From Serendipita indica DSM 11827 (lineage: Eukaryota; Basidiomycota; Agaricomycetes; Sebacinales; Serendipitaceae): DNA of 64,000 nt. The notes under the pieces are model-generated. The model was not told where the DNA came from and made no database searches. It saw only the letters and a list, made by a program, of their open reading frames with translations. This document shows positions 1-64,000 of the stretch, one piece after another. The stretch lies in the NCBI GenBank assembly GCA_910890315.1, contig CAJVGD010000012.1:620001-684000 (forward strand). Reading direction: 5' to 3'. A program made the translations under genes and the position numbers. Positions within the stretch are counted from its first letter, which is position 1. Each line of letters begins with the position of its first letter.

Positions 1-4
1 AGAC

Positions 5-832
5 GTGAAGCGACACTTAGAAGAGTCACACAGTTATGAGGATCTCCCGGGCTCGCTAGAAGAAATTAGGAAGGCACTGAACCTGCCTCGACGCAAAGCT
101 CCTCGACGCAAGGCTCCTCGAGTCAAGGTCTCTCAGCACCCGGGATCTGCTCCGCACAATTCGCAGGTTGCGCCGAACCCTTCCAGCGGTTCAGTTGTCG
201 TCGACAATTACCACACAGTCAAGGTCAACCCGCCCTCCACCCACGCACTGACCCACCCCCGACAACAGAACACCGCTCATCATTCTCGATGGGCTCCATA
301 TGGCATGGATGCCCGTCCCGTTCGTGTAACGAGGCAACGCGAAATTCCGCAGCCTGTTCCTCAGAGCCTCGGCCCTGAGTACGATCCTCCTGTCGTGCCT
401 CCGTACAACACTCTGTTAGGTGCTCTACCACCTCCGCCACCACCCGCCCCGGTTTGGGCACTTCAAGATCAACACTCAAGGTCAACCATACCTGGCCAAC
501 CACCGGAAGCTTACGACATTGCGCACGACCCGCCATACTTCACCCCAGCTAGCCAACTCTCGAATAGTAACTACGTGGACCAACCCCTCGCACCCAACAA
601 AGAGTACTTCAACACGTTCTCTGAGGCTACCTTACGGTGCGAGAAACACCGACACCCCGATCGAGTTTTCAGTTTGTTTCAACGCATACTGGCTCCTTTG
701 ACGTGTCGTGGAACTAGTCATACTAAATATTTTGCAGCCATAGTCATATGTCTCAGCCTCCTACTATGGGGTCTGAGTACCCTAGGGTGGCCACCAATAC
801 TGTCAACAATCTTCCAGCAGTTCCAAGCGTGA
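5..832 (+). CDS. C2H2 zinc-finger protein with C-terminal membrane segment, 3' end only
   Basis: The frame is open to the left edge, so this is the C-terminal part of a larger protein; the GTG at the edge is not a real start. The first residues (VKRHLEESH) have the spacing of the helix half of a C2H2 zinc finger (H-x4-H), implying finger(s) just outside the window. About 200 residues of proline-rich, basic, probably disordered sequence follow, with a run of seven prolines. Near the C-terminus a hydrophobic stretch (AAIVICLSLLLWGLSTLGW) is followed by only about 12 residues. A finger plus a tail anchor would suggest a membrane-tethered DNA-binding protein, but that is inference. I cannot name the family. 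Confidence 0.55.
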   Translation: MKRHLEESHSYEDLPGSLEEIRKALNLPRRKAPRRKAPRVKVSQHPGSAPHNSQVAPNPSSGSVVVDNYHTVKVNPPSTHALTHPRQQNTAHHSRWAPYGMDARPVRVTRQREIPQPVPQSLGPEYDPPVVPPYNTLLGALPPPPPPAPVWALQDQHSRSTIPGQPPEAYDIAHDPPYFTPASQLSNSNYVDQPLAPNKEYFNTFSEATLRCEKHRHPDRVFSLFQRILAPLTCRGTSHTKYFAAIVICLSLLLWGLSTLGWPPILSTIFQQFQA

Positions 833-1895
833 TGTACACTTCAGCGCTCCAGTCTGCGGGCTACCCTATGTACATCCAGGTATGTCACGTTTGTTTTCCC
901 AAAAACTGTCTTAAACTTGAGCAGAACTCGTGGTCTGCCTATGCTGGCTACTCGTAAGGGGGTCGTCCGGTTCATGAAGGGGGTTTCCTTCATATTTCAC
1001 TTGATCCGACGGGATCCTATACCCCGACTTCGTAGTCTAATCGGATTTCATTTCTAAACATCTAAACAACTATCACTAATGGCATGCTCGGATACCCGCT
1101 CCGGTTTTGATTGGAAATTAACGTCATTTTGGAATAAATTTTCATTTTGCTCTTATTCTGCCACTGGGATGATTTCCTCTTCAGAGCGAGTCTTCCGAAC
1201 CCTGAATCCCCAGGTGGTCGTTTCATCTCTTCCAACTCCGTCAGTCTCGGCTTCAATTGCTTTCCAAGCTCGTTACAGACTGGATAAACAGCTTGGGTCC
1301 ATGTCACTTCGCACTTCGACCATCCTGACAGCACTTTTGATAACCCCTCACTCGAGCCAATTCAGGATACGTTTCCGCATTTCGAAAGAACTGAATGTGG
1401 GCATATTCTATCTATCGAGACTGTCATCGAACGTTGAGTAGGCAACCCATTCAAGGAAGCTTCCCGACCTACGTAATTTCTTCCCTTCCTAGCCTCATAA
1501 TTAGATTCGATTCAATGCTTTCGCTACTTGAGAGAGATAATGAGCCAACTCCTCTTTTCCTCGGAGCACGTTTGTCAAAGATGTCCGTCCACAAAATGAA
1601 TTCATCCATTAAACTACAGGAAGAGTAAATCATCCAAAGAACAGAACATGGGTATCAGTCCGTGCATGAATTCGACGTGAAAATGTCGCGAATAACGCGC
1701 GTTCGTGAGGCTGGTTTCGTCCCTTGGGTAGTAGGTAGTACAAAGGGAAAAGGGGGGATATGAGGGTATGAATTGGGAGGTAATGGTGACGGAGAAGAGG
1801 TCGTGGCGAGGAGAGAGAGAGGAGGAACGAATGGGGTCGCTCTGTCGCGCAGGTCATCGTGACATATTCACGTCGAACAAGAGTCCTCTACGAGT
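833..1895. other. Intergenic, no supported gene
   Basis: About 1.06 kb between the 3' end of the zinc-finger gene and the 3' end of the DUF4203 gene. Two opposed ORFs of 90-120 codons overlap at 1062-1441, but neither has recognisable motifs or splice structure. The purine-rich stretch near 1740-1850 is probably 3' UTR of the minus-strand gene. Confidence 0.5.
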
Positions 1896-3751
1896 CTAGA
1901 GCATATTATACTTGACGTTTGGTTTCAATTTATTCGCTGCCGACTTTGGCGGGTTACCGCCGTTGTCTCGCATCCCGCTCGCACCAGCACTTGGTGCAGC
2001 AGGCATCTGTCGTTGACCTCGTCCTACTGGTCCTCCAGGTCCCCTCCATCCCTGAGCACGCGTGTCGTTTCGTAACGACGCTGGTGGTGGTGGTGCGGCG
2101 ACAGGCTGTGCGAACCCACTGCGACCACTACGCATCGAGGGCGCGTAGGCGGAGGGAGGAGGGTTACCTCGAGTATTCGAAAAAGGTGCCTGTTGTCGAA
2201 AAGGTGCCTGTTGTCGATTTGCGAGTTGTAGAGGGCGAACGGGAGGTGCTGTTTCTACACCACTGTACGCGCTTGAGACGTTTCCGCGATCATAGTACGA
2301 CTCTTGAGGAGGCCTTGAGTTGATGCCATATCGTGGTTGTCCGGGTGGCCCACCATTGCGATCAATGGAATAAACAGATGGCGTGCTAAATGTGCTCGCT
2401 CGCCGGTCTGCTCCACCGCGAAAGACGTTGAGCATGCTCATCCTGGCCGTGTTGCTCATTCTTTTTGCAACATTAACGGCTGCCCCCATGAATCCTCGAC
2501 GACCGACGCCCGGGCCAGACGTTTGGGGGACGTTGCCGTACGGGTTAGCCGACTGTTGCTGAACGGGATACTGGACATTTGCCTGATTTGGGAGAGAGGG
2601 TACGAGCGAGGGAAAGCGGAGTTCTATGTGCTGTGGCTCCTTTTGTGCAACCGCTTCTTGGGCCTCCTTTTCGCTCACGTATCCTTCGTCGCCAGGGCCA
2701 AGAACAGGAGCTCCGTTGACGGAGCGCTTGTACTCTTCTAGTGATTCTGGTGTGCGATCAAAAGGCTCCTTGAATACGCGATGCTGGAGAAAGGCGAAAA
2801 TAGGGCTAGGCAAATTAGCGCAAGGGCCTGGGAGAAAGAGGATGGTTCATACATCAATCCAATTGCCGATGCGAGTATGATAACCGTGGATAACGGGGGC
2901 TTGTAGCCAACCCGTAACGTGGCCACGATGTGTACCTTGTTCCTGTCTAGGAGATAGCGTAGACCGAGGCTCATTCCCGATTGCTTGTTTAGAACCAAAT
3001 CGACCGCGAGAGCTATCAAAAAGCTTCCACATGTAGAGCTGGAAACGATCTATCAAACGGTCAGGGGTGAATCTCACGCGAGTCGCCGAAGAAACCTCAC
3101 CACTGCCAATCGCTGATGCCAAATGGGCCAAATGGCACCTGCCAGCGCAAAAGCTCCGACGAGTACTGCGTTGAGCGCGTATATCGGAATGAGAAGACCT
3201 TCGCGCATGAGGACGATGAGAATTGCCAAGGACACTCCCGCGCTCGCTCCAAGAAAACAGACTCCGGCATGAATGCCGACTCGTAGGGACCCGAGGGCGG
3301 CACCAAGGAGAAAAGAACCCCAAATGAACAGCGTCAAGTATAGATCAGACGTCGTCGGGTTTGCGGCCAGTGAACCTCCGGGCGTCGTGTTGACGAATGC
3401 AGACCAGATGAGGAGCGAAAGAGCGAGTCCTCCACCGATTCCAGAGGTCACACGCCAGCCTCGTACGCCAGCCGTCGCGAGGGGAAGCCCGAGAACACTG
3501 GCAAAGGCTATCCACAGGACGGCTGGGACGTTCAAGCCAGAGCCTCCACCGTCTGTAAAGCTTGCTTGTCCCAAGGAGGGAGAGTTGGCGGGTAGACCAT
3601 TGTTGACCGGCGTCGCACCCAGCTGCCGGCTGCTCAACCTCAGCCTAGTGGCAGCAACGGGTCCGGCGTTGGTGACGGCGAGTGCGACGGCGAGGACAAG
3701 GGTAGAATATGGTAAAGAGCGTGATGTTGAGCCACTTGAAGCTCGATGCAT
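1896..3751 (-). CDS. DUF4203 (TM7S3/TM198-like) seven-helix membrane protein
   Basis: Three exons join in phase: 3751-3078, 3038-2853 and 2805-1896, giving 589 residues. The introns are 39 and 47 bp. The ATG at 3751 opens a signal peptide (LVLAVALAVTNAGPVAA); upstream in-frame codons have no ATG. About seven hydrophobic helices follow to roughly residue 300, ending with the family pattern NKQSGMSLGLRYLLDRN, then YKPPLST and QHRVFKEPFDR, the last restored by splicing the second intron. The C-terminal half is a disordered Pro/Gln/Arg/Ser tail containing the repeat FRQQAPF. TM7S3/TM198-like proteins are poorly characterised membrane proteins; plasma-membrane or vesicle location is likely but not shown here. 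It shares a 0.4 kb divergent promoter region with the PKA gene. Confidence 0.85.
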
Positions 3752-4165
3752 CAAGCAGCGAGCACGAGTGGTGTTATTGGGACAGTCCAATTTTGGAAGG
3801 GGGCCTATAAACGAGCGAACGGGACCAGCCACGGACCCTGGAGAGATATCTAAGAGACAAGATAGATGTTAGTTGGCGGTTTATAGTCGTTTTCTGGCCA
3901 GAGTGAGATGAGCGTACCGAAACGCCGGGAAGAGTGGAAGCCAAGTTTGATGGGTGGGTGCGAAGTCGGCGAACCGAGTGGGACATAAGCAACCAAGCAA
4001 CGCCGATTAACAATGTTTCTTAACAATATTTATAACTATTCTTGACAGTCCCAGACAACACCGACGTGCCTGCCTATTTCAAAGATGCCCGATTCTGGTC
4101 CACTCTTGTTCCCGCCCGTCTCCCTCGACTGCCCGCCTGTCACCATATCCTCTTCGTCTTCAGCC
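3752..4165. promoter_or_regulatory. Divergent promoter region, DUF4203 gene / PKA
   Basis: A 414 bp spacer between two divergent starts. An AT-rich TATA-like patch lies at about 4028-4036, some 130 bp upstream of the PKA start, followed by a C/T-rich leader. No other motif is assigned. Confidence 0.4.
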
Positions 4166-5664
4166 ATGTGTACGTTCTAGACACGACATGGCGCGTCCAG
4201 AGCTCATTTTCTCATTTTCTGTGCAATTTTAGCCAACAAACCGAGCATGATGTCGCGCATCAGCGACAAGTTTACGCAGCATGCAAGTCCAGCGCGTTAT
4301 CAGCAACAACAGCAGCAACAACAGCCAATGGTGACGTCTACACCTTCATCGCCGTCGTCGTATCTCCCGTCGAGCGACTATGCAGGATCGACGGCACGCT
4401 CTTCCTTTTCGTCGTCGATCCACTCGAACCCTAATACATGGCAGCAGCAGCAGCAACCAGTAAAGCAGGATAAGCCCGCTAAATCTCTCGCTCAGCTTCC
4501 CAGCCACCTCCCAAACACCCGCCCGATGCAGCAGCCTCAGCAGCATTTACAAGGCGTCGTCAATGCCACCCAGCGAACAGATCTCCCACAGCGTGCACAA
4601 GGTTATCAACAGCAACAGCCCGCGCAGCCACGCCAGGTCCCCCAAAAGCGAGGAAGGTACGGGATGACCGATTTCACTATTCATCGAACACTTGGAACTG
4701 GTAGCTTTGGACGTGTACATCTTGCGCGTTCAAAGCACAATATGCGATACTACGCCATCAAGGTACTCGCAAAGGAAAAGGTCTATAGGATGAAACAGGT
4801 CGAACACACCAACTCTGAGCGTGCAATGCTCGCACGAGTCCAACATCCATTCATCGTCAACCTCTGGGGTACCTTTCAGGACTCGCAAAACCTGTACATG
4901 ATCATGGACTTTGTGCCCGGAGGTGAACTCTTCACCCTCTTACGAAAATCCCAACGATTCCCAAATCCAGTCGCCAAGTTCTATGCTGCAGAGGTTGCAC
5001 TTGCCCTCGACTATCTCCACAGTCAGGATATCATCTACCGGGATCTCAAACCGGAGAACATCTTGATCGCTGCTGACGGTCACGTCAAGATTACAGACTT
5101 TGGCTTTGCAAAGTTGGTGCCAGACGTAACATGGACACTCTGTGGGACGCCAGATTACCTTGCCCCAGAGATCATCCAGGGCAAAGCCTACAACAAGTCG
5201 GTGGATTGGTACGCCCTCGGTGTCCTCATCTTCGAAATGTTGGCAGGGTACCCACCATTCTACACCGAATCGGCTCACCCCGTACACCTGTACGAGAAGA
5301 TCCTTACGGCACAGGTGTCCTACCCCGTCTTCTTTGATCCACTGGCCATCGACATTCTCGGCAAGTTCCTCAGCAAGGACGTCACAGAACGCTACGGTAA
5401 CCTAAAGTATGGAAGCAAAGACATTTTCTCGCATGCGTGGTTCGCAGAGGTTGTTTGGGAAAAGCTCCGCCGACGAGAGATTCCCGCGCCCTATGTGCCT
5501 CGCATAGACGGAGATGGCGACTCTAGCCAGTAAGTACTCAGTAAAATGATACGCCCTAGTACTCATGTTGCGTTAGATATGAGAGATATGCCGAGAACGA
5601 CGTCGCGTCGTATGGCCAGACTGGACCTGATCCGTTCGCGGAGCTGTTCACAGAGTTTGACTAG
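4166..5664 (+). CDS. pkaC: cAMP-dependent protein kinase (PKA) catalytic subunit
   Basis: Proposed exons are 4166-4169, 4233-5529 and 5577-5664 (462 residues). The core from ATG 4247 is certain. A 4-nt first exon (ATGT) across a 63 bp intron adds six residues in frame in front of it. The N-terminus is long, disordered and Q-rich (several Q runs). The AGC kinase domain starts near residue 149: glycine loop [17 protein letters not shown] lysine, YRDLKPEN catalytic loop, DFGFAK, then [12 protein letters not shown] with the activation-loop threonine. Splicing the last 47 bp intron restores the PKA C-tail, ending FTEFD with the FxxF hydrophobic motif; unspliced, the frame would stop at once. It phosphorylates Ser/Thr targets downstream of cAMP once released from its regulatory subunit. 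Confidence 0.95.
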
Positions 5665-5746
5665 CTGGGCGATCCAACCCTTTGGCTTTATTCGCACATC
5701 CCTGGCTGGATATCCCTATCATTCTTTCACGTCCACTAGCACCGCA

Positions 5747-6757
5747 TCATCTCTGGTCTTTACGCTTTTCTTTACATCCTCTCGCTTTATGCGTCTTCAT
5801 TTTCGTGCAGTGGATACGCGCGTGGTGATCTCTACGATCCTGTATTACCATCTCTAGCAACAACAAGCTCTTCTCCGAATCATATCCCTCCAAACTTAGA
5901 CTGATTGAGGTTGTTGGTCCTATGCATCTGTAATGAGCGAACCGTTCGGGATGTAATAGGCGACTCAGGTTCCACCATTCTGGTAATTCTGGCAGTGATG
6001 CTTCCAATTCCAAGGCGTCTCGTTGAAGACGTTCATAGTCAGGCTCCGGTATATCTCCTCTGAGGCCCCAGTTCGGTTCCTTGTCTAAATAATTATCCAG
6101 AATCCTCCAGCAGGGGTGACGATGCAGAGCACCTGCTGCATCCATAGCCCACTTCACCGTTGCCGTAACTTCAGTGCGATCCCACTTGGTATATGATTTG
6201 CCTGCCGCTACGTAGAGTGTCCATAGTCCATCACGCAACCAGTGACTGCGCTCTGTGCGCAAGCGGGTTAAGTAAGCAATCAGTCTGGGATCAAGCTGAT
6301 GATCATTGGTGAAGATGCTATCATCAGCGGTTACTAGTAGCTGAAGAGCCTTTCGAGCAGCATTGGGAAGATTGTAACGAGTCGCTAGGGAAAAAGCGAT
6401 TATTGGTTGCTCCATTTTAGATCCCTCACGTAAAACCTCGTTCTCCCACCATCTCAACGCCTTTGAAACCCGGTATTTTGTAGCTGCCTCGAGGAGCCTG
6501 ACGATGGATTTCGAGTCTACTGGGAGAGGATCTTTAATAGGATCGATAAAGCGCAGAAGTCGGTCCAAAGTGTCTGCATCTTCTGTGAGTACAAGCTCGG
6601 ATGGGTCCTCCCCGGTCCCAAACATGTCTTTGAAGACGGGTGAGACATAGAAGAGGAAGAGGCGTTGGATATAAAAGCGAACGCCATCACTAGATACGAG
6701 AGCAAAGTCACCGTATCCAGCTGGAAACTCATCCGAGTCTCTGACGTTCTGCGCCAT
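5747..6757 (-). CDS. BTB/POZ domain protein (copy 1)
   Basis: A single-exon frame from the ATG at 6757 gives 336 residues. Family landmarks are present in order: EFPAGYGDF, SSDGVRFYIQR, VSPVFKDMF, LTEDADTLDRLL, LLEAATKYRVSKALRWWE and a C-terminal SLPELPEWW. These fit the agaricomycete BTB family that usually supplies substrate adaptors for cullin-3 ligases; no substrate can be inferred. The frame continues about 70 residues past the usual family end into basic sequence, so a 3' intron or later mutation is possible. It converges on the PKA gene, whose stop lies about 80 bp away. An in-frame upstream stretch is hydrophobic but lies before the conserved start. Confidence 0.8.
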   Translation of the reverse strand: MAQNVRDSDEFPAGYGDFALVSSDGVRFYIQRLFLFYVSPVFKDMFGTGEDPSELVLTEDADTLDRLLRFIDPIKDPLPVDSKSIVRLLEAATKYRVSKALRWWENEVLREGSKMEQPIIAFSLATRYNLPNAARKALQLLVTADDSIFTNDHQLDPRLIAYLTRLRTERSHWLRDGLWTLYVAAGKSYTKWDRTEVTATVKWAMDAAGALHRHPCWRILDNYLDKEPNWGLRGDIPEPDYERLQRDALELEASLPELPEWWNLSRLLHPERFAHYRCIGPTTSISLSLEGYDSEKSLLLLEMVIQDRRDHHARIHCTKMKTHKARGCKEKRKDQR

Positions 6758-6850
6758 TTGGATTCCAAGTCCGAGTAGCGCTGCCACCAAGAGTACATGG
6801 CCATACAGACACGCAAAGTATTCGTAAGCATACGCTAACACAATCCTAAA

Positions 6851-7647
6851 CTACTTGGGTAGCTCTGGGAGACTGTCTTCGAGCTCGGCTGCCTCGCTCC
6901 TCCACTGCTCGAAAGCGCCCTGCTCAACATATCGACGAAGAGGCTCAATCTCTACCTTGTCCCAATACACCATCAAGATTCTCCAACTTGGCTCCTCGTC
7001 TAGACCGGCCGCGACCTCCATGAACCAAGTGGCGACTCGCTGAAAGTTTGGTCCTGCAAATCGCCAAGAGCCCATTGCCCATACCGGAGCCATTACCTGT
7101 GTTAGCTTCGCTCTGAACCATGCGCTTCGGTCGGCGCGTAGTTCGAGTAAATGTGAGAATAACTTGCTCTCAAAGAGAATGGGCGTCTGGAGCTCTTTGA
7201 GAGGGGCCTTGACTAGGTCTCGCAAAGCCGCACGCACGGTCTCGTGTAGACTGAAACGTGCAGCGATGGCCAGGCAGAGCATTGGGTCGTTGAGCTTCTT
7301 CCGTGATGGCTTTCTGACCTCTCTCTCCCACCATTTGACGACTTGAGGAGCTTGATACTTTTGGGCGGCTTCGAGAAGCGCAGTAAGCGTGCCAAGTCCA
7401 TAGGGACGTCGATATCTTGAACTGGGTCGAAGAAGAGAAGAAGAAGACGGAGCGTACTAGCGTCCTCTGTCACCTGGAGCTCTGAAGGTCCATCTCCCAT
7501 TGCGAACATGTCTCGAAAGACGGGGGAGACATGGGTCAGAAGCGAACGAGGAATGTGGAAGGCGACTTTGTCGCTGGAAATGAGCTTAAAGTCTCCATAT
7601 CCCGGTGGGAAATCGCGCGAATTTGTGTAACTCGATCCACTGCTCAT
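6851..7647 (-). CDS. BTB/POZ domain protein (copy 2), one-base frame break
   Basis: The N-terminal half (ATG at 7647; FPPGYGDFKLISSD, THVSPVFRDMF, VTEDASTLRLLLLFFDP) and the C-terminal half (LLEAAQKYQAP, VVKWWEREV, DEEPSWRIL, SLPELPK) lie in different frames. They meet near 7385-7395, where one missing base, probably a G in a GG pair, would restore the family pattern. No plausible intron explains the shift. It is a head-to-tail neighbour of copy 1, only about 90 bp away, so the pair looks like a local duplication. It is either a sequencing deletion in a good gene or a young pseudogene; several similar breaks in this window favour the former. Confidence 0.7.
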
Positions 7648-7930
7648 AGGGGTTGCAACGGCAGAGAGGTCGGGTCCAAGTACCTCTCTGGTCCACGTCT
7701 TTACAAATGCCAATCGGCATAATTATAGGAGATTTCAAATATTCCTTTCCTTCCAATAAAGTCGTACAAGTCATAACAAAGAGACTACAAGGCGAAGCCG
7801 TCTGAGAGCAGCCAGCCAGATCTCCAACGGTGAATACAGCGTGAAGAGGAGTGATTAGGGTGGAAGATGGCGTGTCATGTTTGCGTTACGCTCTGAGGCG
7901 ACCACGGGAGTGGGTCGTCTCAGTAGCGTT

Positions 7931-9716
7931 CTAGTTGAAGCGGCAAATACCGCACGTAATATTTGGAGTCGACGAAAAGCCAGTGAGCTGAAAATTGCAG
8001 TCCGTGAGCCATGTGCTCTGGCAGAGTGCTGAACTCAGCCCGCCATGTAATGCGGGATTGTTCTGCATGTGAACGACTCGGAGCAACGATGGAAAGGCGA
8101 ACCCTGGAGAGACAAAGACGAGGTTATTGTTCGAGAGGTCCAGCGTAAGGAGTCGTGGAAGAGATAAGCTTGTCAAGTTTTGAGTGAATCCGTTGTATGA
8201 GAGGTCTCTGAGATATAGTGAGCACAAGCTTTCAAGTATCCGAAGACGTACAATAATTCAAGCGTCTCCGCGAAGACGGTGCTGGAGCCAATACCAAGAA
8301 GGTTTGGATAAAGATTCTGATTCCTGACGGTGCTATAGATTTTCGTCAGTAGAGGAAAAATCCCAATAGGAGATGCTTACAGATTCTGAAGTGGTACATT
8401 TAGAATCGAGTCTGGGAGGCTTCCTCCCATTGCCCAGTTTCCATCCATCGTCAACGACTTGAGTTTCGCCAGGGCACCGTCTTGCTTGAAGATGGCATCA
8501 CTCTCAAAGCCCTGGAATGACGTGTTGTACAGTTGAAGGTCACGCAACGATGACGGTAAACTGCCATTGAGGGGACCGGTAGGATCATTTTTATCACCAG
8601 TGATAGAAAGTGAAACCAGAGAGGTCAGGGCAGAAAGGGCTCCTGGTATGACTTGAGGAATTGCCGGATGTTGCAACGAACTATCGAGCAAAGTGTCAGT
8701 AGGGGGCAAAGAATAAGTGCATCCACGTACAGGGCAGTAATTGAACCCGAGCCGTCGCATGTCACTCCTCCCCAAGTACATATCTTTACATCTTTCATCC
8801 ACCCTGCACTAGAAAATGCATTTTGTCCTCCGGTGTTTGCAGAAGTAAATATCGAACTCGCGCCGCAGAATTGCTTCGCGGCTGCGATCAAATCGGCATC
8901 TCGAGCGTTTGACGCGCTGTTGAGAAAATCCGATGAGACGCTCTGCAAGGTCGGTAAACAGTTCGAGCATTGATACGCAGTTGGGTTGGATGGCGCATTG
9001 TCTCGAAAGTCGTTTAAGCATCTAGACTGATCGTCGTTGAGGGTTGTGGTGGAGTTGTGGCCGATGCCATCAATGGCACCAACGAGCTTTGGTCGTACAA
9101 TTCGGACGAGGAGAATAATAGTCGCAATAACAAGAAGAAGAATGATAGCGCATATTGCCATTACCCGTATTCGTCGGCGACGCAACGCGCGCTCAAACTC
9201 CTGCTCCTCTGGGGATAGAAGTTTCTCCTTGGGCGATTGGAGAGGAATAAATGATGGAAGCTTTTCATAGTTATTCTCGTGGGATACTCGTGTCGAGCCC
9301 TCTCCTCCATCCGCATCATATGTGGCGGGCGGCGCAGGTTGCGTGGCCAAAGGCGGCGAGTCTGATTGCTGTCGTCGAAAATTTATATGTTGTCGTCGTG
9401 GGTCTCGTGGCTTTTGGGGCTCCACACTGATGGCTTTGCCCTTTTCCCTTTCCAGTGATGGCCTCGCGCTTCGACTTGTCGAAGTCTTGACGGCACGGAT
9501 GGCGCCTGGTTCTAACGACAACGACGGTCTTGGAGGAGCAAGTGCAGCATTTGGATGCAAGTCGGACATCCTTGCTTGCGACCCCAAAGGCATTGGTCTC
9601 GAGATGACCATGTTGTGGATATCCTGCGAACCTCCAGACCCCTTTTTGCTGCCACTTGAATTTTCTGATCGATGGTGTCGTGTCCTATGGCCATGACGTG
9701 AAGAGGAGGGATCCAT
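7931..9716 (-). CDS. Type II membrane protein with LRR ectodomain
   Basis: Four exons (9716-8731, 8680-8381, 8332-8252, 8207-7931) join in phase to 547 residues, with introns of 50, 48 and 44 bp. Residues 1-180 are basic, Ser/Pro/Arg-rich and disordered. One transmembrane helix (about 185-207) follows RRRRIR, so the N-terminus should be cytosolic and the C-terminus outside. The ectodomain has a cysteine-rich stretch, then a cap WMKDVKICTWGGVTCDG resembling the LRRNT cap of plant receptor kinases (W-x-GV-x-C), then leucine-rich repeats such as LRDLSYNGF and LLTLDLSNNNLVF. There is no kinase domain. A role in sensing wall or plant ligands is inference. It is divergent from the SulP transporter. 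Confidence 0.8.
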
Positions 9717-10042
9717 CTTGCACGAATTCTGGGCTCTCCGAGTCTCCAGATGGTCGTGGTCAGGTTCAAAAGAGGCGGCTGACTTTAGCGTGCTCCAGCG
9801 GCCACTTGTGAGCCCAAGAAATAGCGTAGACCAGTTTATAATGTACAATGGGGTATCCATGCGATTGCCTGCATCTGTCCGGCCACACAATAGCCATTCA
9901 TGCGGCCAGCACGAGTTTGCAGATCCTCGAGACCCTGAAGCCAGACCGTGGAAATTTCGAGCTAAAACATTGTATTTTCTAATCTTTGGAGCATCTCCGG
10001 AATATTCAGAATTGGTGATTGGCCACGCCTTTTCCCTACACC
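9717..10042. promoter_or_regulatory. Divergent promoter region, LRR protein / SulP transporter
   Basis: A 326 bp spacer between two divergent starts. A 236-codon plus-strand frame runs through it but carries none of the transporter exons in phase and is not treated as coding. No clear TATA box is visible. Confidence 0.35.
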
Positions 10043-12694
10043 ATGACATCGCGTCGGCTCGAAACGCCGTTTCTAAGCGCAACAACGTCAAGAGCAGGCT
10101 CAATAAAGGATGTAACAATTCCAGAAGGAAGAAATACAGATTCTACACCTACTCGAGTGGACACAATCGACGACCTGGAGGAAGGATGGGTGCAAACCCA
10201 AGTTCCAGACGACTATGGCAAGTCAGGGCTCGTTTGAAACAATCGAGGCCTTATTCTGTTTCTAGATCCAGCGCGAGACGATCCGAATACTCCTGCACAG
10301 GCCGCCTGGAAAAAGGTCAAGACACGAACGCACTACTACGTGCCCGGCACATCATGGATACCAAATTACTCAATGTCTTTGTGAGTACAAAATGCTGTCA
10401 GGATCACTCTGGACCTCAATTTGGGTAGACTTCTGGGCGACTGCATTGCTGGAGTGACGGTCGCATCAATCCTTATCCCCCAATCAATCAGTTATGCCAC
10501 ATCTCTAGCAAAATTGCCTCCTTTGACGGGATTGGTGAGCCTCTCGCGACGAACATTTGACCGTTATTGAAGTCTCGTATAGTTTGCTGCTGCAATTCCT
10601 GGGTTTATTTACGCCCTTCTTGGCTCGTGCCGGCAGCTTAATGTGGGGCCGGAAGCATCTTTGTCACTCATCGTCGGCCAGACCTTGACCAAACTTATTC
10701 ACTCTGACCCACATGGCCCACCGGATGATGCCCATCTGGTGGCTATAGCAATCTCGACTATAATCACGTTCCAAGTTGGCGTCTTCACGTTCCTCCTCGG
10801 CTTTGTTCGCCTGGGTTTCATTGACGTTATTCTTTCTCGTGCGCTTCTTCGAGGATTTGTGACTGCCGTAGCAGTTGTCATTGCTATGTAAGTTGGATTT
10901 CTTGACAATGCTCAAATCTCACGGTGTTATAGTGAACAACTCATTCCGATGGTGGGCCTCGCCGGCCTCGAACGCGAGGTCAACCCGACCACGACACCAG
11001 ACAAGGTGGCTTTTATTATCGACAACATAGGTTCCATCAACCGCTCTACCACACTCTTGTCGTTTACGACCCTATTCATACTCGTCACCATCCGATACCT
11101 GAAACGTCACTTTGCAGCTGCTCATGGATGGGTCAGAATCATCCCCGAGATCTTCCTTGTGGTCGTCATTTCTACTTTCCTCTCGAGCGTCTATCGCTGG
11201 GATAAGCGAGGAATTGCCATTCTCGGCGACGTCGCGCTGTCAAAGGACGATTCATATTTCGATTTTCCTCTCCGGCAAGAGAATCTAGACTGGTTCAAAG
11301 CTACTACGCCTACTGCTATGTACGTTTCTGCTTCTTGCTGACTTTCAACGCTCACATCCTCATAGTCTGATATCCGTAATCGGCTTCCTCGACTCTCTTG
11401 TTGCAGCGAAGCAGAACAGTGGACGCTTTGGCTACTCAATTAGCTTGAACCGCGAGCTCGTTGCTCTTGGATCTGCAAATCTCGCGGGGTCTTTTATTCC
11501 TGGTACGGTCCCTGCTTTTGGGGCCATCACTAGGTTTGTCTTTTGAGCGAAGCTTTATAGCCCCATCTAATGTCGTTAGATCAAAGCTCAACGCCGAGTT
11601 GGGATGCCGGTCGCAGATGTCTTCGTTGGTCTGCTCCTCTTTGGTGCTCTTGGCCATCTTCTTCCTGTTGCCTGCATTGCACTTCCTACCGAAGTGTGTT
11701 CTTGCTGCAATGTAAGCTCTCTCTGATTTAGTATCGTGTGCTAATATTTCATCCAGTATTTGCCTTGTAGTCGTCGGTCTCGTAAGCGAGGCTCCTGAAG
11801 ACATCCACTTCTTCTGGAGGTAAGTCCCAGTCATCATCATTTCTATCTGCTTATAGTGTTTGCTCAGTCTTGGGTCATGGACCGACCTTGCACTGATGGC
11901 CTTGACATTCCTTTTGACCGTGCTCTGGAGTGTGGAAGTCGGCGTTGCAATTTCCGTCACAGTTTCTCTTCTCATGGTTGTCCATCGCTCTTCGAGGGCT
12001 CGAATGTCTATTCTAGTAGGTACTTGTTGGAACCGCAAGACTTAGGCTCACCAAAGATCAGGGTCGCGTGCCTGGAACTGACAAATGGAAACCGGTCATT
12101 GAGAACCCGGATGCTCAAGAGCCGGTTCCTGGCATTCTGATCATTCGCATTCGGGAAAGTCTTGACTTTGGTCAGTCAACCAACGCGATGTCCAATAGAT
12201 GCTGACTTGGTACCTAGCGAATACTTCACAGCTGAAAGGTATTAATATCTCATTAATCATGGAAATGTTCTCATTCGGCTCTAGAACGCCTTCGCCGACT
12301 CGAACTGTATGGTGCCTCCGTTCATCATCCCGGAGATGCTCCTCGCCGTCAGCAAGCGACCGTCTTGGCATTTCACATGGCTGATGTGGAGACATGCGAC
12401 GCTTCGTAAGTTTCTCTAGCCTATCCTTGCCATCGTCTAACGGGCAGCAGGGCAACCCAAATCTTTATGGAGATCGTCCAGACCTACAGAGTACGTCTAT
12501 CGTATTTCCCCTTGGATGCCGCTAATCACATGCTATAGAACCGTGGAGTTAGCCTGTACTTTGCACATCTCCGAAATCAGCCACTCAAGATGTTCACCAA
12601 GGCTGGTATTAGCAAGCTTCTCGGCGAGGATGCATTTCAACCAAACATCGCTGCTGTCATTGAACGGATTGAAACGGTGGACCTGGCTCGGTAA
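10043..12694 (+). CDS. SulP-family sulfate/anion transporter with STAS domain
   Basis: Fourteen exons give 681 residues with phase kept throughout: 10043-10217, 10266-10380, 10429-10534, 10583-10887, 10933-11319, 11366-11533, 11580-11711, 11757-11819, 11868-12015, 12062-12170, 12218-12238, 12285-12405, 12451-12490, 12539-12694. Introns are 45-48 bp. The first has a GC donor (GCAAGT) and exon 11 is only 21 nt. The SulP signature is clear: LAGVTVASILIPQSISYA, LAKLPPLTGL, CRQLNVGPEASLSL and FLDSLVAAKQNSGRFGYS. The cytosolic STAS part (GILIIRIRESLDFANTS, ETCDASATQIF) closes the protein. It moves sulfate or a related anion across the plasma or vacuolar membrane; the sequence resembles the YPR003C branch more than SUL1/SUL2, which I say from memory. 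Confidence 0.92.
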
Positions 12695-12850
12695 ACTGCT
12701 TAGTGCGCAGCGTTGCAGCTTGAATTATCCGAGACCATGCTAACTATTGTATTTTTGGTAGAAATGATATCCCCTCGTCGTTCTTACTTATCACTAGCAA
12801 TTGTTTATCCAAGTGGTTGAATCGCAACATCTTAATGGTTACCTGCAGCT

Positions 12851-12857
12851 TATATAG
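12851..12857 (+). promoter_or_regulatory. TATA box of truncated BTB gene
   Basis: TATATAG about 35 bp upstream of the ATG at 12892. Confidence 0.35.
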
Positions 12858-12891
12858 TAGACTGCTGTATCGGGTCCATATGTTTTGCAAC

Positions 12892-13116
12892 ATGGCTTCC
12901 GCCACCCCAGCCACAAGCCCTCTGGCACCCTCCACTCGCTCCGCCTCCTTTCCTGAAGGATATGGTGACACTGAGCTAATAAGGAGCAATAATGTCATCT
13001 TCAGCTTTCCTCGTAGTTTGCTCCCCTGGATCTCGAGTGTCTTTCGCGGTCTGTTCGTCGTCGCGGATGGCACGGACTCAATCTCATCGACTGCCCCAGT
13101 CGATGGATTAGTCTGA
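12892..13116 (+). pseudogene. Truncated BTB/POZ gene (copy 3)
   Basis: From the ATG the frame carries the usual start of the local BTB family (SFPEGYGDTELIRSNNVIFSF, ISSVFRGLFVV) but stops after 74 residues, before the second half of the fold. No continuation of the family is visible in the next 200 bp in any frame, so the 3' part is gone rather than shifted. It keeps a TATA box and start, so it may be transcribed. It is a relic or, less likely, a decoy-sized short BTB peptide. Confidence 0.6.
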
Positions 13117-13341
13117 ACACGAAGGAGACGAAACTCACAAAGAATAGGAAGACTAAGCGTGCTTATTCACAAGGTCATAAGTTGTAATCGATTATTCGAG
13201 TACCCAAACAACTGGCCATATTAAAAGCGTATAGTGGGAAATAATCGTACCTCATGTAGTCACGCTAAACTCCGAATCTCACTGAGTGATATGACAATAA
13301 ATATATAGCAACTGGTACGTTTATGGTCACTACACGCAATA

Positions 13342-16300
13342 CTACGATCCATCTCCGAAGCGGCTGGATTTCCATGCTACGCATAGTAGACAGGTGATAG
13401 GGAACATGCTTGCACGCCCACACCTTTCCCAGTTACTGGCCTGAAATCGCCACCACCATCTGATAATGGGGATAAACGGAAGAGCACAGACGAAATACGC
13501 GATTGGGGAATCGAGGTATCGGAGATATTGCTTTAAAACGATGCGTTTGAGAAGTTGCTTCGACTTCAGGGTATGAGGATGGTCTTTACCAAAGACCTGA
13601 GCGCGTAATTCCATAGTCTCCTGCAGCAGCTTTGCGGCTTCGTCAATTTTTTGAAATTCATACAATGTCAAGGAGAGATTGTATGAAGCTTCGAGAGTTT
13701 TTGGGTGCCGCTGTCCAAAGATATCCCGCCGCAAGGCAAGTAGCGCTCGCTCACTCTGTTCAGCCTCCTGCAACTGAAGACACTTGTACCAAATACTCTC
13801 GATGTCGCTCGTTATCACAGTAGCGTATTGGCCCCTGTTGCGATTGATATATTGCCGTAGAGCGACAACTTCTTGCTTTACCTCTTCTGCCTTGTCCAAC
13901 TGACCAGAGCTCCGTAACACGTTGCCAAGTTGGCCAATCAACCACATTGAGAGTGGGTCCGTTTTACCATAGCTCTGCTGACTTTGGGAAAGGAGAGGCT
14001 CTAAGAGCTCTTGGCAGGCCGCCCAGTCACCCACACTATGGTAAAGCCAGTAGAAGTTCAATGCATGTGAGCTAATCTCCAACTGAACCGAGCGAGGGAT
14101 TTTGTTGGCGTGCGGAAGCAATTGCCAATGCAGCACATTACTACCATCCGACGGCGGTCGAATAGCACCGAGTATTAGTTGGATCGTCATGCGTGCATAG
14201 CGTTGACTCTCCTCTTTACCAATGCAGTCCTTGATGTACATCTGAAGAAGAGGATGGACGGTGTAGAATAGTCCATCAATCGAAACGTCTACGAATGACG
14301 CACGGGATGCAGGGTCGACGATCTCTTGGAATTCAACCTCATCCCAAGCTCTGCCTAGAATCTTCTGAAGGGCTGAGATAACCGGTTGGTCACACTCTGG
14401 AGGAAGACTATTCTCCATATTTTTCTCCGTCCTGTATCCGGACTTCATTGACTGCCTAAATAAAGCAATCGGTATAAGGGAATAGTGGAGGAATGCGCAA
14501 ATCTTGAGAAAATCTTGTGACTTTGCTGGCAAGCCGTGGAATGACAGATCGAAGGCGGTATATATCGAGTATGTGTACTCGTTGCCGATATCGGGCTGTT
14601 TGCGCAGAAGCTGATCTCGGTGCTTCTGGAGCGACTCAAGATACGTGTCGACCCGCCGCGTCTTGCGAATGTATACTCCCGCTTGGGTGATCGCGAGTGC
14701 TAGCAACCCCAACTCGCGGACGATCTCGATAGATCCGGCGTCGGACGTAGGCGAGACATTGGCAATTTTATGAAGAAGATCCACTGCTTCTTTCTCCTCA
14801 AGACCGCCAACAGGAATTGCGCCATCCGGAGCGTAGCCGACGCATTCGGTATTCCTTGTTGTAATCAAAATAGACCCATGAGCAGTAGTGGGTAGGTATG
14901 GATGGAGGTTGAGGTCTGATGAGTCGGCATTGTCGATGAACAGCAACCAGCCTTTTTCCTTGCAATCAAGGTAGGCGACTGTATCCTGCCAAGTCATCTT
15001 GCTATACTCTCGGCCCAAGGAGCGAGCGAATTGTTCCAGGTCTGCTTCGATTTGCGGTTGGCTAGAGGCATCGACAAAAATCACCCGAGTAAAGCTAGCG
15101 AGGGTCAGAGCTATTCTGACGTTTACATAGTTCATACCTAGATTCATGCTCCCGAATCCAGTTCGTTGCCAGTTGAGTTTTGCCGGACCCCCCGATCCCA
15201 TATAACACACACCGTGCTTGGTGTTTCACGGAACCGTCTGGACGCAGCTTCTGTGTGATGAACGAGTGAATCTTCTTTCGCTCAATGTAGCTTCTTGACA
15301 CTGGTGGGCATGGCTTTGGCATTATGAGCTTCAGAGAAACAGGCTCTCGCTTCGCCGCGCCTATATCTTATCAGCCGAGCATAGGAAATGAAGTGACTAC
15401 TAACTACGACAGCTGTCCTCTGTGATCCACTTTTCCTGCACCGCAGCAGACGCGCTGTCGACATAGTCCTTGAGGTGATGATGAACCGTCTTATAGTTGT
15501 CGTCCTCCTTGGATGCAAAGCGAACTAAATCGCGGTGATTCGCATGAAGGGTGATTGTCGTCGCGTTGCGGTCGCCAGGTATAGTGGCCGAGTGATATGA
15601 GACATTCTATCACTCATTCAATATACAATTCCGGATTGAAGATCCACTCACCAAGTCTTCTCGATTCCCAATACCAGATGTCGCATATTCCGCGCAGAAG
15701 AAGATACTACTGATATTTTCGCTCGCCGCGAGGTACAGACTTTGTATGTTCTCGAGCTCAGCTGAGTTGGGTTGAAGATCCTTGAGGACGATGTCTGTCG
15801 TTTCCATGTACGCCGATGCCAGACGATTGATTGCTTCAAGGACGCTCGTGCTATCGAGACCAGAGTGCGGTGTCCCAAAGAATAGGATTGCATGTGTGGA
15901 AACGAGAACGTCACGGAGGTCCCCCTTGGACGTCAAACTCTGATTGTGGCAGATAACGAGAGCCTATGCGAGCATCAGCAGTTGGTTCTAGTCGTGCTTT
16001 CAATGGTACGAACCCATTTGAGAATGATACCTCCTAGGTCGTGCGCAACAAAAACGATGGGACGCTAGTCACGTTTAGGGAGAGACCAACCACCAAGGAG
16101 AGTTACTTACGCGAGGAGCGTCTTTCCGTTCACGTGAGAGTGCCTGTGCTAGCGCTTTGGCATGCCGACGCATTGTCAGGGTTGATACGCATTCTTTACT
16201 GCGGGTGTCGGCGTCATAACCGTACGTGAGGATTCGGGCGTTTGGTATATCGGTAGGCAAGAGGTCACGTAGCCACGAGATTGCGTCATCTGATGTCCAC

Positions 16301-16585
16301 GTCTTCTCTCTATGTCCTTGCAGGCCGTGGATGGCAACGATACTGGCAAATCCGGGGTGGGTGAGTGGTGAGCACATGCAACGGGCAGGGTGCTTACTCG
16401 GCAACAGGATCAGTTCCAGAGTAGATTTCCAGGAGCCCGAGATTACATTTCTTTGATTGGGGTGTTTTGATTACAGCTCCGTGATTCTTGGGGTTTGCCT
16501 GTGTGGACTGTTCCGTATTCTGCAACGAGGACTGGGAGGGACGTAGGAGATTCGTCAAGCGCAAACGGGCCTGAAGAAGCATCAT
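13342..16585 (-). CDS. NLR protein: alpha/beta-hydrolase + NB-ARC + short TPR (NLR1)
   Basis: Seven exons (16585-16398, 16342-16111, 16064-16014, 15963-15652, 15606-15405, 15360-15138, 15094-13342) give 986 residues in unbroken phase. An N-terminal SesB/PGAP1-like hydrolase domain (IVAIHGLQGH near 64, AHDLGG near 147, FFGTPHSG near 186) precedes an NB-ARC ATPase: P-loop GIGGSGKTQLA near 385, Walker B WLLFIDNADS near 450, ILITTRN. A winged-helix-like stretch and only about three degenerate TPRs (LGQRHP-type become FGQRHP, FGKDHP) follow. The tail has a hydrophobic segment (YFVCALPFIPII) and a tryptophan-rich end, unlike its paralogue. NLRs of this kind act in fungal heterokaryon incompatibility or innate immunity. 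The hydrolase nucleophile position is Asp, not Ser. Confidence 0.9.
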
Positions 16586-16846
16586 TCACGATTGGATGTG
16601 GTCGGGAGCAAGCAAGCCTCGTTTCTTTGCCCCGCACGGTAAACGTCTGGGTGAGGATGGCACAGCGGCAAATGGTGAGGAGACTGTCCACTTGAGCCAA
16701 CAACTCGGTACATTTGATAGAGATTTGACTCTGATGGTGTACTTGTAGAACAAGTGTTACACACAGATTCGCGCGTCTCGTTGAGAGTCAAGAATGCTAT
16801 AAGCATTTCTCTACGCCATGACAGGAATGCGGTAGGAATTAATAGC

Positions 16847-17083
16847 TCACTGGTTTACACGTGTCTTCCGCTGAATACATGCGCTAACAGCCGAGCTACC
16901 TCGAGGCGACTTCCGAGTGCGGAGTGGATCGCCCGAACTAACAATGGGATACACTAGCGTCTTAGCAATTATCAGGGCACACAAGGCCGAGTAGGGCGTA
17001 TACTGAGGTAGCCGAGGCCAAGTGAATCCAGTCTTCGCCACCACATTCACATAAGACTTGAATATCTCCTCTACAGCGTGCAT
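16847..17083 (-). CDS. Possible small single-helix protein
   Basis: A 78-codon frame from an ATG, divergent from the EOS1 gene. It begins with an amphipathic stretch (VEEIFKSYVNVV), has one hydrophobic segment (ALCALIIAKTLVYPIV) and then a basic run (DPLRTRKSPR). The composition is protein-like, but I recognise no family. It may be the first exon of something longer, a real micro-protein, or chance. Confidence 0.3.
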   Translation of the reverse strand: MHAVEEIFKSYVNVVAKTGFTWPRLPQYTPYSALCALIIAKTLVYPIVSSGDPLRTRKSPRGSSAVSACIQRKTRVNQ

Positions 17084-17232
17084 CGTTGCATCATTCACGG
17101 TCAAAAACACACAGTAACAATACCAAACCGCCGTCGATCAATGGCCACAAATCTTTGCCGCTAGAAAAGCACGCCATTGTCGTCGGAATCAGCGGTAGTT
17201 CGATCAACTGGAGCGTAAATTTCGAACAACTC

Positions 17233-18014
17233 ATGCCGTTAATATTCCAATGTCTCCGCACGCTTGCTGTGATCCCTGCAGGTGTCGAGACGCTGCACCT
17301 TCTCGCGCGTATGTGCACCTCTCAACCAAGTCCAGATGGAAACACTAGGCTAGATTACATGGCAGCTGCTGCTTGGGTGAGACCCGTCCAATTTCAAGCG
17401 TATTCCCTCGATTGACCGATTACAAGTCCCTCCTTACCGCCTATCAGGTGCTTGCATTTACCACAGGTCTGCTAAATACGTGGCGCCATTACTATCCAAT
17501 CGCTTCCACCCTTATCCGTCTCCTCGCCCTCCAAGCGATATGTTGGCCCGCGACGTTTTACACCCTTCGCTTCCTTCAGTACGACTGGGTCGAACGCCCT
17601 TTAGCTTGCTGGGCTGTGATAGGTACCACAACATGCGTGAGTAGCTTTCTCACAGAAAGGGGACATGATTGACGTCGTGTACATATAACGCGCTCTATAC
17701 AACTTTGGGTGACCTCGAACATTGACGACTGGCACCGCGACTCGGTCTCGACTCAGTACTCTGCACATACCGTCGCCTCGATTGCGCTCGGGTTTGGCGG
17801 AAAAAAGGTTCTGGGAGGGATCGAGGCGGAAAGTGAAGGCAGGAGTGGCAAGCGCTCCAACGGCCGTCACATCAAGAACAATAGCCGAAAATGGGACTGG
17901 AACGAAGTCGTGTGGAAGTGTGCATTCCCCGCGGGGGTGTGCTACTTTTTCATGGCGTGGAGTCTGTTATTCAGTCGAGAACTCGACCGACTGAATCTGT
18001 CTAAACGGGGCTGA
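17233..18014 (+). CDS. EOS1: EOS1-like N-glycosylation protein
   Basis: Membrane protein of the EOS1 family, linked in yeast to N-glycosylation and oxidative-stress tolerance in the ER. Exons: up to 17376, 17427-about 17636/17640 and 17691-18014. Family landmarks are LRTLAVIPA, LLTAYQVLAFTTGLL, IRLLALQAICWPAT, RFLQYDW, then QLWVTSNIDDW and a C-terminal helix (GVCYFFMAWSLLFS). The first in-frame ATG is 17233, but coding-like sequence (KHAIVVGISGSSINW) extends upstream to about 17115, so a 5' exon is probably missing. The second intron has a good donor (GTGAGT or GTAGCT) but no AG where exon 3 must begin; the DNA there reads ATAACG. That is either a base error or a damaged acceptor. Confidence 0.65.
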
Positions 18015-18184
18015 CCAGCATCTCACTCCAACTGCGTTCAATAATACCTAAGTTATTGTTGGTATCCGAAGAGGATGCAAGCGCCTGGACTGCATACGTT
18101 GTGGCATTCGCTGACATATTGTAACGCCCTCGAGCCTCGCGCCCTGTGGCACAGGCGCGGCTGGGACTTTCTGGAATAACCAGT

Positions 18185-18220
18185 TAGTCTCTTACACTCT
18201 CACTAGTCTCTTACACTCTC
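18185..18220. repeat. Tandem duplication of a 17 bp C/T-rich unit
   Basis: TAGTCTCTTACACTCTC occurs twice at 19 bp spacing, upstream of the TATA box at 18308. Confidence 0.7.
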
Positions 18221-18307
18221 TAAGCGGCGCAGCAGCTCCGCTCTGTCTCATCTCCTTCTCGTATTTTCCATCCCCATCCCTCCGCGTTTCGTCTGGCGCT
18301 CTCGCGC

Positions 18308-18316
18308 ATATATAAA
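18308..18316 (+). promoter_or_regulatory. TATA box without an evident gene
   Basis: ATATATAAA followed by about 190 bp of pyrimidine-rich leader, a layout seen at highly expressed fungal genes. The only ORF downstream is 66 codons long (next entry). Confidence 0.45.
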
Positions 18317-18507
18317 CCCCCATAATCTACCTATCCTGTAGATAGCGAACTACCAGAGTCTGAATTCTAGCCGTTTCCTCATTCCCACAAGTTCGACGCC
18401 CGTCAGCGTCTCGGTTTCCCGCTCGCCCCCATTTCCTTCTTCCAGTCGCACGCAACACCTTTACGCCTCAAGCAACGATCACCCATTTCAATATAGGATA
18501 CTTATCG

Positions 18508-18708
18508 ATGCCTGTTCATCGCCACACCGTCTCTACGCGACGATTTACCTTGTTCTCTTGTATATTGGTGTATGTCGTATCGATTTGCCTGGAAAAGCCA
18601 TCTGTCTTGACATGCTCTAAGGGGTCCATTGAATCTCATGAATTAAGATGCTTTTGGGTCCGAATCGTACGCAGGAAGGCCCCATTCCTCAGGTTGAAAC
18701 TGCTCTAG
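18508..18708 (+). CDS. Short ORF downstream of the orphan TATA box
   Basis: ATG-started, 66 residues, with a hydrophobic stretch after a basic start (RRFTLFSCILVYVVSICL), like a signal peptide or anchor, then a cysteine and little else. It overlaps the 3' exon of the HAD gene on the other strand. It may be a small secreted protein or the severed first exon of a lost gene. Confidence 0.2.
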   Translation: MPVHRHTVSTRRFTLFSCILVYVVSICLEKPSVLTCSKGSIESHELRCFWVRIVRRKAPFLRLKLL

Positions 18709-19671
18709 GGAGGAAAGCATGGTCACGTCCAAGGACGAGTCGACGGCGAGTAGATTTGGATCCGGTACCCAAACGACTAAGGAAGGGTGAGAATGCACGA
18801 TATCGACGAAGGGTTCACTGACTTTGCATCCCAGCTGCTTTGCCAGCCAAAACACCCGGGATTCCGTCTTCGAAGACCTGGAGGTTCATGAGAAGCAGTG
18901 AGCACAGATGATCCACTACATACCAAACCTTTGCTCCTCTCAAGCTTCTCTTGTTTGCTGATATCGTGCTCCTCCCTTCCAACATTTCTGCCAATCAACT
19001 CTGCTGCACAGAGAAAAATATCCGGAAATGGATTGCCTCGTACAACCTTTTCGGTACTCCAAACAGCCTTTCCATGCTCCGAGTCATCACCACACATAAT
19101 CTTGTCGCCGAATAACCGAAAGATTTCGACCTTTTCGGGATCGCACTTTTCGTGGTGGGTCTTTAGATCCGAATTACGTCTGATGGAACCAATTGCGATG
19201 GCCATGGGGATGCTGTGCTTATGTAACTGTCGGACGAGTTTGGCTGCACCGGGCATGAGACGGGTGAGTGGCCACTCAAGATCTTGGAGGCGTCGTCGCT
19301 CAGCGAGGTAGTTGTCAATGCTGAGCTCGTATTCGATCCCAGGAAGGAGTTCCCACACAAGTTCTGCTCTGACACGTTCGGTTGGGAGGGAACATCAGCC
19401 AAGTACTTTAGAAGAGAACAAGCTACCTGCGTTTGCCCATCACCTGGGACTTAATCTCCCATGTCATTTCACGTCCATAACGCGCCAGAATAGAATCTTT
19501 TCAGAGACTTAATACTTGATCGGAGGCCGTACTGGTTACTTCGGTGTAAACGCGCTCGCTGTCGCTAGACAATGATCAGAAGGCACTCGTGCAGATGAAT
19601 TTAGGGTATATGAGTAGGCCATCCATATCGAAAAGAACATATTCGACAGGCTGTCTCGTGCTTGAAGCCAT
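18643..19671 (-). CDS. HAD-family phosphatase (pseudouridine-5'-phosphatase-like), first donor site abnormal
   Basis: Six exons (19671-19610, 19564-19533, 19496-19427, 19368-18924, 18877-18823, 18776-18643) give 265 residues. HAD motif I spans the first junction (FDMDGLLI + DSERVYTEV); then EMTWEIKSQVMG, motif II in MAIAIGSIRR, GNPFPDIFL and the late motif VFEDGIPGVLAGKAAGM, ending EEWGLPA. This matches the GS1/pseudouridine-phosphatase branch of DNA/RNA-metabolite phosphatases. All junctions are GT-AG except the first: the intron that must start right after CTCAT begins ATACCC, with no GT near enough, while its acceptor is normal. Unspliced, the frame stops within 13 codons. So the gene is expressed through a rare donor, damaged, or miscalled by one base. 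Confidence 0.75.
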
Positions 19672-19966
19672 GTCGCCGGGTCAAAGGATGTCCTCACTAC
19701 ATGGTCGCTGACAGAACTCTGGAAATGTCTAACACTTCCTGGGTACTTGACTCAATCGGCATTCGGATAAGATGATCCCAATCCAGATCATACTCGAGAC
19801 TGACATAGGATCTGATACTGACTGATTATATATGTAAGAGAGAGAGAATCAACACTCGAATACAGTTGGAATGATCTGGTAGAGCAAGACAGGACTATGT
19901 AGAGTGTTCAGTGCATATACAGCAGAGGGAGAGGAGTCGTTGAAATCTACCACGAGAGGGACGAGC

Positions 19967-22900
19967 TTATTGTGAAATAATGGACTCCAGCAGCTCTTTT
20001 GAGTCCACAGTACAACGATGATCCGCACCCAAGACTTCAACGCGTAGTTCCATGGTGTCTTGAAGGAGCCTTGCAGCTTCGTTGAGTTGATTATTCATGC
20101 ATAATATGATAGAGAGGTTGTATGAGGCATTGAGAGTTGTTGGATGCCGCGGACCGAGAGTCTCCAGCCGCAGAGCAAGGACGTCCTGCTCAATCCTTCC
20201 TGCCTCGTCCAACTGACCACGATCAGACAAGGTGAAGGCAAGGTTGCCCATTGCCGAAATGGTATCTGGATGGCGCTGACCGAGGATGTCGAGCCGCAGA
20301 GCGAGTACCTCTCGCTCAATCTTCTCTGTTTCGTCCAACTGACCACGCTGGTTCAAGGTGACGGCAAGGTTGGCCATTGCCGAAATGGTATCCGGATGGC
20401 GCTGTCCAAGGATGTCGAGCTGCAGAGCAAGTACCTCTCGCCTCATCTTCTCTGCTTCGTCCAACTGACCACGCTGGTTCAAGGTGACGGCAAGGTTGGC
20501 CATTGCCGAAATGGTATCTGGATGGCGCTGTCCAAGGATGTCGAGCCGCAGAGTGAGTACCTCTCGCATCATCTTCTCTGTTTCGTCCAACTGACCACGC
20601 TGGTTCAAGGTGACGGCAAGGTTGGCCATTGCCGAAATGGTATCCGGATGGCGCTGTCCAAGGATGTCGAGCTGCAGAGCGAGTACCTCTCGCCTCATCT
20701 TCTCTGCTTCGTCCAACTGACCACGCTGGTTCAAGGTGTTGGCAAGGTTGGCCATTGCCAAAATGGTATGTGGATGGCGCTGTCCAAGGATGTCAAGCTG
20801 CAGAGCGAGTACCTCTTGCCTCATTTTCTCTGCTTCGTCCAACTGGCCACGCTGGCTCAAGGTGACAGCAAGGTTGGCCATTGCCGAAATGGTATCCGGA
20901 TGACGCTGTCCAAGGATGTCGAGCTGCAGAGCGAGTACCTCTCGCCTCATCTTCTCTGCTTCGTCCAACTGACCACGCTGGTTCAAGGTGACAGCAAGGT
21001 TGGCCATTGCCAAAATGGTATCTGGATGGCGCTGTCCAAGGATGTCGAGCCGCAGAGCGAGTACCTCTCGCCTCATCTTCTCTGCTTCGTCCAACTGACC
21101 ACGCTGGTTCAAGGTGATGGCAAGGTTGCTCATTGCCCGAATGGTATCTGGATGGCGCTGTCCAAGGATGTCGAGCTGCAGAGCAAGTACCTCTCGCCTC
21201 ATCTTCTCTGCTTCGTCCAACTGACCACGCTGGTTCAAGGTGACAGCAAGGTTGGCCATTGCCCGAATGGTATCTGGATGGCGCTGTCCAAGGATGTCAA
21301 GCTGCAGAGCGAGTACCTCTCGCCTCATCTTCTCTGCTTCGTCCAACTGACCACGCTGGTTCAAGGTGTTGGCAAGGTTGCCCATTGCTGAAATGGTATG
21401 TGGATGGCGCTGTCCAAGGATGTCGAGCTGCAGAGCGAGTACCTCTCGCTGAATCTTCTCTGCTTTGTCCAACTGACCACGCTGGTTCAAGGTGACAGCA
21501 AGGTTGGCCATTGCCGAAATGGTATGTGGATGGCGCTGTCCAAGGATGTCAAGCTGCAGAGCGAGTACCTCTCGCTGAATCTTCTCTGCTTCGTCCAACT
21601 GACCACGCTGGTTCAAGGTGACGGCAAGGTTGGCCATTGCCGAAATGGTATCTGGATGGCGCTGTCCAAGGATGTCGAGCCGCAGAGCGAGTACCTCTCG
21701 CTGAATCTTCTCTGCTTCGTCCAACTGACCACGCTGGTTCAAGGTGATGGCAAGGTTGCCCATTGCCGAAATGGTATGTGGATGGCGCTGTCCAAGGATG
21801 TCGAGCTGCAGAGCGAGTACCTCTCGCCTCATTTTCTCTGCTTCGTCCAACTGACCACGCTGGTTCAAGGTGACAGCAAGGTTGGCCATTGCCGAAATGG
21901 TATCTGGATGGCGCTGTCCAAGGATGTCGAGCCGCAGAGCGAGTACCTCTCGCTGAATCTTCTCTGTTTCGTCCAACTGACCACGCTGGTTCAAGGTGAC
22001 AGCAAGGTTGGCCATTGCCAAAATGGTATGTGGATGGCGCTGTCCAAGGATGTCAAGCTGCAGAGCGAGTACCTCTCGCATCATCTTCTCTGCTTCGTCC
22101 AACTGACCACGCTGGTTCAAGGTGATGGCAAGGCTGCCCATTGACGAAATGGTATGTGGATGGCGCTGTCCAAGGATGTCGAGCTGCAGAGCGAATACCT
22201 CTCGCATCATCTTCTCTGCTTCGTCCAACTGACCACGCTGGTTCAAGGTGATGGCAAGGTTGGCCATTGCCGAAATGGTATCTGGATGGCGCTGTCCAAG
22301 GATGTCAAGCTGCAGAGCGAGTACCTCTCGCCTCATCTTCTCTGCCTCGTCCAACTGACCACGCTGGTTCAAGGTGACGGCAAGGTTGCCCATTGCCGAA
22401 ATGGTATGTGGATGGCACTGTCCAAGGATGTCGAGCCGCAGAGTGAGTACCTCTCGCCTCATCTTCTCTGCTTCGTCCAACTGACCACGCTGGTTCAAGG
22501 TGATGGCAAGGTTGCCCATTGCCAAAATGGTATCTGGATGGCGCTGTCCAAGAATGTCGAGCTGCAGAGCGAGTACCTCTCGCTCAATCTTTTCTGCTTC
22601 TTCCGACTGACCACACTTCTCTAACATGTCCCCAAGCGCGACCATCACCCATATTGAGCTTTTGTGCCGTTGACCGTGACGCTGCTGGACTTTGGAGAGT
22701 GCACATTTTAGCAGTTCTTGGCAAGCCCTCCAGCCACCCAACGAGTTGTAAAGCTTGCAGAAGGCTAATGCATGTGCCACATCCTCCGATTGCACTGACC
22801 GAGGAATATTGTTAGCATGTGGAAGCAATTGCCAAAGCCGCCCATTGCTACCCTCCAACGGCCGGATTGCCCCCAGTACGAGTTGGGTCGCCGTGCGCGC

Positions 22901-25281
22901 ATAGTGTCGATTATCTTCATCGTTAAGATAATCCTTGATGTACATCTGAAGGAGTGGATGCACGGTGTAGAATAACCCATCGTTCGAAACATTGATAAAT
23001 GACGCTTGAGATGCCGAGTCAATGATCTCCTGGAATGCGACCTCGTTCCACGCCGTGCCTAGAATCTCCTGGAGCGTTGAGATAAATGTTTTGTCAGACT
23101 CTCGGGGAGGAAAGTCATTCAAAACAGTGTATGTAGTAAAGCTGGACTCTATCGAGTGCTCAAACAATGAAATCGGGATGAGCGAATGGTGAAGAAACGC
23201 GCAAATCTTCAGGAAGTCTTGTGTCTTCGCCGGCAAATTGTGGAACGACAGGTCGAATGCGGTGTATGTCGACGATGTATACTCGTTGCCGAAATCTGGC
23301 TGCTTGCGCAGGAGTTCGTCTCGGTGCTTTCGAAACGTGTTCACATACGTTTCGAGTCGCCGTGTCTTGCGAATGTACACTCCTGCTTGAGTGATCGCGA
23401 GCGCCAGCATCCCCAACTCCTGAACGATCTCGATAGACTTGGTGTTGGATGTAGGCGAGGCATTGGCGAGTTTGTGAAGCAGATTGACCGCCTCGTTTTC
23501 CTCGAGATCACCAACAGCAACAGCCCCATCTGGAGCGTAGCTTATGCACTCGCTATTCCTCGTGGTGATCAAAATAAACCCGTGAATGGAAGCGGGAAGA
23601 TATGGGCCAAGGTCGAGGTTTGGAGAGTCGGCATTGTCGATGAATAGTAACCAGCCTCTTTCCTTGCCGTCGAGGTAGGCAATTGCATCCTTCCACCCCA
23701 TCGCTCTGTACTCCGGGCCCAAGGAGCGAATAAATTGCTCCAAGTCTGCTTCAATTTGCGTCTGACTGGAGGCGTCGACAAAAATCACTCGAGTAAACCT
23801 AGTAAAGATGAGACAATTCCAAGCATTTCTATCGTTCGTACCTGGCTTCGTTCTCTCCAATCCAGTTCGTTGCTAGTTGAGTCTTACCTGACCCTCCGAT
23901 TCCATGTAATATACACCTTGGTTGACGTTGCACCTGACCACCCGAGAGCAACTTCTGCGTGATGAGGGACTGGACTGCCTCTCGCTTGATGTAGCTCCTT
24001 GATACGGATGGACGAGGTTTAGGCAGTATGTCCTCTGGAGGAGCATATTCTTCATTTGCTACAGCTATGCTTTGATCAGCTAAAGACAGCGGGGTAGACT
24101 GGTTACAAACTGCGAAGCTTGTCCTCTATTGCCCACTTCTCCTGCACTGCCAGGGGGGCATTGTCGACGTACCCCTTGAGGCGATGATGAACCGTTTTAT
24201 AGTTTTCGTCATCTTTGGATGAAAATCGAACCATGTTGCGGTGATTCGCATGAAGCACGATCGGCGTCCCGTTGCGGTCACCGGAGATAGTGGCTGAGTG
24301 ATATGGAACATTCTATTTTTCGTTTAGTATTGGATTCGTGATTGGGAATCCACTCACCAGTTCTCCACGATTTCCAATACCTGATGTCGCATACTCCGCA
24401 CAAAAGAAGATGCTGTTGATCTTCTCGCTCACCGCGACGTACAGACTCTGAATGTTCTCGAGTTCAGCCGAGTTGGATCGAAGATCCTTGATGATATTGT
24501 CGGTAGTCTCCATGTATACCGACGCCAAGAGGTTGATTCCTTCAAGAATGTTTGTATTTTCGAGGCCGGAGTGCGGGGTTCCAAAGAATAAGATTCCATG
24601 CGTGGATACGGCCACGTCACGAAGGCTACTCTTGGATGTCAAACTCTCATTATGGCAAATGACGAGAGCCTACGAAAGGGTCAGCAGCTGGGTTTTGGTG
24701 GCTCCCGTATTACGAACCCATTTGAGAATGATACCTCCTAGATCATGGGCAACGAAAATGATCGGACGCTAATCACTTGTTCAAAGGAGGCCAATCGGCA
24801 AGAATTGTTTCCCTTACTCGAGCGTCCTTGCGTATCCGTGAGAGTGCCTGGGCTAGCTTCTCGGCATGTCGACGCATCGTCTGGGTTGATACGCATTCTC
24901 GACTGCGAGTGTCGGCGTCGTATCCATAGAGAAGGACTCGAGCGTTGGGTATGTCGGTACGCAAGAGGTCACGTAGCCACAAGTCTCCGTCTTCTGTCGT
25001 CCATGTCTTCTCTCTATGTCCTTGCAGACCATGAATAGCGACGATACTGGCGGGAAAGCTAGGTGAGCGGCGAGCACGTGTAATAGCTGGGGTACTTGCT
25101 CGACGACAGGGTCAGTTCCAGACAGGACTTCTAGGAATCCGAAATGATCCGTCTTCGATTCGGTCTTCGAAGCCGAAGGCCTGCTACTCTGGGAATCCAG
25201 AGGTGTGGATTGGGCGTCGCTGTGCGACAATGATTGGGAGAGACGTAGGGTGTCCAACGAGGACAAGCGAGCATCCGACAT
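19967..25281 (-). CDS. NLR protein: alpha/beta-hydrolase + NB-ARC + about 20 near-identical TPRs (NLR2)
   Basis: Seven exons matching NLR1 exon for exon (25281-25100, 25046-24818, 24768-24718, 24669-24358, 24312-24111, 24064-23842, 23798-19967) give 1676 residues. The N-terminal hydrolase (IVAIHGLQGH, AHDLGG, FFGTPHSG) and NB-ARC (GIGGSGKTQLA near 380, WLLFIDNADS, ILITTRN) parallel NLR1. From about residue 780 to the end lies an array of about 20 TPR units of 42 residues, most within a few residues of one consensus containing LDILGQRHP and NLAVTLNQRGQ. Intron 1 has a GC donor (GCAAGT) where NLR1 has GT. Such NLRs are STAND switches; the repeats would bind the trigger and keep the ATPase inactive. 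Recent repeat expansion and homogenisation are evident. Confidence 0.93.
20140..22640. repeat. 126 bp tandem repeats encoding TPRs (about 20 units)
   Basis: In-frame 126 bp period within the last exon of NLR2. Units differ at few codons. The same period leaves the opposite strand open over most of its length, which is a shadow and not a gene. Confidence 0.9.
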
Positions 25282-25663
25282 TGTTCACGATGGAGATGGC
25301 GAGGAGCAAGCAAGGCTCGTTATTTGCTCAGAGGCGTGGCGCTAAACAGCCGGCGAGACTGGCACAGAGACCCCAATGAGCCAGCGGTGAGGATAGTCAA
25401 AAATGGCAACGATGTGAGCTAATATCTCCACAATGCCATTACATTTCAAAACAGCAGATCATTGATTCCCTCGAGTAAATAAGAGTGGTATAGTATCCGA
25501 GACCATGGGCTACATTGAGGCACCTGAGTTCTTGCGGACGCAATGACGTGAGAATGGCATGTTTTATGAATTTGAACTAACAAGGCACATACAATAGGCC
25601 GTCTAGTGGTCGAGGACACGGTCGAGTTCAATTCTTGACCACCACATTCACTCGGAAAGAAAA
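25282..25663. other. Intergenic, upstream of NLR2
   Basis: About 380 bp between the NLR2 start and a BTB relic. No distinct promoter motif or gene seen. Confidence 0.4.
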
Positions 25664-26490
25664 ATGTCTGACACGGAAATGCAAATGTAAAGCCTTAATG
25701 GTTAGTATTTCTGGAGTAACCAAGACCATTGTAGGGACACAACGGAGGGACATCGCGAGGTCGAACACGAGGAGAGCATTGAGCACCACGTATCACCCTC
25801 ACGGAAGACGCGGCCACAATTAACCCGCCCCTGTATTTCTTCGACCCAAAGAAAAGGGTCCCCACTATTGATCTTAATACTGTCTCTCGATTGCTCGAAG
25901 CGGCCAGGAAGTACGACGTAGAGAGGATATTAGACTGGGTGGAGGAGGAAGCGGTGAAAATACCCCCGGATGCCATAGTCCGCAACCCGTTACAATTAAT
26001 AGTTCTTAGCTACCACCTCAAGCTTCCGGCAGTTGCCAAAGTGGCACTACGAGCTTTGACCGCTGCCCCTTATAGCCAGCCCGACCCCGATATTATGATT
26101 GACGACCGACTCTTCACACTTGTCCTTGAGCGTCGAGGCATGGGCGTTAGAGAGCTTCAAAAGTTGTTTCTAGAACGATTACTATCCTCAGGTAATGATC
26201 CCCGTTTTTGGCAGCGTGATAAGATCCTCCAAGCCATGGATAAGATCGATAATGAACCTAGTTAGCGTTCCTATGCAGAAATGGAGAATATCGCAGGACC
26301 CCCAAAGTCTTCTCTGGCCATAGCTCCTGCTTTTTTCAGACAGCCTACTGCTGGCGACGGCGAGTCCAGAGGAATCGAGGATTTCGTCAGTGAGTTGCCA
26401 GACTGGTTCCCTCGACGGTGGATAATATTGAATGCATTAACTTCTCGCTGGTGCCCGTATCCAGCCTATTCCTACGATGTTACTATTTGA
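25664..26490 (+). pseudogene. BTB/POZ pseudogene (copy 4)
   Basis: ATGTCTGACACGG at 25664 looks like a family start, but the first half of the BTB fold (GYGDF, SPVFKDMF) is missing. From 25783 the family resumes: ITLTEDAATI, YFFDPKKR, SRLLEAARKYDVERILDW, LPAVAKVALRALTAAP, DNEPS. A TAG at 26263-26265 stands where relatives have Trp (EPSW), and the same frame continues beyond it to FVSELPDWFP. A lost 5' portion plus an in-frame stop make this a broken copy. It lies between NLR2 and NLR3. Confidence 0.65.
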
Positions 26491-26674
26491 ACCACTCACG
26501 CCCGATCTGTACCTTGTTCCGACTGCGATTTCTTACCAATAGATTGTGGAAAGCTGTGAGAATTAACTATTGTATATGATAGTATTAAACTTACGCACAA
26601 CAAAAAGGAGAGGCAAGTATCCCCGTCGAATTGAGGGTGGTGGATTGGACTTTGGATTTTCGACCATTATCTTC

Positions 26675-26960
26675 ATGGCTGATCGTCCAAGAGTCAAAGA
26701 CATCAAAGAGAAGCACTGTACTAACAATAAAGTATAGAGGGTACGGTACTTCATCTACTTTACCCGAAACTGAGTTATTCGATCCTAATAGTCTCATCTC
26801 GAATAAAGAAGAGGCATTGGAGAGAATAGATTTGTTTTTCAACCGAGTTCTACCACGAATTGATTGTATTATATACAAACACGAGCGCAGACCTATGGCC
26901 TGTAGCCTGGAAGATATGAGAATTGCGCTTCGGGATTGGATGTGGTCACTACGCCAAGGA
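26675..26960 (+). CDS. Doubtful small gene
   Basis: A possible two-exon frame (26675-26731 and from 26775) reading MADRPRVKDIKEK and then a charged helical stretch (NKEEALERIDLFFNRV, SLEDMRIALRDWMW). The joint has GT-AG ends and keeps phase, but the 3' end is unresolved and would run toward the NLR3 stop on the other strand. I recognise no family. It could equally be chance or NLR3 downstream sequence. Confidence 0.25.
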
Positions 26961-27009
26961 GTGAGAGTTAGTACGAGTCTGATGGATTTCCTAGTACACT
27001 TCATGCTCT

Positions 27010-30000
27010 CTAAAGGTTATTCTTTATCATTCCACCCTCTCTCACACGCGTCCAGTACGCTCCATGGACAAAGGCAGACGTGTCCACCGTCATTCGGTGA
27101 CATGGGCCAATGATCCGAACACCTGGTCGTTCAAGGCCAGAACGACAATGAGGCGGAACCCAGAAAAGTATCTCTCCTTCGGATCCAAACAGCCATCCAT
27201 CTTCGTCAATCCCACAGTAGCAACTAGGGACAACATCCGTCTATGCAAATCAGCATTACAACGGATTGGATGTGTATAGGTACTCACCAAGTGTTCGTCA
27301 GTTACGTTCCATAGCCGTACTGTCTGGTCAGACGAGCCAGAGATGATTTGGTGACCATCTGGCGAGAATGTGACCGAGCAGACCGAGGCGTTATGTCCTT
27401 GTAGTGGCATTCCTATCTGTAAACCTGTCTCTACATCCCAAAGCCGTATTGTATCGTCCTCCGAGCCAGAAACAATCCGACGACCATCCGGCGAGAATGC
27501 AACCGAGGTAACACCAAAGGCGTGTCCTTCAAGAGGAGTTCCTATTTGTATGCCCCCGTTCACATCCCAAAATCGCAGAGTCTTATCATCTGAACAAGAA
27601 ACGATTCGATGGCCGTCTGGCGAGAACGCGACTGATTTGACCCTTTTAGTGTGTCCTTCGAGTGGCACACCTATCCGTGTCCCCGTTTCCGCGTCCCAAA
27701 ATCGTACCGTCTTGTCCTGTGACCCGGAAACAATTCGGCAACCATCTGGCGAGAAAACGACTGAGGTGACGCGTTCAATATGCCCTTCAATTGCAACTCC
27801 TATCTGAGTACCCATCTTCACGTCCCATATCCGCACGGTTTGGTCATCCGAGCCAGACACAATTCGGTGCCCATCTGGTGAGAATGCAACCGCGATGACT
27901 GGGTCGGTGTGTCCCTCAAGCGGTGTTCCTATCCCTCTACCCGTATCAACACTCCATATTCGCACCGTGCAATCGTCCGAGCCAGAAGCGATCAAGTAAC
28001 CATCTGGCGAGCATGCGACCGAGTTGACACCGCCGGTATGTCCATGAAATGGAATTCCTATCTGCATGCCCGTGTTCATGTCCCAGATCCGCACGGTCTT
28101 GTCGTCCGAGCCAGAAACAATTTGGCAATGATTTGGCAAGATTGCGATGGAGCTGACGCCACTAGTATGGCCTTCAAGTGGCCCTCCGATTTGTATATCT
28201 GTCTCAACTGACCATAGCTTCAGTGTGGCATCATCCGAACCAGAAACAATTTGGCGACCGTCTGGTGAGAATGCAACCGAGGTGATGCAACCGCTGTGTC
28301 CTTCAAGCGGCTGTCCTATTTGCCTGCCTGTTTCCACATCCCAAACTTGTACCATCTGGCTGAATGAACCAGAAACGATCCGGTGACCATCTGGCGAGAA
28401 TCCGACTGAGAGAACGGCACCGGCGTATCCTTCAAGCGGAATTCCTATCTGCATCCCTGTGTTCGCATCCCATATCTGTATGGTCTTGTCATCTGAGCCA
28501 GAGGCAATTCGGCGACCATCTGGCGAGATCGCGACCGAGTGGACGTAGTCGGTATGCCCTACAATCGGCTCTCCTATCTGCATACCCGTTTCTACATTCC
28601 ATATCCGCAACGTTTTGTCATTTGAGCCAGAAATGATTCGATGACCATCTGGAAAGAATGCTACCGAATTGACCGCGTCAGTATGACCTTGAAGCGGTAA
28701 TCCGATCTGGCCACCCGTATCTGCATCCCACAACCGTATTGTCCTGTCTCCGGAGCCAGAAATAATTTGGCGGCCATCTGGCGAGAATGCGACCGATTTG
28801 ACACGGTCGGCATGTCCTTCAAATGGAATTCCTATCTGTGTACCCATCTTCATGTCCCATACTCTTATAGTCTTGTCGTCCGAGCCAGAAACAACTCGAT
28901 CACCACCTGGGGAGAATGCGACAGAACTGACGAAACTGGTGTGTCCTTCAAGCGGGGTTTCTATCTGTATGCCCGTCTTTACATCCCATCGGCGCACAGT
29001 TCCGTCATGAGAGCCAGAAACAACGTAATGGCCATCCGGAGAAAAGGCCACAGTACTTACACCACTATTATGCCCGCTGACAGTGTTACGGAGTGGGGAC
29101 CACCTTTGATAACCTCCTGCCGTGACTAGTAGTGTCTTTGGATACTGAGATTCGTAGAGCCTCCTAACTGCTGAAGATGGTGGGGAGAGTGGTAGCGCAG
29201 AGATGTAAATGTGGGAAGCGCTCTCTGCTATGATATCGAGGAAATGAGCAACAAACTGCTGCATATCAGTTGCAAGTGGTATCAAATCGTCGCCGTTGTT
29301 AGCCTACAAATGGGTCATCGAGTAGATAATGAGATAAAAGGTATGCTTACTTTCAGCCATATATTTAGTACAAATATTAGAGGTGGCACGTCGTACACAA
29401 AGTGGCATAAACTTGCGACTTCGAGCCAGGCAAGAAACTGAACCTTGAGAATATATCGAACAAGAGACAGGGTCTCCTCACTTGCCGGTGTATGTTCTAG
29501 ATGATCTACCCAATAGGACGACGCATACACTAAATGGGAGGGAATGCACGCGTCGATAGTTGATTCTAAGACGTCTTCGTTGAGTATATGAGATGAGGGA
29601 ATTCCACAGATGTTGAATTGTAGTTTTTCCTTCATGATGCATAGGGATCGATCCGCGAGGATTTGGTGGCAGTTGCTTGTCGTCAGGCATGGTGCCAAAT
29701 ATGTTGTATCCGGATCTAAAAGATGATCCACAAAAGACTGGTGGCGAAAACGAAGGGTCCCCTCGATTTCTAACACAGGTCGTAGTGCATTGCACACATG
29801 CTCGACCGTCCATTCATCCATCCCAAGGAGTTCCGCAAGCATCGGCAGATGAAACGGCTCATAAGAGACGATGATGGCAGCGAGGATCGTACGCACTTCC
29901 CGTAACAGATCGCTTCGCGCGTCTGGAAAGGCAGCATGAAGTACAGTAGTGTAGAGTGCCTTCATCCCGGCGGTGCCCTCCCCTCGTACTATTTCCTCTA

Positions 30001-31628
30001 AAAGCTTCTTTGGATTACCACGGCGGATATATTCCACCACCGTCGATGCCCAGATGAACAATCCGTTGGCCTTGATCGCCAACGTCCTGATGGTCGCTTC
30101 CCCCGGCCATTCAGCAGAGGGTGTAGAGTATCTGCCGGCAATTTCCCCAGCTCCTCACTCAGGTATGCCTGAATGTCTCGCGTGGATTGAATGGCTGTCT
30201 CGTCTCCAACGAGAAGGTCGATCGTGTATGGAGGGTTCAGAGCGAAATTTCTCGCTATGTCATCTTCCTCACGACTGGTGACAATCAGCTTGCAATGGGA
30301 AAGCTGAGACCATAGCGCCAGAGTCTCGATCAAATCCCGACGCTCCTCGGAATTCGCACCTTCCAGGCCTCCACACTCATCCAATGCGTCGACCACAATC
30401 ACAGGTGACTGGTCGCTAGAAATGCTGCCAACCCTCAATAATGGCTCTTCGATCAACTGATGAAAGAATTCGCCGATGTTCGGGGTCGTCAAGTCAATAT
30501 GGCCTTTCTTGATCTTTGCAGCCAGGTGCTTTCGGATGGTAGGGTGCCTCGCAAGATCATGCGCGACGTTCCGCCATAACGCTCTCGTCGTTGTGACAGT
30601 GCTTTCCTGACGACGAAAGAAGAAGCTTGATCCAAGGCGCTGTTTGTGGATTCCGAGAAGGCGGACTAGACTAGACGCGATGGCTGATTTTCCCGCTCCC
30701 GGTGCGGCTTTGATCCACAAGATGTTCGGTGCATTGGGGCTGCAGACCCAAGATGTACATTGCTCGAGTATCTCCGTACGTGTCCCTACTTGACATTCTC
30801 GCGGACGTGTGTACTCTTTGCATTTGAGTTGGCTCAATACGTCTGCATCTGCCGATGCGTTGACAGATATGGTGACATAGACAATGAGAGAACCCTGTAT
30901 TAAACGTCAAATAGGGTTGCCGGAGCATATGTCTCATATTGACCATTATTCTCGATTCTGCGTCTTTCAAGCGTTTCTCGTAGCCTGCAATAACGCCAGC
31001 CTCTAGCTTTGTGGTAGCTATCTGCTGAGCCAATCGCTTGAAAGTAAGGCCTTTGTCAAATTCGGACTCTTCGAGGCCCGAATCGATGCAAATGCTGGCA
31101 ATCAGCTCTTTGAGAATGCTGTTCAAGATGAGTTTGCATCGATTTGAGGTTGATAAACATACTCAAAGTAGTCACTAATTGGACCTTTTATAGAATCTTC
31201 GTACTCTTCAAGAATGTCATTGATACCTAGTTGCGCCAACTGCCGTCGAAACGTCGTTGTATGCTCTTGGACAGTCCTCAACAGCTCGGACCAGGCGTAT
31301 TCGTTGGATTTCACAGCCTCGAACAATTCAGCATACTAATGGGAGTTTGTCTTAGAACCCCTACCTGGATCGAATCGAGGAGGGTAACCACGGCCTCGCA
31401 GGCGCCTTTGAGCGGCGCAAACTCAACAGCGTCTGCAATACTTTTGGTCACACTGAGCATTAGGGATGCTCGAGCGAGCCATCTATCCATTCTAGATCCT
31501 CGTGACGACTCCACAGGTGCCGAGCCGCCTTGCTGGGCGTCTGTCGAAGGCCCCATAGGCGTTGAGGGTAGGTTTTGGCTGTTTCCATCTTTCTTGCGTC
31601 TCTTTGCTAGTCTATTTGACTTTCTCAT
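27010..31628 (-). CDS. NLR protein: helical N-domain + NACHT + 14 WD40 repeats (NLR3)
   Basis: Resolved exons: 31628-31365, 31335-31163, 31118 to about 30935, about 30850-29351, 29303-27288 and 27240-27010. The N-terminus is basic then helical (MRKSNRLAKRRKK; LMLSVTKSIADAVEF). The NACHT ATPase has P-loop APGAGKSAIASS, Walker B VIVVDALDECGG and sensor LIVTSREEDD, then a helical linker (GLFIWASTVVEYI). Fourteen WD40 repeats follow, each like GHTDxVxSVAFSPDG..IVSGSDDKTVRIWD: two seven-blade propellers. The last exon supplies the usual cap (ILFWVPPH, FVHGAYW). One base appears missing near 30111-30125, shifting frame after GKLPAD. The first intron would be only 29 bp unless an upstream donor (56 bp) is used, and the junction near 30850-30935 is unresolved. 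Role: NWD-type incompatibility/immune receptor. Confidence 0.85.
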
Positions 31629-32165
31629 CGTATCTTTGCACGAGACGTGGTTGAGGTGGAGGTCTGAGCTGAGCCGTTCTGGATTCTACTCACGGCATGT
31701 CAAACTTGTTCAACGAGTGCCATCGATCAAAATTGCGTCCTAGTTGTCTTCGACTATCACGAGGGATGAAAAGTAGTCATAGCTGACTGCCCAAAGAGGC
31801 CAAAGGTCGCTTGATCGAGCTGCAACCAAAACCGCTCAGACACGACACCCTGTCTTAGTAAATTTAGTTCAGATACCGCGAGTCTATTCAATTTGTCGAC
31901 ACTGACACATCCAATCCCGTATTTGAGGATGATTTGCGCTGCTTGTGGATTGAGGCATAATAGCAGCATGATGTGCCTCGTGTCCGCTTGGCGAAGGTTT
32001 TCTAATTACCAATGAGTATATTGTAATCCAGATAATCCACACCATGCATTCTTTTGGCCTCTCTCGCAGCCCTTTAAACGAGTGGAAGCTTCTCGAGTGG
32101 ATCACCAACCGAAAATATGCTTATATATAGCTCCAATCCTCTCTCGTGATCGTTCTCGGATTTCC
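31629..32165. other. Divergent spacer, NLR3 / BTB copy 5
   Basis: Contains a 70-codon minus-strand ORF (31757-31969) without motifs, taken as chance. A TATATATAG at 32121-32130 belongs to the BTB gene on the right. Confidence 0.45.
32121..32130 (+). promoter_or_regulatory. TATA box of BTB copy 5
   Basis: TTATATATAG about 36 bp upstream of the ATG at 32166. Confidence 0.45.
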
Positions 32166-33086
32166 ATGTCCAGCGTTACGGCCCCCAAGCGACGCCCTTC
32201 GAAGCTATTTCCCCCAGGCTACGGCGACATCAAGCTCATTACGAGCGACGACATCGTCTTTAGCTTCCCTCGCTATCTCCTTTCACATTGCTCCTCGGTG
32301 TTCATGGACATGCTTGCCCTCGGGGAATCGGACCAGGAGAATCCGGAGGTCACCGTGACTGAGGACTCCACCACAATGGATGCAGTTCTACGTTTCCTGG
32401 ATCCAGAAAAGGACATTCTTCCTCTCAACCCACATTCTGCACCCAAGATTCTCGAGGCTGCTCACAAATATCAACTACCTCGGATTATGAAGTGGTGGGC
32501 GCAAGAGGTCACAGCAGGACCGGAGCTAGAGAACCCAATGCAGTGCCTTGCACTCGCAGAGCTGTATGGGATTAGGGGTGTAGCAAAGCTCGCATTACGA
32601 GCTCTCGTAATCGCACCAGTGGCGGAGTTGGAGATCAACCTCTCATTTCTCGGCAAATCGTTCAGCGAGCTTATAAAGCTCAGATCAGAAAGAATTGCCA
32701 AACTGCATGAAGTGGCCAACGAGCTTGCGACGACCATCGTCCACTCACTCCTGGCGTCGACCTTTAATATTCCGGAGCAGAAAAAGTCGGCGCCAGAAGT
32801 CTCGATGTTGGCGAGAGCCGGGAGCATTGTTTCCAAGCGCTTCTCCCAATCTGCTTCTGGTCGACAAGAGGACAAGGCGCTCAAGGAGCACCTCTACCTG
32901 CAGGGTTCGTTGACGAACCTGACACAGTGGACGACAAATTTGATGGCATCAATCTCTGTGGAACCGAGTTGGAAGGCGATCCTGCGAGAGATTTGTCTCT
33001 TGGAGGCATATAGTCTTGACAAACACCTCAGTCGAACGACGGTGCGCCAGCTCGCAAACCGTGTAGCCAAGTTAGAGAATGTTTAA
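32166..33086 (+). CDS. BTB/POZ domain protein (copy 5)
   Basis: Intact single exon, 306 residues from ATG 32166 (the in-frame codons before it contain the TATA box). Landmarks: LFPPGYGDIKLITSDDIVFSF, CSSVFMDMLALG, VTEDSTTMDAVLRFLDPEKD, ILEAAHKYQLPRIMKWW, and IRGVAKLALRALV. The second half is helical with a low-complexity segment (SKRFSQSASGRQEDK) and the EPSWKAIL block, but the usual LPELPxWW end is replaced by RQLANRVAKLENV. It is the same family as copies 1, 2 and 6; probably a ubiquitin-ligase adaptor or transcription-related BTB protein. Confidence 0.85.
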   Translation: MSSVTAPKRRPSKLFPPGYGDIKLITSDDIVFSFPRYLLSHCSSVFMDMLALGESDQENPEVTVTEDSTTMDAVLRFLDPEKDILPLNPHSAPKILEAAHKYQLPRIMKWWAQEVTAGPELENPMQCLALAELYGIRGVAKLALRALVIAPVAELEINLSFLGKSFSELIKLRSERIAKLHEVANELATTIVHSLLASTFNIPEQKKSAPEVSMLARAGSIVSKRFSQSASGRQEDKALKEHLYLQGSLTNLTQWTTNLMASISVEPSWKAILREICLLEAYSLDKHLSRTTVRQLANRVAKLENV

Positions 33087-33507
33087 TAGAAGTATTAGAA
33101 TGTCTTTAGAAGGTGAGGGGTATCACACTTCAGCTCAGCCGTCGGTTCGAGTGGTCGGGGGATCTGGGTTGTTGGGTGAAGGACTGGCGCAGCATTTCAG
33201 GTACCTAGATTGAAGCACTAGCCAGAGGGATGATACAAATGCCTCGACTTGGCTATTGCGATTATGGTCCATAATCCTAGTCAGCCAGCGTCTTTCCTCG
33301 TGACTCGAGCCATATCAATCTTTCGGTTTTCCGGAAATGTGGTACATCAAAGGGTGCTGGGTGACATTGTTTCAATCATTTTATTAGCGCCATGGCAGTT
33401 CGGCTGTGGCAAATGAAATGGCTTAATGTCGTTGAATGGGATCAAGACAAGTACAAATACATTGCTCGAATGACTATGAACCACAACGACTTGGAACTCA
33501 CCCCATC
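33087..33507. other. Spacer between BTB copies 5 and 6
   Basis: About 420 bp. The BTB frame of copy 6 is open back to about 33436, but no earlier ATG fits the family start. No TATA box recognised. Confidence 0.4.
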
Positions 33508-34521
33508 ATGTCCGTCACCAACGAATCGGCGCCTGATGTCGAACAGACTCGACGCTCGGACGAATTTCCACAGGGATATGGAGACGTCGAGCTCATCAGC
33601 TCGGATAAAGTCATCTTCAGTTTCCATCGATACTTACTATGCCATTGCTCCCCCATCTTCAAGGACATGTTCGTCGTCGGCACCTCGAAATCGCCTACTA
33701 ACGACAGCATACCGTACGTTATACTTTCCGAAGATTCCGCAACTCTCGATGCACTTCTCCGCTTCTTCGACCCGGAGAAGGAACCACTCCCAATGAACAA
33801 TGAGACGATCGTGGGCCTTCTGGAGGCTGCTCGAAAGTACCAAGTTCCACGAGTGATGAAGTGGTGGGAGAGAGAGATGCAAATAGATCTCGTCGCGACT
33901 CAAAAGGCCAAACTGCAGCACCCGATGCTCTGCCTAGTCCTCGCGGACCGATATGGAGTAAGGAACGTCGCGAGGGTAGCAGCACGGGAGCTCATAAAGG
34001 CTCCGGCTGATGAGCTCCAAGTCGATTTACCATTTGAAAGTCGGCTTTTGGTCTTATTGGACACCCTTCGACGCGAACGAATCACACAGCTGACCCAAAT
34101 CGTCGACAAGCTGGTCACGCAAGCAATCAAGGCGTTTATCACAAAGGCACTGTCAAAGTCATCAAATACATCCGCCACCGCATCCGCGTTAAATGCAGGA
34201 AACGTTCACTCGACGCCTCCGAAAACACGAAAGAGCACCGACAGTGCTCATCACGGACACGGCTCCAAAACGCTGGCAAATTCGACGACAAGCCTCGAAC
34301 TCCAGACCGTCTTGCTTAAGTTGACATCGTGGACAATCAACCTGACTATGGCCGTCTCCAAGGAGCCCAACTGGGAGGTCGTGTCACGAGCTTTCGACGG
34401 TGACGAGCCAATCGAGTGGCAACGTTTTATGGAGAAGGCTGCGTTCAAAGTCTCCGAGACGCGGATAACTCAGCTCGAAGCTGAGTTCCCGGTGTTACCC
34501 TCATGGGTCGGAGATGTATAA
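33508..34521 (+). CDS. BTB/POZ domain protein (copy 6)
   Basis: Intact single exon, 337 residues. The ATG at 33508 is chosen because it opens MSVTNES followed by the family block EFPQGYGDVELISSDKVIFSF. Then CSPIFKDMFVVG, LSEDSATLDALLRFFDPEKE, LLEAARKYQVPRVMKWWERE, a helical region with a Ser/Thr/His-rich insertion (HSTPPKTRKSTDSAHHGHG), KEPNWEVVSRAF and the terminal FPVLPSW. It is head-to-tail with copy 5 and most similar to it and to copy 2, consistent with tandem duplication. Confidence 0.87.
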   Translation: MSVTNESAPDVEQTRRSDEFPQGYGDVELISSDKVIFSFHRYLLCHCSPIFKDMFVVGTSKSPTNDSIPYVILSEDSATLDALLRFFDPEKEPLPMNNETIVGLLEAARKYQVPRVMKWWEREMQIDLVATQKAKLQHPMLCLVLADRYGVRNVARVAARELIKAPADELQVDLPFESRLLVLLDTLRRERITQLTQIVDKLVTQAIKAFITKALSKSSNTSATASALNAGNVHSTPPKTRKSTDSAHHGHGSKTLANSTTSLELQTVLLKLTSWTINLTMAVSKEPNWEVVSRAFDGDEPIEWQRFMEKAAFKVSETRITQLEAEFPVLPSWVGDV

Positions 34522-34874
34522 AATGATTGCTCAAACATCTACACTGTACGCTTAGGACTTTGAATATGTATTATTTACAACTAGATGTCATGTCAGCACT
34601 GTAATTTTCAATCTTCATTCACTCATCTGCGAGGTTTTGGTGAGCTGCTCATAATGTGGATTGGTACCAAGGTTTGCGACCACCCGGTGCCCTTGTCACG
34701 TTCAGTAGATAGACTGAGCAACTCTCGTGTCGAGAGTGTTAGTGCATCGCAGTCGTAGGGAGGTTATTTGGCTTCAACACTCGTTTTTCTCAGAGCTCAC
34801 GCAAAGGTTAATGAGTAAAGCCCATGCTGCATTATATCGTATCGCTAGCAACCTACAATGTCTAGGAACATTCT
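34522..34874. other. Intergenic between convergent BTB copy 6 and OPT genes
   Basis: About 350 bp, two 3' ends facing each other. Presumably UTRs; nothing else seen. Confidence 0.4.
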
Positions 34875-37334
34875 CTAACCACAATATTGCTTGGCAGGGC
34901 ATGCGACAGCACTTCCATAGTAGCTGCCATCGATCTTGACAATCGTGAACAGGGCAGTGAGGACACCACCCATTCCCTCGCCGGCAACGAGACCAGCGCT
35001 GAGGGCAAAACCCCAAATCTCCCAGCTCTTTGGCCATCTGCGACCCCAAGTGTACGCGACGTGAGCGCCAATGACCATGGCAATCGGATAGTACGTCTGT
35101 GGGACGACCAGTCCGAGACCGATGGCGTTCCAGTTGGGGACCCAGACACGGTACTGGGCTGGAACGAGGGTGTGCTTGATGACGACAGTAATGACGGCAA
35201 GGACGGAGAGACCGATGGCAAAGTATCCCGAGGTGGGCGGGATAGGAAGTGTGGGTGAGGTGACGGCCGTAGCGACGACACGCCAGGCAGAGACGGCAGG
35301 GAGACCAAACGCCGTGCACTCGATTTCGAGGTCGGTGATGCATGGATAGGCAGAGGCAAACAGGACGAAAAGGCCGACGCTGAGCCAGATTCCGATGACG
35401 CTACCGAGGACCTGCGAGAGGAACTGCGCACGAGGGCTTGCGCGGAGCAAGTGACCCGTCTTCAGGTCTCCAGTCATGTCGACACCGTGCGAAGCAGCCT
35501 GTCCAGCAATGGAACCGGCGATCAAGTTGGTTAATTGCGCCTTCTCGATCGCGATACCTTGGGCACGAGTAGCACCTCCAATAATGAGCTGACTGGCCTT
35601 GGCAATCGTGCCGACTGGGTTGACATCGGTTGTTCCAGAGGCTTGTACACCGATGAAGGAGAACATGAAGGCCAAAAGGAGGGCAAGGATGCCAATTCCA
35701 ACGTCCATGTCAAACGAGAGCTTGCCGACGAGGAGGGTCGCGGCAATGGACACGAGGAGACCGCCTCCCCACATCCACATGGGTACTTGTTCGTGATCAG
35801 GGGCCGGGTCGTCCAACATACGGTCCTCCTCTGGGCGGATGTCGGTGAAGGAAAGTCCCTTGCGACGCGCACTCCAGGCGTTGTAGTCGTACTTCCACGA
35901 GCGCCCAGCGGACTTGAGGGCACGCCAGAAGATGGGACCGTTGACGCAGAGCTCGGCAAACGACTACCAATCGGTTAGGAAGAATATTTGAGCCAGGGAT
36001 GGGTCCACTCACGTAGGTCAACATGATGAGGATGCCGGGCCAAAGAAGCCAGTACCGCGGGCTAGCACCGTGCACAAAGTCCTTTGCGCTCATGCTGCTA
36101 TACGAACGCCAAAGTGGGTCTTCGACGCCATAAGGGTTGGGCTTGCTGATTGTCCATCCCTTGGCGATGGTGATGGGTCCAAGGATACCCCAGGCGAGGA
36201 TAGCGCCTGCCAAGAAGCTCCAGGAAGCATTGAGACCTACGTATTACGTCAGAAATTGCAGTGTTTGTGACAAAGGAGCGTACCAGAGAGCATACCAGCA
36301 CCCCAGAATGCGGGAGTCAACTCAAAGATCCATCCCCAGGCTTCTCCGGCAATGGCACCCTTCCATCCCCAGGAGTAGAGCCAGTAGAAGACGTGCCAGT
36401 CGAGAAGAAGTCCAGGAGCATAGCCGCAGAGGGACTTGAAGACAAAGGCGCCGACAAAAGACCACCCGAGAACACGGACCTTTTGCTTTGCAGCCAAGCG
36501 AGCAGCAGCAGAGGTCGTGCTGTGAAGGGAGCGGATGGTGAAGGCAGTCGCCGTTGGACTAGGGAAGACGAGCTTTTCCTTGACTGTAGAATATCAGTGA
36601 TCATGAATGGCCTGATAAAAAGCAACTCACGGATGTAGTAGCGCCTCAAAGGAATGGCGAAGAAGACACCATAGAACGCAGTGATGGCCGTGAGCAAGAA
36701 AAGACGACCGATATCCTGCTTGGGTGTCTTCAAGAGGCCGAGTTGGTACATGGCGGGGACAGCAGCGACAAACAACGACGTCAAGCCTCCAGCAGCAGTA
36801 GCAGACGTTTGGACCGTGCCTAGGTATACGTATAAGCTTGACTGTCGCAAAACAACGAGTTTATCTCACAGTTTTCACGAGGCCCAAAGTATCCACCACC
36901 CCAGCGCTCAGGGAGAGCATGCGAAAGGGGCTTGAGGATGGCGAAGCCAAAAATAGCACCAAAGAGAGAGGCACCGAAGGTGAATCCTATTAGGGGCATG
37001 ATGAGCCTGGGAAGAAGGGGATTGTACAAGGAAACCCACCAGTCTTGAGGCCGAGATAGACGTTGCTAGCGCCGACGATGAGGCCGAGCAAGCTGCCGAC
37101 AACCACAGCGCGGACGGTGAGCTGGATTGGCTCATCGACCTCGTTGGGCATAGGCGGGAATGGGTTGCCATCGTTGACGAGAACCTCGTGATAGGAGTTG
37201 CTCTCTGCGTCAAACTCGTTCAGGGCTGCTGCCTTTGCGTGGTGCGACTCGCTGTGAGTCGACGCCTTCTCGTCGATATCGCTCGTCTTTTCAGACAGCT
37301 GCGCAGGGCGCATTTCATCCATATGGGACGCCAT
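34875..37334 (-). CDS. OPT-family oligopeptide transporter
   Basis: Six exons (37334-37040, 36986-36870, 36819-36631, 36583-36284, 36236-36013, 35963-34875) give 737 residues in clean phase, with introns of 47-53 bp. A charged cytosolic N-terminus precedes many helices with OPT family blocks: VVVGSLLGLIVGASNVYLGL, GFTFGASLFGAIFGF, TAAGGLTSLFVAAVPAMYQL, LTYSFAELCVNGPIFW, LVAGEGMGGVLTALF, ending VACPAKQYCG. OPT transporters bring small peptides, glutathione-like compounds or metal chelates into fungal cells with protons; this gene's substrate cannot be read from sequence. It is intact and has housekeeping-like codon use. Confidence 0.92.
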
Positions 37335-38824
37335 TGGGAGTGTTACGTGCAGTAGGTTGCTCGTAGCAGGAGGACTATAACAGTCAGGGGGAAAGGTGCC
37401 TCAACCTGCGCGTGGCGGGAGGTCTTGAGAGGAAAGAGAAGAAAAAGTAAAGTGGGGGGAGAGCGAAGGAGTGAGATTCTTTCATCCTGGCGAAGGGTGG
37501 CCGTTAAGAACAGTTGGCGTTGGCGTTGATTGAGCCAGTCTGTCGGCGGCCGGTAGCACCTGCCTCCGGTGGCCCGCATGGTGCGTCCTTCGGTACTGAA
37601 CACAGTGCGAAGAAGACATGTGGAACCCACACTTGGCGGCTTCTTGCGATACCGGACGGGCGTAATTCGCACAGAGCCCTCGCTGGATGGCCGGCGAGAC
37701 CTATGGGCGGCCTTCACGGTCCCGATCCCTTCTCCCTGAAATCTGAAGGATCACACGCCTCAGAACTTGTACACTTGTCAATTCGGACAGTACTCACACG
37801 ACTATACGGCGCCGGTTATGACGCTAACAGCGTGGAGCTTGAGAATCCAAGCGAGGCACGTAATAGTGGGCCTCTTAGATCCGCTAGACCCACAAGTGTG
37901 TATGAATGGAGTGTACCTGCCCATCTCATGATTGCAGGGCAGATGACGGAAAAGTATTCCCGGATGGTGCTTCTCTTCCATCTGGTCCTTTAGAGATAAC
38001 GCATGAGCCCCCCTAATTGGCACCATATGTACCTAAAATGCATTTCAAAGGTACAGGGACCTTGGTGTTTCCCCCCTTGTATCAGAAATACCGGCTGTGA
38101 TACGATAGGGTGCCCGAAAGCAGACGGTCAGGATTCATTCGCAGATTGTCCGAAATAGATGCTATTCTCTTTTTTGATTGATACTGGCTGACTTGAGTTT
38201 CGCGAGACGGACCGTAAAGAGGGGTCTTTGGACGGTCAAATCTAGAACGCTGAGAGGCACTGTGGGAGCCTTGTGCCGTTCATTTCACGCCCCAATGTTC
38301 TAGGATGTCGTGTAATTCATCTTGCATCCGCATGCTATAGCACCGTGTGGTCACCTGCGCCCATATGGCGAGCGCAACCGAGCCTTGCCGTCGCCAAATA
38401 TGTCAAATCTCCCGCAATTTGTGACCACTAGAAGTGAAACGAGCTGCTAGACGATTAATGAGGATTTTGCCGACGTGGTCAAGTTCAAGTCGCGCGGTTC
38501 TGCCTGGCAACTGATCGTGTGCTGAGATTTTCAGGCAGATTTGTCGCGTAATATGCTGTTTGAGGTTTCAACATTTGTTTTTCTCCTCATCAATTCGAAT
38601 CTCCTCTGAAGATCCAGAGGAAATGCGTAGACTTTGCAGAGGGGACATCTTCGGCGGTTCAAGCAGGCAACGCTGCGCAGTCTCGCCCACGACCGCAATA
38701 GTTGATACGACCTTTTCGGTAACACCGTGCTCGTCTTTTCACTCGTTTAGATAGTCTCGAATTCACATTCAACTTCTGACGACTTGACGTCTCACACCTA
38801 CGCCTCGGAATCGGAATCACCCAC
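37335..38824. other. Long intergenic region, OPT / MARVEL-like gene
   Basis: About 1.5 kb separating two divergent starts. A 159-codon plus ORF (37514-37993) has no motifs or codon regularity and overlaps the likely OPT promoter. No repeats or transposon ends noticed. It presumably holds promoters and perhaps an unrecognised non-coding RNA. Confidence 0.35.
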
Positions 38825-39623
38825 ATGGAATCCACGTTTGAGCGGTTCGGCGCAGTCACTCGACTCGGTCTCTATCTCGCTTTCATTCTATGGTCAATTC
38901 TCCTCTTCTTTCTATGCATTGCGCGCATAAATTATACCGACCATCGCAGAAACGAGCCGTCCTTGAATGGTGGCGCGCCGTTTTATGGTACATTCACCGT
39001 CAAAGATGTGAATATGTCTCACCATAGTCTGTATAGATCCATCCGTAGTCGAACTATTGGTGTGCTCCATGTTGGGAATGGCCTTTGGAGGCATAATGTC
39101 AGTTCCCCCAGCCTAGCGACTGTGGTCGACTGACTTGGTCTAGGCTACGCAATCTCTGGTTCCGCAAATCCCATTCCTTCCTCTCGACCAACACTTTTGA
39201 GATTGTCGGCCTTGCCGTGCTTTGGTTGCTCTGGCTTGGCGGCGCCGCTGCTGCATCGGTGCGTCCAGGTCGATATACTTGGACTGCATCCATATTAATT
39301 CTATATCGATCCCTTAGACTGTTTGGCCAGATCTCAGCTGGTGTGTTCAGTATCAGCCGTGTGTTGTCCTACAGGTCTTGATGGCTTGGGCATGGCTGGG
39401 ATGGATCACGCTCACGCTCCTTCTATTCCCTACTACCTTCCTCGTCTTCTCTCGTGGACATTGGGCTGAAGAGTGCTTTGATACCTGGGGCCACCGCAAG
39501 TTTGAAGGCAGTCTCAAGGGAGCGGGTACTTGGAGGCGCGAGGACGAATCGACTCCACCTCCAGTCCCAAGCAAAAGTTCGATTCGTAATGGAAAGATGA
39601 GAGAAGCCGGAGGGATGGCCTAA
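38825..39623 (+). CDS. MARVEL-like four-helix membrane protein
   Basis: Four exons (38825-38987, 39028-39097, 39144-39258, 39318-39623) give 217 residues, with introns of 40, 46 and 59 bp. Helices: LYLAFILWSILLFFLCIA, VVELLVCSMLGMAF, IVGLAVLWLLWLGGAAAA and MAWAWLGWITLTLLLF. The connecting sequence WPDLSWCVQYQPCVVLQ is read through without an intron, although GT and AG ends there could be mistaken for one. The C-terminus is hydrophilic (STPPPVPSKSS). This layout is common among small fungal MARVEL-type proteins of membranes and vesicles; no specific role is known. Confidence 0.75.
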
Positions 39624-39729
39624 AGTTGGTGCGGCGTTAGGAGGAAGCTATGTGTTTCAATTTTTCTTTCGGTTTGCAGGACGTATACCCTTTCTTGTCA
39701 ATCCAGTGGGATTGTTGTTACCACCGGCA

Positions 39730-40996
39730 ATGACTCTTGCCGCCGTCCGTGTATTGCAATGGAGAAACTTGAACCCTCCCTCACTGGTATTTCGAAGTTT
39801 ACAGCATTCTTCTTCATTTCTCGCCAACACTAGCTTGTCTCAGCGAACGATGTCTACTAGGCGACGTTCTTCGTCCACAAATGCGGCCTCTAATGCGATT
39901 CCGGAGCCACGATTATCGGCTAGTTTACTACTTATAAATGCAAATAACGAGGTTCTTATGATACAGAGGACAAAGGAGTCCCGGACATTTGCTGGAATGC
40001 ATGTAGGTCCATGGTTCACTCATTAAAGGTTTTGTTAGAACTAACTCATAACACAGGCGTTTCCGGGAGGGAATTTTGACGGATCTCAGGACGGGCCCGC
40101 GACGGAAGCTGGCTCTATACGAATGACGGCCGTGAGGGAAACATTTGAAGAGACTGGGATTCTGTTGGCCAGTCCAGGGCAATCAGGGCCCATTCCTGAT
40201 ACAACTGTGCTCCTCAACGCCCGCAAGGCTATCCACTCGAGGAACGACCCCTACACCTTTCCCGCCTTTCTGCAAGAACACAACCTGGTGGTCCAAGAAG
40301 TACTCGAGAAACTGATTCCATTCTCACAATGGATTACACCAGCTAGTGCAAAAGCACGTTTTCACACCCACTTTTTCGTGGCTTTCCTTGACGAGTTGCC
40401 AAATACTGTACCCGCCATCAGCGATGTATCTGCAGCAGCTCAACAGGAAATCGATCCCTCGTCTCCTACTGCCACTCTCCCGACTACGGAGCCCCACCGC
40501 GACGTATTGCCAACGGACGACGGCAAAGTCGAAGTCCTCGAGACCTATTTCCAGCATCCTGCGAAGATACTCGAGACATTTGAACGAGGAGACATAAGCT
40601 TGATGCCACCTCAATTCTACCTCTTGACGACGCTCAAGGAGCTTTTGGAGGGCAGCGCAGAGTCGAGTCTACAGTCCTCTCGAAGTCGGTTCCGCGATAT
40701 CGCTGGACAGGCATTTGGAGCCCGAGTGTTCAATCCTCGGTTTGGTGGAACGGTAGAAGGGAAAGATGGTGTAAAGCGTTCGGTCCTCATGTACGAAGGA
40801 GACGAGGCGTACAATGATCCACCATCTGCCACGGAGAGCTCGAGGCGTTGGCATCGAAGCTTGGTGACATTCCGGGAAGGAGTAAGTGCCTTCACAGCGC
40901 CATTTCTTGTGCTGACAGCTGCTTCAGAGGATTGCGACCATCCAGCTGATTCGAGATATTGATGTTTCTAAACCACCAACCGTGGCAAAGCTTTAA
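39730..40996 (+). CDS. Nudix hydrolase, NUDT19-like, with C-terminal AKL
   Basis: Three exons (39730-40002, 40057-40881, 40928-40996) give 388 residues. The Nudix box is complete once intron 1 is removed: AFPGGNFDGS, an insert, then RETFEETGILL. The insert inside the box and the later WITPASAKARFHTHFF block resemble NUDT19-type CoA or acyl-CoA diphosphatases. The N-terminus is Arg/Ser-rich without acids (AAVRVLQWRN, TMSTRRRSS), like a mitochondrial presequence; an internal ATG at 39850 would remove it. The C-terminus after the last intron reads TVAKL, a peroxisomal PTS1-type tripeptide. Dual mitochondrial/peroxisomal location by alternative starts is therefore possible (inference). It likely trims CoA esters or nucleotide diphosphates. 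Confidence 0.85.
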
Positions 40997-41688
40997 CGTA
41001 TATATAAGTTGAACAGAATATATTGTGCATTTCCATGAAGGATAGGCGTTGCAAGGGCCGGAATCGGCAATAAAGCAGCGACTTCTCACCCGACCTTGAC
41101 CTTATACCTCTGTCGCATCTGCGCATACTCGCTCCTGACGAGTATCAAACACTCAAGGCAGAATTTACACATCTCTTACACTTGAAACGGCATCACCCGG
41201 TGTTACGAGCAACTTGTTCGCCTGTTCCTCGAATTCTTTGGCGCGCTGGCGGATCGCGCAAAGCCCACCAGTGCTCGGATATAGCCAAATTAGATTGCTT
41301 AGAGAGCAGCTCGACATATTTCTCTTATATTGTACGTGCCCGCCCGTCCCTTCAGCCTGTGCAAAGCCCGCATTTGCGGGGCTCTGGACGCTCACAGAAC
41401 GTCCCAATCCAACTTTAAGTATCCTGGGGACTCTATCACGACATTTCACATACACTTCTTGTCGGCGTCTCCACGGGTAGACGACCAGGGTTAGGAAAAC
41501 GTGGTCGCAGATGTCCCTAGGATATGCTCCCCACAATTTGGGATACGCTCTTGATATTTCCTGTATCTCTGCTCTTGGCAGTGCTTGATACACCCATCGC
41601 AAGACACCGATTCACAAAGATTCGATCTACTCTCACACGCCTCTTCTATTTGCTAATATCCTTCTTTTATCAGTGATCCCTCATTGAC
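40997..41688. other. Intergenic, upstream of the SH3-RA gene
   Basis: About 690 bp. A 145-codon minus frame at 41165-41602 lacks an ATG near its start and any motif. The sequence just before 41689 is T/C-rich, as expected of a leader. Confidence 0.4.
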
Positions 41689-44600
41689 ATGGCTCACGAC
41701 CCGCGTCGTCCTCATCGTCAGGACACTTTCGACCTTCGCGACCAAATCATGACCGACGCATCCAACGCGTATCAGCACCATCCTCAAGGCGGGGGTCATC
41801 AACAACACGGAGGGCAATACGAAGACGAGGACCATAGTATACTCGAAGATGATTCGGAAAACGAAGACGGCGACGAGCAGGACGAATTCATGGACGAAGA
41901 TGACTCGTCGTCGCTCTCGATACCAAACGAATCCATCGATTTTGATCTCGTTTATTCACTCCATACATTTGTCGCCACCGTCGAAGGCCAGGCCAACGTA
42001 GTCAAGGGAGACAGCCTGTTCTTGATGGACGACAGTAATAGCTATTGGTGGCTCGTGAGGGTTCTGAAGACGCAAGAAGTAGGGTATATCCCAGCAGAGA
42101 ATATTGAGACGCCGTTTGAACGGTTGGCAAGGCTGAACAAGCACCGAAACGTCGATGTGAGTGTGCAGTCCTCTACTTTTTCGGACACTTTACTAACCTG
42201 ATGAAAGCTCGCAGCAGCATCACCTGAAGAACGCACGCATGATCCCGTGGCCGTTCGTGCGCAAATTGCCGTCATTGCTCAAAGACAGGGCCCATCTCAC
42301 CCAGCACACCCATCGAACCGTCGCAGCGTTTTTTTCCAAGGATCTCGGATGTTTCATTCCCCCCAGCTGTCTGGAATGAAGAGGAGCAGGAAGGGTGGGA
42401 GGAAGACAATTACGAGAGCTACGATACGGGCCTCGAACATCCCCTCAACGACGAGGAGGAATGGGACGAAGACAATGATGATGATCAGTGGGATGATCTG
42501 GGGAATAATGAAAATGGACCGTCCTTCGCACATCAGCAGGAAACGCCTCCCCAAGGCACTCCCCCTCTGGCGTTGCAACAACAGAGATCGCAGCCACAGC
42601 AAGGCCAACAAATGCGTGGTCAACAAAACCCACAATATATGCAGGACCCGCAGCAACAGCAACAGCAACAGCGCGGCATGCAACAAGGGCAGCAAGGTGG
42701 CGGTCAATATGGAGCTCAAGACCCTCGTATGAAGCAGCAGCAGCAGCACAGGGCGAGCATACCGTGCAGCACCAGGGATCTACCAACTCTCTTCGTCAAG
42801 AAACTTCAAATTCGTCCCTTCGCCAACAAGGATCGAGGGAACCGCTCTCCCCAGAAGCTAGATCTAACCCATCCTCTGGCTCAGTTTCTCCCGGTGCCGC
42901 TGGTGGAAGTCCCAATGGTACCCCTGGTGGTAGCAAGGTATTCGACCCAGAAGCACTGGACAGCAACGAGACCAGGAAAATCAGTGTTACTCCTTCGGTC
43001 GCGCGTGATCAGCAGTACAGCAGAGGGAACCAAGCACCAGCTTCGAGTGGTACCTCTGGACCATTGCTCCCAAGTGCCATTCTCGCTGCTCAGGACGATG
43101 AACGCAAGCGTATACGAGAGGAGCTCGAAGAGGACGCTCGTAAGCGAAAGCTTCGCGACAACCAGGAACGTAGCCCAAGCCAACAATCCAATCGAACAGA
43201 CGGAGGCAAGGGCAGCGGCAAGCTCACCAAGGCTCCTGGAGGAAAAGAAGCACAGTCGAACAAGGAGAAGGAGAAGAATGAACGAGAACGCGAAAAGGAG
43301 GATGAGAGTGGCAGGAAGAGAGGCGTTTTCGGGGGCTTGTTCAAACGCAAGGACAAGTCAGAGAAGACGTCCACCACAGCTCGTCGTGAAGAAGAATATG
43401 CTCGTGGCGGATCTATCAGCACGAGTGACGAGGGTGCGAATGGCAGTATCAGGAGCGGACAGTCTAACGAACGACCCGGTCAAAGCCAGGAGCAAGGCCA
43501 TGGGCTCCGAGTGCAGCAACAGGATATGAAGCAGCAAGCGGCGTACCAGCAATGGATGAAATCCACCGCAAACGAGCCAGGCCCACAACCGTCCTATGGT
43601 CTCCAGTCGGCTAGTGCATACCTACCCAACAATTCATCCTCCGGAAACTTGCGACCTGGTGCGATGAAGCCTGGTACCAACACCAGTCCAAGTGGGGTCA
43701 CACAGTTTGGCGAACGTACTTTGGCCACGTCGCCCAAGTCCGGAAGCGACATGCTCATGGGAAGTCCCGGATCTTCCAGCGGACATCAGCGACCTGGTTC
43801 CCTTATCCTCACTGCCGCAGGACTCGGCTTCCAAGGAGGAGCCAATGTTCCGGAGCTCAGTGTCATGCGAGTCTTTGCGGGAGCAAACCTCTCCACCGAG
43901 GCGACTTTCAAGACCGTTCTCCTGAACTCGTCTACGACAGCCGGCGATCTCGTCAAACAGGCCATGCAACGCTTCCGTGTCGCGGCGGGAGAGGACGCTG
44001 CGGATTACTATCTGACTGTCAAAACGCAGTTCGAAGGGTCCTTCACCACTCTACAAAACAATGAGAAGCCACTGCAGGTCTTTGAAGAGATGGTCGATGC
44101 AAATGCCCGTGACGAAATTCTGCCCACCATCAAGAGGAGCTCTATTGCCAGTATCTCCAGTCTGAGCTCTAATTTATCAATGCATCCGGCCATCCGACGA
44201 CTTCCCATGAACGACTTCACCGACGACAGCGCCGTCAAGTTTTATCTCAACCGCTTTGATACCGACAAGGATCATTCGGCGCATCACGGAAGACTCCATG
44301 AGGAGAACCGTCTCGCCAATGCAAGGATTGAGAGCCACATGTCTATGGGTAGCACCACGGACGAGGATCCTTTCAGTGACGGCGTCTCAATCGCAGCGTC
44401 GACGAGTTCCAACAATGTTGCCCATGAGCGCCTCACTGCACCAACTGCTCGCTTTGCCATGCAAGTGCTCATCTATCCAGACGATCTTCCTGAAGGAATG
44501 GTCTTCGACCCGCACACGGAGCGATCGTTCCAAAGGCGACGCTCAAGGACCGCACCCCTCTCAGCTCGACGGCGAGTCCAGGTATCTCGCAGACATTCAG

Positions 44601-46336
44601 ACGTAAAGTCTTTGTTTTCCCAAAGAACACTACTGTCGCCGAAGTGATCGAGGTCAGTTTGGAACGGTTTGGCATTAGCGAGGGCGTTGTGGATGGAGGC
44701 GACGAGGTGGAGGATAAAAACGTCAAGCGTCGCAGTGCAAACCGGGTTCGTTATGGCCTTAGCTGTCTTAGTGACGGCCAAGGTAAATACCTTTCACACC
44801 TGGTTCATGTGCCTCTCTAACTTATTTCTAGAAAAGGAGCTCCTACCCTCTAGCAAAGTTGTTGATGCTTTCGGTCGACCACCGTCCTTCCGAATGGCCG
44901 ACCAGCGGCGCTCTTTGGACGGAAAACGTCGATCTGCAGATGCAACCATGCTCCTTGGAACTGCAGAGGATGTGCGCGCAGGCGATCCAGAATTCATCCT
45001 CCGTCGCGCGGTCGCGTACAAGATGAATAATACCCCACGATCTCGCCTCTCGGCACCCCTCGACGAATTGGCACTCTCCCGCATGCATGCTCAACGAGAG
45101 TCGATCACGGCATCCGAAGCAAGTACGAGAGACGACGATACCAACTCCAATGGTGCAACACCTCGTCCGGGCGCCAATCCACCAACCGCTGTCCGGCTTC
45201 CGCCTGCTCAACTATCTCGCCAGGAGATCATCGCGGCTCAGCGCGAGAGAACTCGAGCAAGTCAAAAGGCTATTCTCTCAGCGCAAGCAAACTCGGAGCA
45301 AGGCGTAGATATCCACTTACCTGACAAGGCGAGGATACGCAGCTCGTTCATTGGCTCCGACGAGATGTACCGGTACTCATATGTGGACCCAGAGGGGGCA
45401 ACTTATGACATTTCCGAGATTGTGGAAGAGGAGCTACGCGGCCATCCCTCACCATCTCATCGTGATGGCTCCTCATCCGGTCATGGAGGACGAAAGGACC
45501 TTTTGCAGGGTGCTCTTGGCCGTGATGGGGTCGGCGAAATTGGACAGCATGCGATTGGCGAAAAGATCGACAGGGTTCTCCACAAGATCAAGGATAATCC
45601 CAAAGTCAGCACTCCAGACGGCAGGCGCATCTCCGCTGTGTATACGGATAACCAAGTCGTGACTCCTCCGTCGCGACCCGAAAGAGCCGCCGAGAGAGCA
45701 CCATCACGAAGCAATACGCCAAGTGGTGGTCCAGGTGCGAAGATTGTCGCATCTAGGGCGGTAGGACAGGAGCACAAGGCGAAGCAGGCATCTGTGCAGT
45801 CTTTAGAGTCGGAAGCAAGTGCATATGAGTCCACCGCCAGCACTCCCAACAAGCCTGATACTGCCTTCGCAACGTCGCAGAAACCTCGTGGCTCGCCCAA
45901 TCGAAGTGTCCTTGATGAGGGCACCGAGGAAGACGTTTACCTCCCGCCAGAGTCCAACCGCAAGCGACCTCTCCTCGTTCTCAAGGATCACGACCTCGGA
46001 TTATCCAGAATGCTCGCGGTCATCGAGATGAATGCTTCGATGAGACCGCCGGCGCCGTGGCAGAAGCAAGATCGCACACCGAGTCGGCACAGGCTGCGCC
46101 GACAGCAGAGCATGCTTTCAAGCGACAATGTTGTCGATGAAGTTCTCTTTGGCCCGACAGTCGATATGGAGGAGTTGCATCCTCGAGTAAGGGAGATTTA
46201 TGAGCCAATGGCCAAGCGTTTGGACGCACTCGACAAGGTATGTATATCTAAATAGCTACTGGACCAACTTTTGACCATCCTGTAGGAGATTGATAATCTT
46301 TTGCTCGGTGCTCTGAAGCTCTCGCAGCGAGGCTGA
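41689..46336 (+). CDS. SH3 and Ras-association domain scaffold (Bud14/Tea4-like SH3)
   Basis: Exons 41689-42156, 42208-44782, 44832-46237 and 46286-46336, about 1500 codons. After an acidic N-terminus comes an SH3 domain (DLVYSLHTFVATVEGQ, SYWWLVRVLKTQEVGYIP) and the block ERLARLNKHRN. Then an acidic region, a Q-rich region, a Lys/Glu-rich coil, a first RA domain (MRVFAGANLSTEATFKTVLL), a second RA-like domain (KVFVFPKNTTVAEVIEVSL) and a disordered tail ending in a short helix. The frame slips three times by one missing base: near 42329 (seven Ts where eight fit), near 42743 (in a CAG run) and near 44520 (GG read as G). Exon lengths become consistent if three bases are added. Likely role: polarity or phosphatase-targeting scaffold at the cell cortex. 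Confidence 0.8.
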
Positions 46337-46557
46337 TCTTGTTTCTTTTGTTTTTTTATCTAACTTTGATATCATATACTTGGTGTAAATTCTACCATGA
46401 TTCCCGTACCCAGTTTGCCTTTGCTTGCCCTTGTGAATGCTACCGTATTTGCCGACAAAGCGAGCGTGCAGCTTGACTCTCGACCATAACCACGGGTGCT
46501 CCCCATCCGACCAACTACTAGCACCAGCAACTTGATTATTAGATTCCTGAACGCAAA

Positions 46558-46906
46558 ATGTTTGGACTTCGCGCTTGGCCTACTCCTGTGAGTCTTTCAA
46601 CGAGGTCGACGAAATATATGCGCAGGCGACGATGGCTGACGTTTGCTGCCTCGACGACTCTCTTTATGCCATGATATCATTTTCTCGGACTTTATCAGAT
46701 TGCTCGACCGCTGTGGCCCTTCTTCATTGGCGGTGCTATCGTCCTCTACGGTGTCAACAAAGTCCAAGGAGTGGCCGTCTCGAGTAGGTCTTTTATATTC
46801 ATTAGCTATAGAATACCCAGCTCAATTCTTCTCAGCACCCGAGGCTTTGAAGGACCCTAAGAATCCATACGCCGCGGCTTTGGCAAAGAAGGACGCCCAT
46901 CACTGA
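46558..46906 (+). CDS. ATP18: ATP synthase subunit j (Atp18)
   Basis: Three tiny exons (46558-46587, 46699-46783, 46836-46906) give 61 residues: MFGLRAWPTP, IARPLWPFFIGGAIVLYGVNK, then DPKNPYAAALAKKDAHH. This is the expected length and pattern of subunit j (i/j) of mitochondrial F1Fo ATP synthase, a single-helix Fo protein of the inner membrane. The first intron is 111 bp, long for this window; phase is kept at both joints. No presequence is expected. Confidence 0.93.
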
Positions 46907-47835
46907 GTTCCTGTACGTTTCCTTCTCCTTTAACATGTGTTTTGGATTTGCTAATACCTTTTCTAGTAATATAGACAGCTTGCTAGTCGTTTGGAGTTTC
47001 TCACATTGACCCAAATAAATATTCGACTACCTAGCTGTTCCGTACTCTGCTTGAAGAGCACTTCATATACCTTGCCCAAGCCTTAATTTGGGATATCTTT
47101 CAGCCGTCGAATGATCTCAAATGGAGACCCCGGCAGACACAGCTAGACCTAGTATGCGACGCGAGCTTAATACTGGTTTCCCGTATATTCCGAATGCAAC
47201 ATCCTCCAGGCTAGGACTCCGGGGAGACGTGGTAACTGCCTCGCTGAGGGAAGAACCCAGCCCTATATCCAACCTCTGGAGATGTGGAAACAATCTGCTA
47301 TTACATCTCCAACGACTGGTTGCGGCCTTGCCGTGCTCACAAGGAATGGTGGCACTCGTGACTGACGTCGCGTTTTAGCGGCATAACAATCGGATAGGCT
47401 GGTCCTTTCGAGCATCTCTCAGGCTGCTTTGGAGTCCACGTACGTCACAGATGCTGCAACCTGAGTGCAACGGAACTGGAGAGGAGGCATACTGATTTCA
47501 GAGATGTCTCCAGAATCACACTATTCGTTCCTTTCCAGTCTGAAGTAAGTGCGAAAGCACCGGCGGACGGAAGATAAAAAGGCAACGCTTATTGTATGTA
47601 AAGCAATATCTACTCCTGCGTCGCGTCTTTTGGAATAACGCGCAAAGGTCACCCTAACCCAGGGACGAGAGCCGGTCGCCAGACATCAGTCTTCTCTACT
47701 GTCTGCAGGAAGCTGAGTGTATATTGTACATCGGCCTCGATTGTTGCAAGGTGAGAAAAAATCTCTGAGACAACCTTTTCGGGAGTTGAGCAATTATCAT
47801 CCGTGGTTATGTCTTCGACATATACACTCCTACGG
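46907..47835. other. Intergenic between convergent ATP18 and F-box genes
   Basis: About 930 bp. ORFs of up to 85 codons (47121-47378) show no motif. Part of it must be 3' UTR of both neighbours. Confidence 0.35.
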
Positions 47836-49390
47836 TCAATAATCCGAGTAGAACGAGAGTATATCGGCATCCGTCTCAGCAACGATGGTGATATCCTCGA
47901 TGACCGGGAGGGCCTGGCGCGCCATAAGTGTAACCACCGCGGAGACTGTGCATCGTATCTTTGCGAGGGAGTGAAATATAGTTCGTCCGAGGCTATTTCG
48001 CGAGTTCCTCCCAGGAGACAGCCCATGAGTAGAATCATCAAACCGAAAGCACGAGTTATTGAGGTCGATAGACGTGATGGAAGGCGGCCAATTTGTTGGA
48101 CCAACGCACTCTTCGAACTCGGATGAGGTAGTGAATGTGAATGTCCTGCTATGGGACAAGAGCTGCAAGGCAATATGTTGGTGAGTATGCTGGACCGCCA
48201 TCTGAACCTGTTCGAATGTGGGCCAGTGAGGAGGCAGTTGTGAAAACCCGGCCTGTCCCTGGAATGCAGTCTCTTCGCATTCAATAGAAAGATGACATGA
48301 GATAGGCTTGACAGGTAAAAAGATGTGATTCGATGGGGATTGGTGTATCTTAAGCAGGCAGCTCGAATCACGAGCCATTCTGCAGATAATATTTGTGAGA
48401 TGTAAAGCTAGTTCTTGATCGCGACATGCCCTAGAGTCGAAGGAGATTTCGAGCGACTCGACATTGCAAAGCAAGTTGTCCGGAAAGGCGTCCTCGAAAG
48501 CCGATTTGCGAGTCCTGCTGGAGCTCAATGTGAGCGCAAGTGCCCGTGGTTTGTAGAGATTGTTTAAGCAGCTCAGTAAGCGAAGAACGCGAGCAGAATC
48601 GCCGGACAGCTTTAGCCTCTTGATATGCCAATTTACTAGACTGTGTGATGAGCCTATGGTTATATCCTCCGTAATACCCCAAATGTGCAACTCTTCCACT
48701 CCCGGAATCTGAGAGGATGTCACGACATCCTTCTCAAGGAAAGTGCCCAGCTCAATTTCCAGTCGCTTAAGGTGTGGGAGTAACATTATACGACTCCAGG
48801 AGCGACTTAAATTGTCTCTGGAATCATGTATAGTCGCACTCGTCACCAATGCCCCGCCGTCCTGGTAACTTGCGGTACCCGTGGCTGAACGAAGCATGGA
48901 ATGAAGGGTCGGAGATTCTAGGCTAGACTATTGGTCCACCACTGTCAGTCCAATAGACGTCGCGGGGCATGGCAAGCCCAGGAACAGAGTTTAACCATGC
49001 TCTTACCTCGACCAGCATATCTTCTTGAACATATTTGAGCATCCAAGATGGGGATATATCTATCCATAGAGCTTCTATACCATGTTCACCCAATAACCTG
49101 AGCGATGAGGCGGAAAGCACAGGCAGTGGAAACTGCAGGTACAGGATAAATGGTAGAGTTTTGTTTCGCTGTATATATATATCTAGCCTCGCCTCACAAT
49201 GCTCGGAATAGCGCGGGAAGGTGAGCCAAATCCAGAGCCGGGACGAGGTAAGCAGCAGCTGCCTCCAGTATCGGCAAACGAGACTCAGTGTACATTGCAC
49301 ATCATCCTCAATTGCAACGAGATAGGAAAAAAGCTCGAGGAGAACGTCTTCGGGGATCTGGGAGAGCGGCATGGCCGAGGCCAGGTCCAA
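47836..49390 (-). CDS. F-box protein (A)
   Basis: Two exons, 49390-49007 and 48927-47836, 491 residues. The 79 bp intron has GTAAGA and an AATAG acceptor and restores VE-SSLESPTLHSML, a typical family passage. The F-box is near the start: LSQIPEDVLLELFSYL, TLSLVCRYWRQLLLTSSRLWIWL. The rest is an irregular leucine-rich fold (HLKRLEIELG, IPGVEELHIWG, CNVESLEISF). F-box proteins dock substrates to SCF ubiquitin ligases through Skp1; the target is unknown. The frame ends DILSFYSDY. Confidence 0.8.
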
Positions 49391-49461
49391 GGTGCAGAGT
49401 ACAACTCGGCTCAGGTTATCAGAACCGCATTGATTCTACATGGTGCACAATTTCACTCTAC

Positions 49462-50311
49462 TTACAGAATGAGCGTACCAATGCACAAGACAAATAGCAT
49501 GCTCAAGGAATGGCGAGCTCCAATTTGCGCACGGAGTGCAGCACTCCTGGAAGAAGAAGTTGTGGCTTGCGCAGAGGTGGTACTACCACCCGTTCCGTTG
49601 ACTGCACTCGTACCAATTATCCCTCGCGAGAGCGAAAGTGGATTCCCGGTGGTGGTTGGAGAAGCTGCGTCACCAGAAGAAGCTGCAGAAGTTGGCAACG
49701 GCGCCGCGTTTACTGGAGCATCCGTGGAGGCATTCCCGTTATCACTCGAGCTCGAAGAACCTGCGCTCGGAGGAGTGAACGGCGCGGTTTGATTCAACGC
49801 TGGATCAGGGTGGCTTGCTATCTTAGCTTTGCGACCCATGCATCGAACGACTTTGCCCCAGAGCTGGGGGCATTGACTGCAAATACCATCTCAGAGTTAG
49901 AGTGGCTGATGAGGGAATATCTGTGTTAGAGTGTATCGTAAGAAGGCTTTAGGTGCTTACTTTGCTTGGTTGCAGAAGAACCATTGAGGGGAAGTCGCGT
50001 CGTTGATTTGGATCTCAAACGTTGGAAGCTCCGTGGAATTGGGCGCGACGGGCATGAAGCCAGAGTCTGCTCCAGCAAGTCCAGTAGCCGTATTGAATTG
50101 AAGTGTACATGGCTGCGCGTAATAAGTACCGACCAGCGACCGAAACTGCACGGGTACCTCTGCAAACGAGGACTGGGTAACTGTGTGATTCTTTCCACGG
50201 AAAATGAATAAAATGCGGTCTCCCTGTTGGATTCATGCCCACCATTACCTTGAATGTCTCCGCAGCGACGAGAGATGCCAAGGCCAAAAGAGAGGTGATT
50301 GGGAAATGCAT
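49462..50311 (-). CDS. GPI-anchored cupredoxin-like secreted protein, damaged
   Basis: Signal peptide (MHFPITSLLALASLVAAE), cupredoxin-like blocks (GKNHTVTQSSFAE, PCTLQFNTATG, ADSGFMPVAPNSTELPTF, SPQWFFCNQAK, EMVFAVNAPSSGAKSFDAW), a Ser/Thr/Pro-rich stalk and a hydrophobic GPI-type C-terminus (LSMLFVLCIGTLIL). Exons: from 50311 to 50158, 50112-49961 and 49920-49462. About a dozen residues of the first sheet are missing, with a frame change between VMVGMN and GDRILFIF, and one base is missing near 49823-49830 before KIASHPDP. The copper-site segment that reads KHCQxGM in relatives is KYSLISHSNSEM, losing Cys and His. It is probably a non-copper or decayed wall protein. Confidence 0.65.
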
Positions 50312-50755
50312 TGACGATGTATAGTCCTGTTGGAAGGAATGCTGATCGAAAGTGAGTGAAATTATGAAGTAAAGAAGATAGTAAAGAGACTGTATATAAC
50401 ATTTAGTCGATAATAAGGTATTTGGAGCATTGTGTCGACTTACTCGACTGGCGTCCAAGAAGGGATGGAAGGAGGAAGAGAAAATGGGGGGAGGTGAGTA
50501 TCCACTTCGAGTCCTGTAACTATATGGTGATAAAAATATCGCTTGCCCTTGTACACACAGTAAGAGGGGGGCTAGAACGAGAACGCATGACGACTGGTTA
50601 TGTATAGAACGGGTCGTCACCTTTAGTACCAGTCAAACTACATACCTTTGCGAGTTGGGATCACAACTTTACGCTATATAGAACTGCAAGTGACGAGAAT
50701 CTCGATAGTGACCTACGTACAAGGGTTGAACAATGAGACCAGTACCTCCATCGAT
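50312..50755. promoter_or_regulatory. Upstream region of the cupredoxin-like gene
   Basis: About 440 bp. On the minus strand a GTTATATACA TATA box lies at 50391-50400, about 85 bp before the ATG at 50311. The remainder is 3' flank of F-box gene B. Confidence 0.5.
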
Positions 50756-52175
50756 TCAGACTAGAGAGCCATGAAGTTTCCTGGTATGGAGGGTACCGTC
50801 GTTCTCTATCACCGCGACCACTTCGAGAGTTGGTGGAGTCATCCTGTGCTTGAGATAATTGTCGACCTCGGAAGCGTTGATTCCGTGAGTAGTGAGGTGT
50901 TTAGCTGAGCCTACAGTCGTGAAAATTTGGGTCAGGATGTTTGTATCAAACTCCTTCATCCCAGTATACCACCAATCCAGCGTGCTCGTCGGAATGTCAA
51001 TGTCAAAGTCGATAAGACACAAGTCCTTGATTCGTAGCAGGTCCAATTTCGGGATTCGAAAGTCAATTGGGCCTCCAAATGTAGAGTATCCGATTAGAGT
51101 CAGCCGCTTGAGACATTCAAACTGGAGCGGGGCTCGGAGTCGATCATTGAACGGGCAGCACCAAAGGGTGAGCTCCAGCTCCTCGAGACGACTAAGCCCA
51201 GATATTCGTGTCAATGAGCCGATTTTGGTGGGTCTGAGGACGGAAAGCCGGAGTAGGGAGGAGGAGAGTGGATGTCGAGAGACGTATTCGAGATCATCCA
51301 CGGTCAGGTCAATCAGACCAGCGAATTTGGGAAAGCGTAATGGGTGGAGGTCTGAGAAGCTTGCGATCCGGAGTGTCTGAAGGTTTGGTGTCTTCCATCG
51401 TAGTTTTTGAACTAGTTCCTTCGAAAAGCTTATGAAGATGCTAGTTTCATAGTCATTGGTTCCCCTGGGTAGTAGTAATGTCGCACAACTCCAGCGCCGC
51501 ATATGCCGCCCATGGCCCGATGCGAGCGCCAATGCTAGCTGCTTGGCAAGTGATGACATTATGTCGTAGATGCTCGCCAACCTTGGTCGCTATTGAGCAT
51601 GCAGGCTTAAGGCCATAGGCAAGCGACAGCGGGAGACCGGAATATACACAGTGCGACTCGCAGGCTTTGTTGATATATCGACGCATGTCAGATAGACAGT
51701 CTTCGGGCGAAGAGAGGAGCGCAAAGTCCAAAAGAACCTCGAGTGGGAGCTCGCCTGAACGTGCGTAGCATGCACGCACGTATGAGGGCTTCACTGGAGC
51801 CTTGTCAGATCCTTGGACTCGAACATGAATATTCGTCCATAATATCGGCGTGTGAAGGACCAATTGTGTCCAATGGCGGCACACAAACAAGAGGCGACCG
51901 ATACGTGTGTGGTCTTCGAGTAGAGCGAGTTGAAATATGCACGTGAGAAGTTCTGGAGGGAGATGGTTGATGGATGCAGTGGCTTCGTACGGTCTAAGCT
52001 CTTGTTCGAGGAGCTGACAATGTTGGCGTGTGGCCTCGAGCTCTTCCTTGAGTTCTCGTTCGCGCTTGTAGAGTTCTTGAAGTGACTGTATTTTCTGCTT
52101 GATGTCCGAGGAAATGTTTTCTCGATACCGTTGAGCCATTAGCGTTCTCTGTCCAGCCCTGAAGTCAATTAGCAT
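50756..52175 (-). CDS. F-box protein with N-terminal coiled coil (B)
   Basis: Two frames cover one protein. The first (from ATG 52175; an alternative start is MAQRYREN at 52139) has a coiled coil (LQELYKRERELKEELEATRQ) and an F-box (INHLPPELLTCIFQLALLED, LLFVCRHWTQLVLHTPILW). The second resumes at SLAKQLALALASGHGRHMRRW and carries leucine-rich segments to EVVAVIENDGTLHTRK. They switch near 51550-51600, either by a 40 bp intron with a weak GTTGGC donor or by a one-base indel; I cannot decide. Its layout matches F-box genes C and D on the right. Confidence 0.75.
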
Positions 52176-52628
52176 GCATATTTAAGAATTTCATTCTCAA
52201 AAGCGTACGGCGGGGACTCTTTCTAGTGAGTCGAAGGCTGGCGGGGATCAAGGTTGGTTCTGACTCACAACTTGAACCCTGCACTCGAATCTTGTTGACA
52301 AGCTTCCACCATCTAAACACATCCAAATGCACTCTTACGACAATTCCTATACTTATGCCGAGTGACATGGGGCAATGCCGTCCCGCAGCGAAGAAGACGT
52401 TCGGCGACACTGTCCGCAGAACAAACTGCGATAATTCGGGCTTTCAGAGGCTCCAACATCTGAAATCTATTGATTTCACAGCCTCCGTGATCGGTGGAAG
52501 GCAAGCCCGCGAACGCGGACAACCCGCAGTCGCTGTTCAACTCTATAAACCCGGGGGGTCTGGACGCACCCCAGCTCATCATAAAGTCTCCTACTCCTCA
52601 GAGGTTGAGATATCCAACACACTTCACC
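52176..52628. promoter_or_regulatory. Divergent promoter region, F-box B / Lys-Arg-rich protein
   Basis: About 450 bp. A CTATAAAC TATA box at 52543-52550 lies about 85 bp upstream of the ATG at 52629. Confidence 0.5.
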
Positions 52629-53335
52629 ATGCTTCTTGACACCAACGAACCCCCAAGCTACTACGCGGCCACCCAAGACCAAGGTACGTCGATTCTCCAT
52701 CTATTGGATCATTAAGCTTACACCTTACAGCACCCTCGACTCACGGGGATGCAAAGTACGAGACGATGGACGAGCTAGAGTCTGTCGCCCCTTCGTACAA
52801 GGACAGAGCCCCATCCGTCGCAGGGAAATCAGTCCCATATCCTATCCCCATCCCCAGAAACTACGGATCTACCCCTGATGACAACGATCTCCCGCCTCCT
52901 CCAGCTCAGGCCGACGACGAGTTCTATTCCGCCGCCAACCGCCAGGTCCAGCCCGCTAGACCCAACAGGGGTCACAAGTTTTGCATCGCTGGTGGTCTGG
53001 GGATGCTAATAACCTACGCCGTCAATCAGGTGATCGCACACAGGGAGCGCAAGGCCGTGATGCGTGCTCACTACCACGCCAATGGCGGATGCAGTAAAGG
53101 CAAATGGGGCTGGAAGGACTTTGAGGATCGGAAAAGCCACTTTGAGCGCAAGCTGGAGCGCAAGGCTGCCAAGATTGCTAGAAAGCAAGAGCGCGTCAAG
53201 CATTGGAGGGAGAAGAAGGAGGCCCGTATTGCTCAATGGGCAGAGAAGAGGGAAGAAAAGGATCTTCACTGGGCTGAGCGTCGGGAGCGCAGACTGGCCC
53301 GTCGGGCTGGGCGGCGATGCGGAGACTACTGCTAA
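52629..53335 (+). CDS. Lys/Arg-rich hypothetical protein
   Basis: Two exons (52629-52683, 52731-53335), 219 residues. The first half is acidic and proline-rich (TMDELESVAPSYKDR, DLPPPPAQADDE). A short hydrophobic patch (CIAGGLGMLITYAVNQVI) follows, then a highly charged helical tail of repeated K/R/E motifs (ERKLERKAAKIARKQERV, WAEKREEKDLHWAERRERR). The tail has weak heptad-like repetition around Trp and may bind RNA or ribosomes, or be a simple charged helix. I recognise no family. It has its own TATA box and a compact two-exon layout similar to its right neighbour. Confidence 0.7.
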
Positions 53336-53483
53336 GTGTACACGTATGGACGAATGTTTAGATTATTGTATGCACTATACTATTATTTAATGTATCTTTC
53401 GCTTCCGCGATCTCGGCTCGAATTGATTCCGAACCCGCGCGCGCAGCCGTGCGTAGTCCAGGGGTTCCTTGGCTCAGCGCCAC

Positions 53484-53490
53484 TTATAAG
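53484..53490 (+). promoter_or_regulatory. TATA-like box of the BRI3-like gene
   Basis: TTATAAG about 75 bp upstream of ATG 53561. Confidence 0.4.
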
Positions 53491-53560
53491 GCTTGCCTCT
53501 CACCACGTCCTTTGCCCTTCAGACCACCTTTCGTTTTTCTACTCGATCATCTCCTACAAA

Positions 53561-54071
53561 ATGACCAACGGTCCAGAGAACCAACAACAACCAGCAATGA
53601 GCGCAGTCGGCTATAACCCACCGACCTACGCTGAAGCAAATGCCTACGTGTTCGATGGTACGCTACTCTCAACATCGTAGACTAAAACTCCTTGCTGACA
53701 CGAGTCTCAATCAAGGCTCGAACAGCGGTCCGTCTTCGTACCCCGTAGACAAGAAGGAGCAGCCAAAGCCACAGCAGACTCCGAGCGCTGAGCCATACGT
53801 GGGCACGTCTTCAGTACCCGCAACACGTGCAGGAGCCGTGACCGTATATCACTATGTCCATCCAGTCACCCAGCACCGAATCGACTCTCTCCTCCCTCCG
53901 GATCATCCAGAGATGCAGTGCCTCCAGTTCGGCCACGTACCACATACACGTTTCGGACTTGCGGGCATTCTCGCTACCATCTTCTGGTTCCCACTCGGAG
54001 CCGCGTGTCTGCTCATTGACAAGAAGACAGTGTGCTCGCGGTGTAAGAAGACGATTAACGACACGCCCTAA
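53561..54071 (+). CDS. BRI3-like (brain protein I3) membrane protein
   Basis: Two exons (53561-53657, 53716-54071), 150 residues. A disordered N-terminus with a PPTYAEA motif (a possible PPxY WW-binding site) leads to a C-terminal domain with one hydrophobic segment between cysteine pairs: EMQCLQFGHVPHTRFG, LAGILATIFWFPLGAACLLI, KTVCSRCKK. That pattern matches the BRI3/LITAF-like fold, where cysteines bind zinc beside a membrane-inserted helix on late endosomes or lysosomes. The first cysteine pair is reduced to a single Cys here. Function in fungi is unknown; endosomal sorting is inferred. Confidence 0.7.
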
Positions 54072-54301
54072 ATAATCACCTCTCTACTCTATTTCAATGA
54101 TTTCGGGCGTTTGATTTGTCATGATTATGCCACGTCTCTTTCTTCTTTCATCTCTTTCACTTCTTTCACATCACACGACCATGCATGGTAGTAGAACGCT
54201 TTCTGTGTTTGCAATATCACGTTTCATTCTACATCTATAACTTGCGCATGGCGCAGGTAGAGGCGAAATTGTGTGGTCCTCACGAGTCGTTCAGTACCTG
54301 T

Positions 54302-56004
<1,703 letters not shown>

Positions 56005-56526
56005 TTTTGAGACTCTAGTTGGTCAATGTGAATATATGGACGCGGCTAAAGGAGAAAGAGCGGGGATGGAGGGGTCAAGTGCCGTGGCAGGTGACTAAAT
56101 TCTGGTGTCCGCTACTGCGTTGATAGTAAAAGGGATGAAGGGTGTTCAAATCATGTAAAATGATATCTTCAATTCCCCCTCTATGCTAAAAACTGTTCAT
56201 TCACATTTTGGCGAGCCTCTGGAAAGTTTCCTCGACTTCATTTGATACTACCAACATGTATACATCACAAAAAAAGATCGTATGAATCCGGAAAGGGTAG
56301 TTAATAGAACATTTTACTGACACTGTGACCACCACTTATTAACAGAAATGCAAGTCACCGACCAACAGCAGGTGCCCCCGGTTCAACCCTCACCGCCGCA
56401 CTGTCCATATAGATTGGCACACTGTCCAAGGTGTTAGTGAAATTGCACTCTGTGGCCGAAAGTCAAAAGCTGGCCACGCGCAAGAGCCACGCGCAGGAAC
56501 TACGGCAGAACTCACCCCTCGGTCAT
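56005..56526. other. Intergenic, PRMT1 / xylanase A
   Basis: About 520 bp; upstream of PRMT1 and downstream of xylanase A. AT-rich, no ORF or motif assigned. Confidence 0.4.
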
Positions 56527-57337
56527 CTAAATTAGACTGGTGGTCGTCCTTTGCGAGGAAATTGTACTAGTCGTACTGACTGGGTTGGTGGTGGTCGCGC
56601 CCGGGCCGTCTGCGATTGTGACAGCCACATTGCTGACACTATAGAAGCCCTCGGCAGCAAAAATTTGATATTCAAACGACCCGAGGAGAATTCCAAGCGA
56701 CTTCCAAGCATTGAAATGGTTGGCCAGCGTCACGGCCCCGCTTGTGCGGTGCGAGGAACGAATGGATCGGACTTGCATATAGGTAGCAGTACCTCGAATA
56801 GAGGGCTGATTGACTCGAGTGAGAGTGACCACGTCGTATACGGAGCCGTCGGATACAACCTGGCCAACAAGCCTGCCTCCGCTGACTGGGTAGAATCCGA
56901 CGTATTTTTCGACGACATAATATTCTATGAGTGGGTTTACTGTCCATCCATAGACACCGAGGATACCCTTGTTATTGACGCGAAAGTCCGCCGAGAAGGA
57001 TATCGAACTCGACGTCGGTGAGCGATAGCGGAAGCCGCATGACGCATCTGACTTACTAGGAAATCCCAGTATTCCAGCCTTTCCCCCCAATCCAGTGAGC
57101 TGCGTCTGCAGACGCCGAAATTTTGTAGGTCCCACCACCACCATTCGTGTAGGTGACATTTCCACTGCCGTCGGTCCAAAAGTAGTTATAATACCCGACA
57201 AAAGGAGCTGAAGCGGAGGGCGGAGGAGCACGGGCCATGAGCGGCCCTCCTTCGAACCCCTGCCTCTCGACAGCAACTGCCACGCAGACACCAGTAGCAA
57301 AGAGATAGTCGACGACGAGTGATTTCCAAGGCACCAT
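56527..57337 (-). CDS. GH11 endo-1,4-beta-xylanase A
   Basis: Two exons (57337-57057, 57007-56527), 253 residues. A signal peptide (LVVDYLFATGVCVAVAV) leads to the GH11 beta-jelly-roll: YNYFWTDGSGNVTYTNGGGG, HWIGGKGWN, GVYGWTVNPLIEYYVVEKY (catalytic nucleophile Glu), TLTRVNQPSIRGTATY, RTSGAVTLANHFNAW, and IFAAEGF with the acid/base Glu. Both catalytic glutamates are present. The exon joint lies after GIS, where the first codon of a would-be stop is split, so the intron is required. A short Ser/Thr tail ends the protein. It cleaves internal xylan bonds in plant hemicellulose, outside the cell. Confidence 0.92.
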
Positions 57338-57402
57338 ATCTGGCAATAACAGCGTTGTATGTATCCCAAGCCCATTATACTTATACCTTTTGCGGCACCA
57401 CC

Positions 57403-57413
57403 CCGGTATGAGG
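57403..57413. promoter_or_regulatory. Conserved promoter block, xylanase A
   Basis: CCGGTATGAGG, 66 bp upstream of the ATG, identical to the block upstream of xylanase B. A TATAAGTATAA-like element lies between it and the gene. Confidence 0.5.
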
Positions 57414-57563
57414 CGTCAATAGCTCACGGATGTGCATACACTATCGCCGCCACGTTGATCCGTGGACTGTAGAGAAGGGTTCTGATGGGAATTGTTCACA
57501 GATGCGAAGACGGTGATTTGATTTCAACTTTGCCTGATCATGTGTCTGGTCTAAGTTGCGTGT

Positions 57564-57833
57564 TTAGATGAGTATTGGGCGTCCCTGAGACATTTCAGCA
57601 AACAGCCAATGCGAGATGCAGTAGCATAGCTTCCGAGGATTGGCCCCTAAGGCGCCTATGGCTCGGTATCTAATAAAATCACCCAGGCATTTGACTATTT
57701 CCTTCTCGGTATCATTTTCAAACGAAACGTGAACCATAAATGGAGATCCCTGCAGTCGATGATCAGTGTCACGTGATGCAACGTCCAGCCAGACCTGTTC
57801 GGGGTTGATGTGAATAAGGTGTACAAAAGTCAT
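57564..57833 (-). CDS. Possible small ORF between the xylanases
   Basis: ATG-started, 89 codons, with protein-like composition (FMVHVSFENDTEKEIVK, FIRYRAIGALGANPRKL) but no family I recognise. It lies in the 0.7 kb between the xylanases, upstream of xylanase A on the same strand. It may be a remnant of sequence carried with the duplication, or chance. Confidence 0.25.
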   Translation of the reverse strand: MTFVHLIHINPEQVWLDVASRDTDHRLQGSPFMVHVSFENDTEKEIVKCLGDFIRYRAIGALGANPRKLCYCISHWLFAEMSQGRPILI

Positions 57834-58042
57834 ATCGGATGAGATTAACTAGGTATGCATGTCATTTAGAGCTAATATTCCGGACCCGAAAGCTCTAAAA
57901 ATAGAAAGAAAGTGGGATGGTTAAACTCGTTAAATTGTACAACAGACTATTAGGACATCCAGCAATCAAGTGCGACAATTCAGGGTTAACTGCCACAGAT
58001 TAGCACCCAATCCAAAGGCGCATGATATGAATGATGAAGGAG

Positions 58043-59095
58043 TTATGTCTTCAGAATAGATCCTTTCTTCGCCAGTAGTATACTGTAAGGCTGGATACCC
58101 CTTACGACAAGAGCTATGCTAAACATTGCGAGTACCACTTTGTCACCACTACGCATCGGCTGTTTTGGCAGCAAAAGGGACCATTCCATCCCTCCCCGCC
58201 GCACATTTCCCATAGTTTCGCGCACTATTCCAGAATTGAGCGTGTAAATCTTAACGCCTGCTGCAGTTGTACTCACGTTTGGGTCTGATGAGATCGAACT
58301 GGCGCTTGCAGTCGACGACACACTTGTGCTAAGGCTTGTACTGCGTGTGCTCGACACGGCCGGGCCTTCTGCAACTGTGACAGTCACATTAAGAGCGATG
58401 AAGTTACCCTCAGTAGCGACAATCTGCAAGTTATGCGATCCGAGTTGAACTCCAAATGACCTCCAGGCATTGAAGTGGTTGGCTAACGTCACGGTGCCAC
58501 TTGTACGGCGTGAGGAACGGATAGACCAGACCGTCGTGTAGGAGGTGGTACCTTGAATAGAGGGCTGATTCACACGAGTGGATGTGAGCACGGTGTAAGT
58601 TGACCCGTCCGAGGTAAACGTGCCAAGAAGTCTACCGCCGGTGGATGGGTTGTACATCCAGTATCTTTCGACGACATAATATTCGACAAGTGGGTTTGTG
58701 GTCCATCCATAGACGCCGAGGTTGGCGCCGTCGTTGGTACCGAGGTTTGACGTGAATACAATTGAGCTCGAAATGGGTGAGTGACGTTCAAATATCACGA
58801 GACAGCTAGCTCACCGAGGAGATCCAGGATTCCACCCCTTCCCACCAATCCAGTGGCCCGCAGACGAAGACGCTATGATCCTGTAGGCACCGCCAGCCAG
58901 ATTATAGAACGTTACACCAGCCGAGTTGTCAGCCCACAAGTAGTAGTTGGGCCCTGGGACTGGGAGTGACACACTGGGTGGAAGAGCGCGCTCTATGGGC
59001 GGTTCTCCTCTAAGCGCGTGCCTTTCCAAGGCGACTACAGTGTAGAGACAAGCAGCAGCAAGGTAGCCAACGACTACCGTCTTCCAAGAAATCAT
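58043..59095 (-). CDS. GH11 endo-1,4-beta-xylanase B
   Basis: Two exons (59095-58815, 58766-58043), 334 residues; the first exon is exactly as long as in copy A and the intron sits at the same point. Signal peptide (VVVGYLAAACLYTVVAL), then NYYLWADNSAGVTFYN, HWIGGKGWNPGS, GVYGWTTNPLVEYYVVERY, TSTRVNQPSIQGTTSY, RTSGTVTLANHFNAW and IVATEGN; both catalytic Glu are present. A long Ser/Thr linker and about 60 extra residues ending in a hydrophobic stretch (VVLAMFSIALVV) follow, absent from A; this could be a GPI-like anchor or read-through past an intron. It is a tandem paralogue of A. Confidence 0.9.
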
Positions 59096-59138
59096 GCCTG
59101 TTCGGGGTGTTGTATATCACGTTCATCAAAACCCACCT

Positions 59139-59148
59139 TATTTATATG
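59139..59148 (-). promoter_or_regulatory. TATA box of xylanase B
   Basis: CATATAAATA on the minus strand, about 45 bp before the ATG at 59095. Confidence 0.55.
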
Positions 59149-59164
59149 CTTTCGCGGTACTACT

Positions 59165-59175
59165 CCGGTATGAGG
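59165..59175. promoter_or_regulatory. Conserved promoter block, xylanase B
   Basis: CCGGTATGAGG, identical to the block before xylanase A and at nearly the same distance (70 bp) from the start. Confidence 0.5.
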
Positions 59176-60349
59176 TGTCTAATCCAAGGGTGCATATTGA
59201 CGACGTTGATCCGCGCTCTGTAAGAAATTGTTCAACTTATTGCGTTGTATTGAAAGATGTGATTGCTCATTCGACCATTGTTATCATCCACTTTGGTCTT
59301 GGCTAGCTCGTACGATCAGACTGCGATTATTCATGAAAATAACGCACATAAATCGCGTTGTCACTGTTGACTTCGGCAGCATATATGTCCACCGACGCAT
59401 AAATGGGTTCATCAGTATACAAGTACTGCCGCGGAGACTCAGTATAGTTTCAACAGTTGCTAATGAATCCTTCAACGCTCGACCAAGTAGCCGTCACGTC
59501 AATTCGCCCGCCTAGCATCACAGTAGGACGGAGGATTCTCGAAAGCCTCGGCGGAGATGAATCACTTGATGCAAGGCTTTCCTTCCATAATATCAAATAG
59601 GCGTCCAATGGCGTTTTCTCCTCTTCACCCAACGCCTACTATTTCTCGCTGAACCCGGTTTAAATAACGTGCTTTGTGATTAGCTCATTTAACGTTGGGA
59701 CGTAGATGCGAAGCTGATTCCATTGATTTAGAACCGGAGAGAGATCGAGCCGTGTGGAGAGCGGGGCAGAGGGGGCGTACTTACAACCTATCTAAAGCAG
59801 CACCATAAATATCCCCGGTGAAGAGGCGTGAGCCTGGGTGGCAACCTCGAGGTGCTCGTGTTGTTACAAACATTGAAGTATATGTGACCAGGTTACTCGA
59901 GAAAGATATGGAATACCGTGATAATACTTGGACATAGCAAATACAATAACGACTCGTCCGTCATAAACTTCGTATAACCATTACTCTCAGTTTTCAATCC
60001 GTTCAAGCTCTCGAGATGGATGTCAGAATGGATTGCATGGTCTTAGGGACCGCGTGGGATTTGGTGGCCCGAGTGAGTGACTAAATACGAGATACCGAAT
60101 AGAATAATTGAGATACCAATGGCCTGGTGCCCAAATCGAAACCCGCTTTTTCGCCACTCCGCAAAGCTAAGAGCATTGTGAGCAACAGATCATATGCCAC
60201 ACTCCAGCTAATCGGCGAGGATCAAGCCAGGTCGAAGTGTGACAGAGAGTGGTGACAAACTCTTGATCCCAGCCACATTTGCGCCAAGGCCGGTAGGTAA
60301 CGGGTCTTCTAGCTAGAATCTGCTGCTAATCGTATGCTGCTTGCATAGA
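59176..60349. other. Long divergent spacer, xylanase B / F-box C
   Basis: About 1.2 kb. ORFs up to 95 codons show no motif. It must hold the distal xylanase B promoter and the F-box C promoter. Confidence 0.35.
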
Positions 60350-61903
60350 ATGTCCGCGGATGCGAACCTCGGGCCCTTGACTCGAGCTGGTATGTCGAGA
60401 AACAAAGCACGCCAGCTTGACAGGCAGATGTCTCAACTTCAGAAATTGCGAAAGACGCTCAGCGATGTAACCGCTATTCGTAATGCGCTCATTAAGGAGC
60501 TTCAGCCCTTCGAGTTGGCTCCATCGCCATCACTTGTCCCCATCGAAAAAATCCCAAACGAAAACTTGATTCAAATCTTCGACTACGCGATCCAAGACTG
60601 CCACCCTGACATTTGCTGCCTTCTTCTTGTTTCAAAGCGCTGGCATAACCTCGTCATGAAAACGTCCTCTTTGTGGGCCCGGATCGAACTCGTCTGCCGT
60701 CGCATAAATAATCGGCCTACCTCTCTTCCTCACGTCTCGTACGTTAAAGCGTGCTACACTCGCTCGATGGAGAGGCTACTCGATGTTGTGATCGATTACA
60801 CTAGCTTTCCGACGGACTACAACTCCCGAAAGGAAAACATCGAACATCTTACCAGCATAGTAGAAAGCAAGGGCGAGAGTTCCTTTCTCATCAAGGACCT
60901 TTGGGAGAATAAAGATAGCGTGTTTGATGAAGAATGCGATTGCGATGATTGTAGCGCCAGCAGATGGGATGAAGCGTACGGCTATGAATACGAGTACGGC
61001 TACAAGAACCCGCGCAAACTAGTCGATGAGTCAACCGAAGCTCGCAAAAGGTTGCTGAACAGAGTCGAGGCGTTGGGGTTGGAGCTTGGGACCGACAACG
61101 GGAAGCTGATGGGACGCTGGAAATCTGCCAATATTCTTATTCCAAGTAGTGTTGCTACCACAGGAACTCGATACGATGAGAAGGAGTTCGCCAAGTTGAA
61201 GAAATTGGTACTAGCGCCACTCGTAGGAGACACTCCCAGCCTCCTTACTTTGCAGATTCGCAATATTCACGTCTTACCTTTCCTGAAGCGGTTGGATAAG
61301 ACATCAAGAATGGCTAATGTCCACTCGTTGACATTAGATGCTCTCGAGTACTTCCCATCATGCCTTCAGTCAGATGCACTGCACTACTTGAGCATTGGCC
61401 ACGTCCGCAACTACAACCAGCTGGCTCCGCTGGCGACACTTCCTTCGTTGCAGGAGCTCAAATTGCTCAACTTCTCAAGTCCGTATTCGTATTACAGCCA
61501 GCAACTCAGGCTGGCTCCTCAGACCATAATTCGTCTGAAGGGGCTGAAGAAACTTTCTTTCCGGTATCAATCTCATCTCGATCGTTACATCCGTTTTGAA
61601 ACACCGCATCTCGAAGAGGTCCATGTCAAAACGCTTGATGATACGCCGGATATGGGCATCTCAACTAGTACTCTGGTTTGGGAGCCGTGGTACTGGAACG
61701 AAAATGTCTCCAGAGAGACATGCAGAAAGATCCTTGACTCGGCATTTGTATGGCTTGGCTTAGCTCATACGCTGATCTTGCGCAACTTTCCTGAAGATTT
61801 TGTGCTGGAATACCTGAAAGACCGCGAACATCCTTCAACTCTCCGCGTTATCTACGTCGACGAGCTAAAGGGAGTTCCCCGTGCAGTATACGTTGCAAAA
61901 TAG
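60350..61903 (+). CDS. F-box protein with N-terminal coiled coil (C)
   Basis: Single exon, 517 residues from ATG 60350; the preceding in-frame TTG is not used. Coiled coil (RQLDRQMSQLQKLRKTLSDV), F-box (IEKIPNENLIQIFDYAIQD, CCLLLVSKRWHNLVMKTSSLW), an acidic Cys/Asp/Tyr-rich insertion (EECDCDDCSASRW, YGYEYEYGYKN), then leucine-rich segments (VHSLTLDALEYF, LPSLQELKLLNF, LKGLKKLSFRY). It is intact, unlike copy B. Copies C and D lie in the same direction and share the order coiled coil, F-box, WHxLxxxTxSLWARIEL. Probable SCF substrate adaptor. Confidence 0.87.
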   Translation: MSADANLGPLTRAGMSRNKARQLDRQMSQLQKLRKTLSDVTAIRNALIKELQPFELAPSPSLVPIEKIPNENLIQIFDYAIQDCHPDICCLLLVSKRWHNLVMKTSSLWARIELVCRRINNRPTSLPHVSYVKACYTRSMERLLDVVIDYTSFPTDYNSRKENIEHLTSIVESKGESSFLIKDLWENKDSVFDEECDCDDCSASRWDEAYGYEYEYGYKNPRKLVDESTEARKRLLNRVEALGLELGTDNGKLMGRWKSANILIPSSVATTGTRYDEKEFAKLKKLVLAPLVGDTPSLLTLQIRNIHVLPFLKRLDKTSRMANVHSLTLDALEYFPSCLQSDALHYLSIGHVRNYNQLAPLATLPSLQELKLLNFSSPYSYYSQQLRLAPQTIIRLKGLKKLSFRYQSHLDRYIRFETPHLEEVHVKTLDDTPDMGISTSTLVWEPWYWNENVSRETCRKILDSAFVWLGLAHTLILRNFPEDFVLEYLKDREHPSTLRVIYVDELKGVPRAVYVAK

Positions 61904-62203
61904 TTTGATCGCGTTTCTTGTAGATAGATACTTCTTGTCAAATGTTGATACTTTGATTCACGATTGGTCTCTAGGTGCAGGTGGCCAGGCGGAGACAGTT
62001 TGGCACCGCCGCCAACATCGGAGATGGCCATTGCGTAGCCATCCAGCACGAGCTTTGCACTCCACTCCTTCTTTACGGCTTTTATCGTTGTTACTCACTC
62101 AACCACGCTCTTTCTTGTAAATCTTGGAGGCGCTCGTTGAAGCCATGGGGCCGCTGACGACGTTGAACGTGCTAGGCGCCCCAACTGATCGTAGCTAGTG
62201 ATC

Positions 62204-63257
62204 ATGAATCCAATCATACATTTTGTTCAACATCTCTTCAAGAGAGCAGGCAGCGAGGTTGCGTCTAGCGACTTGTACGGCCTTGAGATCCGCCTCGGCC
62301 TCTACCTACAGGCATTCGCATTCATCCTCAATGCGATGTTTTATTCGCGCTCGGAGCGAGCTTCGCAAGTGATACCGGCTTCCGTCATGGTTTTCGCATT
62401 GCTCTGCAGCCAAGCCCTCCTGCACAACGAGCGATCCATCGCCCCCGCAGAGTCGATTGTCATCACCCTACAGGTGCTCAACTCCCTGTTCCCTGGAGCT
62501 CTAGTTGCTGCATTAAGTTCCTTGGGCGACGATGGAGTTGCTCTCCTCCTCTGCACCGTCTCGGTGGCGTTAATTCGCTCTGGTTCTGGGGATTCGGTTA
62601 CAGCGTACTCCCAAAGATAGAAGCGAGTAATTTCACCCTCAATCTTCTCTACCAACCTACTCCTATCAATGGATCCATCCGTGCTTTAGCATTGACGGCC
62701 GTGATCATCTCCTTCATCCTCATCTTCACCATTTTTATCATTCCCAACGGTTGGAGATGGCAACGCATTGCCATCCAAGTGCTCATAGGTGAAGTCCCAA
62801 AAGACTCTCCACAGCCTTTGGATGGTTGAAAGCAAAGGGATGGTTTAAAGGCGAGCCATTCACTGACATTCGTTTGAGGGTGCTCATCGCCCTTGTGACG
62901 TGTCTCATCTTCCCCCTCTTGGTCGCCTTTACCGAGCGAATGATCCAAGTCAACAATCTCTCGCCGAACAATCGTCTCGCCGATCCTGGTCAAATTATTC
63001 CGCTTATCACTGGATGCGTGGGCCTGGTTGACGCCTTTGGATTTATCATGCGGACATACATGGTCCCCTGGTGGGTAAGGCGACAGGAGGAGAAGCATGG
63101 TCGAAGGAGGACGTCCATCGGAAGTGATTTTGGCTTGCACAGGTATATACAGCCGGAAGGTGTGAATGTTGGTCGCTTCCCGTCCACCTTCATGCTCAAC
63201 CCCTTGGCTAGTGGGTCAGGAGATCCATTGGCGCCCATGGCCGTCTCAGGGCGTTGA
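62204..63257 (+). CDS. Multi-helix fungal membrane protein, one-base frame break
   Basis: Exons 62204-62788 and 62833-63257. About six helices: LGLYLQAFAFILNAMF, VIPASVMVFALLCSQALL, VITLQVLNSLFPGALVAAL, LTAVIISFILIFTIFII, VLIALVTCLIFPLLVAF and IIPLITGCVGLVDAFGFI, then a basic tail. Between GVALLL and the family-like LGGVNSLWFWGFGY the frame slips by one missing C in a CTCCTCCTC run (62541-62555); adding one base makes the total coding length divisible by three. The family is a common but unnamed agaricomycete group of integral membrane proteins. Confidence 0.7.
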
Positions 63258-63538
63258 TTAGTTCTCCCCCATTGAGCATCTCTAGATCTGATATAGGTGT
63301 AAAGACTAGCGTATACGTACTTGTTGTATTTGTTAGACACAATCTCTGCATCGTCACCCTCTCCTCTTCATAACATATAATTGTGCAAACATGAATTCCC
63401 ACGACGCTCGAGCCGCATAGTCACTTGCACCTTGGCCCTTGACCACGACTTGGGTGGTTCAGGCAAGTAACCAGACAGAGTGAGATTGTTCATTGGGACA
63501 CATTTCATAACGATGCTGATTCTTTTCACCTCTCAGGC

Positions 63539-64000
63539 ATGCAGGTCAGCTCAACGGGAAAGCCCGTCCGGCGCTCCTATCGCACCGACCTTCCGAAGGG
63601 CATCAGAAACAAGATCAAGAAGTTGAATGCTCACGAGAAGCGAATCATTGAACTGCAGAACACCATCATCGGGCTCGAAACGCAACATGGAATCGTAAAC
63701 ACCAAGTTTCCACTGTACCAAATCTTGCCAAACTGCATTACAAACATCAACCAGCTCCCCTCGGATATTCTCATTATCATCTTCGAACTTGCCCTGAGAG
63801 GCTGTCATCCCGACATCAATCGACTCCTTCGAGTGTCGCGTCGCTGGCATGACCTTATCCTCGACACACCCTCACTCTGGGCGCGCATCGAACTGATCAC
63901 GCGAAAAGAAGAGCATGGGAAAATAACCCTTCCTGACGAGAGCTACGTCCAGGCATGCCATGTTCGCTCAGCAAACGCACCTCTCCGTATCTTCCTTGAT
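63539..64000 (+). CDS. F-box protein (D), 5' part, runs off the window
   Basis: The frame is open from ATG 63539 to the right edge (154 codons seen). It starts MQVSSTGKPVRRSY, then a coiled coil (NKIKKLNAHEKRIIELQNTI) and an F-box: INQLPSDILIIIFELALRG, LLRVSRRWHDLILDTPSLWARIEL, and further SYVQACHVRSANAPLRIF. It is the same architecture as F-box C, which lies 1.6 kb upstream in the same direction, so the two are tandem paralogues. CAG just before the ATG could be a splice acceptor, so an upstream exon cannot be excluded. Confidence 0.8.
   Translation, partial: MQVSSTGKPVRRSYRTDLPKGIRNKIKKLNAHEKRIIELQNTIIGLETQHGIVNTKFPLYQILPNCITNINQLPSDILIIIFELALRGCHPDINRLLRVSRRWHDLILDTPSLWARIELITRKEEHGKITLPDESYVQACHVRSANAPLRIFLD

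Follow-up and report, generated by a model that had tools for sequence, protein, structure and literature searches.

Near-identical repeats are an established feature of fungal NLR receptors. Passages of Dyrka et al. 2014 (PMC4986451) report high internal conservation for 21.2% of the TPR repeats in fungal NLRs, in ascomycetes and basidiomycetes alike, and describe repeat-number polymorphism at 8 of 8 Podospora loci with variable sites on the concave face. They also mention a protein of Penicillium chrysogenum that has 21 TPR motifs and list P. indica DSM 11827 in one table. In Podospora, the HNWD genes (het-d, het-e and het-r) resemble the locus described here in that they combine near-identical repeats, few variable codons and exchange between alleles and paralogues, as outlined in parts of PMC12222747 and PMC12881547. 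In Neurospora, PLP-1 is an NB-ARC-TPR receptor with a patatin domain, for which death on an incompatible SEC-9 variant is described (passages of PMC12881547).

For basidiomycetes, somatic incompatibility is described as still poorly understood (in part of PMC8229728). The domains expanded in the genome of Serendipita indica include NB-ARC, NACHT and TPR_4, according to passages of PMC3192844.

A SesB-like, NB-ARC and TPR receptor gene

The window, meaning the whole 64,000-nucleotide stretch of S. indica DSM 11827 DNA analysed here, contains an NLR gene with a long TPR array, and a paralogue beside it. The features of the two genes are:

19967 to 25281, minus strand: NLR gene with the order DUF676/SesB-like, NB-ARC, TPR; putative ATG at 25281; exons 2 to 7 open when spliced
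24818 to 25057, minus strand: exon 2, 5' border approximate (spliced reading)
24718 to 24768, minus strand: exon 3, carrying the nucleophile-elbow motif AHDLGG (spliced reading)
24358 to 24669, minus strand: exon 4 (spliced reading)
24111 to 24312, minus strand: exon 5 (spliced reading)
23842 to 24079, minus strand: exon 6, with the P-loop GIGGSGKT (spliced reading)
19967 to 23798, minus strand: exon 7, the last, with the remaining NB-ARC, a linker and the TPR array (open reading frame and splicing)
24502 to 25045, minus strand: DUF676 match (putative serine esterase, SesB-like), split by introns; Pfam 21.7 bits, cut-off 20.3
23426 to 23963, minus strand: NB-ARC match, split by one intron; Pfam 30.9 bits, cut-off 23.5
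13345 to 16470, minus strand: neighbouring NLR paralogue, 74% identical in nucleotides over 2.6 kb on the N-terminal/NB-ARC side

Once spliced, exons 2 to 7 give 1624 residues and a stop in an uninterrupted frame, and the minus-strand open reading frame from 23872 to 19967 (1301 codons) contains the TPR array and the end of the NB-ARC domain. The DUF676 and NB-ARC coordinates are back-calculated from protein residues and exon borders. The nucleotide-binding domain is identified by an NB-ARC match above the Pfam cut-off and by its P-loop. At the N-terminus, the DUF676 match clears its cut-off narrowly (21.7 against 20.3 bits) and indicates a SesB-like hydrolase, DUF676 being what we take to be the equivalent of the SesB-like alpha/beta-hydrolase.

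The nucleophile elbow of this domain reads AHDLGG, placing Asp where an esterase has the Ser of H-S-L-G-G. Across 10 distinct loci with the elbow pattern, the residue is Asp in 8, Asn in 1 (L020) and Ser in 1 (L013). The pattern is found in the window at 24718-24768 and near 16055, and in L009-L013, L017, L018 and L020. Epoxide hydrolases use an Asp nucleophile. Judged from sequence, the AHDLGG hydrolase is possibly either a dead esterase or an Asp-nucleophile enzyme.

The neighbouring paralogue has a few diverged TPR units without an array, and 1 of its units passes the repeat scan. A search of the genome (24.7 Mb, 55 contigs) with the NB-ARC side of the window NLR yields nothing else at allelic distance; the three closest copies are 95-96% identical. 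A control stretch of 8 kb from the window occurs once in the genome. One exon of the phosphate transporter gene of this genome agrees with PDB 7SP5, the phosphate transporter PiPT of S. indica, at 191 of 192 aligned residues, the first being the mismatch, which points to that fungus. An Rfam scan of the window gives 0 matches, a 5.8S search of the genome gives none, and positions 26000-31000, read in one frame, are assigned to no family. By eye, minus-strand frames at 27090-31162 contain a P-loop and are NACHT-like, followed by WD40-type units of 129 bp with 69-71% matches; this stretch may be an NWD-type receptor without high internal conservation, lying beside the TPR receptor. Two plus-strand frames that appear BTB-like by eye, at 25783-26265 and 32016-33086, flank the window NLRs and parallel a BTB gene near the NLR cluster on contig C24.

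Twenty-one TPR units in the last exon

TRF detects a repeat at 20196-22614 with a period of 126, 19.2 copies, 93% matches, 0% indels and a score of 4099. Read in frame on the minus strand from 22615 to 19970, the array consists of 21 consecutive 42-residue units without gap or frameshift:

20222 to 22615, minus strand: 19 near-identical 42-residue TPR units, units 1 to 19 (TRF, in-frame reading, TPR_10)
19970 to 20221, minus strand: two degenerate C-terminal units, unit 20 diverged and unit 21 strongly so (in-frame reading)

The initial annotation had described an in-frame repeat of 126 bp and 42 residues, present about 20 times in the last NLR exon. This is confirmed, with 19 near-identical units, 21 in total, and the exon at 23798-19967. 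The array is likewise real within the span claimed for it, 20140-22640, but its limits are corrected to a start at 22615 and an end, worn units included, at 19970.

The inner units (2-19, n=18) have a mean identity of 87.9% in amino acids and 93.2% in nucleotides, and all 18 are distinct at the nucleotide level. The near-identical units together span 798 residues, which places the array in the class of high internal conservation described for fungal NLRs (over 85% identity across at least 100 residues). Variable residues in units 2-19 are 10 (M/I), 11 (R/Q/M/E), 18 (Q/R), 28 (D/H), 31 (S/L/R), 34 (A/G/S) and 38 (V/I/N/F), which are the few fixed positions already named in the initial annotation.

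TPR_10 (PF13374) matches 21 stretches of the array with 671 bits, far above chance. A structure model of units 12-21, which uses the array itself in shifted registers as its basis, contains two helices per unit, near residues 4-21 and 27-42. The best model has a mean pLDDT of 85.1 and a pTM of 0.63; the other four have pLDDT values from 80 to 47. In a Foldseek search with the model, O-GlcNAc transferase and kinesin light chain lead by E-value, while 4Y6C and 4Y6W, at E-value ranks 40 and 37, give TM values of 0.88 and 0.87 (by target length) and an rmsd of 2.2-2.4. The PF13374 match, the model and 4Y6C thus identify the 42-residue, two-helix unit as TPR_10-class, a class with a solved fold.

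Sharing of units and loss of unit order

Units of the same type occur in three sister arrays: A (C24, 21 units, one frameshifted), B (C24, 14 units) and B' (C12:292k, 9 units). The repeat scan in which the sister arrays were counted gives 20 units for the window array (W). No pair among W, A, B and B' has a fixed difference, and each pair has 10-20 polymorphic sites in common. Between W and A the unit difference is 7.1%, as compared to 6.8 and 6.5% within W and within A, and a label test between these two arrays detects a small between-locus excess (p 0.01). The label tests for W/B, W/B', A/B and B/B' detect a small excess as well (p 0.006 or less). Units are indistinguishable between loci (p 0.31-0.82) for A/B' and for the paralogue pairs on C5, at C12:228k/173k and on C10; recent duplication contributes to the likeness of paralogue pairs. 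Two more distant arrays are clearly distinct from W, with 17 and 21 excess differences per unit. Given the label tests and these distant arrays, units are alike only within arrays and small groups of close loci, and not across the family.

The flanks of W and A are about 2% apart: 2.2% over 1.5 kb, 1.5% downstream and 3.7% in the 300 bp adjoining the array. Between these arrays no unit order is kept in runs of three, four or five units (50, 77 and 124 of 200 shuffles are as good), and the best five-unit run has 30 differences against a shuffled mean of 29.8. The C5 and C12 pairs retain some five-unit order (4 and 10 of 200 shuffles), which argues against full scrambling there. Within W, adjacent units are no more alike than other units (p 0.29); adjacent units are more alike at p <0.05 in 2 of 13 arrays, C10_325k and C50_84k.

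Of 105 site pairs in W, 45 have all four gametes; in A the count is 49 of 66. In both arrays r2 drops with distance within the unit (9 and 0 of 2000 permutations, respectively, reach the observed drop), and in B the drop is less marked (66 of 2000). The 0 fixed differences, the four gametes, the decay of r2 and the lost unit order support the earlier proposal that the units are homogenised, mixed and matched.

In the array at C10:360k (L019:1719-3609), seven successive units recur, by eye, eight units away, and a distance of 8 has the lowest mean unit difference. This higher-order repeat is a sign of recent unequal exchange.

Amino-acid change on the helix-A face

Published ligand positions and a helical wheel served to place the variable residues on a face. 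An article relevant here is "Sequence variation in ligand binding sites in proteins", whose authors we take to be Magliery and Regan. Ligand positions in the TPR are given as 2, 5, 9, 12, 13, 33 and 34 in the part of PMC1261162 drawn on here. The concave set tested comprises the five helix-A positions, TPR 2, 5, 9, 12 and 13; the variable sites were already known when the published list was checked, but the set itself was not tuned to them. Using the L7-G/A8 and A20 landmarks, these positions correspond to unit residues 31, 34, 38, 41 and 42.

Values of pN and pS are pairwise counts between units within arrays of one genome. The 13 arrays counted are not independent, because several are close duplicates. 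One or both end units were dropped from each array, with further end units in L012, L017, L019 and L020. Also dropped were one frameshifted unit (L009) and one that lacks a residue (L020), while L019 units beside one-base offsets were retained. Outside the counts lie the second arrays in L010, L011, L016 and L017 and at least the following: C11:989k, C19:61k, C31:7k, C50:98k, C10:346k, C10:352k, C10:1075k, C12:181k, C12:760k, C12:1239k and C12:1245k.

Pooled over the 13 arrays, the concave set accounts for 50% of the nonsynonymous as against 18% of the synonymous difference, and 0 of 100000 random five-position sets reach 50% of the nonsynonymous difference. In W alone the shares are 42% (reached by 101 of 100000 random sets) and 9.5%. 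Within the concave set, 12 of 13 arrays have a pN higher than pS, one of them barely (0.282/0.278), the exception being B; outside it pN is below pS in 12 of 13, the exception being A. The diversity of helix A is restricted to a single face (permutation p 0.0009), at 131 degrees to the hydrophobic moment, and in helix B no preferred face emerges (p 0.40). The next strongest variable sites are 11, 18 and 28; the first two are in helix B and are among the most variable, yet fall outside the a priori concave set.

The suggestion of a rapidly changing recognition surface therefore stands in part: it fits the ligand-type face of helix A, but not the strong helix-B sites 11 and 18. The comparison of dN/dS between units proposed with it, run as pairwise pN/pS, is similarly divided. 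In W the ratio is above 1 solely in the concave set (0.220/0.070), and over the whole array it is 0.73.

This pattern could also be read as neutral repeat dynamics, in which 126-bp units recombine often and the concave residues are merely less constrained, without diversifying selection. Such a reading is in keeping with an overall pN/pS below 1 in 10 of 13 arrays, W included, and with raised pS at the concave codons, where 18% of the synonymous change falls in 12% of codons (37% of it in A and 35% in B'). It sits less easily with the pN excess that 12 of the 13 arrays show at the concave codons while most other positions hardly vary, and with the concentration of high-identity fungal arrays in NLRs described in passages of PMC4986451. 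Neutral dynamics without selection on the concave face are considered rather unlikely.

A sister locus assembled in two copies

Contig C24 (39.7 kb) aligns to C12:270.0-293.2k over 23 kb, and its far end matches C12:265.3-267.5k at 99%; the comparison leaves out 2.5 kb between the two aligned stretches. Sixteen 1-kb blocks (C24 17-22k and 25-34k) contain 51 mismatches, or 3.2 per kb (about 0.3%), a count that stands apart from the four blocks at C24 13-16k, which cover the NB-ARC and hydrolase part of the NLR and have 7-20 mismatches each. The published 25-Mb S. indica genome is described as most likely that of a heterokaryon, with 2.6 SNPs per kb (passages of PMC3192844). Because 3.2 mismatches per kb is close to this value, and because C26 matches C17:229-239k at 99% over 9.9 kb, C24 is perhaps the version of the other nucleus. 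The small contig C55, unlike C24 and C26, has only 84-88% matches. On sequence comparison, then, C24 and C12:265-293k may be versions of one locus in two nuclei; a segmental duplication or assembly redundancy is a possible alternative.

The unit number at this locus is 14 on C24 (B) and 9 on C12 (B'), in copies that are perhaps allelic, and the extra NLR (A) is found only in C24. From the array outward, mismatches between B and B' per 100 bp are 15, 8, 5, 2 and then 0-1 upstream, and 14, 22, 11, 6 and then 0-2 downstream, with 3-8 again at 0.9-1.2 kb. Informative flank sites group A+W against B+B' by 40 to 9 to 5 upstream and by 38 to 1 to 0 downstream; upstream, 32 of the 40 sites with the A+W grouping lie in the outermost 400 alignment columns. 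Directly beside the array, B is the outlier among A, W, B and B'.

The C5 pair was considered as a case of array-cassette conversion (30% difference on the NB-ARC side against 1.7% beside the array) and was rejected. Homology there stops about 1.05 kb upstream, with about 60 mismatches per 100 beyond, so that the pair represents a duplication break and not a conversion tract. The C10 pair has a divergent inner island about 1.0-1.2 kb upstream with 0-2 mismatches per 100 beyond, and the two C12 loci differ by 3% for 1.1 kb upstream and then by 10-36 per 100. The mosaic evidence that remains is B/B' and, less clearly, the two C12 loci.

A BTB gene in the same region, at L021:4674-5606 (C24:23174-24106) and C12:280.7-281.5k, has a C-terminal half in two deeply diverged versions. 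Over C24:23.6-24.3k the copies are 68% identical in nucleotides, with sharp borders and with surroundings about 0.3% different. In this part pS is 0.66 and pN is 0.29; in the first 110 codons they are 0.013 and 0.020. A DNA search finds no third copy of the C-terminal part. The split looks like an old balanced polymorphism or an introgression near the NLR cluster.

A speculative proposal, and on present evidence a doubtful one, is that C12/C24 is a nonself-recognition cluster in a living heterokaryon, with array cassettes moving between alleles and paralogues, and that the BTB gene and the NLRs form a basidiomycete allorecognition locus. The two nuclei would then share about 28 kb at about 0.3%, broken by the NLR block and the split BTB gene; the array and 300-400 bp on each side would have been swapped, and one whole NLR would be present in one version and absent from the other.

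Unit number and order could, in principle, reflect collapsed or mis-joined reads. The assembly does contain irregularities of this kind, namely the frameshifted unit in A, one-base offsets between units of the C10:360k array, and 43 one-base deletions in the C12 copy relative to C24 over 23 kb. Against an artefact, W keeps its reading frame through 882 codons, no two of its 18 inner units are identical, and nonsynonymous differences fall on few codons, unlike random error. An assembly origin for the array pattern is very unlikely.

A model for recognition

The reading we regard as probable is that the window gene encodes a basidiomycete STAND/NLR whose TPR array is homogenised and shuffled, changes on its ligand face, and reads a polymorphic ligand. 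The receptor would be cytoplasmic, with an open superhelix of about 21 TPR-like 42-mers as its sensor. Recombination, both inside the array and among a few close paralogues, would keep the units alike while shuffling them, and amino-acid change would concentrate on the helix-A positions that bind ligand in other TPR proteins; both steps are supported by the tests above. The array may read a polymorphic peptide or protein ligand, with shuffling altering its specificity. Binding would then release oligomerisation of the NB-ARC, as in NLRs in general, and this would activate the N-terminal alpha/beta-hydrolase-type domain, leading to defence or cell death.

PLP-1 and SEC-9 provide a precedent, and a polymorphic cell protein is therefore a reasonable guess for the ligand. 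The trigger could be a protein of another individual (allorecognition) or of a microbe, and both stand. That the array is instead a structural spacer or scaffold is the least likely of the explanations weighed here: long TPR solenoids do act as scaffolds in other proteins, but a spacer is not expected to focus amino-acid change on one helix face.

The genome carries at least 12 such arrays, several as close paralogue pairs. With many arrays and apparently two nuclear versions of one locus in a single genome, the turnover of a recognition surface can be measured without sampling a population. In the window family, no unit order is left even though the flanks are only about 2% apart.

Comparison with described receptors

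In prokaryotes, a scan yields 8 loci with best segments 29-49% identical, the first two having tandem 126-bp arrays with a 79% match. These two are from a Synergistes MAG of water-buffalo abomasum (L055 and L056), whose TPR arrays have 5-6 copies; TPR_10/TPR_12 is shown for L056. Such arrays have the repeat class in common with the window array and are not its close kin. The kinesin light chain TPR domain (6SWU, 3EDT and others) has the repeat length and fold of the window array. Its TPR units are few and diverged, and its cargo function is known. The nearly identical TPR-like repeats of Podospora anserina in 4Y6C/4Y6W are likewise built of 42-residue units (phmmer E 4e-23 for 4Y6W), but differ in consensus and organism and are 26-27% identical in the structural alignment. 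The HNWD receptors are HET-NACHT-WD40 proteins, in contrast to the DUF676-NB-ARC-TPR order of the window NLR, and an incompatibility role is demonstrated for HNWD and not for the window NLR.

The initial annotation had found it notable that the array is of TPR rather than WD40 type. This claim to novelty fails, because such arrays, their length polymorphism and their concave-face variation were published in 2014, in passages that include Podospora TPR NLRs, one of them sesB-like/NB-ARC/TPR (PMC4986451), and because a Podospora array has been solved (4Y6C/4Y6W). Among the matches listed from open-licence PMC, as titles and abstract openings, there is no dedicated paper on such arrays in S. indica or in basidiomycetes. 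The passages of Dyrka et al. 2014 drawn on here contain neither a loss of unit order between arrays whose flanks are about 2% apart nor a comparison like the apparent one between two nuclei.

The closest described system is the Podospora sesB-like/NB-ARC/TPR receptor, which, in those passages (PMC4986451), shares with the window NLR its domain order, near-identical TPR units and concave-face variation. The Podospora locus varies from 2 to >15 units, as compared to 14 and 9 at the sister locus here. The window NLR differs from these receptors, as described there, in the Asp of its elbow and in two helix-B sites that vary outside the a priori concave set. Where the 2014 passages deal with wild isolates of ascomycetes, the present comparison uses paralogues and two assembled copies within one genome, and carries a mechanism established in ascomycetes over to a basidiomycete that lives in symbiosis with roots.
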